NCBI GenBank assembly: GCA_030765065.1
Contig: CM060977.1
Span: forward strand, 159,350,052-159,414,051
Origin: Deroplatys truncata
Taxonomy: Eukaryota; Arthropoda; Insecta; Mantodea; Mantidae
DNA: 64,000 nucleotides
Reading direction: 5' to 3'
Below the pieces are notes generated by a model that saw only the letters and a list, made by a program, of their open reading frames with translations, was not told the DNA's origin and ran no database searches. Shown here piece by piece: positions 1 through 64,000 of the stretch. A program made the position numbers and the translations under genes. Every line of letters starts with the position of its first letter. The stretch's first letter is position 1.

Positions 1-790
1 TTAGCGAGTTATGTAAGCAGACAGTGCACTGGGTCTATGCAACGTCGTGCTGAAAATCCACACTCAATTCACGTTATGTTCGTGCAATATCTCCTCCTTT
101 AATTTAGCATTTCCTGAAGTGCTTCTCAAAATATTGCCAGACTCCTTCGTGCATGTCGAAGATATATTTTAGCAACTCTTGGTCCTTTGCTTTCGTGACA
201 GCTGCCAGTTGTTGCCACCAACTTTTGAGTTCATTACTAAGGAAGAATGGAAAGACTTATTTATGTTGAGCGGTATAACTGAAAACAAATGTAATAGCTA
301 CTTCACAATAATAAATAATCATTCGCATAATCATTGTGGACTACTGCTGGATAAATGCTATAAGTACACGAAATAGACTTTAATGGCTGAAGTGACTTAT
401 TTGACCTCCTTAATATCAGTAGCTTTAGTAAGCTAAATACTGAATTCAGAAGTAACTTAAAATCAATTTCAAACCCATCAAAGCATCTAAATAACTAAAA
501 ACATATAAACATTAAATACTCTGAGCACGTGTTACGCCTCTGCTATACTTCTCGCAAAATTTAGAAAAGGTGCTTTACGATATACCGCTTCTTTGTAAGA
601 GGCTATAAACGCAAACTTTCAACATGCCACCTCTTGCCGGTTCTTTAAGTGCGGATGTGTATTTGTTGCACGGGATGCGATCTGCAGTCAAAATAACTCA
701 TAAATCTGTATGGTCAGGAATGAACGGCAACTTTTATCGCTTCTTTCGAGCGGCATGTCATTTGAACCTTTTCTAAATTTTGCAGAAACA

Positions 791-791
<1 letters not shown>
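1..791. other. No recognisable feature
   Basis: AT-rich sequence with only short unremarkable frames (for example 65 codons at 179-376 on the plus strand). I see no transposon ends, RNA genes or coding similarity. Confidence 0.5.

Positions 792-826
<35 letters not shown>
792..826. repeat. (CT)n microsatellite
   Basis: A CT dinucleotide tract of about 17 units with a few interruptions at its right edge. Reading frames running through it on either strand give Ser-Leu or Arg-Glu repeats and are artefacts. Confidence 0.95.
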
Positions 827-831
<5 letters not shown>

Positions 832-1035
832 ACCTCCTTTTTTATATATTTTCGCTACGCAAAATACCATGCAGTCCATGCAACGAAACGGTAGAGCGAT
901 ACGGCTTACTGTGGCTACGGCCATGGGTGAAATTGAAGCCGAGACTTTGGATTTGAAATCCGGCACGCTAACCACTAGACCGCAGAAGCAGCGAGCTATC
1001 CCTTTTATAGAAAAGAAAAGCAAAACTTGAATTTT

Positions 1036-1047
1036 ACACACACACAA

Positions 1048-1079
<32 letters not shown>

Positions 1080-1082
1080 ACA
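1036..1082. repeat. (CA)n microsatellite
   Basis: An interrupted CA tract with CAAA and CTCA variants. The minus-strand frame across it (Cys-Val repeats) is an artefact. Confidence 0.95.
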
Positions 1083-2099
1083 CTGTTCCAGCACTACTTC
1101 CTTTGCCCTACCTCCCTAGCAGTTTCAGCGTTTCCTACAAGAGGGTTATTCTGTCACTTCAGCCAAGGCATGGTACCCACCATCTCCAATCTTCTTGGCA
1201 TTGTGTCATTAATTATATGTAAACAATTTAATGTTGTCTTGAAAGAAATAGATCATTTGAACTTATCATTCCTGATTTAGGGCCCCTCAAATTATGTAAG
1301 TTTGAGGTGAAAATTATGATGATTAAAAACCACAGGATTCAACAAAATTACATTAACTTTTGACTTACTACTTATAGAAATCTGTTCTTGCTTGTATAAT
1401 GTTGGTAGGGAAATGCATATTTATATTATGCATTTTTAAAGTTATCTTAAGTTTTAAAAAGGTTTATTTTTATGTCTCATATGAGCAATTTTTTTTTCAC
1501 CAATTACTGCATCTCAGATTGTGATGAATTTTTCTCCAGAGGTAGATCAAGTACACCTCTAATACAAGAAAAAAGTACTTTGGAGAACTGAGAGATATTC
1601 AGGATATTAGATGTATAACCAGAACTGCATGCTAGGTTGTATAATAATAGGGTTTATACGTATATTTGCAATTGAAATAAAGAGTTCCCTATAATCTATA
1701 ATTTCAAATTTTGCACCAATTACGTGTTTTAATATATTTCCATTGCATACTGAATCATTAGCATTGAATCTTGAATATTTAATTAGGTACTGTAACTGTG
1801 ATAGTTCAAGGAATTTCTATGTTATGAATACACTATATGCTTCGTAGTAACAAAATTTACATAGTAAATTATAGAATATTGTGCAAATAAACGTTTCTAT
1901 GTTATGTAATGTAATTGTCCCAATTTGTATTTTAGAAAATGCACTAGCAATAAAGAATTGAATTCATTTTGTTGTACTGACTAACCTTAAATGAGATCTA
2001 TTAATATCAAGGACCCTATACGCTAGTTTTATATTTCACTGAGCAACTGTGGTAAAAATCTTGTTTGAAACTGTTTGCATCACAAACCTAAGCATAAAT
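1083..2099. other. AT-rich stretch, no feature recognised
   Basis: No coding similarity or repeat ends seen. Since a repetitive ORF family begins near 2.1 kb, part of this may be its upstream untranslated sequence, but I found no terminal repeat that would fix a boundary. Confidence 0.4.
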
Positions 2100-5000
2100 C
2101 AAAACTCTATAGAACTTATTCACTAATTGATGTTGTATGTTCAGTGAATTCAGTTATGTAATTTACAATAGCAGAACTCATCACTGCACTGTAAGAAGAG
2201 TTGGTTCAGAAACCTGCAGGGGAGCTATAAAGCAGTTTAGTGATCTGAATGAAGAGGTACGACTTTTGGAATGGAGAATTGCGATCACAGAATCTGGGGG
2301 GAGTCCATTATACTCTTATTATAAAAATAACTATCTGCAAAGATTTGTTATCAACCAAAGAAAATGCTGTAATATTTTTGGAACACATAACAAAACAACT
2401 AAAAGTGGTTTACGAGAGGTGAGTCTTAATTGGTCATTGCAATGAAAGAAAAGGGACATCACATAATGCCAAAAAATAAATTATGTACTACCTGCAGAGA
2501 ACAAACAAGTTGGAGTACAAACAGAAGAATCGACATCAGAAGACATTCAACCTTCAGAAGCAAACATTACCATAGAACACGAAGTTACAAGAGAAGAATT
2601 GAATGCAAGCTTTGCAAGGTGTATCTCCTATTAAAGTGCAGTGTGTTTCTCACATAGACGCAAAGGCTGGGAAGCGTAAACTTAAATATGTATCAACTGT
2701 TCCAAAAGCAAAAGTAGCCTAGGTTTACACAAAAAAGGAGAGATATTCTTGAAGGTAAGCATTCTACATCCTCAGACGAAGGGCTACACACTGATACGAA
2801 GGAAAACGATGATTTCTCCAAGTCACACACAGATAGAAAGTCCAACTGCTTGCTTTAGTTCCTTCATCCTGGTCTAGACAAAAAATAAATAAATAAATAA
2901 ATACATCTGATGTGTTACACTCACATGACTTTCTCCACTCTTGTACAAACTATTTTTACAAACTCTTATTCTCCATCTATTTCATATTAATCGAGATAAA
3001 CATTTGCAGAAACGATCTTTTGACATGCAAAGAGAATTACATTTTACACCAGTTCTAAAAATATTTGACTATCGCTTAAGGCCTACTAGGTTCCTCTTGT
3101 TTTGTATTTGCAAGGGCAATATAGAAATACAGTAGCCTTTAAGCACATACATATCTCTTAATAGCTGGTTGCTATGTGCAGCACCATTCCATTTGCCACA
3201 GATTATAACTCTTTGCATATCCAAGACAAAAAATGAATAACGAATTCCCATTTGAGAAAACGTATAAATATTGGAAAATTTAAGGGAATAACAAGCAATA
3301 TCTCGAAAATGGTTCACTCAAAAAAAATGTATACGACATAAGTTGTGTATTTTAACGCGATCTACATTTTTGTGTATTAAAATTTTGTCTATCTCTTATG
3401 GTTTACCAGTTATGCAAAAGTCGTTCACAATGAAGAATACTTTTGGAGACATTCCCAGAAAATTCAAGATATACATTTTATTTGTCATGAAAATATCTTA
3501 AACATATGATATTTTAATCAAAATTGTTAGAGCCATTTTTAAGAAAATTAAAATTTTCGAAAAATGTTCCATGTAAAGGGTAATCTGGAGTGGGGGGATT
3601 TTCTTGAAAACCTTCGTGTCGCATCTCTGGAAGATACTGAACCTAAATACCAAGTTTGGTGTTTATCCGACTGTTCGTTTCTGAGTTATGCTGTTCACAG
3701 ACACACACACGGACATGTTCCCAAAAATGCTCTTTTTGGATTCAGGGGGTCTGAAAACATATATTTCCGGTGAAATCTCGGTATCGAATTTTTGGGTGGA
3801 ATACAATACTTCCCCTACTTACTATACGTAGTAGAGAAAGCAAAAATTGTTGAGGAACAAGGAATGTTATCGCTTCCTGAAATAAGAAAAGAAAAGTTGC
3901 TCTCTATGAATGTATTAACACAGTCTTAACTTTTACCGCGATTCTGAGAATTCACAAATAATGTCTGGCATGAAAGATAAAATTAGTGTATGTAAGAATG
4001 TTTATGAGCAGAAGATACTTATACTATATAAACTGCGTGAGCTACATTATGCCTTCAGAAGTAATTATCCTCATTTGAAAATAGGATTTTCAATTTTCTG
4101 CAAATTTAGCCCCGAACAGTGTGTTCTGGCAGGTAGTTCAGGAACTCGCTCAGTTTTTGTATGCACCATACATCAAAACGTACAGTTATTATCAAGTGTG
4201 TTGATAGAATAGTGTTATGAGTTGATCCAGATGATGGTATGTGTCATGGATTACAGAATGTGTAGATTGCCGCTATACAGCAAATCTCCTCCCAAGTCTA
4301 TTTTGAAGGAGTTTCTTATGAACAAATTTCAAGAATATGAACCTGATAATTTGGTGCTATGTAGTCAGTGGGTATCAACAGACAGGATGGATCCAGTAAC
4401 TCAAAGCAGCAAAATACCACACTTCATTGACATGCTTTCGGAAGAACTCGATAAACTGATACGTTCTTTTACAGCAAAGCCTTAGTCCAGGTATTTAAAA
4501 AGCCTCCCCCTCCTAAAAAGAAATTAATGTAGACACTCTCTTATCATGGATTTATATGAACATTTTTCGTTTGTTAAAATGAAGCTCAGAGCTATCACTG
4601 GAACAATAGTTCTGTACACTTAGCCCTGTTGTTGCCTATTATAAGAGTGAAGGTGTAGTTCTTGCAAAAGGTTTCTGTGTATTCTCTGATGTTCTGAACC
4701 ATAATGTTTCTACGATGTTAAAAGCCAGCGACTGATTTTAATATATCTTTAAGTACATGTTAACGAAAATTAAATATATATATAATATTTCAGAGTTGTA
4801 AACAGTTATTAAATATGTGCCAGCATGTACCAGATTTTGGCTTAAACTGCAAATGGCCATTCTTTGCTACAAATCATGGAAAATCTCCATGTGGTGGTAT
4901 TGGCAGGACTTAAAATACTCGCAGCAAAGGCCTTTAAAGGATCAGATCAATTTCTGTTTCGATATGTACAAGTTTTGACCAGAAACAGTAAAAGAAATAC

Positions 5001-5430
5001 ATTCCTTTCTTGTTTTGAAGAATGAAAACACCAACATTTGTCTTGAAATGTTGGTTAGATTTCAGAAAGCAAACATTGTTGCTGGAACCGAGGTTTGCCA
5101 GCTACAAAGATTTGTGGAAAGATTAGCCTTGATGATGAATACTGCATTATTTCTGAGTTCAGTATTGAGGCGTCACGAAATGATTACAATCAGTGTGCTA
5201 ATTGTTATGTGACCTGTGCATATGAGATTGCGTAGAAAATATACATTCAGAAGAGGGCGATGTAACTGTACGATTTATACATCCACAAGGACCATCTCCA
5301 TCATTTTACTGGTCTTATAACGATGCATGTGAAGCCTCCATTTTCGAATGTGCCATGCATGGTGGATGTTTAAGCTATCAAAGGAAGAACATATACACTT
5401 TCCATAAAATAAATTAAGCTTGTCAATTTA
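2100..5430 (+). mobile_element. Decayed multi-copy ORF family, unclassified, split by an HLE
   Basis: Scattered plus-strand pieces read like one protein family that I recall as high-copy uncharacterised proteins in insect and other invertebrate genomes, probably transposon-borne. In order: a segment at 2300-2445 with CCNIFGTHNKTTKSGLREV; a cysteine-containing segment at 2460-2660 (KLCTTCREQTSWST); a basic segment to about 2710; then, after the HLE at 2904-3846, HLKIGFSIFC with CVLAGSSGTRSV and CTIHQNVQL at 4060-4185; YHWNNSS near 4590; and a C-terminal piece near 5255-5320 (VRFIHPQGPSPSFYW). It is thoroughly broken. I do not know its biochemical role; a DDE-type transposase is only a guess. 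The outer ends were not found. Confidence 0.55.
2904..3846 (-). mobile_element. HLE copy 1 (helentron-like), with an internal inverted segment
   Basis: Full-length copy on the minus strand. The plus-strand left edge CATCTGATGTGTTACACTCA is the 3' hairpin end, and the right edge GTAGTAGAGAAAGC is the 5' end. It lies inside the decayed ORF family at 2100-5430, so it is younger. Unlike all other copies, bases 3024-3100 are in reverse orientation relative to the rest of the element (ATATTTGACTATCGCTTAAG reads on the plus strand here), and they form an imperfect inverted repeat with about 3132-3219. The internal GT tract is short. Confidence 0.85.
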
Positions 5431-6111
5431 AAGTGGCAATCTCACATTGAGAAGGCCAAGGGAATAGTGTATTAAGCTACACTTTTGGTTTAATACAATT
5501 TGTATTGGAACTAAATAATATCGGTGGCTAATCTTCGAGTTCATATATTAATTTTGTATCTATGTTCGTCTTTATTCTCAAGAAATACTGTTTGTGTGAT
5601 AAATATAGAGGTATTTAAGAAAGCTGTGTAATTTTTTTCTCTCAGAAATTCCAAGGTACAGTAACTCTTCAAAAACTGACTTTTATAAAAAACTTTTTTT
5701 GCAAAACACTGAACTTTGTTCTAACAGCAGCAGGCTGACGACATGTTTAATTTCAAAAGCTTATTGCTCAAACATGGTTTAATATATGAGTAATCAAAAC
5801 TTTTCATCACAGTCCTAAAACATCAAAACATTCATACCGAATTTTATCAAAATCTGAGTAGGTGGGTTTCATTTTCTAAGATTATTGGTTGATTTGGCAG
5901 AGAATGATCAAGACTCTGACCGAGGGGGGCATTACCCCGTCGAACTTGGTTTAAACAAATACTGATAACATACTAATTATATTGAGGAAAAATGAATAAC
6001 GGTTCTGACCATTGTGTAGTTGGTCGGAGAAATCGACACGTAGCCACCAAATTGCTTCATTGTGTGTTTATCGTCCAGCTGCATGGCGACTCACCATTGT
6101 TAATTGTCGCT
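5431..6111. other. AT-rich stretch, probably the 3' flank of the preceding element
   Basis: No coding similarity. Sequence near 5650-5900 has the style of transposon terminal regions, but no matching end could be paired on the left. A plus frame of 60 codons at 5992-6174 is unremarkable. Confidence 0.35.
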
Positions 6112-6119
6112 GTGATAAG

Positions 6120-6818
6120 TAGGGCTCGGAGGTTAAAGACCTTATATTGCCTAAAAAGACCTAAAATATCCTAAAGACATAATAACTGGATAAAAGGACG
6201 TTAAATTTATGAAATTTAATGAATGTTTTAATTACATATTTAAATAATGAATATAATGCTTGACATTAGGCATCAATATAATTTTATCAGCTATTATTAA
6301 AAGACAATGTGTGTAATTTTCCTCAAATTGTATTATTTGTAAACTCATGATATACATTAATACATACAAATTGCAGTGGGAAATTGATGCACTTAATTTA
6401 TCATGTGACACCCAAGTGTTATTCTTCGAAATAGTTAGACATTTTTGCTTAAAGCATATACAGTTCTGGTGGCATGGAACTTATAATGTCAAAAATGTTA
6501 CGGAGAAAATGTTTCTTTCACTTCTTTTTTTAAATATTGCTATGTTAATTTGTAGATATAAATCATTGTTGTCTGTTCGAATATAGAAAGAGGAGTAAAA
6601 TATAATGAAGTTGCCAAATAAGCCGCTAAGACCTTTTAAAAAAACCAAAAGGACCAATAAAAATCCGAAAAAATGCAAAAATAACAAATAAAACCCAAAA
6701 TGTTATGCCCTTAATAGCCTACAGGCCCTACAATAGTCAAAAATAAGTATACGTTGGGTGTCGTCTTCGGACACTCGGGGAAAAAATTAAAAAAAAAAAA
6801 TTCAACTTCCGAGCGTTA
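6120..6818. mobile_element. hAT-like non-autonomous element (MITE) with 8-bp TSD
   Basis: The left end TAGGGCTCGGAGGTTAAAG and the reverse complement of the right end, TAACGCTCGGAAGTTGAAT, form imperfect terminal inverted repeats. The flanks are an exact 8-bp duplication, GTGATAAG, at 6112-6119 and 6819-6826; 8-bp duplications are the mark of hAT transposition. The interior is AT-rich with repeated CCTAAAA-type words and has no transposase, so it needed a partner in trans. A related fragment lies at about 25500-25630. Confidence 0.8.
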
Positions 6819-7078
6819 GTGATAAGCACCCATGTTTTATTCTAACGAATTTTGTATGAGAGGTAGAGAGCTGAAGTTTTTAGTACATGTATACAACACA
6901 TAGTTAAACTATCTGAACCACAATAATAATTTTATAATGTATATTATTGATATTAAGAAAGCAAAAACATTGCAAATTTTCCACATTTTTACTTTTTTAA
7001 CTTTGCAAATAGTTTTTTTTCAATTTCTAGTGAACTGACATACTTAAATAACTGAAGTTCAGAAGATAGCTGATTATA

Positions 7079-9002
7079 TAACTGGCGCAACAGTTCTAGA
7101 CATGTGAAAATCTTAATGACAGCTATGAAGCGAGTTACTTACCAGATCAGGTGACCGGTCGTGTGCATGCTGCGGGAGTGCGTGGGACAGTCATTGTCAA
7201 ATATCCGCACACCGGTTATGCACTGCACTACACGATAAACTTATAGTTATATACAGTATATTTAAATCCACCGCTGTAAAATGCCCTTAATATAAAAACA
7301 CTGTCAACCATCTGCCTCCAGTTCTTCCACACCTGACAGCTCTTCCTCTTCTGCGGAATCAGTCACATCATTGCCGCCATCACTGCTGTCGCTACTTTCT
7401 GCACCATTATCCTGGATGAGAATTTTTTCTAATTGATTTTCTGCAATTCCTTATTTTTTGAAATAATGATTCTCAATTGATTCAACATGTCGATATACAT
7501 TTTCCCATTCTGGCCTTCCAATTTCTGCAAATCGCTGGCGACATAACTGCTCCACATCTTTTAGTTTAAAAGTGATACTTCTGCAGGCCACCCAGTTTTT
7601 GACATCAGTCCAGTAAGTACATTATGGCGATGTTGTATTAATATCTGGGCAAGTATTATGAGTTATGACTTCTGAAAGGATTTGTAGGCTTTAACTAACT
7701 TATATTTGTTTTACTCATGCTTTCATCAAAAGCTATATTATGCCTAAGCAACCAGGTTTTCATTTCTTCTTTCAAGGAATTTGAGGTAGGTTGTTTGTCA
7801 ATTTGAGTGTTGCCACATTGTGAAGCATTGTCGATAACCAGAATAGACCCAGCAGGCATATTAGGTATCAACATAGTGTTGATTCACTTCATGTAATTTT
7901 CTGTATTCATTTCTTGATGAGAATCTCCTGTTTTTTTGTTGCGAATTGTAAAAGAAGGGCATTTGGAACGAACAGCATGAAGGATAATAAGTATTTGCCC
8001 TTTGGCAACAGGTGCCTGAAAACCTAATTCGCTATCGTCACTTCAACTTTTAAATGTTGTATGACTGCTGTGTATGTACGACTCATCTTCATACACTATA
8101 GTTTGACCCTCTAATTTGTACCTCTGAGTAAGTTACTCTTCCAGCTGAGATCGTATGTCGTTCTTTTCTATTAGAACTCTGCTATTTGGTTTCGTTTTCT
8201 TCCACTTGAACCCTAAATCTTTTATAATTTTTCTGAGATTTGTAGCAGCATCTTGAAAATTTATGCTGATATAAGTACATATAAAATTATAGTCATTTGG
8301 AAAATTAGAGTCAGACTGCAAAATTCAGTGCCATAGCCGGGATTTTAGACTTGTAGCACCACCTTGAACATTTATGACATCTTTCAGATTGATGAGCAAT
8401 CTGCTTATTGTTGGCACATTTTTTTCTTCCACATAGAAATTGTGAATCGTGCTCCGAATGACGCATTTGTCGAAATCGTCCATTTCTGTAATACGTTTAG
8501 GGACCTTGTGTTTCTTCACAGGTGTGTCAAATGGTACTCTTTCATCCATATGGTTTTTCTTATCTTTGAGAACTCTGGAAACGGAACTCAGTGAAACACC
8601 AGTTGCTTTGGCTACTCTTTCTTTCACTCTCTTATGGCTTTTGTGGAACTCGGATAAACATATATTTTCTTCCTTCATCTCTGCTTCTTGGTTCATGAAG
8701 TCGAGGACATTTGCAATTATTTCCCTGCTTTGAATACGTAATACCTTGCCATTTAACTTTGAAAACGTAGGAGCCATGGTTATAAATATCACAAATATAA
8801 AATAAGCACTATTTAAGTACGTACTGCTCTCTTTGAAATTACAAGATGCGGACACTTTCTATGCAGACTGTATGTGTTACGCACTGTGAGTAAGCAAAGG
8901 TATTATATTGCTTTCGTTGATGAAGCTAAATATAAACCATTCCTAGGCTCGGCAGCTGGGGTTTCAATCAAGGTCACGATTCCAGAAGTTTTGCCCCTGT
9001 TA
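7079..9002 (-). mobile_element. IS630/Tc1/mariner-type transposon, copy 1
   Basis: The left end TAACTGGCGCAACAGTTCT and the inverted right end TAACAGGGGCAAAACTTCT form the TIRs, flanked by TA on both sides (7077-7078 and 9003-9004). The minus strand carries transposase remains over nearly its whole length. At about 1.92 kb it is the longer of two copies in the window; copy 2 (11138-12467) is deleted internally. Immediately to the right lies the 3' part of an old HLE. Confidence 0.8.
7304..8777 (-). pseudogene. IS630-type DDE transposase, broken
   Basis: Reading on the minus strand from the ATG at 8775-8777 (MAPTFSKLNGKVLRIQSRE): an N-terminal helix-turn-helix region with ATGVSLSSVSRVLKD, a linker with FKWKKTKPNSRVLIEKND, then DDE-core motifs YEDESYIHSSHTT (first Asp) near 8085 and GSILVIDNAS (second Asp) near 7840, and an acidic Glu/Ser-rich tail ending EELEADG with a stop at 7304-7306. 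These are hallmarks of insect DDE_3-type transposases that bind TIRs and cut and paste at TA. The frame changes several times, a small extra segment lies near 8290-8350, and the region that should hold the catalytic Glu (about 7600-7640) does not show the usual NPIE motif. The gene cannot encode an active enzyme as it stands. Confidence 0.75.
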
Positions 9003-9009
9003 TATAAAC

Positions 9010-9437
9010 TTGTATTACTTGGAAACGTTAAGCGCTAGATGAAAACATGCTACAAAAACTTTAGATCTCTTCGAAACACACGTTTTATTTAAAATATTTT
9101 TTTCTGTCACATAAGCCGTTTCTGAGATATCCGTTATAAAAGTTTGGAATTGTTCAATACTGGTCAATTTTTTTTAATCTCCTTTCAGTTGTTTCTCGCG
9201 ATTGCATGAAAACAGTATGGAAGTTTTAAGGCCAGGATATAGCGTGATCTTAAACATTTGACTATCGCTGCTCTCTTTGTATCTATAACAAAATGTGTAT
9301 TGTAGCTATTTTTGCAAGGATTTATTTGGATTAAAATGCAGAGATAGAAAAATATTCTTTAATAAGAATAGTTTGTATACCCCTAATAAAGGTAGAGGGT
9401 AGAAAGAGTCATGTGAATGTATTACATCAGATTTTTT
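9010..9437 (+). mobile_element. HLE, old 3' fragment
   Basis: Diverged but alignable to the 3' half of HLE, ending in AGAAAGAGTCATGTGAATG and TTACATCAGATTTTTT, the characteristic inner inverted repeat, hairpin and terminus. The 5' half is missing; the IS630-type element directly to the left may have contributed to the loss. Confidence 0.65.
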
Positions 9438-10578
9438 ATTCCTATAATCTCTTCGATTCGACTAGGGATTTAGGAAGATGGCCCCTACTTGCGTATTCCC
9501 ACTTGTTTACTATTGGCGGTTGGTACAAACTGTAAAAATGGCGACATTTGGTGATCTGACGCACGCCGCATAATAATAAAAATAGAATGGAATCAGGTAT
9601 GCCACTTGTGAGTATCCTAAAAGTTAAAAAAGAAGGAAAAAAAAACACTTCTCGTATTGTAATTATCTTTCCGAAGCCCCCTCTTGTAACTTTTCTTAGG
9701 TAATTTAATTGAGGCAACTCCTGGTTGTCTGGACCTTCAGTGTCGAAATAATTACCATAACAAGCATTCGTCAACCTCAAATTAGCTACCGAAAAACTAT
9801 CAGCACTCGTGTTATTACTGAAGATAATGCCCCTTCAAGGTAATGCGGTAGGAATTAATAATAATTATAATTATCCCTTCACAGTATTCATTGCGCCATC
9901 ATTAATCCATTTTCCAAATTAAAACAATATTCAGGTTTAACCAGCTTTTTACCAATAGGATCAAAGTTCAACTACTAAATTATCACTACGTAGTTGATGT
10001 GCAGAGCGGGGAATACTTTTATTTTTTGTTAGCGTGCGGTAAGAGGGGGATGAATATTCCTCTAAAATCTACACATTTTGCCATAACCGCTATATCCGAC
10101 AGAATGCCTATATTCTGGATTAGGAACACACTACCCTTTCAGAAGTTCAGGATACCCAGAGACACTTCTAAAAGAAACCGGAGTATTTCCGGTTAGAAAA
10201 TAATGTTAGAAAATACGTCGGAAATGGAAACTGTTGCAAGTGAATGATTTTCATGATATATTGACATCTGGCGCCAGACACATTATGAATATTCTCGCAC
10301 GCAAGTTGACGTGTTGCCACATGCGTTCCCAACGACGAGCATGACACCCACCTCAAGGATAGCACCTTCCAAGAACAGGTAGGGGTCATCTTGCACTGCA
10401 GACGGGTTTCTGTTTCCTTACATGGTGCCCCTTTGTTTGCACAACTCGTCGAGCTGTTTATCTTCTAGGTTTACATTAGTGTCCTCTGTAGACTATCTCT
10501 AAGGCTTGTTAATTGACGTTTACAGGTGGAGTTGGCTGTGTGCTTTGGCTGAACATACTCGTGTAGAACATTTTGCGT
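9438..10578. other. No recognisable feature
   Basis: Only short frames, the longest 112 codons at 9442-9780 on the minus strand, without any family motif I recognise. No paired repeat ends or RNA genes seen. Confidence 0.4.
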
Positions 10579-10916
10579 TTATATTGCTTTCTTTACTCAC
10601 TCTTCTACAAACTAATCCCACTAAAGGTTATTCTTCCATATATTTCTTGTTAATCGATACATATAAACTTTCGTTACACATTTCATTGTAGGCTAAAGCG
10701 ATATCCGATTTTTAAAAACTGGATCTCTATGTAGTGGGTTTGAAATGCCATGCTCTTTTGTATGTCCAGGGAAGAAAGAAAGAAAAAAAAACCTATCAAC
10801 GACTTACACTTGAAATATTATAAATATTTTTAAATTCAAAACAATAACAGCATATCTCAGAAAGGGTTAACGGAAAAAATAAGGACAAATTGGGCACTTA
10901 AACGAGATCTACATTT

Positions 10917-10918
<2 letters not shown>

Positions 10919-10957
<39 letters not shown>
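10919..10957. repeat. (GT)n microsatellite
   Basis: A GT tract of about 18 units inside the old HLE, grown from a short TTTTGTGTAG word of the HLE consensus. Confidence 0.9.
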
Positions 10958-10960
<3 letters not shown>

Positions 10961-11137
10961 TCTTAGATGGTTTACAAATACAAAATTCATTTCTAATGAG
11001 GATTTATTGGATGTTCTCAAAACATTCAGGTTATGCTTTTAATTTGTCATGCAAATATCTTAAATATATGGAATTTTAATAAAAATCGTTAGCTATTGTT
11101 GAGCAAATAAAAAAAATAACGAAAACAGTTTCACGTA

Positions 11138-12467
11138 TAATTGGCGCAACAGTTCTAGACGTGTGAAAATCTTAATGACAGCTATGAAGCGAGTTACGTA
11201 CCAGATCAGGAGGTGACCGGTCGTCTGCATGCTGCAGGAGTGCGTGAGAGTGTCATTGTCAAATATCCGCACACCGGTTATGCACTGCACTGATAAACTT
11301 ATATACAGTATAAATCCACCGCTGTAAAAAGCGCTTCTTATAAAACCTGTCAATCATCTGGTAGGTAGGCGGTTTGTCAATTTGAGTGTTGTGGTAAGAA
11401 GCATTATCGATAACCAGAATGGACCCAGTAGGCATATTAGGTATCAACATGATATTGATTCACTTCATGTAATTTTCTGTATTCATTTCTTGATGAAAAT
11501 TCCCTGCTTTTTGTTGCGACTTGTAAATGAGAAGGACATTTGGAACGAAGCCGATCTTTCCAACAGCATGAACGATAATAAGTATTCGCCCTTTGGTAAC
11601 AGGTGCCTGCAAACCTAATTCGCTATCGTCACTCCAGCTTTTAGATGTTGTATGACTGCTGTATATGTATGACTCATCTTCATACACTTAGTTTGACCCT
11701 CTAATTTGTAAGGCACTCTTCCAGCTGAGATCGTAGTTCGTGATTTTCTATTAGAACTCTTCTATTTGATTTCGTTTTCTTCCACTTGAACCCTAAATTT
11801 TTTGTAACTTTTCTGAGATTTGTAGCATCACCTTGAAAATTTATGCTGTCTTTCACCTTGATGAGCAATCTTGATTGTTTGCACAGCTTTTTCTTACACA
11901 CAGAAATTGTGAATCCTGCGCTGAAGATGTAATTGTCCAAATCGTCTGTTTTCTGTAACACATTTAGGCGCCTTATGTTTCTTCCCAGGCGTGTCAAATG
12001 GTACTCCTTCATTCATGTGGTTTTTTCCCCCTATATTTGAGAACTCTGAAAACGGAACTCAATGAAACACCAGATGCTTTGTCTACTCTTTCTTTCACTC
12101 TCTAAGGCTTTTGTGGAACTCGGGTGAACGTATATTTTCTTCCTTCATCTCTGCTTCTTGCTTCATGAAGTCGAGGACATTTGCAATTATTTCCCTGCTT
12201 TGACTATGTAATACCTTACCACTTTGAAAACGTAGGAGCCATGGTTATAAATATAACAACTATAAAATAAACACTATTTAGGTACTGCTCTCTTAGAAAT
12301 TACAATCAGATGCGGAACACTTTCTATGCAGACTGTATGAGTTACGCACTGTGAGTAAGCAAAGGTATTATATCGCTTTCGTTGATTAAGCTAAACATAA
12401 GCCATTCCTAGGCTCGGCGGCTGGGGTGGCAATCAAGGTCACGATTCCATAAGTTTTGAGCCAGCTA
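11138..12467 (-). mobile_element. IS630/Tc1/mariner-type transposon, copy 2, internally deleted
   Basis: TIRs TAATTGGCGCAACAGTTCT and (inverted) TAGCTGGCTCAAAACTTAT, with TA duplicated at 11136-11137 and 12468-12469. It parallels copy 1 at 7079-9002 but lacks about 0.5 kb of the transposase 3' part, joined near 11361. The minus strand keeps FKWKKTKSNRRVLIEN (about 11740), YEDESYIYSSHTT (about 11680) and GSILVIDNASYHNTQIDKPP (about 11400), the last with the second catalytic Asp. The frame is shifted more than once and the catalytic Glu region is gone. It sits inside an old HLE, so it is younger than that copy. Confidence 0.8.
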
Positions 12468-12716
12468 TAAAAGGTTAGTTTGGGATGGAGGGTTTTCTTG
12501 AAAATTTAGTTTCGCATCTTTGGAAGATACTGGACTTAAATACCAAGTTTGGTATTTATGGGACTTTTCATGTTTGAGTTATGCTGCCCATACACACAAC
12601 CTTGTTCTGTTTTTTTGTTCAAAGGGCCTCAAAATGTGTTTTTCCGGTGAAATTTGGACACCTAATTTTTGCGTGAAATACAGTACCTACTTCCCGTAAG
12701 TACACAGAGAAAGTAA

Positions 12717-12848
12717 ACATAGTTGCGAGTATCATTAGCTTGTTGATTTTATTCAATTTTTACTAGCTGGCTTACCCGACGTTGCACGGGTGGAGTTACA
12801 AACTGCGAATGATAGTTTAATTGCATTTACGTGTCCCTGGTTATGTTG
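12717..12848. other. Short flank with a GC-rich dispersed-repeat-like motif
   Basis: Around 12770-12795 the sequence reads AGCTGGCTTACCCGACGTTG then CACGGG. I recall similar words at the edges of dispersed repeats in other invertebrates, but I cannot assign a family. The mariner at 12851 inserted just downstream. Confidence 0.3.
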
Positions 12849-12850
12849 TA

Positions 12851-13665
12851 CAAGAGCAGATCAACAAAGACTGAGTCTGATTTTTTTTCGTGTAGCTTCC
12901 TTAATGGTTTCCTGTCTCTACCATGAACATTGAAAAGAGCGGGGTTTTATGTATAATGTCCATAGGCGGCAGCACTCTCGTATCGGTAGGTTGGTAGTAA
13001 TGCTCTGTTTTGCAGACTCTGCTGCATTCCACATGCCACACCGACTTTAATGGAATGATTTACCGGCATGCATTTCCTCTCACACTACTGTTGCAGCAGG
13101 AAATTACACGTCAGTATTGTCTAAACAGAGGAAGCACATTGCAAGGAAACAACCAGAACTTCATCGGACTGGGTGGCGACTTAATCATGACGACGCGCGA
13201 CCTCGCGTCGCAAATCAAAGTTATGCAGTTTTGGGATAAATGGAACATTACCTGTGTACCGCAACCGCCTTATAGCCCCCGATCTTGCATCCTGTGATGT
13301 TTTTTTTTTTACTTTCTCTACTACGTACAGTAAGTAGGCGAAGTATTGTATTCCACCCAAAAATTCGATACCGAGATTTCACCGAAACACATGTTTTGAG
13401 ACACCCTGAATCCAAAAAAGCAGTTTTGGAAACATGTCCGTGTGTGTGTGTGTCTGTCTGTAAACAGCATAACTCAGAAACGAACAGTCGGATAAACACC
13501 AAACTTGGTATTTAGGTTCAGTATCTTCCAGAGATGCGACACGAGACGCTATAAAAAGTGCATTGAAATAGGAGATAACTTTGAAAAATATGTGTAAACA
13601 TTGAAATGGAGTAACAAACATCTGTGGAAAAAAAATCAGTCTCGGTCTTTGTTGATCAGCCCTCG
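12851..13665 (+). mobile_element. Mariner-like element, decayed, carrying an HLE piece
   Basis: TIRs CAAGAGCAGATCAACAAAGAC and (inverted) CGAGGGCTGATCAACAAAGAC, flanked by TA at 12849-12850 and 13666-13667. Plus-strand transposase pieces: HDDARPRVA near 13187, then in another frame WNITCVPQPPYSP near 13240-13275 (the DD34D catalytic region), and a C-terminal KKCIEIGDNFEKYV with a stop near 13600. The N-terminal half is lost or scrambled. Most of the catalytic C-terminal region has been replaced by the HLE fragment at 13311-13545. Without that fragment only about 0.58 kb of mariner remains of a usual 1.3 kb. Confidence 0.75.
13311..13545 (+). mobile_element. HLE 5' fragment inside a mariner
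   Basis: Starts with the canonical 5' end ACTTTCTCTACTACGTACAG after a T-run and follows the HLE consensus closely through the GT tract and CAGTATCTTCCAGAGATGCG. It stops abruptly after GCGACACGAG, where mariner coding sequence resumes. Only the first ~235 bases of an HLE are present. The fragment at 29952-30183 stops at the same internal point. Confidence 0.85.
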
Positions 13666-13667
13666 TA

Positions 13668-14061
13668 CAATGATCTAGAACATTTGTATGGTGAAACATC
13701 CCCGTTGTCCCTACAATTGTAATCATGCAGCCACGTGATATCCCTAATAATGGATGAAGTATCCCCAGGTATTCGCGAAAATTGTTATTAAACATCGGCG
13801 GAAGTTCTAGAAATTATATATAGTCTACCTTAGGCGACATATCAAAAGGGTCTGTTAATTGCCTGATGGAATTTTAAGCCGTTGTAGCTTTTCTTTGGTC
13901 CAGTAGGTTATTAAGTAACATTGGTAGTTGGTATGTTGAACAGTGTGGACTCACTTTTACGGTCGATGGCAGCTAGAATGAATGACTTGGGCAAAATGTT
14001 AGACCGACTCTTGTCTTCGTTATTCTGCCCCTTTATCTTCTCTCCCTTCAGCCTTTAGCGA
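13668..14061. other. No recognisable feature
   Basis: Flank between the mariner and the LINE fragment. No frames or repeats of note. Confidence 0.4.
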
Positions 14062-14935
14062 GTAGCCTCTACCCTAGGGCTTTACGGTAATGACACCCAG
14101 ATTTCTTATAGTCTGGGTACCTTAGCTACAGTTTTCCAGGCTGAGGTTTATGCAATCCTAGCCAGTGCCATGGAAAGCACTAAAAGGAGATATAAGCAAA
14201 GAAGTGTTCTTATTCTCTCAGACAGTCAAGCTGCTCTTAAAGCGCTTGAATCACCATCAATAAAATCAAAGTTGGTCTCAGAATGCCGGGAATCCTTAAT
14301 GACACTAGCTGAACACAATAAGGTTCAACTTATGTAGTTGCCAGGACACACAGGTATACCAGGCAATGAGAAAGCGGATGAAGCAGCCACGATTGGTAGC
14401 GAAACCCCATTTTTGGGTCCGGAGCCTGTACTGGGGATGTCCTACAGACCAGTGAAACAGGCTATTAAGTGCTGGGCTCAAGCAGAACACAAGAAGTACT
14501 GGAACTTCATTGAGGGGTTGCAGACATTCCAAGTTGTTTATTACAGACTGGATAACAGCCGGGCAAAGTACCTGCGCGATCCTAGTAGAAGAAGGCTTAC
14601 ATGGGCAACAGGATTCATTACAGGACACTGTGCCTTAAAGTTTAATCTATACAGAATGGGATTGTTTAGCAACCCTATCTGTAGAGATGCCTAGGAGATG
14701 AGACTGTTACTTATCTGCTATGTGATATGCCCTGCTCTTGCGAATCAAAGAGCAAGTATTTTTGGCAATCACTTCCAAAGATAGATGAACTATCGAAAGC
14801 CTCAGTTGGCAGTCTGGTTAAGTTCATAACGAGCAACAGACTACTTAACTGATGAAAGGGGTGATGCGCAATAGATCTTTGAGGTCGCAGTACTTGGGCA
14901 TAAAACCCACCCCTTTTTAAACTAGAACTAGCCTC
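14062..14935 (+). mobile_element. Non-LTR retrotransposon, 3' end of ORF2 with RNase H domain
   Basis: 5'-truncated LINE on the plus strand. The reading runs AVFQAEVYAILA-like (14130-14160), then VLILSDSQAALKALESPS (14205-14260), both RNase H core motifs with an acidic residue, then LPGHTGIPGNEKADEAA (14338-14390), the last RNase H motif with the catalytic His/Asp neighbourhood, and a C-terminal tail ending FITSNRLLN with a stop near 14852. Line-ending retrotransposons of the I superfamily carry such an RNase H. One internal TAG stands where Trp is usual just before LPGHTG, and a frame slip lies near 14690. The 3' UTR has GGTCGCAGTACTTGGGC and CCACCCCTTTTTAAA, shared with the LINE tail near 52.1 kb. 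Confidence 0.85.
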
Positions 14936-15519
14936 TACCCTAAACTAACCCTCCTGTGTAGGACCCGGGGATCGTTACAGCTTATTAAATACAAGTTTAA
15001 AATGTGTTGCTCACCTAGATAAACACATTTGCTTACGTTCTCAGCAATACAAGTGATTGGCATAAAATACAGGTCAAAGATCTGTCTGACAGATGCTCAT
15101 GTAATGGAACAAAAACAATACGAACAAAGTACCGTTTAGGGATCTTAGTTTTGACTAATGAAGCCCATACATCCCTTTTAAGAGTCTCTCGAGCGTTACT
15201 TAGGACGTTATTGTTCTTTTGAACCCCTCTTTAAGCAAACACGCGACCTCGCTCTCTCGGCTAAATTACATTCGCTATGTAAGTGCCCTTGTGCCATTAT
15301 TGTTAATCAGAACGAGAGCATTCTAGCATCCCAGCGGAGCTTTAAACATATTGGAGAATCCTTATAAATGAGCGATTCAAACATTAATTTTATCATGCAC
15401 CTAATTCCAATACTGGAGTAATAAACCGTGTTCCGCTTGCATTTCTGAAGTAGAAGTGATTTTGATTCGTATTAAACAAGTGATAATGATGGTGTTCATT
15501 CCGAACGTAGTTTTAAAAA
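14936..15519. other. No recognisable feature
   Basis: Flank between the LINE 3' UTR and the old HLE. No coding or repeat structure that I can name. Confidence 0.4.
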
Positions 15520-15862
15520 CTCTTTATGTTACTTTCACATGCCTTTCTCTACAGCCTATTCTACAAATCATTCTTGCAAAAGTTTATGCTTTCAAGGGGA
15601 GATGTAGGTCAGAATCGGTCAAAAAAAACCAAAAATGTTAATGTCTAGAATAACCACAAACAATTTTAGGCCAAAATTGCAACTGCAAATGCTCTTTAAA
15701 AATTAAATTCTCAATGGTTACGCCCCTTTTTCGGTAGTGTGTTCAACGCCAATATTTTCTACGTTTGTTACGTGCATAAAACCAAACAGAAAAATCTTGA
15801 TTTTTTGGCAGGAATTTCTCCTGAATCATTGTAGTATATAGAAGGCTCTGCTAGCCCACTGT

Positions 15863-17586
15863 GTGCATAAAGTTTTTGTATTTTTAATTCAAAATAATGG
15901 AGTAAACGTTAAATTGAGTTTGTGGTTGAGGGGTGTGCTATTAGAAGATGGCACACAATTGGGAGGACTTCATCGCCTAACTAAAAATGAAATAAATAAT
16001 TTCCAAGTTTATTATGGCAAAGCCATAAGAGATAATAATGACAGTGTGGAAAATGTGCAAAAGGCTGTGTGGGCTATATACTTGCACAAATTGTCCACAG
16101 ATGAACATCCACAACATGTTCTTTGTCCAGACAGTGCATCGTCATGGTGTGGATTCAGGAGGGCTAAGTATACTCGTGAAGAATATAAACATGTGCATAA
16201 TTTACCTGAGCCTGTATTACTTGTAATAAAGCCAGTATTTAGAGCATTAAGTGATCCTGTATTGCTGAAAAAGTGCCTTCATGGTGGCACTCAGAATGCC
16301 AATGAAAGTTGAAGATATTATGTTATATGCCCCACGTATGGAAGCCTATTTGAAGGTGTATTGAAGGAGTTGTATTATATTTCAACTGTTGGGGAGCCGA
16401 ACTTGTAATTCGTTGCAATCGCACGTATAGTACTCGGTTTCCGCTAGCCTTCGCCCCAAGTTTAAACATATTAGCTTTGTAATTTAACTGTTTCTTTAGA
16501 TATTATATTTATGTTTGCCTCGGCTGCGTCAGTATTATTGTTAGAGACATGCTTCTCTTGGTAGGGTTGTGGTGCGACTGAAGAATGTAGGCTTACACAG
16601 AGTTTTAGTTTTAATTCACTCCTTTTTATTAATCCTTGACACAAATTAAATAGCACTACACTGATATAGATAGCTGTGAGATTATTTTATTTAATACTTG
16701 CACTTTATAACACGTTAACTATTTTCGTCTCACACGAATACGTATTTAATTTCTCGAGGACACATCTCGCGTCGGTTATGAGCACTGTCTAGAAGCAACT
16801 GAACTGTTTTTCCACCGCCTAAATTTGTAAATTTCTGTATTTCAAGTATCTGATTGGCTAATCCTAGTCCAATAGAATACCTTCATTTAACTTTAGCTTT
16901 TTTGGTTGTTGATTGGCTATTTTTTTAAACTGTCTCAAAATTTACATTATTGCTGCTCTAATAATGACTAGTAGTATTTAAACTTCCTTACTCATTATTG
17001 CCTCAAGGTTACCTCATTGTTAGCAACTTTAAACCTATTTCTCACAGCTCCTACATTATTAAATTACGTAATACATTCACATTACATTGTTACACATGGT
17101 TACAATAATATAAACATTTAAAATAACTAATATACACTTTTTATATAATGTTACATACACATATTGCTTTAAGGCGGGCTGTTATTGAATTTAAATATTA
17201 TATAATTGACTAAAATTATTCAAGTGTTACAAATACTGCCTCAAAGTTTAAATAATTTAATTTGGAAATGGTGCCCCAAAACAAGATTTGTGTCCAAAAC
17301 TGTGGTTGAAATTGGAGCATATGATGCAGTTCTTGTTTTCAATAATGGGAATGCAGGAAGAATCAAAGTTCTTCAGGCACTTGGTATGGAACCTGGCCAT
17401 TTACAAAAAAAAAAAAAAAAAAAAAAAATGCAAGACATTCACAAGCAGCGCATAGAATCCGCAGAGGTCGCATTGCAAAAACTACACCAGCATGCTAGGA
17501 TAGGAGAGAAAAAAGGAAGCAGGAAGATCAGGAGGAGGTTGCTGATTATGGTTATGGGCAGTTTTAACACATCTAAAGACAATTAG
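15863..17586 (+). pseudogene. Kolobok/Mutator-like transposase, C-terminal half, interrupted
   Basis: The first part (15863-16312) reads in one frame with GLHRLTKNEINNFQVYYGKA, AVWAIYLHKLSTDEHPQH and KKCLHGGTQNANES. I recall this motif series from insect proteins annotated as Mutator-like transposase domain. Coding continues at 17249 with NNLIWKWCPKTRFVSKTVVE and GAYDAVLVFNNGNAG, after a 0.93 kb insertion whose edges carry AAAGTT on both sides. A 24-base A-run at 17405-17428 has replaced a few codons and may shift the frame. The frame ends at 17586. The N-terminal half and DNA-binding region are not recognisable. Confidence 0.65.
16311..17242. other. 0.93 kb insertion inside the Kolobok transposase, unclassified
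   Basis: It is bounded by a direct AAAGTT at 16305-16310 and 17243-17248, which fits a 6-bp target duplication. The insert is AT-rich with no long frame. It holds several ATTGG/CCAAT boxes (around 16850-16920). No terminal inverted repeats, poly-A or SINE boxes were found, so the class is unknown. Confidence 0.5.
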
Positions 17587-18618
17587 GTAGTATAACACAG
17601 TGTTTTATCTTTGCTCTTCGTTTTCCGAAACTTTCACTTTTCAGTGTTTACGTACCTTTTTCTCAGAAACCACTGGAGGTAACTGCATGAAATTTTACAC
17701 ACTTATTAAGAATAATAAGATGAACATTTGCTTGCAATAGAATTGCAATATTGGCTTTATTCTGTTATTTACATTATAAAATGAGCTGTTTTTCAATGCC
17801 TAGGTTTTGTTCAATAATTATTTTTTTTAAAAACGTTAATGGGGAGAAATAAAAAGAAATGCCTGTAAGGATAGTTGTATTGATCGATTTAAAATTAGTA
17901 AATAAAATTTTAGAGTGCTGCAATGAGTAGTTTCCATAAAAAAGGTACATAAGATAAGCGATGTCGTGAAAAACATAAAAATCTCTAAGTGGGTTACCAA
18001 AAAAAGAAATAACTTTTAAAAAAAATTACTGAGACACCAACGGATTATGTTTACTAAGTGTGCAAATTTTCATAACTATAGCTGCAATAGTTTAGAAGAT
18101 ACAAATAATTACCTATGCCTCTGCTTTCTGACTTACGTCTCCCCTTAACTACTTCGTGCTAATCGAGATAAACGTTTGCAAAAATGATTTAATTACACAT
18201 TTTGTTTTAGGTACAATAAATGATATACAGGAGGCTGAAGCAACAGTCAAATCTTTAAAAATCGGGTTGACGTGAATACTGACTGATTTCGCATGACCGT
18301 AAGAAATAAACGAATGGCGACTTAATGTTTCAGAAAAGTATTAAATATTTTTACACTCAAACCAGTAACAACGATATCTTGGAAATTTTAATGGCACAAA
18401 AATGAACATATGTGTTTTAACGAGATCTAAAATTTTTTAGGTAGCAAGTTTTTATCTATCCTTTACGCTCACCACTTATGCAAACATTTACAAACCTCAT
18501 TCAGAGATCTTCACAGGCTATTCGCACAAAATGTATAATAAAAATTTTATTTGTCATACAGGTATCTTACATACGTTATTTTAATCAAAATCGTTCGACC
18601 AGTTCTAAGAAAATAAAA

Positions 18619-18840
18619 AATCTGATGTGTTACACTCACATGACTTTCTCTACTCTTGTACAAACTATTTTTACAAACGCTTATTCTCCATATGCTTCAG
18701 GTTAATCGAGATGTTAATCTTATTGCTAATTTTCTTGTAGATGCAAGGGGAATTGCTAGGCTTTAAGCCATAGTCAAATATTTTAAGAGCTGGTTGCTAT
18801 GTGGAGTATTCCATTGTCTTTGCATTGCCAGGACCAAAAA
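18619..18840 (-). mobile_element. HLE 3'-terminal fragment joined to a full copy
   Basis: The plus-strand left edge TCTGATGTGTTACACTCACA is a perfect HLE 3' end. The sequence follows the consensus to the internal A-run (T-run on the HLE strand) at about 18829-18840, where it switches to the 3' end of the next copy. The remainder of this copy is absent. Confidence 0.8.
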
Positions 18841-19669
18841 AAAAAAATCTGGTGTGCTACACTCACATGACTTTCTCTACTCTTGTACAAACTATTTTTA
18901 CAAACGTTTATTCTCCATATGCTTCATATTAATCGAGATATCGAGATGTCAATCTTATTGGTAATTTTCTTGTAGATGCAAGGGGAATATGGTAGGTTTT
19001 AAGCGATAGTCAAATCTTTTAAGAGCTGGTTGCTATGTGGCGCATTCCAATCTCTTTGCATGTCCAGGACATAAAAAAATGAATAACGAATTTGAGAAAA
19101 AGAAGTATTGGAAAATTTAAGGGAATAACAAGCAATATCTCGAAAATGGTTCACTCTACAAAAAAATGTATACGACATAAATTGTGTATTTTACCGCGAT
19201 CTACATTTTTTGTGCAGTAAAATTTTGTTTATCTCTTATGGTTTACCAGTTATGCAAAAGTCGTTCACAATAAAGAACACTTTTGGAGACATTCCCAGAA
19301 AATTCGAGATATACATTTCATTTGTCATGAAAATATCCTAAACCTATGATATTTTAATCAAAATCGTTAAAGCCATTTTTGAGAAAATTAAAATTTTCGA
19401 AAAATGTTCCATGTAAAGGGATTTTCTTGAACCTTCGTGTCGCATCTCTGGAAGATACTGAACCTAAATACCAAGTTTGGTGTTTATACGACTGTTCGTT
19501 TCTGAGTTATGCTGTTCAGAGACACACACACGGACATGTTTCCAAAAATGTTTTTTTTTTGGATTCAGGGGGCCTCAAAACACGTATTTCCGGTGAAATC
19601 TCGGTATCGAATTTTTGGGTGGAATACAATACTTCCCCCTACTTACTATACGTAGCAGAGAAAGTAAAA
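18841..19669 (-). mobile_element. HLE full-length young copy
   Basis: Complete from the 3' hairpin end (TCTGGTGTGCTACACTCACA) to the 5' end (GTAGCAGAGAAAGTAAAAA). It is joined directly to the fragment at 18619-18840, and both together lie within an older HLE of the same orientation. It carries a slightly shortened G-rich block. Confidence 0.85.
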
Positions 19670-19795
19670 ATAGCTAAAAATGTTCTATGTAAAGCATTGT
19701 TTAGGGTGAGGGATTTTCTTGAAATCTTTTTTCACATTATTGTAGGATGTTGCGAACTTAAATACCAAGTTCAGTATGTATTCAACTTTTTTGGA

Positions 19796-19800
<5 letters not shown>

Positions 19801-19866
<66 letters not shown>

Positions 19867-19871
19867 GCGCG
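19801..19871. repeat. (CA)n(CG)n microsatellite in an old HLE
   Basis: About 32 CA units followed by a CGCGCG stretch, at the internal microsatellite site of the old HLE copy. The His-Thr repeat frame across it is an artefact. Confidence 0.95.
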
Positions 19872-19964
19872 CGGACCTTTTTCTAAAAATTCTTTTCCTT
19901 TTAAGTACGTTAAAGGATGTAGAATACGATACTTCCTCTACCTACTAAAGATAGCCATAAAAAG

Positions 19965-20324
19965 AGATAACGGTGTTCATTTTGTTAGAGGCGAAGTATG
20001 TAATGTATGTGACTACCGATTATGAAAACATTGACATTTCGGAATCTCTTCATTATAATTGTGCATCTCACACCTATATTTTGTAAACTAATTTAACTTA
20101 TCCTGATAAATTTGCTTACTTTAAAATTACTTTTAAGTTTAAAGCATGTTTAGCACATTTCTTTTCGTATCTAAATCTAAGATTCCGTTAAATAAGTCAG
20201 CGAATATAAATTATGAAGGGAGACCTGTTTTAATAACATTATATGCTTCTGAAAATTGTAAACAAAACCCGTTGGTTGCGATACATTTGAGAAGTAACCT
20301 TATCTGTAGGGAATTGTATGACAA
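19965..20324. other. No recognisable feature
   Basis: AT-rich flank with a 66-codon plus frame (20146-20346) of no recognisable family. Confidence 0.4.
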
Positions 20325-20479
20325 GGCGTTTTCTATCTTTGCATGATTTTCGATGACAATACTTTTGGTTATATTGTTCGTGAGACGGCTCAACTAGGTT
20401 AAATGGTTTATCCTATCCGACTTTAAAGTAGGAAAGGTAAACACGTTGTATGCTAGAAGAACTTGTATAAGTTCCTTTT
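20325..20479 (+). repeat. Dispersed repeat, member A, interrupted by an HLE
   Basis: Shares TTGGTTAT, GGCTCAACT, CACGTTGTATGCTAGAAGAA and a final CTTTT with 22455-22615. The HLE at 20480-21303 sits exactly in its T-run; right after that HLE the sequence TTTTTCTTGAAC resumes the match. Confidence 0.7.
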
Positions 20480-21303
20480 ACTTTCTCTACTACGTATACT
20501 AAGTAGGGTAAATATTGCATTCCATTAAAAAATTCGATACCGAGATTTCACCGGAAATACATGTTTTGAGGCCTCCTGAATCAAAAAATAAGTATTTTTG
20601 GAATACCGTGTGTGTGTCTGTGAACAGCATAACTCAGAAACGAACAGTCGGATAAACACCAAACTTGGTATTTAGGTTCAGTATCTTCCAGAGATGCGAC
20701 ACGAAGATTTTCAAGAAAATCCCCCCAATTACCCTTTACGTGGAACATTTTTCGAACATTTTAATTTTCTCAAAAATGGCTGTAACGATTTTGATTAAAA
20801 TATCATATGTTTAAGATATTTTCATGACAAATGAAATGTATATCTCGAATTTTCTGGGAATGTCTCCAAAAGTATTCTTCATTGTGAATGACTTTTGCAT
20901 AACTGGTAAACCATAAGAGAGAGACAAAATTTTACTACACAAACAACGTAGATCGCGTTAAAATAGACAATTTATGATGTATACTTTTTTTTTGGAGTGA
21001 ACCATTTTCGAGATATTGCTTGTTATTCCCTTAAATTTTGCAATACTTACACTTTTTCTCAAATGGGAATTCGTTATTCATTTTTTTTTGTCCTGGTAAT
21101 ACAAAGAGAATGGAATACTGCACATAGCAACCAGCTCTTAAAATATTTGACTATCGCTTAAAGCCTACCAATTCCCCTTGCATCTACATGAAAATTAGCA
21201 ATAAGATTAACATCTCGATTAGCATGAAGCCTATGGAGAATAGGTGTTTGTAAAAATAGTTTGTACAATAATAGAGAAAGTCATGTGAGTGTAACACATC
21301 AGA
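20480..21303 (+). mobile_element. HLE full-length copy with a paralogous empty site
   Basis: Starts ACTTTCTCTACTACGTATAC and ends GTGTAACACATCAGA before TTTTT. It belongs to the subfamily whose 3' half contains ATATTTGACTATCGCTTAAAG. It is inserted in the dispersed repeat whose other copy (22455-22615) lacks it, so both ends are well defined. Confidence 0.9.
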
Positions 21304-22284
21304 TTTTTCTTGAACAAGTCTTAATGCTTTCACAGCAGAGTTAGAATAACTAAGCTAAGGATCCACAAGCCCATTGTGAAGTGTTGGGTCAGCCAACCAG
21401 GCAGAGGTCGATACAAGAAGAGGCAGCGGACCCTCAAGTGTGCCTTGGGTCGATAACCCTTGGAGACAGCACAAGTTGGAATCACCAGATGTCATTAAAT
21501 GTCATCCCATTCTCCACTCCGAACGGGGTGTGTGCTGACTCTCTTATTGATTTTCGTGTCAGCTGATATAGCTTGGGGGAGAAAACTTGCTGCACCGGCT
21601 TCCACGCTTCCACATTAACTGCAATCACACAGGACTGCAATGCGCAGCAAGGGGATCAAACAGCCAAGACAGCATGTAGTCTCCAGACTGCGATTTGATG
21701 GCAGAGTCGGCGAACCACAAATGAGTTCCAAACGCCGTAATTATCAATAAAGGGAAATCGCAAATCCTCTTCCTCTCCATACATCCGTACTGAGTTGAGA
21801 GCTGTTCTCTAAATGTTGCTGTTGATCTATGCGAAAGCCATGGAGTTTGTCTTGTTGCTTTATTTTCTGGAGTTGCTTTGATAATTAATTAATCAACCGC
21901 TGGGGACTCATCCCTTCTAGGTTTGTATGCTCTCCGTTTACTTTAATACTCTCCAATTTCTTCAGCTGTATTCGTAATTTACAGCATATGTCTAATTGCA
22001 TTTCCTAAAAGGAAAAAGAACGCATTCATAGAAAAGGCTTGTCGTTTCAGTGAAGCACTTCACTCCTTAGAAGTGTAGAGTAACCACTCTGCTTTTTGGA
22101 ATTGACAGTTCGTTCGGATTTCGTTCCATGATATTTACTTTGGCGATGGCACAAATGACATCTGCTCGGCGCATGTTAGAGTACAATATCATGGACAGAG
22201 GAGGGATTCCCGACTCCTGCGACCTGACACTATGGCTATCTATAGCGGGAAAGTAAAATTAATCATGAGCGAGCGATTTGAGGA
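21304..22284. other. No recognisable feature
   Basis: Moderately GC sequence with a 61-codon plus frame at 21381-21566. No family motifs or paired ends seen. Confidence 0.4.
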
Positions 22285-22382
22285 CCTCAAAAGTTTATTT
22301 CCAATGAAATCTAGGCATCAAGTTTTGAGGGTCGAATACAATATTTCTGTTCTCTTATGTATTTATGCGAAGAGAAACTAAA
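22285..22382 (-). mobile_element. HLE, very old 5' fragment
   Basis: About 100 bases alignable to the HLE 5' end, with TTTCCAATGAAATCT, GGGTCGAATACAATA and AAGAGAAACTAAAT on the plus strand in consensus order. It is strongly diverged and short. Confidence 0.5.
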
Positions 22383-22454
22383 TGGGTTTAAACAAATGAA
22401 AGCTAAATTAATACCACTGTAGCACTCTAGGTAAGTATGCATAATATACCTAGC

Positions 22455-22615
22455 GGTTTTCGTCTGCATGACTTTGGACAATAATATTGGTTATGTTCGT
22501 GGCACCGGCTGAACTTGGTAGGATAGTTGGTCCTTCCGAAAGTCTGACTTTTAGGTAGAAAGAGAAAACACTTTGTATGCTAAAAGAATTTGCATATATT
22601 CTTGCCTTTTTCTTG
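22455..22615 (+). repeat. Dispersed repeat, member B (empty site)
   Basis: Homologous to 20325-20479 plus the first bases after 21303. Here the T-run is uninterrupted, CCTTTTTCTTGAAC, so it serves as the pre-insertion reference for the HLE at 20480. The family itself is unknown to me. Confidence 0.65.
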
Positions 22616-23702
22616 AACGAGTGGATTTTCTAGTGACCAGTAAACATGTGAATGACAATTCACTGTTGCGTCACGTTTGAATTGGGCTTCATCAGACTAC
22701 GCAATCTCCGTCAAGCTTTTCATCCTGATTTAGCATGTGTTGAAACTTCATTCACTGATCAGGGTCGTCCCGTTTTAATGCATGCAGTAATTTTGGTAAG
22801 CAACTTTTCACTTAGCGGCCTTCAGAAAGCGTCGTACACTGTTCTAACCTTTATCTCATGAGCACATTGTGTAGCAGACTTCTGAAGTTTCAGCATAAAA
22901 GTTTATTGGAAAAACGGGTGATTTGTTTAAAAATAATCAATTTTTCGGAACTGCTGTTCAAACAATAGCCAACAAAAAATATAACAGCTCAAAGCCGTGA
23001 AACCGGAATCCACATCATGCTGCTAAATTTGTCCTAAATTTTAACCAAATCACATCCTTCTACAGTGTATACTTTCCGATATACAAAATGTTAACGGAGT
23101 AAAAGCACAAAATAATTAAACGCACATTAAAGTATGTTTTACAGCAACCAAAGGCAGAAAACGTATTCGCACACTAATACGCGTATTCAGGATTACTTGC
23201 TAATAATGTGAATCTACAATGGATGAGATAAGCCTCACATTAATGCTGCAACAGTTTAGCATGTGCAAAAAATATAAAAGCTAATGTTCTTAGTTTTTTT
23301 TAAAAAGAAATCCTCTCAATTTCAATAAGGAATACTCTGATTAAAATAGATACATAGAGCTTAAGTTTATACTTCGAAAGTTTTATTGTGATACTTTGGT
23401 CATTTCTAGATAAAATTGGCCACGAACCTGGTAAATTCAGTATTGGAGGTATAGACCATTTATACTCGCCAAGAAAGTAGGAAGTAGAAAACTTGACATG
23501 TTGAAAACCTCCTTCTATTCATATTTCTAATAAGTTTCAAATGCTATTATCTCAAAATCTCTTTTTAATAACTTTGTTTGTTTGTTTTAATTTGTATGGT
23601 TCCCTTTAACTGCCGTGGTCATTATATCGGGGGCTTGGGCTTGCGAAAAGTTCATTGACTGCAGGTTATTAACCGTAGGGTTTAATCATTTCTATCTTCA
23701 AA
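22616..23702. other. No recognisable feature
   Basis: AT-rich, with a 69-codon plus frame at 22652-22861 of no known family. No paired repeat ends seen. Confidence 0.4.
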
Positions 23703-23832
23703 CACACACACTCACTCCCACATACACAGTTCCAGACACTGTGGGTTATAGGGAATGATTCTGGCTGCTTAAGAGAAATTCCCCGCCCTAGCCAGGAATC
23801 GAACTCGCGACCTCTGGGTTGAGACTAATCAC
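23703..23832 (-). mobile_element. tRNA-derived SINE, family S1
   Basis: On the minus strand a polymerase III B box, GAGTTCGATTCCTGGC, lies near 23790-23805, followed by a body with AGAATCATTCCC and a CA-rich tail. The A-box end is degraded. The same body occurs at 31690-31841 and 33481-33610. Confidence 0.7.
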
Positions 23833-24636
23833 TCTTGTTTTGTATTGTAGGTGCGGCATGTGTATCTTGATTATAGTTACAAGTTTTCTCCACATTGCAT
23901 TAATTCTTGGAACAATCTTTTGCTATTTTATCGTGTCTTTGATATGCTTCTATTAAAAATGTCTCTAATAGCTATTAAATTTGTTTCTTGTTTTGAAGTC
24001 CTTTAATCGGCAGGTCATATCGAACGGTGAATTAAATAGGTGGAATGATGCTCAAACTGTCCTGGGTTCCATATACCTACACTCGCTTTCTGTACGTGCT
24101 AAGTTTTATCATTTTCTCACTGCACTTTCTACACCCTTCTTTCAGAAATGGTCCTTGTCACATTGCATAAGAATTGACTCAGATTTTATATATAGGCTGC
24201 TTATATGTGTTCGGAATTGTTCTGGTTGGTATGCTATCAATTGTTACGTTTTAAAATGCGTCGATTCTTTTTTAGATGTTTTGAGTGAAATCACAATCAA
24301 TACATTAAAAAATATCACCTAAATTCTGCTTTAAAACCCAGAGAAATTTCAATGAACCCATGTTTGCAGGAATTGTTTGCAAAATATGAACTAAAAAAGA
24401 ACACGTCATCGCAAGAAGCATTTTAAATTGCATATTTAAAACATTTTAATAGTAACTTAAAAGAGTTGTGTGCATTAAGATTATGTTACGCAAAATGTCT
24501 TTCTGACTGTGGTAATGAATCAAATTATGTACATATCGTGTTGGAGTCATTTGAAAGTCAAAGAACTAATTTTTATTTTGTCTTTTAAGGTCTATCTGAA
24601 TTATAAATGCCAAGTTTTAGGCTTTTCTAAATAAAC
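23833..24636. other. No recognisable feature
   Basis: Holds a 113-codon plus frame (23981-24322) with no recognised motif. No splice-bounded structure or repeat was identified. Confidence 0.4.
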
Positions 24637-24638
24637 TA

Positions 24639-25310
24639 CACTGCCGTTTGTGAAAATTGCAACACCAAAAAGGAAACGCATGAATTCAATGAATTTAATA
24701 CCACAGGTTACGTACATGACAAGTAACAAATGAAACTTTTCAAATCTATACATGACTTTTGAGACCTAATATTCAGTATTTGGTGTGGCTCCATGCGCTG
24801 CAATTAGAGCTGCTATACCCGTGGCATTGAATCAAAAAGGTTCTGAATAAGTTCCCGAGGGATTTTCCTCCACGCAGTTTGTATTTGAGCCCACAAATCC
24901 GTGACACTGTTTACTGGAGGATCGTGGCGCACCAGGTGCCGACCAACCATATACCAGACATGCTCGATGGGCGACATGTCAGGCGAATGTGCAGGCCAGG
25001 GAAGCAATGGTACCCGTCACTCTTCGAAGAAGGCTTTTACATTCCTCGCAATGTGTGGCCGGGCATTGTACTGTTGAAATGTGGCCTGGGAAGATGCATG
25101 AAGCAGGGGGAGTACCTCAGACTCTACAACCGCCGTTAGGTACTGGTTGCTGTTCAAAGTGCCCTCAATTCGTAGGAGGCGAGATCGGTTGCTGTAACCA
25201 ATGGCGCCCCAAACCATCGCACTTGGTGTTTGTCCGCTATGCCGTTCAACAATGCAGCCCTTCAGATTGCGCTCACCACGGTACCGCTCTCGCTTCAGAG
25301 TGGTGATTAG
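24639..25310 (-). mobile_element. Tc1-like transposon, truncated, catalytic part only
   Basis: One TIR survives: CACTGCCGTTTGTGAAAATT after TA at 24637-24638. On the minus strand the transposase core is readable: SAMVWGAIGYSNRSRLLRIE (about 25230), FQQYNARPHIARNVKAFFEE (about 25060; the usual Asp before NARPH is Tyr here) and, in a shifted frame, PWPAHSPDMSPIEHVWYMVG (about 24990) with the catalytic Glu of DD34E, ending LIQNLFDSMPRV. Sequence beyond 25310, where the DNA-binding half and second TIR should be, is unrelated. A frame that runs on to 25460 is a chance fusion. Confidence 0.85.
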
Positions 25311-25499
25311 AAAATGAGGATATAATTTTATAATTACCTCAACCGTTGTCGCATCTAGCAGACATTCACGGTTTCCATTATATTTGTGTAAATCGTTAAT
25401 TGATGCCGGCATAGTCGCGTAAGAACAGTTAAAGCAATACTTTGCGCTGATGTGCAACAATAAAAATGTTTAATGTTATGATTTTTAAACCAAATATCT

Positions 25500-25630
25500 C
25501 TTATTAAATAATGCTATGCATTTTTAAAAATTATAATGCCTTTTTAAAATTAACCCTGCTTTTTTACGTTTTTATTACGTTTTTGCCTGCCTATTTGGAT
25601 TGTTATAATTGCCTAAACATCTGGGCTCTA
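25500..25630 (-). mobile_element. Fragment of the hAT-like MITE family
   Basis: On the minus strand AGAGCCCAGATGTTTAGGC and repeated GCATTATAA/GCCTAAA-type words recall the end and interior of the element at 6120-6818. Only one end is visible. Confidence 0.4.
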
Positions 25631-25675
25631 AATTATGACATTTATATATATATATATATATAACAATTTTAAAAA

Positions 25676-26388
25676 TCTGATGTGTTACATTCACGTGACT
25701 TCTCTGTCCTATAGCACTTATTAGTGGGAATACAAATTATTCTTACGAAAGCTTATTTTCCTATCTTCTTCGTTTTAATCGAGATAAAACATTCTGGAAA
25801 TTGCTGCATTACACATTTCGTTGTAGATATAAAGGGAATAGCGATAGTCAAATGTTTAAGAACTGGACGCTGTGTACAGACCTTAAAATTCTATCTGCGT
25901 GTAATTGCGAGAAGCAACTAAATATCGAAAGGACTTAGAGAATGACCAAGAAATGAGCAACTCGAACCTTTAACAACGGATATCTCGGAAATGGCGTATG
26001 CCACAAAAACCTTACTTTAAATAAACTGTGTATTTTAAAGAGATCTGCATTTTTGTGCAGTACGTTTTCGTCTATGGCGTAAGTTCACCAGTTATGCAAG
26101 ATTATACAAAATTTCTTCTGAATGAAGAGGACTTCATAGGCTATTCCCAGAAAATTCAATATATACATTTTGTCATGTAAATATATTTAATATGTGGTAT
26201 TTTTATCAAAATCGTTATGCATTTTTTAGAAAATCAGAAATTGCGAAAAATATTCCACGTAAAAAGTAGTTTGGAGTGGGTATTTTCTTGAAAATCCTTC
26301 GCATCTTTGTAAGGTTTTGTAAGATACTGAACTTGGTAAATACTAAGTTGGGAATTTATCCTACTATTTAATTTTTGAGTTATGCTGT

Positions 26389-26447
<59 letters not shown>

Positions 26448-26571
26448 ACAAGGACCTTTTTTAAATTCCGGGAACCTCAAAGCATGTATTTCCGGTGAAA
26501 TTTCAGTATCATAATTTTGGGTGGAATGCAATAACTTTATCTACCTACAGGGCACGTGATAAAGAAAGTAA
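25676..26571 (-). mobile_element. HLE, old full-length copy
   Basis: Runs from TCTGATGTGTTACATTCACG to TAAAGAAAGTAAG with the consensus order intact but many substitutions. The internal microsatellite has become a compound CT/CA tract (26389-26445). On the HLE strand its 5' hairpin is rebuilt as CTTTATC-loop-GATAAAG, different bases from the young consensus but still paired. Confidence 0.75.
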
Positions 26572-27430
26572 GAATTGATAGAATCGTTTAATAGTTCTAG
26601 TGATCTCGTCATTTTCCTAAAGAAACATGCAGTTATTTACGAGAGGAACGGTTGTTATGGAAACCTGCCAAAGGGACAGGGTTCAACTGCAGTACTGTAG
26701 AATTGTAGGAATTCCTGGTCCACACGATTCATGACGGAAAGTGACGGAGCGCTTAATTATGGGAGAGGTGACCTACGTTTCAAGCTGCTCATTTGTTCCG
26801 TCTTGGGGAGGTGCAGTCACGCGTATAGTCCAAGCTTTTAGCGAGTGACAGAACCCAATCGCTCTTACGTTACATCAAGGAAACAGCTGTGAAATACAAC
26901 GGAAATGATGATTTCATCCTAGATATGTCAAGATTTCTGCGTTATATCTCGTCGCGAACAGCCTTTCTTCTGGAGCACGGTCAGAAAAGAAACCCGAATA
27001 TGATCGTGAAAACCAGTTTAATGTATGGTTTTTGTGTCGAGTGCATTGCTGAGCTTTTTGGACTTAAGTTGTCCGCGAATTGGATTGGTAGTGGTGGCGG
27101 CCAAAATAATAAAGTATTCATGCCGTTTTGTGAAGTCGGTGTCATTCTCCTCCTTTCTCCCTCACGATTCGTGCATTGGGAGTGGTCGGACTTTACGGCG
27201 GTACAGTTTTAATAGTTTCTCAGTTCAATAGAAGCTCCTTAGATGATAGGTTAGAATAGGATAGGATTAGGAGGGAGGGAGACTTCACACCTTGATCTAC
27301 GCAGATATTTTGTACTTAGGCCATGACGGGGCGCCCCCGGGAAGGAGGGAGGGATGGGGTTAGAGGAGAATATTAGCTGGTTGATCTTCAAATTCTAATT
27401 ATGCTTTATTATCTTTATAGTAATTTAAAT
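26572..27430. other. Mixed-composition stretch, no gene recognised
   Basis: Plus frames of 107 and 68 codons overlap at 26889-27231 without known motifs. At 27250-27290 AGG-rich words (TAGGTTAG, TAGGATTAGG) occur, too irregular to call telomeric. GC rises toward the SINE at 27431. Confidence 0.35.
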
Positions 27431-27896
27431 TATTAGAGGGCGGCCGGACCAATAGGCACGACAGGCAGAGGGCAGGGTCCCTACCGTTTACAGGTTTAAA
27501 CTGGTGCAGCCGGCTCCCCTCTACCCTGTGGGCTTGCACATCCCCAGGGGGCCCCAGGACCCGGAGAGCGTCCCCATTTCTGGGGACGAAGGTTTACTCA
27601 GAGCATCCCTTTACTCTGCCATGCACACGTCGAGACCTCCCGCCAACACTTGCAACCCTGAAAGAAACTGAGCAGATGAAAGATGAATTAAAATGAGAAT
27701 GGAGGTGAAAGGGAGGGACAGGAAATTCGGAGGATGTAATGATCCTTCCCAGCATTCGCCTAGCGACCCGGGGAAACCCCGAAAAAACTCTTGAGTCAGC
27801 GAGGTGGACCGCGGGAATCGAACCTACGACCTCCAGATTGCGGGCCGTAGGCATTACAGCCCGAGCCATCCTGTTCTGTCTCTTGGATGATAGGCA
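27431..27896 (-). mobile_element. tRNA-headed SINE-like repeat, family S4
   Basis: The minus strand begins near 27896 with an A-box-like TGGCTCGGGCTGTAATGCC and a perfect B box GGTTCGATTCC (about 27817-27827), then a long body of ~390 bases. The G/C-rich composition contrasts with the neighbours. A GAAA microsatellite lies against its head. Confidence 0.6.
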
Positions 27897-27899
27897 AAC

Positions 27900-27901
27900 C
27901 A

Positions 27902-27941
<40 letters not shown>

Positions 27942-27946
27942 AAAAG
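27900..27946. repeat. (GAAA)n microsatellite
   Basis: About ten GAAA units followed by an A-rich run. Confidence 0.95.
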
Positions 27947-29951
27947 GGAAAAAAAACAGGTGGTTGGGTTTAAACCTTGTGTCTCCTCCGGTGACAACCC
28001 TACAATAAAGCATTATACAAATACATACGCATCTGCTTTATGAAATTTTAGATGAATAAATAAACACTTTATAAATCATTAATCGTCGCATGCGTGAGAA
28101 ATATCTCCAAGTATTCTGTAAAGAAATTAATGAGCTAACCTTTCCATAATCTAATGCTACCCTTGGTCTTCACGACTTTAAGGGATTCTCCCCTGTCTTT
28201 GCAGAATTGTAGGAGCCTATAAAATATCAAAACGATGTTTATCGATGGTCAGGAGTAAAACGAGACTGGGGCATGCTTGCGACATACATGTTGGAAAAAC
28301 CTATTTGAAGTGTCCCTCCGGCATGTAAGAGATTACAGATTTAAAATCACCACTTCACATAAATTCACAACCTTTTTGATGTTTTATCGTTCGTATTAAA
28401 TCTCGTAAAATACAAAATCACAAATCGTTTTAATGAATGCAGAGTACTCGAGCAGTACTTTTGCGCTATTCTAACTCATCTTGTAAAATAGTGTCTTATT
28501 TGCAAAACTATGAAGACCAACATCATCCTCCTTTCAGAATCATCTTGGAAATCATACCTTCAGTTACATGTTTTTTCTGGGGATATGCTGGAGCGATTTT
28601 GCATGTGTTATATGATGATCAAAGTACGCATCGTTTTTAGCTTGCGTGTGCTACATTGCTTTCTTTTCAAATGTTAATTTTCAGAATATCAGGTATATTT
28701 AAAATATCTATACTTTCTCTCCCTCTTCATCGTATTGTGCGAGCGACTTTTCCAGAGTTAACACGAAAATGTAGATTGATGGATACACTTATTGCCATTT
28801 ACCCACAGAAAGGAACAGCACAGATGTCCCAGAATGATTGCTCTGTCTTATTATATTGTGTATTCTTAAATGTTAATGCCAGAACAATAAAGTGTTGATA
28901 CATTCGTTTTGTTTCACGCATTTCAAATGATCGACATCTAAACCTTTATGGGCTATTCACAATGAAAATTAAGCATAAACTTAACGTAAAACTTAAGGAT
29001 AAATAACGCGATATGTTGTCATTCAATCGAAAAATAAACACAAACAGCAGCCATATCGCAAGAGAGGTGAAACAGCTTAGTTAACATGAGGCTTCCGAAG
29101 CGAGCACCAACATGCATTACACACGACAAAAGAGGTTATGTATATGCACTAAATGAACTTTCAAGAGCTACCTACCCGGTTAAAGGACGTTAAACCCACA
29201 AAAAGCAACATTTGTTTTGCTGTAATTTTTATGGACATTCTTTCACGGAAAGGCAGTTAGCGAGTCAACAGTTGGCGACGGAAAACCTATTAGGGATGAT
29301 CACGTGGCGAGGTGTATGAAGAATCGCTCAGATTAACTAGTTTTTTTATGTTTGACGCAGACATAAACATGAAAACTTGAGGCTTGAAAACTTAAGCTTT
29401 TCACCTTCACATACTTCTGTTCGATAACAGAACAAAATAAAGGGGAAGGCTAATGAATCTTATTTCATTTGTATTATTTTATTCTAATGCAAAGAAGTAG
29501 CTTAATGCATTAATAATAACCAAGTGGAATAAACTAATATTAAAGGAGCAGTTACAAGAGATTTTTGCATACATTTCGTATTAGTTTAAAAATCGCAAAT
29601 TTACACTCAATTTCATATCTACACAATTTATATCAAGGCAGGAAAAATTTAGATTCTGTTTTGAGAAACTTAAAGTTAAATGTGCGTATGTTACCAAGAA
29701 CAAATTGCCAAACACTTGTATTTCATGTTCTGTTTTTGAAAGAAGTTATCTCTTGTCTGGACAGCACGAGTTTCCAGAAACATTTTACTTAAAACATGTT
29801 GCTATTCTAATTTTTGCGATTTTATTTGTTACTTGTTTAAACGCTTATAGTTTACTTAAACACAGTCTATTTTAAATTTATGTCAGCTAGCTCGAATTCA
29901 AATGGGAATTTTAGAATTCTAATTGTTTATAATATATATAATATGGATTTA
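27947..29951. other. No recognisable feature
   Basis: Two kilobases of AT-rich sequence. Plus frames at 28437-28640, 28656-28898 and 29565-29792 carry no known motif. No transposon ends paired. Confidence 0.4.
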
Positions 29952-30183
29952 TTACTTTATCTACCACGTACATACTAGGTAGAGAAGATATACCATTCAA
30001 TCCAAATATTCGATACCGATATTGCACCGGAAATACATGTTTTGAGGCCCTCCCCCGAATACAAAAAAGAAATTTTTAGAAAAAGGTCTGTGTGTGTCTT
30101 TGGACAGCATAACTCAAAAACGAAAAGTCGGATAAACACCAAACTTGGTATTTATGTTCAGTACCTTCCAAAGTTGCGACATG
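29952..30183 (+). mobile_element. HLE 5' fragment, old
   Basis: Begins near ACTTTATCTACCACGTAC and follows the HLE 5' part through CGGATAAACACCAAACTTGG to TTGCGACATGGA, then stops. The endpoint is within a few bases of that in the fragment at 13311-13545. Its 5' palindrome is CTACC-loop-GGTAG. Confidence 0.7.
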
Positions 30184-30387
30184 GACAGCAACAGAATCCC
30201 AAAGCTTGCCTTCGAAATTATCCTAAAGGAAAAAGTAATGTTGGTCGACCGATGAAAACTGGTGTGAGGTCGGAACAGGCTAACGACCTAATCCACGGAG
30301 AGGAAGTAGTTCATATGCTTAGATAAGCAGTCCGCTTTGGATGCTGATGTAAAATACAAAGAAACAGGCAACGAAAAGTACGCGTGC

Positions 30388-30425
<38 letters not shown>

Positions 30426-30464
30426 CATTTTCACCCAACATTGACCTAATAGATTGTTATAAAA

Positions 30465-30502
<38 letters not shown>
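30388..30502. repeat. (GA)n and (TA)n microsatellites
   Basis: A GA tract at about 30389-30422 and a TA tract at about 30469-30502, separated by unique sequence. Confidence 0.95.
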
Positions 30503-30503
<1 letters not shown>

Positions 30504-31689
30504 CATACCATAGGTCTCGCTTAGAAAATAGGCTAATTATAGCATCTTAATTACCTTGTCAAAAGGGGGAGAAGTTCAAATAGGGCATATACCTTTCACA
30601 TTATTAAGCAGTTAGACCTAAGTTAGATGATTTACAAGATTTCGATAGCATGAATAAGAAATGGCAGAAATTTGTGATTCCTATTATTTATGTAGTAACA
30701 TTGTAGCTCGATCGTATTGCAAGCATAAGCAAGAAGCACAAGTTTGTGTACTTATTAAATTGTTATTAACACCCCGGAATTAGTGTTAAGACTTCCTCGG
30801 TTTTCAAAACATCGCATGACATCACAGAGAAAAGAGGGGGGGCTAAAAGTGAATGAGGGTAAGAAAGGGAAAGTTAGGGGAAAGAAGAGGGGGAGAGACA
30901 TAAAGGGAGGGGGAAGGTGAATCTCCACATTTAATGTAATATCACGAGCAGATCTGCGGGTTCTGCTAGTATAGTTTACATAGGTTTTCAGACCCATGAA
31001 ACTGACTGTACATTCAAGTGAATCAAAATTACTCCTTGACAAGTATGTGTTTCGGTTACTACATGTGAAAGTGTTGTATATATTACTGATTTACTCGATT
31101 ATAGTTCTTAGTCTCATTCTACTGCGATTTTGAGTTGTATTTCCACGTTTAACATCTCTTCTAGCACAGTAGCACCCGCTCTCGATTCTCTTTTACCGTA
31201 TAGATCAAAAATAAATTAGTGTCTATTTAAAATGTCCTGGTAGCCAGTATTGTCAATTATGCCTCTGGTGAGAAGTCAGATAATTCAAGAGGTGGTGGGG
31301 AGTAGTTTCTCTTGGTTTTGAATCTGAATTTCTCTCTTAGTTTTTTAAGCAACTGTGTCCACAAAAACTTTAACCCTCACAAGAGGAATGATTGATGATA
31401 GAGTAGTGTAGACTGTCCACGAACTGTGAATAGCAGAAAAATATTTCTAAAAGTGTATGACTTTTTTCTTCTTTTCCGTTTCTCAAGTTTATTTCGTTTT
31501 AAGTTGGTGTATCTGGCCAGGTGAAAGATATTAAGATTTTTTCTCCCCCCCCCATTTGTGTAACGCCTTTAACATCTTAAGGTCATATCGGCGGCATTGC
31601 TTTTGAAACAATTGCTCGTCGGCAATGATGTTCACAACGATTATGTGTCTTTGGGTTTGTTTGTGGAGTTTTCTTTTTAAACATTAAAT
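30503..31689. other. No recognisable feature
   Basis: Contains a purine-rich stretch (30825-30920, GGG/AAG repeats) and short frames only. Confidence 0.4.
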
Positions 31690-31841
31690 TCACACACTCA
31701 TTTACCTCTCACTCATACTTCCAGACTAGAGAGGATGGGGAATAATCCTGGCTAAAGGAAAAATTCTCATCCTCCAGCCAGGAATCGAACCCGGGACCTC
31801 TGGATTTGGAAGCTAGCATGCTAACCATCAGACTAGAGAGG
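31690..31841 (-). mobile_element. tRNA-derived SINE, family S1, best preserved
   Basis: On the minus strand: head with CTGATGGTTAGCATGCTAGC (A-box region), then B box GGTTCGATTCCTGGC near 31778-31792, then the S1 body (AGGATTATTCCCCATCC) and an ATGAGTG-rich tail. This copy shows the full tRNA-like head lacking in the other S1 members. Confidence 0.75.
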
Positions 31842-32699
31842 AAGCCTTTGATTTCCTTTATTACCTTTTTTGTTTTTATGAATAAACAGAATTTTCCTTT
31901 CAAGCAATGCAGAATACACATACCTATAGATATTACTATTTACGTCACCGTTTATAAAACATGCACCCCCCCCATACTGTTGTCATATTCTCGTTTTCTC
32001 CCTCTCTCATACACATTAAATTTATAGTGCTAGAAGCTACTGGGAGCTTTGGGAAAAGCTGTTGAGTTACTGGATCAAGAGCAGGGCAACACAGAGGGAC
32101 AGTGAAAAGAAAAGTGCAATATAAGGATGCTGGCAAGTTACCACACGGTACCGGGCTTCATTGACAGCTTTGAGTCTTTTCTTTCTAACAGTTTGTATTT
32201 GTCGGAATTGGCTCAAATTACGTAATTTAAAACCCCATTTCGTAGAGTAATGGAAATATTCGGCATATAAACGTTGTAACCCCAAAGTTATATATATAAA
32301 GATAACTGTAAATGTGTATATTCAAAGCTCTGTATTTTAACCTTTCCTTTAATGCAGGATTGGATTTATGGTGCAAAGGCTTTGTCCTCAGGCGCACCCA
32401 AGTGTATGTTATATTTCAATTTTGCTTTTTGTCTTTTGATTTTATTTCCCCTTTCACTGTGATACGAAAGAATCAGCGATACTAAGTAGGGTGACTTATA
32501 AATCCGTCCTTGTCGTAGATGGTTTGGTTTAAAAGACCGTTTTACTAACAGAGAAAGAAGATTCTCGCCCACGTAAAATAGGTCATTCACCTTTAGAATT
32601 AAGTACGCTTGCATATTTGTAGGCTCTTTGAGGTTTTCAGGCTTGAACATTTTCGAAATGGAGAGCTGTGTAATGACAAATTATTAAGAAAATAATATA
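31842..32699. other. No recognisable feature
   Basis: Short minus frames (32067-32285, 32366-32650) without known motifs. No repeats identified. Confidence 0.4.
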
Positions 32700-33126
32700 C
32701 ATAATATTTACCGTGCGTGGGAAGCTGGCCATGTCGAGCGGTGGTGCTGCCTGGCGGAGCAATGACGAACCCGGGGCCGTATTGATCGTCCGCCCTATGT
32801 GTGTTCGTTATCTATGAAATGGATAGCGGCCACTGGCGGGCCTACTCTTGCGACTGAAGGGCTACCTCGCCTTTATATTTAGCGCAGTGTCCGGGAATCT
32901 TGCCAATGGGACGGGACCCGAGTTGAGAAGGGAACGAACGTCGCCTTCGTGTCCTCTTCTTGCGCCCGTGACTCGATGTGCCCGGGGTTTTCAGTTTGAG
33001 GATAGCGCGTCCGTTAGTGCGGTCGTGGGTCGCTCAAACTCGTGAGTTGGTGAAGCAGCAAGCATTCCGAACGACGACCAAGACGCTGGATCCGTGCAAT
33101 GGCTCTCAGAATAAGGAGGGAAGACC
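32700..33126 (+). promoter_or_regulatory. CpG-rich island, candidate promoter
   Basis: About 430 bases stand out by GC content and very frequent CpG, unlike the CpG-poor flanks. It holds TTTATATTTAG at about 32870 and an insect-type initiator TCAGTT at 32991-32996. GGTCG, a downstream-promoter-like word, lies about 28 bases after the initiator A, one base off the strict spacing. No transposon similarity was seen. The island could mark a host gene start whose further exons lie elsewhere, or be a GC-rich repeat not recognised here. Confidence 0.35.
33099..33126 (+). CDS. Candidate first coding exon, very short
   Basis: Within the CpG-rich island, an ATG in fair context (GTGCAATGG) opens MALRIRRED and runs into a perfect donor, GTAAGT, at 33127-33132. 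The exon would begin upstream, perhaps near the initiator at 32993. Product unknown. It rests on the donor, the island and the initiator only; no downstream exon is recognised. Confidence 0.25.
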
Positions 33127-33132
33127 GTAAGT

Positions 33133-33480
33133 TGACCACAGAATGGTTTTCATGGTGTGGGTGGCGGCGGTGAAGAGGAGGGGGAGAGCTGGGAGGGGGG
33201 CCATTTTTCCTGCTTTTCCTCGTGTGCACGTAGTGCCGGCATTTCCTGAACTTGACCCCGAAAGTTTAATTTAGCAATCGGTGGAATCAACATGTTGGAA
33301 TTCCAATGTAACACCTGCCCTCTCCTTGATGAAGCAATAAGTTGAGCCCCATACATTAACACACTTCAACAGCCTTGTATAATTTTTACTGCCTCTAATT
33401 TTGTTTGTTTCACTTGTAACTAATGGAAGAGTAGGTTTTTAACGTTAGTGTATTAATTTTGTACCACGAAACGTACCCAA
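33133..33480. other. No recognisable feature
   Basis: G-rich run (33165-33205) then AT-rich sequence. Would be intronic if the exon candidate just upstream is real. Confidence 0.3.
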
Positions 33481-33610
33481 ATTCACTCCCGCATGCATAG
33501 TCCCGATTCTGCGAAGAGTAGGCAATGATTCTAGTTAAGATTTCTCCGCCTCAGACTGGAATCGAACCTGGGACTTTTGGGTTGAGAAGCCAGAACTTGA
33601 CTCCAGAGAC
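33481..33610 (-). mobile_element. tRNA-derived SINE, family S1, eroded
   Basis: The minus strand has CCAGGTTCGATTCCAGTC (B box) near 33558-33575 and the S1 body word AGAATCATTGCC. The head is degraded. Confidence 0.6.
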
Positions 33611-33960
33611 AGTCCTCTTCTGTTTTGTTTTCCAAATATTCACAGTAAGATGCACTTTGTGTAATACGTTGTTTCTTCAGTTGGCAATACCCCTCGATGC
33701 TTATTTTGGCAATGCTGAGCAGGTGCACCCGTGCTTCTACAAATTTAATATACTTCACAGTAATGTAAACCTTTGCACCATTAATGTGCGATAGGATTAC
33801 AGCCATTTTACGTTGGTGTGTTAGATGAATCGCAGAAGCCCGCACATTTACTAAACACGTGTTTTATAAACCAAACTCAAACAACAAAAACCAAGTTTAT
33901 GATGGCCGCTCTCCTATACAGTGTGTACCGGAAGTCGCTTTACCTGCCCGCTATATTTTT
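33611..33960. other. No recognisable feature
   Basis: Short frames only (89 codons plus at 33525-33794 overlaps the SINE). Confidence 0.4.
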
Positions 33961-34860
33961 ACTTTCTCTACTACGTATAGTAAGTAGGGGAAGTATTGTA
34001 TTCCACCCAAAAATTCGATACCGAGATTTCACCGGAAATCCATGTTTTGAGACCCCCTGAATCCAAAAAAAGTATTTTTGGAAACATGTCCGTGTGTGTG
34101 TGTGTCTGTGTGTCTGTGAACAGCATAACTATGAAACGAACAGTCGGATAAACACCAAACTTGGTATTTAGGTCAGTATCTTCCAGAGATGCGACACGAA
34201 GGTTTTCAACAGAATCCCCCCACTCCAGATTACCCTTTACATGGAACATTTTTCGAAAATTTTAATTTTCTCAAAAATGGCTCTAACGATTTTGAGTAAA
34301 ATATCATATGTTTAAGATATTTTTATGACAAATAAAATGTATATCTTGAGTTTTCTGGGAATGTCTCCAAAAGTATTCTTCATTGTGAGCGACTTTTGCA
34401 TAACTAGTAAACCATAAGAGATAGACAAAATTTTACTACACTAAAAATGTAGATCGCGTTAAAATACACAATTTATGTCATATACATTTTTTTGTTGAGT
34501 GAACCATTTTCGAGATATTGCTTGTTATTCCCTTAAATTTTTCAATACTTATTTTCTCAAATGGGAATTCGTTATTCATTTTTTTTTTGTCTTGTATATG
34601 CAAAGAGTATTAATCTGTTGCAAAGAGAATGGTGCTGCACATAGCAACCAGCTATTAAGAGATATGTATGTGCTTAAAGGCTACTGTATTTCTATACTGT
34701 CCTTGTAAATATATATTCCCCTTACATCTACAAGAAACTTAGCAATAAGATAGACTCTGCAAATGTTTATCTCGATTAACATGAAGTAGATGGAGAATAA
34801 GCGTTTGTATAAATACTTTGTACAAGAGTAGAGAAAGTCATGTGAGTGTAACACATCAGA
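33961..34860 (+). mobile_element. HLE full-length young copy
   Basis: ACTTTCTCTACTACGTATAG to GTGTAACACATCAGA, flanked by T-runs on both sides. It belongs to the subfamily whose 3' half contains GTATGTGCTTAAAGGCTACT. Close to the consensus throughout. Confidence 0.9.
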
Positions 34861-35335
34861 TTTTTTCGTTTCTTTTCTTGTTGCAGGTGTTCTTGTTTAT
34901 AACAGTGATCGATGAATCCAATTAAACCGTGCAATTATGAATTACCGCGAGTACATGGCCCTATGAACTACCTCTGTGTCGAATCTTTGGGGTACAGATA
35001 GCGCACTTTTTCGATATATGCCAGAGTGCCGTATTTGGTCGAGTCCAAAATGGGTTCGAAGAGTTGACCAGCATCATTGAAATGTTCTCGATCTGATATA
35101 ATGCATTTTGGCAAACTATAAACAGCTGACCAAATTAGTCGGGCAGCCAAGACAGTGGATGTAATTCGAGAACAGTAATGTTCAAGAAACACTACTAGGT
35201 TGTTGATGAGGGCATACACTTGTTACAGTTCGTTGTTCCTTCGTTTACTAGGACTCTTCAGCGACTGTTTTTTATGGTTAGCGTTATCAGAAACAAGAAA
35301 ACAAGGGGGGGCCTTATAGGTGGTTTCAGGGCGGC
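34861..35335. other. No recognisable feature
   Basis: Holds an 83-codon minus frame (34968-35219) of no assignable family. The sequence from 35336 begins a SINE target duplication. Confidence 0.4.
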
Positions 35336-35350
35336 AGATTGAAAGCTTAA

Positions 35351-35638
35351 AATTAAATTGAGTTTTGTTTATGGACGCTCTTTGACTGCTAGCGTCCCAT
35401 TCTATATTGGGCGTGAAAAACTGGTAATTTTGCTCAGAGGCCTCTCTATCAGGCTTGAGGTTCTTTTACATGCTGTAAATCTATGACACGGGGCCACCTG
35501 CTTTACTTCTCTTTGGAAGGAAGCTATGCTAAGGATTTTTACGCCCGAAAAAAAAATCCATCGCCCTCCGCTGTGTTTGAACCCGCGACCTCGGAAACCA
35601 GAGGCTAGCAGGGTAACTACTACGCCACCGAGGACGAC
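35351..35638 (-). mobile_element. tRNA-derived SINE, family S2, with 15-bp TSD
   Basis: Full-length on the minus strand. Head GTCGTCCTCGGTGGCGTAGT (A-box region), B box GGGTTCAAACAC, body with GGATTTTTTTTTCGGGCG, and tail AGCGTCCATAAAC. Flanked by an exact 15-bp duplication AGATTGAAAGCTTAA at 35336-35350 and 35639-35653, the sign of LINE-driven target-primed insertion. Confidence 0.9.
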
Positions 35639-35653
35639 AGATTGAAAGCTTAA

Positions 35654-36570
35654 TACAACCGCAGAGTGTAATCTTTAGTAATGACTGGTGTTCAGGTCCA
35701 TATTATGATGTATTTCGTTACTTCAGCATTTCTAAGACATAGCAATCTGCTCATACAGTCTTTTCATTAAGTAGCTTTTGAATCAGTTTTGACACAGATT
35801 GATAGTGTTATTCATGCATGATCACTTTTGGAAAGTTAAGGAAAAAATATTGAAGCCTGTATTGATAATTTGTATTGAGCACGCATCATTGATAACTTTA
35901 CAAATATTCGTTTTTGGTTATCGCCTTAAAATCTGATGTTTCTTTCACTGTACTCCGCATTTAAAATAATGAGATAATATTTTGATAGTTTAGCAAAAAG
36001 AATGCTGTATGACCTCTGAATGACAAAGGAAATCAGCGTTATGTAAAGGATGATTTCAACTTCTGTACAGCAAAGAGAGAAGACGGTGAACCTGTGACGT
36101 CTGAGTATAATGCCAAGTTTGATCCGGGTTACTACTAAATATACCTCCAGCAAAATAGAACGGCCGTGAGGCGAGCAGACGGTTACTTCCTTTCAGTCGC
36201 TCCTAACGCTTTCATGTTTAAATGCATCAGGACATTGCACTTGCTTCAATAGCTTTTTGAGCCGCTTCGTGCTGGATTCTCTGCATGTGCCTATTAAGGA
36301 AGTTTGCATATCAGAGACACCTGGCGACGTGTGATTCTTCGTTGCTAGGAATGACCAAAAGAAATTAATTTGGCCTTGGCCATCATTAAAGCCACCTGCT
36401 GGGAATTCCGTTAATTTGCTGCCAATGCGCATGCTCTTCCATGTTTAGACCAGAAACTGAGCCAAGAAAATTCAACTATTTGAGAAATTCACCAAGTAGC
36501 ATTGTTTTAACTGAAAGGAAAAATGCTCGTAGCCAATATGGAAATTAGAAAAGATAGTTAAAATGGAAAA
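35654..36570. other. No recognisable feature
   Basis: Minus frames at 35926-36153 and 36193-36432 show no known motifs. Confidence 0.4.
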
Positions 36571-37397
36571 TTTGATGTGTTACACCCATATGACTTCCTC
36601 TACTCTTGTACAAACTATTTTTACAAACGCTTATTCTCCATATGCTTCAAGTTAATCGAGATGTTAAACTTATGGCTAATTTTCTTGTAGATGCAAGGGG
36701 AATTGGTGGGCTTTAAGCGATAGTCAAATATTTTAAGAGCTGGTTGCTATGTGGAGTATTCCATTCCCTTTGCATTACCAGGACAAAAAAATGAATAACG
36801 AATTTGAGAAAAAGTATAAGTATTGGAAAATTTAAAGGAATAACAAGCAATATCTCGAAAATGGTTCACTCAAAAAAAATGTATATGACATAAATTGTGT
36901 ATTTTATGAAGATCTACATTTTTTGTGTAGTAAAATGCTGTCTATCTCTTATGATTTACCAGTTATGGAAAAGTGGTTCACAATGAAGAATACTTTTGGA
37001 GGCATTCCCAGAAAATTCGAGATATAATTTCATTTGTCATGAAAATATCTTAAACGTATGATATTTTAATCAAAATCGTTAGAGCCATTTTTGAGAAAAT
37101 TAAAATTTTCTAAAAATGTTCCATGTAAAGGGTAATCTGGGGTGGGGGGATTTTCTTGAAAATCTTCGTGTCGCATCTCTGGAAGATACTGAACCGAAAT
37201 ACAAAGTTTGATGTTTATCCCACTGTTCGTTTTTAGTTACGGCTGTTCACAGACACACACACACGGACATGTTTCCAAAAACGCTTTTTTTTTATTCAGG
37301 TGGCCTCAAAACATATATTTCCGGTGAAATCTCGGTATCGAATTTTTGGGTGGAATACAATACTTCCCCTACTTACTATACGTAGTAGAGAAAGTAA
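36571..37397 (-). mobile_element. HLE full-length copy
   Basis: From TTTGATGTGTTACACCCATA to GTAGTAGAGAAAGTAAAAA. Subfamily with GGCTTTAAGCGATAGTCAAA (plus strand). The CA tract is short. Confidence 0.9.
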
Positions 37398-38484
37398 AAA
37401 TATATTATCTGCTTCAGAGGAAACAAACGTGTCATAAGATACACTAATGGCCGGATTGTAAATATTAACCTTGTCATTTGGCATTAACATAAAGTTCTTC
37501 TACAAAAGAGAAGCAATAAACATGTTCTTTTAGTTTCGGGCCATATTAGGGTGTTGATACAAAGTAATTCACAATCCCACGTTAAAGAACTCGAGAACAT
37601 GGTTCCTTAGGTGTGTAATCAAAATCTCAAATAATAGCTTTTGCGCAAACAACAGCTGCAATTGATAGCAACCCTGAACTTTTGGCAAAATACAAGCAAC
37701 GAAAAACACATTTGCCTAGGTATAGGGGAAGGATCGTACAACGAACTCCCCAGTGTTATCTTCGTCTGATTGTAGTCGTACTGTTATGCTATTTATTACG
37801 GATCCTCGCATTTCGTGTAATAGAGCTTACTGGGATATTGTCTTATAGAAGCATCTGCCTCTCTTATAGTAATGAATATACCTTAATGTGTAAATTATCT
37901 ACCTAGTTATTGTATTACAGAGTACAACCATACATCTGTATAAACCCCCCCCACACACACACATCCATCATCATCAGGAGTATTATTGGAAAGTCACACC
38001 CTCCCCATGACTGGGCACAACGTCTGTGCCTGAACGTGAACAACTGTAATTTAGCCAAAATATTTGTAACCTCCCTTGTCCCCTACTACTCGTGATGAAT
38101 AGATGCCAAGGGTCATCCGCCTCGCTCTAGCCTCAAGTAATTTACTGGCTACCCAAACTGCTTTGTCTTGTCATGCCTGCTACCATCAATACCCGAGTTC
38201 ATCATGCATTTCATTCCTGTTTCATGTCGACTATTTCACTGCAGTTCTTCTCCATACAAGGAGCAGGCTGTAAGTCTGTTCCATCTAGAGTAGGTCATCT
38301 TCCCATTGCAGTCCTAGGCATCCTGAGCTGCGTGTTGCACCGCACCCTATTCTTTTAGAATCCACACTATTAATGTATCCAAACCGTTCTTTATTCTGCT
38401 CTCTGTTTCCTATGTATTATGAAGTATTATTTATTTTCTCATATGGTGAAATTAAGCTATCTTAAATCCCCTTGTATCCAGCAC
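37398..38484. other. No recognisable feature
   Basis: Several 60-75 codon plus frames (37682-38358), none with a recognised motif. A short C/CA-rich patch lies at 37945-37965. Confidence 0.4.
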
Positions 38485-38580
38485 CTATCTGTAGAGGAAG
38501 TAATGCATCCTAACTAAAAGAAATCCCTGTCGCAATTTCACTGGAAATAATGTTTTGACACCCCGAATCCAAAAATTATA
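38485..38580 (+). mobile_element. HLE, old 5' fragment
   Basis: About 95 bases resembling the HLE 5' end (GTAGAGGAAGTAATGCAT, then TTTCACTGGAAATAATGTTT and CCCCGAATCCAAAAA). It faces a full copy of opposite orientation 30 bases on. Confidence 0.5.
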
Positions 38581-38611
38581 AGAAGATTGTAACGGAAAGA
38601 AAGAAAAAAAA

Positions 38612-39448
38612 TCCGATGTGTTACACTCACATGGCTTTCTCTACTCTTGTACAAACTATTTTTACAAACGCTTATTCTCCATGTGCTTCATGTTTATCGA
38701 GATGTTAATCTTATTGCTAATTTTCTTGTAGATGCAAGGAGAATTGGTAGGCTTAAGCGATAGTCAAATATTTTAAGATCTGGTTGCTATGTGGAGTATT
38801 CCATTCTTTTTTCATTAGCAGGACCAAAAAAAATGAATAACGAATTTCCATTTGAGAAAAAGTATAAATATTGGAAAATTTAAGGGAATAACAAGCAATA
38901 TCTCGAAAATGGTTCACTCAAAATAAAATGTATATGACATAAATTGTGTATTTTAACGCGATCTACATTTTTGTGTAGTAACATTTTGTCTCTCTCTTAT
39001 GGTTTACCAGTTATGCAAAAGTCGTTCACAATGAAGAATACTTTTGGAGACATTCCCAGAAAATTCAAGATATACATTTTATTTGTCATGAAAACATCTT
39101 AAACATATGATATTTTAATCAAAATCGTTACAGCCATTTTTGAGAAAATTAAAATTTTCGAAAAATGTTCCATGTAAAGGGTAATCTGGTGTGGGGGATT
39201 TTCTTGAAAACCTTCGTGTCGCATCTCTGGAAGATACTGAACCTAAATACCAAGTTTGGTGTTTATCCGACTTCGTTTCTGAATTATGCTGTTCACAGAC
39301 AGACACACACACACGGACATGTTTCCAAAAATGCTTTTTTTGGATTCAGGAGGCCTCAAAACATATATTTCTGGTGAAATCTCGGTATCGAATTTTTGGG
39401 TGGAATACAGTTCTTCCCCTACTTACTATACGTACTAGAGAAAGTAAC
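38612..39448 (-). mobile_element. HLE full-length copy
   Basis: From TCCGATGTGTTACACTCACA to GTACTAGAGAAAGTAACAA. Subfamily with GCGATAGTCAAATATTTTAA. Flanked on the left by an A-run. Confidence 0.9.
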
Positions 39449-40026
39449 AAACTTAACCTAAACACTCGCTGTATTGTTTCAAGTGTTAATGTCAGATTCG
39501 CTTCATTTCAAATACATATTTTGAGCTATTTTACGGTATTACATTTCTTCACAAATGATAACTTAGAGAACAAAATAAAAATTGGAACTGAACGGTTTTA
39601 ATGAAATAAAATTTCTTCAAATTAAAGCTCAAAACACACTAACCGTGCGGTACAGGCTGCCGAAACAATGTATAGACTCCTTTAATGGCATAGGTTTGCA
39701 TAGACACGCTACTTCACTTGTTAGATAGTACAGAATAAAGAATTCACAGTTTGTGCGAGAGGACACTCACTTTTATCCATTGTAGTACGTTTAGCCGTTC
39801 ACGGTAAATTTCCGATCGTTAATACTGTCATTGGAATCCTTCCTTCCAAAGCGAATGCAGTAGCGCGGATGCGTATATCCGTTGTTAAAAAAATCACTTC
39901 GTTTACATTTCAAGGATGATAGAGGAGATAAAACGGATACCTGTTTTAGTGTATAGACGTATCATACGTGCTGTTTCGTTTTGGTTTTGCCTCGTTTGTC
40001 GAATGATATGGGATGTGAAAAAAAAA
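39449..40026. other. No recognisable feature
   Basis: AT-rich flank between two HLE copies of the same orientation. No coding similarity. Confidence 0.4.
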
Positions 40027-40769
40027 TCTGATGTGTTACACTCACATAACTTTCTCTACTCTTGTACAAACTATTTTTACAAACGCTTATTCTCCATATG
40101 CTTGATGTTAATCGAGATAAACATTTGCAGACTCTATCTTATTGCTGAGTTTCTTGTAGATGTAAGGGGAATATATATTTACAAGGGCAATATAGAAATA
40201 CAGTAGCCTTTAAGCACATACATATCTCTTAATAGCTGGTTGCTAGGTGCAGCACCATTCTCTTTGCCACAGATTAATACTCTTTGCATATCCAAGACAA
40301 CAAAAATGAATAAGGAAATCCCATTTGAGAAAATAAGTATTAAAAAATTTAAGGGAATAACAAGCAATATCTCGAAAATGGTTCACTCAAAAAAAATGTA
40401 TATGACATAAATTGTGTATTTTAACGCGTTCTACATTTTTTGTGTAGTAACATTTTGTCTATCTCTTATGGTTTACCAGTTATGCAAAAGTCGTCCACAA
40501 TGAAGAGTACTTTTGGAGACATTCCCAGAAAATTCAAGATATATATTTTATTTGTCATGAAAGTATCTTAAATATATGATATTTTAATCAAAATCGTTAG
40601 AGCAATTTTTGAGAAAATTAAAATTTTCGAAAAATGTTCCATGTAAAGGGTAATCTGGAGTGGGGGGATTTTCTTGAAAACCTTCGTGTCGCATCCTTGG
40701 AAGATACTGAACCTAAATACCAAGTTTGGTGTTTATCCGACTGTTCGTTTCTGAGTTATGCTGTTCACA

Positions 40770-40805
<36 letters not shown>

Positions 40806-40910
40806 CATGTTTCCAAAAATGCTTTTTTGGATTCAGGGGGTCTCAAAACATATATTTCCGGGGGAATACAATACTTCCCCTACTTACTATACGTAGTAGA
40901 GAAAGTAAAA
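40027..40910 (-). mobile_element. HLE full-length copy with expanded CA tract
   Basis: From TCTGATGTGTTACACTCACA to GTAGTAGAGAAAGTAAAAA. The CA tract at 40771-40802 is longer than usual. A ~28-base deletion near 40860 removes the stretch between CCGG and GGGTGGAATAC. Subfamily with AGCACATACATATCTCTTAA. Confidence 0.9.
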
Positions 40911-43275
40911 ACGTCCTTTAGAGAGCTTTTATAAACTGCCTTCCATTTGATTGAATGCACAATTGATTCCTGCATACTATTTACTGACTGCTTGATACGC
41001 TCAAAAATGCCAGGAGCTTGTCGAAAATCTCTACAGGTTCAATGGTGGTATTTTGAACTTGTCAGTCAGTCAATAGTACGTAGGAATTAATTCTGCATTC
41101 ATTTAAATAGAAGACAGTTTGAATAACATGTCTAAAGAACATGTTTTCATATCACGTATGCTTTCAAGTAATAGTATTCAAAACCACCTAGTAACACTTG
41201 GGAACACGAAGCGTCTCAGTGACAAGTCTGAGACGTTTTTGTCCCGTAAGATAAAGCATGTTTGTCTTTATCTCCTCTCTCAGCCCTGAAACATTGTAAA
41301 CGGACTTTTGTAACGCCATGCAAGTCAAGTGACCTCCCTTTAAGGCCACCTAGTGCAAAAATGATGTATCTGCCAAATTTTTGCTATATAAAAAATATGT
41401 TAACGTAAAGGAACTTTTTTGACATCGTGTTCATGCAGTGTTCAGATGTGATCCTCCTCCTAGGATAATATACTTTGAAGTTCTCTCGCTTTGTCTCCTT
41501 TTCTTTCTTCGGAGTTTCTTATGCTGAAAAGCAAAAAACTTCAGATGCGGGACTTTGGGATCATTTGAACACTCAACCCTTCATTTTTTTGATGTTATGG
41601 CGGTTGACGGGACATAAAGTAATCTTTTCCTGTTTACAGAGATATTTTTCTCAAAAGTTACAAAGCAAGGCTCTGCTTTCAGCTGTCTCTTTGAAAAAAG
41701 AACTTCTAGATCTCCAAAAGTGGCAAACATAGAGGGACTTAATGAGTCGATCCTCCACACATGAAGGCACTCAAACATATATTTAATTATAGTGAAGTGG
41801 AAACGGAAGTTCAATCCCCTGAAGATACACTCCGACCAACACTTTATTAAAATTAACTGACGATAACAAAAGAAAACTAGTAGGCTTAGACGACCTCAGG
41901 AGTTGATCCTGGCACTTCATGCATACATGAGGTAGATACAATATTATATTTGAGCGAATAACCATATAAACGTTTTGATTTGAATGTAAATCTTATCTGA
42001 AGCACGTGCAACTACAAGGGGTGAGCTCGGGGTGAGCTAACCAGCAATTTTGAGACAGTTTTGGTTCAGTGAGTCACGCAGAACTATAATTCTGATGAAG
42101 CCCAGTGAGTCACCAGTTTCTATGAGGGGGGTGTGCAGTGTTGCGTGTTTTCGTGTTGGGGGCCGGAAAACAGCTGCTTGAATTGTTGGTAACTTTTTAC
42201 GCATTTAACGAACAGTACAACTTCTGCATTACATTCAGTTGGATGGTTCATTAAGAACATGAATTATTTTAGTGCGATCTGTATTGGGCTCAGACCTGCA
42301 TTCTGAAATGTTTATATTACTGTTTGGCCCTTTCTGCCTGTGGTATACGTGCTTATAACTGTGCTTAGGTCATCATGAACCATAAATTATATTAGCTTCA
42401 TGAGCTATCACAGCTCTGAAAGTCATCCAGCATTCATCCGGAGGGCTGAAAACAAACCTAAATTGTAGGTATCAAGCATTCGAAACAACGGTCTGGATTC
42501 ACCTCGGAAAAGCTCTAGTAGTATCACCACTCTCTGGTTAAAAATGCAGTTAAAACATTTTATTATAAATTAAAATGCTGTCCCTGTTTCATTCAAGTGC
42601 GTTTATCGAATGTGCCAGTATTGTATTAAAATATTATTGCAACATTTTATAACATCGTCGCTATTACTTTTTCAGTTTTTGCAACACAGTTCTAACTGTA
42701 GTACACTGACAATGTAATATCACATTAACGTTTGAGTCATTAGTTTGTATTCCAGCGCGTTCATTTGCTTGTCATAAGGTGAAACAAATTTTCTGGAATA
42801 TAAATAAAGTCTGGTGATTTGTACCTCGGTAACAATACTTTAATTGCTGATATTGTAATCGTCCGTTTTTATTTGCTTTATACATATAACAAATATTCTT
42901 AACGTATAATATATCCGTAGGTTTTGTTTTATGGAATGTACCCATTTGCTGCTTAGATATTAAGCTGTAAAGAAAGCGCAGAAAGGCCAAGTCTGAGCTT
43001 TCAGTTACGTCGTTTACCTCGCACACCAATACAGTGAATACCTACGTATCGTCTGTCAAATCTGCAGCTTCATGTTTGGTTCCCGAAACAGGATATGGAT
43101 TTTTTCTTTTTCTTTTCCCGAAGTGATGGGACTAGAGTTTGGAAGCCGGTTGATGAGCCTGTAAACTGCAGACAGCCGAGACGTGAAGAGCTCCTCTTGA
43201 AAGCCTCCTTTATGAAAGCGATCGCTATAGATATGTAATAATAAAATTCCAAAACCTGCTTTTCAGTAGATCTAG
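40911..43275. other. Longest stretch without a recognised feature in the first two thirds
   Basis: About 2.4 kb. Frames up to 85 codons (41475-41732 plus, 42772-43029 minus) carry no known motif, and no repeat ends could be paired. Single-copy host sequence, intronic or intergenic, is possible. Confidence 0.4.
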
Positions 43276-43313
43276 AAGTCTCAGTTTACAACTTAAAGAG
43301 CAACATTGATATA

Positions 43314-44566
43314 CACTACGTGATCAAAAGTATCCGGACACCTGGCTGAAAATGACGTACAAGTTCTTGGCGCCCTCCATCGGTAATGCTGGAAGTCAAT
43401 ATGGTGTTGGCCCACCCTTAGCCTTGATGACAGCGTTCACTCTTACAGGCATACTTTCAATCAGGTGCTGGAAGGTTACTTGGGGAATGGTAGCCCATTC
43501 TTAACGGACTGCGAAAATGAGGAGAGGTATCGATGTAGGTCGGTGAGGCCTGGCACGAAGTCGACGTTCCAAAACATCCCAAAGGTGTTCTATAGGATTC
43601 AAGTCAGGACTCTGTGCAGGCCAGTCCATTACAGGAATGTTATTGTCATGTAACCACTACGCCTCAGCCCGTGCAGTATGAACAGGTGCTCGATCGTGTT
43701 GAAAGATGCAATCGCCTTCCCCGAATTGCTCTTCAACAGTGGGAAGCAAGAAGGTGCTTAAAATATGAATGTAGGTCTGCGCTGTGATCGTGCCACGCAA
43801 AACAACAAGGTGTGCAGCAAGCCCCCTCCAGGAAAAACACGACCACACCATAACAACACCAACACCACCACCACCTCCGAATTCCACTGTTGGCACTACA
43901 CACGCTGGCAGATGACGTTCACCGGGCATTCGCCATACCCACACCCTGCCATCGGATCGCCACATTGTGTACCGTGATTCATCATTCCACACAACGTTTT
44001 GTCACTGTTCAATCGTGTAATGTTGACGCTCCTTACACCAAGCGAGGCGTCGTTTGGCATTTTCCTGCGTGATGTGTGGCTTAAGAGCAGCCGCTCGACC
44101 ATGGAATCCAAGGTTTCTCATCTCACGCCTAACTGTCATAGTACTTGAAGTGGATCCTGATGCAGTTTGGAATTCCTGTGTGATGGTCTGGATATATGTT
44201 TGCCTATTACTCTTTACGACGCTCTTCAAATGTCGGTGGTCTCTGTCAGTCAACAGACGAGGTCGGCCTGTACGCTTTTGTGCTGTAATGTCCCTTCACG
44301 TTTCCACTTCACTATCATACCAGAAACAGTGGACGTAGGGATGTTTAGGAATGTGGAAATCTCGCGTACAGACTTCTAACACAAGTGACACCCAATCATC
44401 TGACCACGTTCGAAGTCCGTGAGTTCCACGGAGCGTCCCATTCTGCTGTTTCACGATGTCTAATGACTACTGAGGTAATGAGTACCAGGAATTAGGTGGC
44501 ATCACAATGCACCTAAGATGAAAAACGTATGCTGTGGGGTGTCCGGATACTGTTGATCACATAGTG
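43314..44566 (-). mobile_element. Tc1-like transposon, near full length
   Basis: 1,253 bp with both TIRs: CACTACGTGATCAAAAGTAT and (inverted) CACTATGTGATCAACAGTAT, each continuing into CCGGACACC. TA lies at 43312-43313 and 44567-44568. A single transposase gene fills the minus strand. Length and structure are typical for Tc1 family members of animals. Confidence 0.95.
43396..44441 (-). pseudogene. Tc1 transposase, broken, DD34E
   Basis: The start ATG at 44439-44441 gives MGRSVELTDFERGQMIG; the end is GGPTPY with a stop at 43396-43398, about 348 codons, the usual size. N-terminal helix-turn-helix with ISTFLNIPTSTVSGMIVKW, second DNA-binding region with RNLGFHGRAAALKPHI (about 44100), then the catalytic core: first Asp in MWNDESRYTMW (43990), second in FQHDRAPVHTARA (about 43690), Glu in [17 protein letters not shown] (about 43600). 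It has in-frame stops (one after GCHLC near 44385, one before the WLHDNN segment near 43657) and frame slips near 44260 and 43990. The catalytic residues are all present in the DNA, so decay is recent. Confidence 0.9.
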
Positions 44567-44756
44567 TACATGAAATGAAATAATTGGGAAGAAAATGTTC
44601 TAAGTTTAGGATACCTCTCCGACATTTGCCAGTTATGAGGACTGAGGAAAACCTGGGGGGGGGGGGAAACCTCTTGTCAGGGAGGACGGTTGTGGTAGGA
44701 TTTAAACCACAGACCTCTCGAGTCCGTTTCTTAACGACCTGGCCTAATCTTGCCTG

Positions 44757-45930
44757 TAACATTCATAATTTGACACCCTTTTCCGTTACACTATTTGAAT
44801 TTATAACTTAAATGCACTTTTTAGAGAAGAACGATGCTTATTGGGTTGTGTAGATAATTCCCGAAATATCCGCGTACAGAATTCAGAAGCGTCAGATGTT
44901 CAGGATAAATCCTGGGTTTAAGCCACTAGTTGGGTGGAGATAGTGCAATCTTACGACCTTTAATGTAAAGGTTTTAAGACTTGCAGTGAAATGAAACTGA
45001 CACCGCTTTGACTTAACCATCCAAATGCAACAGAGAGTTATGTGTGCATTGTAGGACAAAATTCAGCCCTTGGCAGAAAATGAAATGGGCTGAATTGGAT
45101 TTATTGTTGCGTTATTGTAGTCGGTCCCCCTAAAACATTACCTATACATTATGGACTTGATCAAGAAACGAAACAGAAGAACATAAAGGTACGGCAGTGG
45201 CTTGTGACAGAGGGGAGTCGTGGATGAACGTGACAGACCGTGACTGGGGTTAGGGCATTGAGAAAATCGATAAAATGGTGATACTTAATAAATATACGCT
45301 CCCAAAGCCTCACGTCTGTCTACGGGTCAAAGCTCGCCTTAGTACCTTGGGCTTGCTTAGACATGCCTACCCTACCAATAGTTTTAATTATTTCCTCTCT
45401 TATGCATAGCGGGTTGCTTTCATAAGATGTGATAATAGTGTTAACCGCCTGTTACTGCATAGGGAACCGCGGGCTGTACAAGAAGTGATGTACGACATTG
45501 CTTTAGAAACCCCTTAGTTGTAATTCTTTTCTTTGGTATTAGAAGCTAGCGAAGACGACGTATGAAGTTTTTTAGTCCTTTAGAACAGGGATGACCGACC
45601 GTAAAGAGAGAGGGGATGAAGGGAGTTTTCCTTCTCACTCATTTCCACTCGTGCTACCAAGGACATACTTGATTGGTTTAGTTTAGGGATGCCCAACCGC
45701 AGTCGTAAGAGGGGCAGGGTGGGTGAACCTCCGTCCACCCGCTCCGACATGTTATTGTGATCATGTAAGCCTACTTTACGTTGCAAAAAATGGATTATGT
45801 TTGCCGAGTTTCATGATAGTTTGAATCCACTGTGATATTCTTTAAAAATATATTTAATACAACATACCGTGGATATCGTGCCGTTTGTACGTCACATTTC
45901 TCTTTTGTCTTTTCTGGCACATCTTATTTC
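44757..45930. other. No recognisable gene; possible hAT-like edge
   Basis: Short frames only. CAGGGATGACCGACC at about 45585 and AGGGATGCCCAACC at about 45685 recall hAT MITE ends, but no 8-bp duplication was found. Confidence 0.35.
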
Positions 45931-46533
45931 TTACTCTACTTACTATAGAGTAAGTAGGGGATGTATTGCATTCCATCCAAAAATTCGATACCGAGATTTC
46001 ATCGGAAATACATGTTTTGAGGCCCCCTGAATCCAAAAAAAGTATTTTTTGGAAACATGTCCGTCTGTGTTTCTGTGAACAGCATAACTCAGAAACGAAC
46101 AGTCGGACAAACACCAAACTTGGTATTTAGGTTCAGTATCTTCTAGAGATGCGACACGAAGGTTTTCAAGAAAATCCCCCCACCCCAGATTACCCTTTAC
46201 ATGGAACATTTTAATTTTCTCAAAAATGGCCCTAACGAGTTTGATTAAAATATCATATATTTAAGATGCTTTCATGACAAATAAAATGTATATCTCGAAT
46301 TTTCTGGGACTGTCTCCAAAAGTATTCTTGATTGTGAACGACTTTTGCATAACGCGTAAACCATAAGAGATGGACAAAATTTTACTGCACAAAAACTGTA
46401 GATCGCATTAAAATACACAATTTATGTTATACATTTTTTTGTCGTTGAGTGAACCATTTTCCAGATATTGCTTGTTATTCCCATAAATTTTCCATTGCTT
46501 ATAGTTTTTCTCAAATGGGAATTCGTTATTAAT
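45931..46533 (+). mobile_element. HLE array unit 1, 3'-truncated
   Basis: Begins CTTACTCTACTTACTATAGA, an altered 5' end forming the palindrome CTTACTCTA-loop-TAGAGTAAG. Follows consensus to the internal T-run at about 46530, where unit 2 starts. Its 3' third is missing. Confidence 0.85.
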
Positions 46534-46537
46534 TTTT

Positions 46538-47422
46538 ACTTTCTCTACTACGTATAGTAAGTAGGGGAAGTATTGCATTCCACCCAAAAATTCGATACCG
46601 AGATTTCACCGGAAATACATGTTTTGAGACCTCCTGAATCCAAAAAAAGCATTTTTGGAAACATGTCCGTGTGTGTGTCTGTGTGTCTGTGTGTGTGTGT
46701 GTCTGTGTGTGTGTGTGTCTGTGTGTGTGTGAACAGCATAACTCAAAAACGAACAGTCGGATAAACACCAAACTTGGTATTTAGGTTCAGTATCTTCCAG
46801 AGATGCGACACGAAGGTTTTCAAGAAAATCCCCCCACCCCAGACTACCCTTTACATGGAACATTTTTCGAAAATTTTAATTTTCTCAAAAATGGCTCTAA
46901 CGATTTTGTTTAAAATATCATATGTTTAAGATAATGCCATGAGAAATGAAATGTATATTTCGAATTTTCTGGGAATGTCTCCAAAAGTATTCTTCATTGT
47001 GAACGACTTTTGCATAACTGGTAAACCATAAGAGATAGACAAAATTTTACTACACAAAAAATGTTGATCTCGTTAAAATACACAACTTATGTTATATACA
47101 TTTCTTTTGTTGAGTGAACCGTTTTCGAGATATTGCTTGTTATTCCCTTAAATTTTCCAATACTTATACTTTTTCTCAAATTCGTTATTCATTTTTTTAT
47201 GTCCTGGACTTGCAAAGAGAATGGAATTCGACACATAGCAACCAGCGTTAAAATATTTGACCATCGCTTAAAAGCTACCATATTCCCCTTGCATCTACAA
47301 GAAAATTAGCAATAAGATTGACATCTCGATATCTCGATTAACATAAAGCATATGGAGAATAGGCGTTTGTAAAAATAGATTGTACAAGAGTAGAGAAAGT
47401 CATGTGAGTGTAACACATCAGA
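46538..47422 (+). mobile_element. HLE array unit 2, full length
   Basis: ACTTTCTCTACTACGTATAG to GTGTAACACATCAGA. The microsatellite is a compound GTGT/CTGT tract (46668-46732). Immediately followed by seven T's and unit 3 in the same orientation. Confidence 0.9.
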
Positions 47423-47429
47423 TTTTTTT

Positions 47430-47557
47430 ACATTCTCTACTACGTAGAGTAAATAGGGGAAGTATTGTATTCTGCCCAAAAATTCGATACCGAGATTTTA
47501 CCGGAAATACATGTTTTGAGACCCCCTGAATCCAAAAAAAGCATTTTTGGAAACATG

Positions 47558-47605
<48 letters not shown>

Positions 47606-48351
47606 TGTGAACAGCATAACTCACAAACGAACAGTCGGATAAACACCAAACTTGGTATTTAGGTTCAGTATCTTCCAGAGATGCGACTCGAAGGTTTACA
47701 AGAAAATCCCCCACCCCAGATTACCCTTTACATGGAACATTTTTCGAAAATTTTAATTTTCTCAAAAATGGCTCTAACGATTTTGATTAAAATATCATAT
47801 GTTTAAGATGCTTTCATGACAAATAAAATGTATATCTTGAATTTTCTGGGAATGTCTCCAAAAGTATTCTTCATTGTGAACGACTTTTGCATAACTGGTA
47901 AACCATAAGAGATAGACAAAATTTTACTGCACAAAAAAATGTAGATCGCATTAAAATACACAATTTATGTCATATACATTTTTTTTGTTGAGTGAACCAT
48001 TTTCCAGATATTGCTTGTTATTTCCTTAAATTTTTCAGTACTTAATTTTCTCAAATGGGAATTCGTTATTCATCTTTTTGTCTTGGATATGCAAAGAGTA
48101 TTAATATGAGTCAAAGGGAATGGTGCTGCACCTAGCAAGTAGCTATTAAGAGGTATGTATGTGCTTAAAGGTTACTGTATTTCTATATTGCCGTTGTAAA
48201 TATATATTCCCCTTACATCTACAAGAAAATTAGCAATAAGATAGAGTCTGCAAATGTTTATCTCGATTAACAAGAAGTAGATGGAGAATAAGCGTTTGTA
48301 AAAATAGTTTGTACAAGAGTAGATAAAGTCATTTGAGTGTAACACCTCAGA
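47430..48351 (+). mobile_element. HLE array unit 3, full length, other subfamily
   Basis: Starts CATTCTCTACTACGTAGAGT (5' palindrome CTCTAC-TAC-GTAGAG) and ends GTGTAACACCTCAGA. GT tract of about 19 units at 47563-47603. Its 3' half is of the GTATGTGCTTAAAGGTTACT type, unlike unit 2, so the array is not a simple duplication. Confidence 0.9.
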
Positions 48352-50420
48352 TTTTTTTAACAAACATCGATATTTGCCGCCAGTGATTACGTACAAAGTC
48401 TCAGAAGACTTGCCAAATGATCGTCACTTATACTATTATGATATGGGCTTTTAATTTAAATCATTTTGGAAAACGTTTGCAAATGTATGTAGATCCGAAG
48501 ATTGCTACTACATTTATTGCAAACACACGTAACCGTGGAAATTTGTCACAAGGCAGTGATTTAAAGAGTTCGCATTCTTCTTTATTTGAATATTTAATTG
48601 TGGTAGAATTCTGCACTTCAAGTAGTTTCATATGGAGATTATGTGGAGCCTCACTGCAAGAGAAACTCGTATATATGGACGATTTGCATGAATATTAAGA
48701 ATCATTAATACTTACCTGTTCTTTCATGAAGCTAGCGATCTCGCTACATAATTGGAAAAAACGTGTTAATATGGCACCTCAACTCAACCATCTTATGACA
48801 GTAATGTAGTACTTGTGAATATTCTGATCCCAGTTCTTCTAATAATTCTTTGAATTGTCAAAGGCGGAGGGGGCTAGAGTAATAAAATTCACACACTTCA
48901 CTTACATTATTCAGGGTTACTGACTTAGCACATAAAAAGCTTCCCTATGAATTGTACAATGAATATATAACAGTTCCGAAGTTACACCAATACCCTGCAA
49001 AAATTGACTGAGCCTACCAATAAAGCCATATTCTTGTCCTTTCATAGGTGGTGCTATATCGGTTGCGACACTGACAAGTTTAGTCCAGGGAAGCTCATAT
49101 TTGCACCCAACATTATGAACAGCAGTGAATATATCTTCGCCGCATGCTTTATTCTGGAGAGAAACTACATCTAAAAGCTCTTCAAAAACATTTAAATAAA
49201 TATCAATCTTCCTAAAAAATATTGCTAGTTGAGCTTCATTGCATCTGTCTGTAGTGTCATCTAACGCTAATGCAAAACAAATTAGCGATTTTATTTTCTC
49301 CTGCAGTTGTTTTTACTTTCTCTACTACGTATAGTAAGTAGGGGAAGTATTGTATTCCACCCAAAAATTCGATACCGAGATTTCACCGGAAATACATGTT
49401 TTGAGACAGCTTTTCAAAAAAAGCATTTTTGGAAACATGTCCATGTGTGTGTCTGTGAACACCATAACTCAAACGAACAGTCGGGTAAACACCAAACTTG
49501 GTATTTAGGTTCAGTATCTTCCAGAGATGCGACACGAAGGTTTTCAAGAAAATCCCCCCCACCCCAGATTACCCTTTACATGGAACATTTTTCGAAAATT
49601 TTAATTTTCTCAAAAATGGCTCTTAACGATTTTGATTAAAATATCATATGTTTAAGATATTTTCATGACAAATGAAATGTTTATAACCCCGAATTTTCTG
49701 GGAATGTCTCCAGAAGTATTCTTCATTGTGAACGACTTTTGCATAACTGGTAAACCATAAGAGATAGACAAAATTTTACTACACAAAAAATGTAGATCGC
49801 GTTAAAATACACAGTTTATGTTCATAAACATTTTTTTTTGTTGAGAACCATTTTCGAGGTATTGCTTGTCATTCCCTTAAATTTTCCAATACTTATACTT
49901 TTTCTCAAATTCGTTATTCATTTTTTTTGTCCTGGTAATGCAAAGAGAATGGAATACTCCACATAGCAACCAGCTCTTAAAATATTTGACTGTCGCTTAA
50001 AGTCTACCAATTCCCCTTGCATCTACAAGAAAATTAGCAATAAGATTAACATCTCGATATCTCGATTAACATGAAGCATATGGAGAATAAGCGTTTGTAA
50101 AAATAGTTTGTACAAGAGTAGAGAAAGTCATGCGAGTGTAACACATCGGATTTTTCTATATCACATTCCAGTTCCCAAATCCTCCTTGTAACAGCATTCG
50201 AGAAAGCTTAACGACTGAAAGCGTTTATGAAATTAGGGCAAATTTCTTCAGCCCCAATCACATATCGTTTTATGAACTCCCCTTCATTTAACCGTTTCAT
50301 ATTTTTTCCTATTTGTTCTCAAATCGATGCGACGCCCTTAAGATATTCCCGGTGTTTGGAATTTGATCAGTAGATTCTTTCACATTCTTTAATTTGTTGT
50401 AATCTAGCTTCACCTACAAA
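48352..50420 (-). mobile_element. hAT transposase fossil (ZBED/GTF2IRD2-like), split by an HLE
   Basis: Minus-strand reading from about 50410: YNKLKNVKESTDQIPNTGNI, MKRLNEGEFIKRYVIGAEEI (50250-50310), then after the HLE at 49315-50151 KSLICFALALDDTTDRCNEA (49240-49300, the first catalytic Asp region), FEELLDVVSLQNKACGEDIF, LPWTKLVSVATDIAPPMKGQ (about 49060), LLYIHCTIHREAFYVLSQ (about 48930) and IRWLSRGVVLTRFF (about 48770). These are the motifs of hAT transposases of the Charlie/ZBED type, which bind DNA by a BED finger. Frames shift downstream of 48930, and the C-terminal dimerisation region is not readable before 48352. Confidence 0.85.
49315..50151 (+). mobile_element. HLE full-length copy within a hAT transposase
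   Basis: ACTTTCTCTACTACGTATAG to GAGTGTAACACATCGGA, after TTTT and before TTTTT. It separates the hAT segments ending GNWNVI-like and beginning KSLICF, so it inserted into an existing hAT copy. Subfamily with ATATTTGACTGTCGCTTAAA. Confidence 0.9.
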
Positions 50421-51090
50421 TGAAACAAATATAGAATTATACAAATGCAAAAATGAATAAATAAATAAATAAACAAAACCAATGTTTCCAGTGCTATTTC
50501 AGTACTGTAAAGTGTCATACCTGAAAGAACGTGTTGTCCGTAGTCAGAATTATGAAACCTTTGGAAATGTATAAATACGACATCGAACAGCTAGCAGGCT
50601 AGCATGTCCGTTGGACCTTCCCCTCACGTCAAGGAGGTGCAGGTATTCAGAGCCCAAAGTTCACCAACCCGACGTGTACAGTTGGGCCTGCCTGGTTTAG
50701 TTTTGTCAGTCTCTTCAAATGTAGTAGGTGGGTTGAACTATGGACTTGAACCTTAGCTCTTAAGAGAACAAGTTGGCCCTCACTGCTTTAGAATTAAAAC
50801 AAACGGGACAGAAGATGCAATGCCTGTAACCCTTAGATGTCTAGTTCTGCTCTTATCGTTTGCAGCTAAAAGCAAGTTCGTAAATGTGTGTACAATGCTG
50901 TTTAATCTAAAAAATCCTCTTACAAAAACTTATTACTTTTACTCTATCATCTACTTAAACGGGTAGAAGAACTCTTGCCCTTCTCTTTCTAGACTTAACA
51001 CTCCACCAAGTACTTACAAGCCAATGCCTTGGATCCGTAACTTGTCGAGGAGCAAGCAAACTCTGGATCATACATAGCATATCCAGGATG
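50421..51090. other. No gene; possible hAT-like MITE remnant
   Basis: About 50600-50785 has GGCCAAC/GTTGGCC-like words with CACTGCTTTAG at the right, in the style of hAT MITE ends, but no paired end or duplication was found. Confidence 0.3.
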
Positions 51091-51167
51091 GATGATCAGC
51101 CCAATGCCCGGCATGGCGTGGAAAAGAAGGAAATAAAAGACGTTACCGCCTGAGCCATCCCACTCAG
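51091..51167 (-). mobile_element. tRNA-like SINE head
   Basis: The minus strand reads GAGTGGGATGGCTCAGGCGG then TAACG near 51145-51167, an A-box-containing tRNA-like head similar to that of family S4. The B box and body are not clear. Confidence 0.4.
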
Positions 51168-51640
51168 TGAACAACGTAACTCAACAACGAAAATTCGGCT
51201 AATTACCAAGCTTTACAAAGATTTTCAAAAAAAGCCTCCGGAATCAAACTATACATTTCAAAAAAGTCCTTATTTTTTTATTTTCTCAAAACTGGTTCTA
51301 ACGATCTTGATTAAGGTATTTGTATGAAAAATATAATGTATATCTGGAATTTTCTGCGAAGAACTTGTGAAGTCCCCTTTACTTCATTGAATTTTGTTTA
51401 ATTTCATATAGCTAGGTAATCATAACAAATATACAAAAACCTATTGTGTGAAAAAGTATAAAACTCATTAAAATATACCATTTGTGTCTTTTAATAATAA
51501 CCGTTTTCGAAATATTACATGTTGCAGCTGTACGCTTTTCCCAGGCACGAGTTCGTAATTTAACTGCAATGCATTCTTTCCATTGCGAGAGCTTATTACC
51601 ACGAATAAACATTTGAATGCTGCTTCCGTATGCTGTAAGC
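51168..51640 (+). mobile_element. HLE-related old copy, 5' end missing
   Basis: Starts at the GTAACTCAACAACGAAAATT segment, follows the HLE order through TTTTCTCAAAACTGGTTCTA, ATGTATATCTGGAATTTTCT and CCGTTTTCGAAATATTACAT, then ends in a different tail (CATTGCGAGAGCTTATTACC). That tail is shared with the copy at 63497-64000, so the two define an older subfamily. Confidence 0.6.
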
Positions 51641-51889
51641 AGTTTAACGTTGTTTTATCTTCTTGTTCATATCGCGATCGTTACTGCCAGTTCGTTGATT
51701 CACCTGATTCAATGTATGCCTGACAAATGGCGTTAGTTGCACAGTCGCCTTCCTGTAACATCTATTTTATTGCTGTTAAGTTTAGACGGTATGTGGAACT
51801 GTTGGGTGTTCTCTTGGTGTACACGTAGTCATTGTGATGTTGGAGAGATGTCCCTAGTTGCATGGTCACCTTGTACTTTTCTTTTTAAG

Positions 51890-52195
51890 GTGGCAACAGT
51901 GGGTCGTGATGTTAAATATCCAATCCGATGTTTACCTACCAGTCGATCAAATATGTACAAGATGCAGAAGAACAAATGAAATAGTATCTCTTTTGCTGCG
52001 TAACTGTGAAGCTCTCACAGTTCTTAGGGTTAAATATTTTAATCAGGAAATCGTGCAGTTACAAGGATTGACGAAGTTCCTACTAAGAGACTTGCAGACT
52101 TTGCGAAGGAGGTAAAGATCTTAGGGAATTAAATGAAAGGAAGCACAACTGGTCGCAGTGCTTAGGGCGACCCCCTTCCCTTTTAAAATAATTAA
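51890..52195 (+). mobile_element. Non-LTR retrotransposon 3' end
   Basis: Plus-strand codons ICTRCRRTNEIVSLLLRNCE with ALTVLRVKYFNQEI, then in shifted frames RDL and DFAKEVKILGN before a stop near 52130. This is the cysteine-bearing C-terminal tail of LINE ORF2. The 3' UTR has TGGTCGCAGTGCTTAGGGCG and CCCTTCCCTTTTAAAA, the same plan as the LINE at 14.9 kb. Confidence 0.65.
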
Positions 52196-52305
52196 AAAAA
52201 ATTGCCTGGCAACTAAGGAAACTCCTGTCAGACTGTCCGGTGCACGGGATTTGAATCCCCGACCCCCTGAATGCACTACCACCTGAGCCTTCTCGCTTGG
52301 TGTTG
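52196..52305 (-). mobile_element. tRNA-derived SINE remnant
   Basis: The minus strand has AGAAGGCTCAGGTGGTAGTG (A box) near 52278-52300 and the B box GGGGATTCAAATCCCG near 52246-52261. It abuts the LINE 3' end. Confidence 0.6.
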
Positions 52306-53364
52306 TAATCAGCTTGTAACTAAACTGCTTTTTTTGTTTAAGTCGATATTCCTAAGCAAAGATATATACATTCAGTAGTTTCATACGTACCTACAGATGG
52401 CCAAACGGACTTTCAGTAATAGTGTTTGTAATCGCGAGCGCACCTACAAAGCACTAGTTGAAATTTAACTTTGTGCTCAACGAACATCGCCCTGAAACTT
52501 TGTGTACTTGTAGAACAATCCCAACTTTCGAGTACCCCTAAACTTTCGTTCCTGGTTCTGCCAGAGAACTCTGCTCGAACTTTGTGCATCGTGGGTTACC
52601 CTGAGGATTACCTGCCCGTTTTGTATGTCTATAATTCTAAAGCTGTGGCAAAGTTTAGTGACTTGATGGTGTTGCTCTCAGCATGAAAGGAGCGCTCATA
52701 TGCTAGGAATCCGTGAGTACGTGCAAAAGAAATAATAATATGGTTGTGTCAATAGTTTAACCCTACAATTGTACACCTCAGAAGTGTCACAGGAGTTGTA
52801 CACCAGGATCACAATGACTCTTTTTCTTTTACCGAATATATTAATCTAGGGATATCTTGCTTTCAAAATACAGAGTACCTATAATTGATATCTAAGGATT
52901 ACAATATTTTATTCCTGTGAATTTTAAGACAACGCGTATTCAGTATCTAATAGAGAGGTAATAATTGCACAACAAAATGCATATGAAGAATAAATAAAGC
53001 AATTGTTTTCATTTAGCAAGAAGGAAACAAATAAATCATAAAATTGATAACATACATGCTAAAATAACTCGTAGTGTTCACATTTATGTCATTGCTTTGT
53101 TTCGTTCACTTTTGTTACAGTTTTGGCACCATTTAGCTCTGTGTTGAGAACAATATGGCTTCTAACATTTCTTACACACTGAAAGATGTTTTTCTGTCCT
53201 GAGAATAGGGGCACATGGAACATCTTTTGCGTTTAAGATTGATGACTAGACTTCGGACCGGTTGCTGTTTTGTTGCACTTTGGATAAAGTTACGTGGGCA
53301 CAGGGTTTCATGGCAACCTCCATCTCCCCAAGCACTGCCAGTCATTCAAAGTAAGCGATCAGTA
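52306..53364. other. No recognisable feature
   Basis: A 71-codon plus frame (52471-52686) has no known motif. Otherwise AT-rich. Confidence 0.4.
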
Positions 53365-53366
53365 TA

Positions 53367-54275
53367 CGAGGTGTGATCAAAAAGTTTCCGGAATGACGTC
53401 ATAAATACCACACAACAGTTGTTTTGTCTAATCTGCACTGTCACCCTCGAAGTAGTCTCCTTGGAAGTTGATACACTTGTCCCAGCGCTTCTGCCACTGC
53501 TGAAAGCACCTCTGGAAGTCCTCTTCTTTCAACATGTTCAGAGCCTTCTGCGATTCGCGATGGAAGACATCAATGTCCTCAAAACGGTTTCCTCGGAGCC
53601 GCATTTTAAGTCGCGGGAAAAGAAAAAAGTCCGCTGGTGGTGCCAAATCTGGAGGATAGGCGGGATGAGGAACAGTTTTCATCCTATTTTTATCAAGAAA
53701 TTGGCGAACAGAAAGGGCTTTGTGCACGGACGCATTGTCATGATGCAGGAACATGTCCAGATTGTCTTTCAAAATGCTTTGAACACTTCCAAAGAAGAGT
53801 CCTAATGAGTCAGAAAGTTCTCTTATTGTAATGCGGCTATCATTTAAGACCATTTCCCTCACCTGATTGATATTTTCATCAGTTTTGCTGGAACAGGGTC
53901 GCCCCAAATGATCTGCATCTTTAACTGATATCACGCCACTTTTAAATTTCGAAAACCACTCAAATGCTTGCCCATAAGCTGCTCTTAACATTTCATTGGC
54001 TTCTGTTGCAGTTTTACCGAGTTTAAAACAAAATTTGATATTCGTTCTTTGTTCTTCGTATCTTGACATTTTTGCTACGCGGAAAAATCGCAGCACATGC
54101 AAAACACGTGTTCACTTCAGAGCGTCTACCTCGTCACTGTATGGTCACAGGAAGTCACGTGAACCCTCATTTTATCGGCAAGGAACGCTGAATGTACAGT
54201 CTGGGTAAGAATTAAAGAAATCCCAGCGTCAGCATTGTTGTGAAGCCATTCCGGAAACTTTTTGATCACACCTCG
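53367..54275 (-). mobile_element. Mariner transposon, internally deleted, intact TIRs
   Basis: Both ends are present and near perfect: CGAGGTGTGATCAAAAAGTT then TCCGGAATG, inverted at 54247-54275. TA lies on each side (TATA at 53363-53366 and 54276-54279). At 909 bp it is about 0.4 kb shorter than autonomous mariners. The deletion lies in the coding region and keeps the frame open. Confidence 0.95.
53428..54069 (-). CDS. Mariner transposase with in-frame internal deletion, uninterrupted ORF
   Basis: From MSRYEEQRTNIKFCFKLGK (the start at 54067-54069 is preferred over an upstream in-frame ATG at 54102, since mariner proteins begin there) to EGDSAD, 213 codons plus stop against about 345 usually. 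Helix-turn-helix DNA-binding part: YGQAFEWFSKFKSG near residues 30-45 and ITIRELSDSLGLFFGSVQSI near 90-110. Then the sequence jumps to DMFLHHDNASVHKALSVRQF, so the segment with the first catalytic Asp is missing. The second Asp (HHDN) and third (ADFFLFP) of the DD34D triad remain, with one extra residue between them. It cannot cut DNA but could still bind TIRs and dimerise. Frame kept open without stops. Confidence 0.85.
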   Translation of the reverse strand: MSRYEEQRTNIKFCFKLGKTATEANEMLRAAYGQAFEWFSKFKSGVISVKDADHLGRPCSSKTDENINQVREMVLNDSRITIRELSDSLGLFFGSVQSILKDNLDMFLHHDNASVHKALSVRQFLDKNRMKTVPHPAYPPDLAPPADFFLFPRLKMRLRGNRFEDIDVFHRESQKALNMLKEEDFQRCFQQWQKRWDKCINFQGDYFEGDSAD

Positions 54276-54309
54276 TATATACAGCCTGTTCTGAAGTTAC
54301 GAAGTCCGG

Positions 54310-55160
54310 TCGTTGTTAGCTGACAAAACATGCCGAAAACAACCAGTAAGAAGAGCGTCTTACTTTTTAATGAATATCGACGTGAGTATTTTGACGTAAG
54401 AAGGGAAAATATATTTTGGAAAGTATGCCACGTTGAAATCAAGGGAGAGAGAAGGGTTTTTATTGCAAGACACTGTAAATCTAAAAAAGAAAAAAAAGAA
54501 AAAAAAATTAGCAACTTATTACGTTGCTTCCTAGAAATGAAGTGGTGAGGATATATTATCCACATTCAGAAACTATGAACTCATGTAGCCAAATCGAAGC
54601 TTACAGGAATTGGTCTGACATGATGGTAAGCACAAATATTACATTTAATAAGCTGCAAAATTCTGCTTTTAAAACGTTCCTGGAGAAATGTTCACCTATG
54701 AAATTTCCTTGTGAGTCTACTTTACACAAATTTTATTTGTCTTTGTCATAGATGGCAATACCAGAGCTCTTGAAACTTGTCGATAATTTGACACAACACT
54801 TTACAGAAGTAGACAAATACTCTGCTGCTAAATAGCACAGCAGAAACTGAGGAGTGTTTTAGATAAAAACCCACGATATGCAATTATGTGCAGTATTAGG
54901 CATTAATAATAATAATATTATTAATATTAAGAATAACATTATTCTAAATAATGAAAATGCATGTGTTCTCAGAGGTGTGTGACGTTCGTCAGCTTCGTTT
55001 TGCACTAGTAACATCAGTGATGTTGAACGGAGCTTTTCAAGATATAAGCCTTTTTGAGTTTGGGAAGACGTTTTGCTTTTGATACATTCAGAAAATATAT
55101 TGTAATCCATTGTAATAGTTGTCCAGGCATGAAAATCACACATGAAACTGAATATTTCAT
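54310..55160 (+). mobile_element. hAT/CGGBP1-like element, collapsed
   Basis: The plus-strand N-terminal part, from the ATG at 54330, reads MPKTTSKKSVLLFNEYRREY, then a BED-finger-like ENIFWKVCHVEIKGERRVFI and a Lys-rich run. A second frame gives NITFNKLQNSAFKTFLEKCS and ESTLHKFYLSLS, as in CGGBP1-like/hAT proteins. Near 55010 ISDVERSFSRYKPF matches the start of the hAT C-terminal dimerisation region. The catalytic middle is missing, so this is an internally deleted hAT. Ends not determined. Confidence 0.6.
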
Positions 55161-55312
55161 CCGCCACAGTTTAGATTTATTATTTTGTTCATCTTATTTA
55201 TACTTTGTAATAAAAGCTTAAGTTTACTACAGAATTGTATACTTATTTCTATGCCCACCTATACCTATAGCGTACACAGTACTCAGCACAGCACAAACTC
55301 AGTAGTGTACGA

Positions 55313-55578
55313 CCGTGCTAGCCTCTAGTTTCCAAGGTCGCGGGTTCAAACCCGGAGGAGGGCGATGGATTTTTTCGGGCGTAAAGAACCTTAGCATACC
55401 TTCCTTTGGAAGGGAAGTAAAGCTGGTGGTCCCGTGTCGTAGATTTACGGCACGTAAAAAACCTCAAGCCTGATAAAGAGGCCTCTGAGCAAAATTACCG
55501 GTCTTTCACGCCCAACATAGAATGGGACGCTAAGGACCATAGTAGTTAAAGAGCGTCCATAAATAAACAATTTAATTT
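55313..55578 (+). mobile_element. tRNA-derived SINE, family S2, 5'-truncated, with TSD
   Basis: Starts within the tRNA head at CCGTGCTAGCCTCTAG, B box GCGGGTTCAAACCCGG, full body (GGATTTTTTCGGGCGTAAAG) and tail CGTCCATAAATAAACAAT. Flanked by AGTAGTGTACGA (55301-55312) and AGTAGTATACGA (55579-55590), an 11 of 12 duplication. Confidence 0.85.
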
Positions 55579-55590
55579 AGTAGTATACGA

Positions 55591-56380
55591 AACTACTATA
55601 TCTCTCCTCTCCGCTCGCTTGTAAACAAAGTAACCTTAAAGTCATGTCCGAAGCCTATTGATGACTGTTTCAGAAGACGCTCGGGTAGTTTCCCCACCTG
55701 ATGACCTCAATCCTCGGCAGATTGGTCACTTTCAACATAGCCTGTAGGTTCTGGAGGGGCATCATCTTCAGAATCTCACACTCAGTATTCAGTTCCTCCA
55801 ATAATGGTGCTTGTATTCCCTCATCAGTTGCATATAATTTCTACTTGCCATTTTCACGTCTACGTACTTCACACTCTTTTAACAGAAAAGTTACTAAACC
55901 GTACACCAGGGTCACACACTCCGCATTAGCTATTTATATCAAATTATCTAACAAATAAAGCATTAGAGTTTCGAACGTCCGTTCTATAGTAGTCTAACTG
56001 AATACTGTATTTACATTGGTGGGAGCCCCTGTGTTCGACACCCAGCGCATGCGCAGAACGAAACAAAGTTATGCAGGGTCACAGTGACCCTAGTGTAAGG
56101 TTCTAGGGTTAAGGTAACGTGTTGACATTCTGATCTCTAACCACGTCGCTTAAAATTCCCCTGCAGAAGGTCCCGTATACTCTGATTAAGCTTTTGGTCA
56201 CCATGCTTTGTCGTTTATTTACATTTCATGATCTCGAACAGGAAGAATTAAGGATGCCTTAACACTTGCATCTCTTGTAGGTATGATGAAAGGAAAAAGC
56301 AATGTTACCTATATTACTTTTTGAAAAAAAAAATCATTTTAAAGCACCTCAAACTTCAAAACTGTATCTTATATATATAA
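55591..56380. other. No recognisable feature
   Basis: An 85-codon plus frame at 55701-55958 without known motif. No repeats found. Confidence 0.4.
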
Positions 56381-56628
56381 ACCTTAGTGTTTAACGTCTG
56401 TTCTTACTGGAGAGCATTACAGGCAGGGGACACTGATGATACATGAAACGAAATATGGGAAGGAAACATTTCCAGCCCTTAGTTTTTAGGGTGCATCCCA
56501 GGTATTGACGAGGATGAAGGAGAACCTGGGAGGGGGTACTGCCAGGGAGGACGGTCTTAGCGGGATTCGAATCGCAGACCTCCCTTTTACGACTCCGTGT
56601 TTTAACGACCTCGGCTACCTGTGCCGAG
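56381..56628 (-). mobile_element. tRNA-derived SINE-like repeat, family S3
   Basis: Minus strand: head CTCGGCACAGGTAGCCGAGG and GTCGTTAAAACACGG (A box), B box GCGATTCGAATCCCGC near 56557-56572, then a body with GTCCTCCCTGGCAGTACCCC and GGGCTGGAAATGTTTCC. Homologous to the S3 copy interrupted by Tc1 at 43276-44756. Confidence 0.7.
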
Positions 56629-56689
56629 TCTGTAGTTTAAAGTAACGTTTACATATGTCACAATGGTTAATATGAGGTGTTAAGTTTCG

Positions 56690-57700
56690 CGTCTGTAGCT
56701 AGTAGTATAACCAGATTTTAACTGTAAAGGAAGTGCAGCAATTTCGTATATTTATTGTTGGTTCCTTAATTATATTAATTTCAGCATTAGTATTGCAGCT
56801 ATTATTTTTAATTAATGATGTTTGGTTCATCGGCAACGTGGAAGCGGCGTGCATAGAAAATATTTTAGGGTGATAAGGACGAATGGCGTTAGTATGTGGC
56901 ATTGGGAGCTGTTGCTGCTTGTTAATTGCTGAATACTGCTGTAGTTGAATGGCTTTGTTTGCAAAGTTTATTGACTTGTTGCAGTTGTTTGTGAATAGGG
57001 CAACCTCATAGTTGGCAGTGTGTTGTGTTATGCAGTTGACACATATTGGTAGCAAGCTGGCAGATTTAGGGCAATTTTATTGATGAATGACGGCTTTCAC
57101 ACTTCATGCAACATGGTTGCTTGTGACAGTAATTTGTTGAATGCCAGTTGGAGCATTGTTTTAACTGCCTGGATTTTGGAGGTTCTACCTTAATTACTGC
57201 ATGGTTGAATCTGTCTAGTTGATACTTTTTTATTTATGGGGGTTTGGTTTGAGATCCACAAAGAAGAGCGGAAAGATAATTTTAATGACCGGATGATAGA
57301 CGGGAATGGTTTGTTTCGGTTCGTAGTCAAGCGATCGCAATTCTTTAAACACGGCACTCTGTCACATGCAGAATGCAAACCACGAATTACTACTCTAACG
57401 TTTCGCTGTCTTGGTCTTAGCTGGCCTGTGTGATACTCGACTTTATGTGCAGCAAGATATTCTATTACTTTCCTGTAGCTTTCGAGAGGGTCAAAAATAA
57501 GAGTTTATGTCGTTTGTCAGATGTTTGCATGTTGACAAGAGCTTTTAAGATAGTGTTGATATTTGCAATAATATTACTTACGTGTATTGGTGATGGTTTT
57601 TAAGCTGTCGTCGGTGGACATTTTATTTTAAGATTCTTTCTATTGGTTTTCCAGTGGTGGAAAGGAATTCTTTGTGGCAAAACGTGATGAATTGGAGCTA
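56690..57700 (-). mobile_element. Jockey-like LINE, ORF1 (gag-like) fragment
   Basis: Minus-strand reading: YHTGQLRPRQRNVRVVIRGL (about 57400), FKELRSLDYEPKQTIPVYHP (about 57320), IIFPLFFVDLKPNPHK (about 57240), a zinc-knuckle-like CSNWHSTNYCHKQPCCMKC (about 57120-57160) and CVNCITQHTANYEVALFTNN (56990-57050), the CxNC..HTANY signature of Jockey-clade ORF1 proteins, which coat the element's RNA. The 118-codon frame at 56699-57055 is its C-terminal part. The frame shifts at least twice upstream. ORF2 should follow below 56690 but is absent. Confidence 0.75.
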
Positions 57701-57980
57701 AAATCAGCTCTTCTTCGTTTAGCTACATAGTAGGCCACGAATATAGTGGCTTGCTTATGTGCAAATGTCACTAATACTTACACAGGTACTCATTCCATAT
57801 ATTTCAAGTGTTTTAAATCCTTTCAACCGCCAATAGATTCCAATACAATGAACAGATGTAGTTCTCTGTGGATTCTAGGTTAGGTGTATAATGGAGGCAC
57901 ATTCATATATAGGGGATGCAGCTTTACTCAGATTACTAAAATCAAAGATGGCTGATGCCGTGTGTCGGGGGATCAACGTT

Positions 57981-58277
57981 ATGTCGTCCTCCGAGGTGTA
58001 GTGGTTACCATGCTAGCCTCTAGTTCTCGAGGTTGCGGGTTCAAACCAGGCGAAGGACGATGGATTTTTTCGGGCGTAAAAATCCTTTGCATGCTTCCTT
58101 CGGAAGGGAAGTAAAGCCGGTGGTCCCGTGTCGTAGATTTACGGCACGTAAAAGAAGCTCAAGCCTGATAAAGAGGCCTCTGAGCAAAATTACAGATATT
58201 TCACGCCCAATATAGAATGGGACGCTAAGGACCACAGCAGTTGAGGAGCGTCCATAAATAAAACTCGCTTTAATTTC
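57981..58277 (+). mobile_element. tRNA-derived SINE, family S2, full length, with TSD
   Basis: Head GTCCTCCGAGGTGTAGTGG then TTACCATGC (A box), B box GGTTCAAACC, with GTCCTCC able to pair with GAAGGAC as in an acceptor stem. Body and tail as in the other S2 copies. Flanked by GATCAACGTT at 57971-57980 and 58278-58287. Confidence 0.9.
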
Positions 58278-58287
58278 GATCAACGTT

Positions 58288-59361
58288 CTAACTTGAATCA
58301 CTATACATATAACCAAAGAAAAACCAGACAATCTTTTTACAAAATACGCACTATTTCGGTCTTCTGCTGGGTTTAAGAGTCATCATATCACATATATACT
58401 GTCTGTAATATTTCTTCGACGCAAAGGGTGGTCATCAACTTCCTTCTCTGTCATAATCGCTGATTACCTATAACCTTGATGCACTTTAAGTGTTAAATTA
58501 AGCACTGAGCCGTGGACTTAATTTATATAACATGCGTTTGTTATTAAACGGTTAAAATTACTGAAGTGCTGTAGTAGTGTGAAGAATAACTTATAGTTGC
58601 GTTTTAATGTGATTTCGGTGCACTTATCTAAATCAAACCATTTCTTGGTTTTCTTGTGCGCATATCTTCTTCCTTTAAAAATAAAAGAACCCCACACAAA
58701 CATTCAACGCTTACACCAAAAATTGCAAAAACAATTCAAATGTGTGGGTAAAATCTAATAATTAAACATCATTGGTCTAATTAATATAATATGTAATTAA
58801 TATTATATAATCAGTGCGTCAGTGAATAAATAGTCGGCTTGCAAAGTTTGAACACTTGTGAATGTAAAAACAGGGCGACAGCGTAACAGATAAAATATAA
58901 ATAACCTTCCCAAAGATGCAACAGGACCTAACAACCCGAATATAACCAGGTTCTAGTGACTTATCCCATAATGGTGGAAAAACGTCAAAGTTGCACTTTA
59001 GTAACATCTCGTACAGCTAGCGAAAAACGCCGTGACAGTCCCCCACTCCTGAAGTATAGCTGCGCAATAGCGCTGACCAGCCCACCTGCATAATAAAGAG
59101 AGGTGGGGATCAGCGACTGCCTCCGAGTTCTGATGTACTTCTGGTCCCTTGCTCCCCCTCCACTCTCACCACTTCTCTTCATTCCTCCTCTCTTGCGCAT
59201 ATGGAGTGTCACGACGTTTTACACGAGCTGTACATTGTAACCCCTACAGCCAGCGCGGACCTAGCGAGAAAATAATATCTCCTTTGTTTTGATGAGAGTG
59301 CACATAGCAGCAGTCGGGCTTTTGCGGGTCGGTGAAGGTGGTAGTCTAAACAGACAGTTTA
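58288..59361. other. No recognisable feature
   Basis: AT-rich. A CT-rich patch with several CCCC/CTCC words lies at 59030-59190 and is neither a SINE nor a known repeat. Confidence 0.35.
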
Positions 59362-59580
59362 TCAGAACGAATTATTTATTCTGGTTTCCAATACGAGGTT
59401 AATGAAATTCTCATTATCCACGAGAGCTGGACTGTGAATGTGGTCAACTTCGATTTTATCAACAGCTTTATTTATTTGGTTCATAGCGTAAAGACCGTTT
59501 TTGAAGTTAAAGTACTTGATGTCGTTCGAGGAAAACAGCAGCGACTTGAAATGAGGTAATTTTGGTTTATAGTATAATAT
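59362..59580 (-). CDS. Candidate coding exon, unknown product
   Basis: An open stretch of 72 codons on the minus strand, closed by TGA at 59362-59364 and TGA at 59581-59583. It reads LPHFKSLLFSSNDIKYFNFK, then NGLYAMNQINKAVDKIEVDH and IHSPALVDNENFINLVLETR. The amino acid mix is protein-like and lacks the low complexity of chance AT-rich frames. The only internal ATG gives 45 codons, so a real gene would need an upstream exon or this is a relic. I cannot name a family; could be a host exon, a transposon piece or chance. Confidence 0.25.
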   Translation of the reverse strand: MLYYKPKLPHFKSLLFSSNDIKYFNFKNGLYAMNQINKAVDKIEVDHIHSPALVDNENFINLVLETRINNSF

Positions 59581-60274
59581 TCAAGAACCCAAGAATATTG
59601 GGGCTTAATCTCCCCAAAATCTACATTAAAATAATTCCTCAGGTAGCTTCATTGCACAGCACAGCGTCTTAAATTAAAACAGAGTCAAACTGCGTTGTAC
59701 ATGAAATTTGGAAGTGTTTCACTAAACAGATACAAAGATTTTGGGATCAAAATAAGTGATGGCTCACCATATGGCTTCAACACAGTGATTAGGCCCAAAA
59801 GTTGCAGCGCGTACATCCATCTTTACCATCTCTCTCCGTGCCAAGTTAACCTAATCGATGCCGGTAATCTGAATCTGCTTCCAATGTACGCGTGCCTGAG
59901 GTCGATTTCTAATCAGATTCCTATTCCTAAAGTGTTGGTTCATTTTATTTTCAAAATAAAACTATGGGAATGCTGTTGACGTTATCTATTATACATTAAA
60001 CCATTGAATTTTAATAGAAGATAATAGGGAGATGGGTTACTGCGCATGTTAACATGACACACTGCTATTCACGTGCATGTGGCTACATGTGATATCGTTT
60101 CCATTAGAATATGTGTGTTCTTGACCATTAAAAGCAGAAGTGATGCTTTGCTTAAGCAAAATGAAATAGTACATTATTGCTGCTGCTTTGGTTGCAGAGA
60201 AATCTGTGAAAGGAGAAATATCATTCCATCTGTGAACGTTACTGTTACTTTCAAGAATCCCCGTATAGTATTAG
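59581..60274. other. No recognisable feature
   Basis: A 94-codon plus frame at 59695-59979 without known motif. Otherwise unremarkable. Confidence 0.4.
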
Positions 60275-60276
60275 TA

Positions 60277-60843
60277 CAGAGAGATCCAAAAAACTACGAA
60301 CCGGCTGCGCGGTGTTTTTTCTGTCCGCATCCTCGCGCTCGTTGCCGTCTGCCGCTATCATAGAAAGGCGCGGATGAAACCATACAATATTTTCAAAACT
60401 ACTTTTAAAGGTTTTACTTACCAACTTTATGAAAGGAGATGCTGAAACTGGCCATCGTGGTTGTCCATACATTTTTGGCACCTCTTTAGGAAACTATCCA
60501 TCACTCGCCGTAGTTCAAGTTGAGAAATGCTGGCAACTTACTTGCGGGTGTTTTGTTTTAATTATTCCAGGGTGTGTGGGTTTGTCTTGTACACTTTAAG
60601 TTACCCCAGAGATAGAAATCGCAGGGGGTTAGGTCGGAGGAGCGAGGGGACCACAAATCTCTACTAATAATTCTGTCCTCAAACACACTTTCATAAAGTT
60701 GTTAAGTAAAGCCTATAAAGTAGTTTTAAAAATGTGTGGTTTCATCCGCGCCTTTCTATAACAGTGGCAGACGGCAACGAGCGCCGAGGACCTGGACAGG
60801 AAAAACACGGCTCAGCCGGTTCGTGGTCTTTTGGTTCTCTCTG
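60277..60843 (-). mobile_element. Long-TIR transposon (mariner/Tc1-related), 567 bp
   Basis: Arms of about 105 bases, 60277-60383 and 60738-60843, are inverted copies (CAGAGAGATCCAAAAAACTA against CAGAGAGAACCAAAAGACCA). TA lies at 60275-60276 and 60844-60845. The 350-base interior reads on the minus strand LTPCDFYLWGNLKCTRQTHT near 60590, the mariner-type PxDFFLWG motif with the last catalytic Asp, followed by shifted frames. So this is a deletion derivative retaining the 3' end of a transposase gene. Confidence 0.8.
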
Positions 60844-60845
60844 TA

Positions 60846-63496
60846 GTTCCAGATTTAAAGATATTGTAGTTGAACTTTTGAGTTGAAAAGCAATTAACGT
60901 ATCCATCCACAGCGTGCTCTTAGTCAAACATTTTTGGTTACTAGCTTAATTTTTTTTTCCGAAAAGACAAAGAACGAAAGAAATAAAGAAAAATAAATAA
61001 AGCATTATGCTTATGTTTGTTAAAATATAAGCTATTAAATGTTTTGAAATAGTTTACCTACTCTTGAACCATTCTTAACCATTATCTTAGTCATTGAGCC
61101 AAGCATATTTATACATCTCATTGTAATGGTGTCAAGATTGAAGAATACCTTCATACCATACAATACGTCACAGAAATGATAAATGTTATGCTTGTACTAG
61201 TCGGCCACGATATGAGTACGCTTGCAGGAGGGCGCCACTTTTTTTGTTGACATTCCTAATCTAATCAAAATGTAGAGATCAGAGGGGAGTGAGGCGATAG
61301 GTGAATGTACAGTTGCACAATGAAAAACAACACATTTGCAGGTTTCAGCCTCTCTAATAAATGCAACCCGGAACTGCGGATGTTTCCTTTACCTGACTGT
61401 CCTCCTGATTCACCGCCCACTTGTTCCGTAACTGTTTAGTTCTAGTTCCTCTTCCCACCGAACGCACTCGTATCATACCAATTAGTACCTCTTATGTGCT
61501 AGCTATTCTTTGCACTCAGCAGCTAAAATAATCATAACTATCTTGCGGAAATACTCTTTAGCATGTCTTAAAATAGAAAAAGGACATGTAACAGTAAAAC
61601 TTCGCCCCCCCTCCAAAATGCATCTCGCTTATATTTCCTATAAATTCAATATTTTAATGGATTTTAAATGACTATTAGGTTAGTAATAATTTTAATGTAA
61701 TGCAGCTTTGTTAAGGTGACATCGAACTTGTAATATATGATAAGCATCTTGCAGTTTAAACATCTTAAAATTATAGCAAACCAGCGTAGGCCTAGTTTGA
61801 TATCATTTTAAGGTCATGATCAAATATTTGGCGACATAGAGAATGTATTTGAGAATATATACTATATCTATGCAGTATGAGGTCGTGAACAGATGTTTTC
61901 ATGGGATCATTTCATATGCAGAGTGTCATCAGGTCTAAACCGGTCTAATTAAATAGGCGTCAAAGATTACATTTGGAAATAAATTATAACAACTTGTACA
62001 CTTAGATTTCTCTAAAAGCATACATTGGTTTAATTTCAGATGTTATACACTGAGTGGCATAAAGCTTTGGAACGTTAGCTCGTTTAGAACGTTTGAAAAA
62101 CCTCTCGCTCTGTCCTAAAGTCGCCTCAGTATTGGTAACACTGAAGAACGGTGCGCTCGCAATTGGCTCTCTCTGTTATAAATCTGTGGTTTAACAATGG
62201 ATAGGGAAGCCTATGGTGCAATCAAATTCGAATTTCACATAAACTTTTTTAAATTTCCTTGCGCAAATTGTAGCATGCTAGAAGAACAGAAACACTGAAT
62301 AGCTTTCATAATGATAGGTACTGTAAAACGCTGGCAAACGTAAAATATAAAGTTGCAACTCGCTTAATCGTCTCTTCAATATCTAGTGTAGTCGAGTACA
62401 CGGAAACGTGCCGAAGCCTTTGGTTTCCTGTAGTGACTTTCTTTATTTAATGTTTACAGAATCTCCTTATCTGTATTCTGCACCAGCCCTTGTTCATTCT
62501 ATCCCTTACTGGTTTGAATTCAAGATCCACACGCATTAGCGCATGAACTTACGACAGGCCTAGGTGAACGGCAAAAGGGGAGGAATACAGAAACATTTCA
62601 CCTGAGTTGCTGGAAGACATGTTTGACAACGACGGTCCACACCAACCCGGATGAGTGCGTGTCATGTCATTATTATATAAAAAACATTGCCATTCAAACA
62701 TTAAACTATGAACACTGGTCGGTTTCAGGCTCAGGAGCGAAATGAAAGGGGTGGAGCAAGACAAAGGGGTGCTTGAACCAAGTAAGGTATGAGGGGGCTG
62801 GGCGTGGCAGAGGCGGTTTAGTATTTCTTTACCAATATAAACCACTGTGCATATATCGACACGATTTCATTCCCTCGACTGTGCTTAAAGCAAAATTAAA
62901 AAGATCCTATCCAGAAATTTAGCCACGAATCATTGCTTGCATCCCGTATTTGTCACTGTACAAAACCGTCTTTGGAATATCCTCTGTCTCTGAATGGTTC
63001 GCTAAATAAACAGTTTAATTTTTCGTCGATATCCGTGGTTGCAGTGATATCTATTCAAAGCACAGTTTCCTCGTGTTCGTTATTGATTCTGGATAACAAC
63101 CTGGAGCAAATGGCGCCGTTTAGGCAGTAAACAGTCTGCTGCTTTTAATTATTTACGAGAGATGGTCGCTTTACAAGAGAGACCATGTGTAGCCTATTTC
63201 AGGGTGCCTGACCTCTCTGCTACTGCATTCTAGTGATTAACTTTGCTACACAATCCAAATTGCAAAAACATTTTGGAACCAGCACCAGAAATTCATCTGA
63301 GCGACATTGTACAGGCTGGAAGGACAATTTAAAGTTGCATTTTATGCGTGAACTCCATTCATGGGCAAATTTTCGGATACTTTTAAATTGTGTAACTATT
63401 ATTAAATGGAATGCTATAGAGAATAAAAAACTTAAGCTCTCCTGCTTAAAACTCACGATAATAGTTTGGAATTTACGAGAGTCGTGGATGGAAAAA
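60846..63496. other. 2.6 kb without a recognised feature
   Basis: Frames up to 98 codons (62549-62845 minus) with no known motif. At 62050 TACACTGAGTGGCATAAAGC resembles a Tc1-type end, but no partner was found. Confidence 0.4.
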
Positions 63497-64000
63497 AATA
63501 ACATCTCAAAAACGAAAACAGGCATAAATACCAAACTTGGTATTTCAGTTGAGCCTCTTCCAAGGATGCGACACGAAGATTTCAAGAAAATCCCCCCCAA
63601 CCCAACTACCTTCACATGGAAAAATGTCAAGTTTTTATAATCTCAGAAACGACTTTGATTAAAATGTCATATGTTCAATATATTGACAGAAATAAAATGT
63701 ATATCTTAAATTTTCTGTGAATAGCCTGTGGTGTCCCGAATTTGAATTTTATATAATTTTAAATTACGAGGAAACCTTAAGAAAAAGAGACCAAAACTTA
63801 CCAAAGGAAAAATGTAGACAGAATACACAATTTGTGTCAAACTTTTTGTAGTGTTAAGTCATTTTCGAAATATTCCATGCTAAGCGTCATCTAATGGACA
63901 TGCTTGAAAGTTTGCGATCCTTGCTTCCCCCCTTTCTTTTATTTCCATCGCAAGAGTCTTTACCAGGAATAAACACTTGAATACCGTTTCACAAGTTGTA
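63497..64000 (+). mobile_element. HLE-related old copy running off the window
   Basis: Begins near AACATCTCAAAAACGAAAAC, follows HLE order (ATACCAAACTTGGTATTTCA, AAGGATGCGACACGAAGATT, CATATGTTCAATATATTGAC) and continues to the window edge with the alternative tail CATCGCAAGAGTCTTTACCA shared with 51168-51640. The first ~130 bases of the HLE are missing or unrecognisable. Confidence 0.65.

Follow-up and report, generated by a model that had tools for sequence, protein, structure and literature searches.

HLE, a very large family of non-coding HINEs in Deroplatys truncata, and a Rep/helicase Helentron that carries both of its ends

The repeat family HLE, described here from a window of 64,000 bp (C3:159350052-159414051 of the 4.29-Gb assembly of Deroplatys truncata; "the window" always refers to this whole stretch), is with a probability of about 0.95 a non-coding HINE, i.e. 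a non-autonomous Helentron, which a Helentron residing in this genome copies in trans. The first-pass annotation had regarded HLE as a HINE amplified by a Rep/helicase elsewhere in the genome, and had suggested a search of the same genome for Rep/helicase genes whose ends match both termini. This search was performed and supports the suggestion: it led to a partner of approximately 10.4 kb that shares both ends with HLE, and in 13 out of 13 Rep/helicase elements read both ends match those of HLE. HLE is a new and very large HINE family, the kind of element itself being known.

The HLE family in the window and in the genome

The reference copy (subfamily a) occupies positions 33961..34860 on the plus strand. 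It begins with a 5' terminal inverted repeat of 12 bp, ACTTTCTCTACT (33961..33972, plus strand), which is overlapped by the palindrome TACTA-CGTA-TAGTA (33969..33982, plus strand; folding as 5 pairs). A GT-rich microsatellite at 34092..34118 (plus strand) varies in length among copies, and an internal T-run at 34579..34588 (plus strand) is, in other copies, the commonest landing site of nested HLEs and Helentrons that we have seen. The 3' subterminal inverted repeat lies on the minus strand at 34827..34838, where the plus strand reads AGTAGAGAAAGT, 22 bases before position 34860. The 3' hairpin ATGTG-AGTGTAA-CACAT (34840..34856, plus strand) has its arms at 34840-34844 (ATGTG) and 34852-34856 (CACAT) and is followed by CAGA, so that it stands 4 nt before the end. 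All these elements of the earlier description, the 5' repeat, its inverse 22 bases inside, the hairpin, the palindrome and the GT microsatellite, were found where it had placed them. The 3' hairpins of HLE and of the Helentron (ATGTG...CACAT) each fold with five pairs; in the same folding run just three pairs were retained in a divergent relative at 25676.

The earlier statement that HLE has no coding capacity is in agreement with the absence of any overlapping frame of at least 110 aa, counted from stop to stop, in the reference copy. For 8 of the 27 listed ORFs of the window Pfam returned sub-cut-off matches alone, with no Rep or helicase among them. Fragments of mariner-type HTH/DDE and of DUF4371, under the Pfam cut-offs, lie at 53428-54111 and 48917-49312 (both minus strand). 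No Rfam match in the window reached gathering scores, an internal motif of HLE was absent from the viral contigs scanned, and a bacterial-type promoter/terminator scan of HLE gave nothing above chance.

Ten full copies of 818-936 bp are present in the window, with pairwise identities of 87.6-95.2% in end-to-end alignment. Each possesses the 5' repeat of 12 bp with no more than one mismatch, its 3' inverse, the 3' hairpin and T-rich flanks. The 12-mer with at most one mismatch occurs 22 times (both strands, 5' and 3' ends pooled), compared to 0.50 expected from dinucleotide shuffling and a maximum of 3 among 100 shuffles. A profile built from the ten full copies finds 26 places (E<=0.01), namely these copies, one divergent full-length relative, and pieces. 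Both counts bear out the earlier estimate of about 22 copies or pieces. The 26 places cover 21.7% of the window and the ten full copies 13.5%.

Two subfamilies can be told apart by the 3' third of HLE. Subfamily a comprises the reference copy, 40027..40906 (minus), 47430..48351 (plus; 7 T behind the copy at 46538-47422) and the variant 2906..3841 (minus). To subfamily b belong 18848..19665 (minus), 20480..21303 (plus), 36571..37395 (minus), 38612..39445 (minus; left flank TTTGTT), 46538..47422 (plus; near to the Helentrons' own 5' half) and 49315..50150 (plus). The tails of a and b are 80-85% alike, those of the variant 2906 73-76%. This variant also contains an inverted stretch (3022-3114, plus strand) matching HLE 628-723; a comparable inverted piece is located next to the L067 Helentron. 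The divergent relative at 25676..26568 (minus) shares the 3' end CACATCAGA and the T-run; 75.5% of the aligned columns are identical, and its last nine bases equal those of HLE. Among the pieces are a 5' piece (HLE 1-230) at 13311..13544 (plus) and an older 5' part (HLE 4-616) at 45932..46536 (plus), which is cut at the internal T-run by the next copy and whose 3' half was not found. At 45930-45954 the 5' end of this old copy diverges, and its palindrome is longer, CTTACTCTA...TAGAGTAAG.

In the genome, 40 of 5,567 first-look candidates found with the reference copy were scored, and these 40 are 91-100% identical to it over the whole or nearly the whole query, the reference itself included. 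With the window copy 46538-47422 as query the genome gave zero matches, probably because words of such high frequency escape the search. The last 30 bp of HLE followed by TTT occur exactly 109,573 times in the genome (54,624 on the plus and 54,949 on the minus strand), whereas the reversed control string occurs 0 times. As 4 out of 10 window sites within 3 mismatches of this string are exact, a rough extrapolation from these four sites would lead to approximately 270,000 such 3' ends genome-wide. Some of the 3' ends sit in arrays. Near the start of its contig, at C1:20515-119397 (L075, L077), an HLE 3' end recurs every ~3,409 bp or double this distance; the 26 listed sites are on the plus strand throughout. 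Two neighbouring units are 98.8% identical; in both, ~2.6 kb of other DNA surrounds an almost complete HLE (3-844). This is an HLE caught in a tandem array.

The Rep/helicase partner and its ends

The 4.29-Gb genome was searched with the Helitron Rep family. With 150 of the 291 candidates scored, 152 Rep matches were reported, and 18 fall within open frames that span 2,000 aa or more; in two of these 18 long-frame elements (C5:31076102 and C10:96140944) the C-terminal match holds a stop. Two elements of approximately 10.4 kb, A on C9 and B on C1, were fetched with their flanks. Their identity over 10,448 bp is 98.6%, and they diverge at the T-run flanks outside ACTTTCTC and CATCAGA. Because of this identity Helentron activity was probably recent. 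A separate class of Rep matches (L009-L012) scores much higher on the Helitron family than the Helentron class, with 187-196 bits, and has a stop within the domain in each of the four best copies; it is perhaps an older canonical Helitron lineage.

The Helentron frame read is a single open frame of 2,324 aa with the order Herpes_teg_N (E 3.1e-11), 21-aa repeats, DUF6570 (E 4e-17), Helitron_like_N, PIF1 and PF14529 endonuclease. The Rep (HUH) domain PF14214 (E 4.4e-29) and the PIF1-type helicase PF05970 (E 8.9e-29) thus reside in one frame, and the helicase matches the solved Helraiser with E 3.1e-25. The C-terminal AP-type endonuclease PF14529 was found with E 1.8e-6 and 28.2 bits against a cut-off of 27.4; compared to solved structures this part gave chance-level matches alone. 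A Y-x-x-K-Y motif and an H-E-H pair were read by eye in the frame. Also by eye, a D-P-H was seen in the tegument-type protease, for which a D-x-H motif is described, as is the occurrence of such proteases in Helentrons (both in PMC9741609). The 21-aa unit is charged and corresponds to 13.9 copies of a 63-bp tandem repeat (L039:5039-5914); when A and B are compared by position, 53 out of their 64 differing residues lie inside this stretch. The C-terminal 333 aa yielded 131 matches with 121 of 1,701 candidates scored, the best 11 of which tie for the top score at 100% identity.

Both ends were read in 13 Helentrons, i.e. the 12 best C-terminal matches (L048-L059, with A being L054) and B, which as best matches are the youngest or best kept ones. 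All 13 end in HLE 812-844; in the Helentron compared with the HLE consensus these last 33 bp are 93.9% identical (E 2.2e-9). Over the last 60 bp of this comparison, 45 of 55 aligned columns are identical with 10 gap columns, which falls short of a clear 80%. At the 5' end all 13 (A, B and L060-L070) carry an HLE unit up to 615-616, and then a second unit from base 1. In A and B this reads as HLE 1-615, CATTTT, and HLE anew from base 1 to ~725, after which inverted and direct HLE pieces follow. The HLE consensus 1-624 and 1-706 matches the 5' part of the Helentron with 92.3% and 90.5%, respectively. The inverted repeats are common to both elements, at the 5' end in 12 of 12 positions and at the 3' end as GTAGAGAAAGT, with 11 bp identical.

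Judging from the alignment, HLE cannot be derived from the Helentron compared by a mere internal deletion. As HLE ~725-812 has no match in element A, the direct parent of HLE may be another Helentron subfamily. Furthermore, the Helentrons read need not be the movers of the HLEs in the window, because the latter differ by 5-12% and the two Helentrons by 1.4%.

Target sites and competing explanations

Target sites were inspected in 28 full copies whose flanks were available (11 from the window, 17 from fetched loci), using copies aligned from model position 1-2 to 842-844 exclusively; these are a non-random sample, since loci had been retrieved for being best matches, nested cases or neighbours of Helentrons. 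At least 2 T are present on both sides in 25 of the 28 copies, compared to 0.016 of random window positions. At least 3 T stand on the left in 23 and on the right in 25 copies, compared to 0.044 of random positions for each side. In five copies the left run is just 2 T (e.g. TTTGTT), and in three the right run is 0-1 T. The first-pass claim that every well-defined insertion lies in a T-run therefore holds for 25 out of 28, with "every" being slightly too strong. A target duplication of fixed length not made of T, named there as a refuting observation, was absent from the 28 copies, apart from one ambiguous ATTTTT site at L047.

Nested HLEs provide a further view of the target, as the consensus gives the state of the site before insertion. 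The flanks of the insert in L043 are GTT and TTTTCTTGG, while in the window just one T precedes CTTG in all four copies of type a. Three to five T were thus gained, according to which of these copies the host was like, exceeding a 2-bp duplication; this gain cannot be a duplication. In L044 a consensus T5 has become T5 on either side of the insert, and in L059/L069 a T7 has become T6 on both sides. In L050/L068 a full HLE and a Helentron share a T5 site; T5 now precedes and T7 follows the pair, and there is one G less. At such T-only sites approximately 5-7 T are gained, and terminal Ts and a short duplication are indistinguishable there. Apart from L047, no duplicated sequence was seen outside the T-runs, in agreement with terminal Ts being part of the element and varying in number, as described in PMC4067079.

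These observations also bear on the idea of cut-and-paste movement, in which a DDE transposase would mobilise HLE as a MITE and TTTTT would be its target duplication of 5 bp. A left flank of exactly 5 T in 17 of the 28 copies, the T5 target at L044 that reads T5|element|T5, and the ATTTTT on either side at L047 would all suit such an element. However, the longest possible duplication is at most 2 bp in 7 of the 28 copies, so that one of at least 3 bp is impossible in these, and the inverted repeats are asymmetric, being terminal at the 5' end and 22 bp inside at the 3' end. Since the element found to share both ends is of the Rep/helicase type in all 13 copies read, we regard a MITE as extremely improbable. 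HLE also lacks the canonical Helitron traits (5' TC, 3' CTRR, A|T target), having 5' AC, 3' CAGA and a T-run instead. ATon elements (PMC3422177) were considered and rejected, as these are described as AT-inserting and their target is unlike that of HLE.

Another candidate group would be Helitron2, with asymmetric repeats and no endonuclease. Asymmetric terminal repeats with palindromes at both ends are described for it (PMC4067079), as is insertion beside TTTT (PMC5148889), and HLE could be placed there instead of with the Helentrons. The partner frame, however, possesses the C-terminal PF14529 endonuclease as well as the tegument-like protease reported from Helentrons (PMC9741609), making this assignment very unlikely. 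It could also be argued that the Helentrons merely captured HLE ends, HLE being moved by a different, unseen element. The missing HLE ~725-812 in the Helentron compared, and the HLE sequence directly behind the 3' end in 8 of the 13 Helentrons, point in this direction. Yet in A and B, whose left and right flanks are both unrelated, the first base is still precisely base 1 of HLE and the end still HLE 812-844, which leaves such a capture a very slim chance. We therefore retain the reading of HLE as a HINE copied in trans by a Helentron.

Nested copies, composites and related systems

The enzyme family and the composite pattern point to rolling-circle copying. In the proposed mechanism the Rep domain would nick at the T-run before ACTTTCTCTACT, one strand would be peeled off by the helicase, and the 3' hairpin before CAGA would act as the stop signal. 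The strand could then be joined into another T-rich site without duplicating this site, its terminal Ts travelling along. Because HLE itself has T-runs, HLEs and Helentrons would land within HLEs, and a later round that begins at the outer 5' end or runs past the inner 3' end would lead to composites. The present Helentron would be such a composite, carrying an extra HLE 5' half.

Among the best 40 HLE copies six with a flanking HLE stretch were read. Their insertion sites are the T-run 613-621 in L043, L045, L046 and L047, positions 115-119 in L044 and 518-526 in L003; the host HLE could be recovered with its two halves in L043, L044, L047 and L003, and with the 5' half alone in L045 and L046. 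The window itself holds a composite. The b copy 18848..19665 (minus), a T12 run and directly after it an HLE 3' half (611-844; 18621..18845, minus) lie inside an older relative, whose 5' part (13-297) is found at 19663..19952 (minus) and which resumes (292-775) past the composite at 18147..18618 (minus).

For the Helentrons we tallied host halves (5',3') at the 613-621 run alone, a dimer being counted as one. Seven (A, B, L048, L049, L050, L056, L059) are of type (1,0), L057 is (1,1), L052 and L053 are (2,1), L051 and L055 (2,2) and L058 (3,2); several also adjoin full HLEs. The innermost 5' half is 97-100% identical among the 13 Helentrons and 96-98% identical to the window copy 46538, whereas in the 4 copies in which the HLE unit of the core was compared, this unit is 93-95% identical to the innermost half. 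The extra 5' half of the 13 Helentrons is best explained by a composite that moved as a unit. In the simplest account a Helentron once landed in the T-run of a 46538-like HLE, and a later round of copying ran from the outer 5' end up to the 3' end of the Helentron itself.

Plain nesting accounts for the (2,1) and (3,2) Helentrons, and missing halves may have been lost by deletion. The extra 3' halves at L051, L055 and L057 suggest either an original right half or a run past the inner 3' end. The extra half of L051 belongs to type a, with 94-95% identity to most a copies, while the inner 5' half is closer to the b copy 46538 (96%) than to the a copy 33961 (93%). This favours a run-past at this one locus, by a comparison in which 5' halves separate the subfamilies poorly. 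For L057 no empty site was established by a search with the joined flanks: each flank matched itself at 99-100%, and matches elsewhere took in the 3' flank and at most a little beyond it (83-88%), with one match of 78-207/208 at 76%.

Several features of HLE are known from the HINEs and Helentrons of Metaseiulus, Culex and Drosophila (Thomas, Vadnagara and Pritham 2014, PMC4067079). HLE shares with these HINEs a T-rich target, a variable number of terminal Ts, microsatellites, a palindrome at the 3' end and subterminal inverted repeats, which in the mite measure 12-15 bp, and their partner likewise has Rep, helicase and AP-type endonuclease. It differs in the distance from the 3' repeat to the end (22 bp compared to 38-60 in the mite) and from the hairpin to the last A (4 nt compared to 8-35), and the HLE partner has in addition a tegument-type protease in the same frame. 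DINE-1/INE-1 of Drosophila, by its description in the same source, has a similar plan, with a 5' inverted repeat overlapping the 5' terminal repeat, a microsatellite, a 3' stem-loop and a TT target. Animal Helitrons are described there as having an A|T target and no endonuclease, unlike HLE and its partner.

The proposed mechanism is borrowed from Helraiser, a bat Helitron with hairpin terminator, 3'-end bypass and circles, in which terminator bypass was shown (PMC4778049); Helraiser is a canonical Helitron with TC...CTAG ends, unlike HLE. Missed ends and movement of composites were suggested for Helentrons by Thomas et al (PMC4067079). The composite FoHelis of Fusarium oxysporum arise by self-insertion and then carry several 5' termini and one 3' terminus (PMC5148889); this model also explains the extra HLE 5' half of the Helentrons. 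The duplicated 5' part is typically <200 bp in FoHelis and ~615 bp in the Helentrons (13/13 read), some copies of which have further outer halves. In titles and abstract openings of the open-licence literature we found no animal Helentron with a fixed composite 5' end, which is weak evidence for novelty.

HLE is a HINE family tied to its partner by both ends within the same genome, for which the mite, mosquito and fly families are precedents. Of the partner, several copies of full length exist here; their open frames are long, and they resemble each other closely enough to count as recent. As nested sites are frequent, target choice, terminator bypass and terminus exchange of Helentrons become measurable on one genome. 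We tentatively propose, as a possibility we consider rather doubtful at present, that the T-run 613-621 of HLE is a landing pad, that one-ended transposition from nested sites could grow the Helentron by shells, and that hosts and parasites may thereby exchange termini. If this is true, the current Helentron lineage would by now begin with one half of its own parasite, the 5' one, and outer halves would be gained and lost independently at the 5' and the 3' side.
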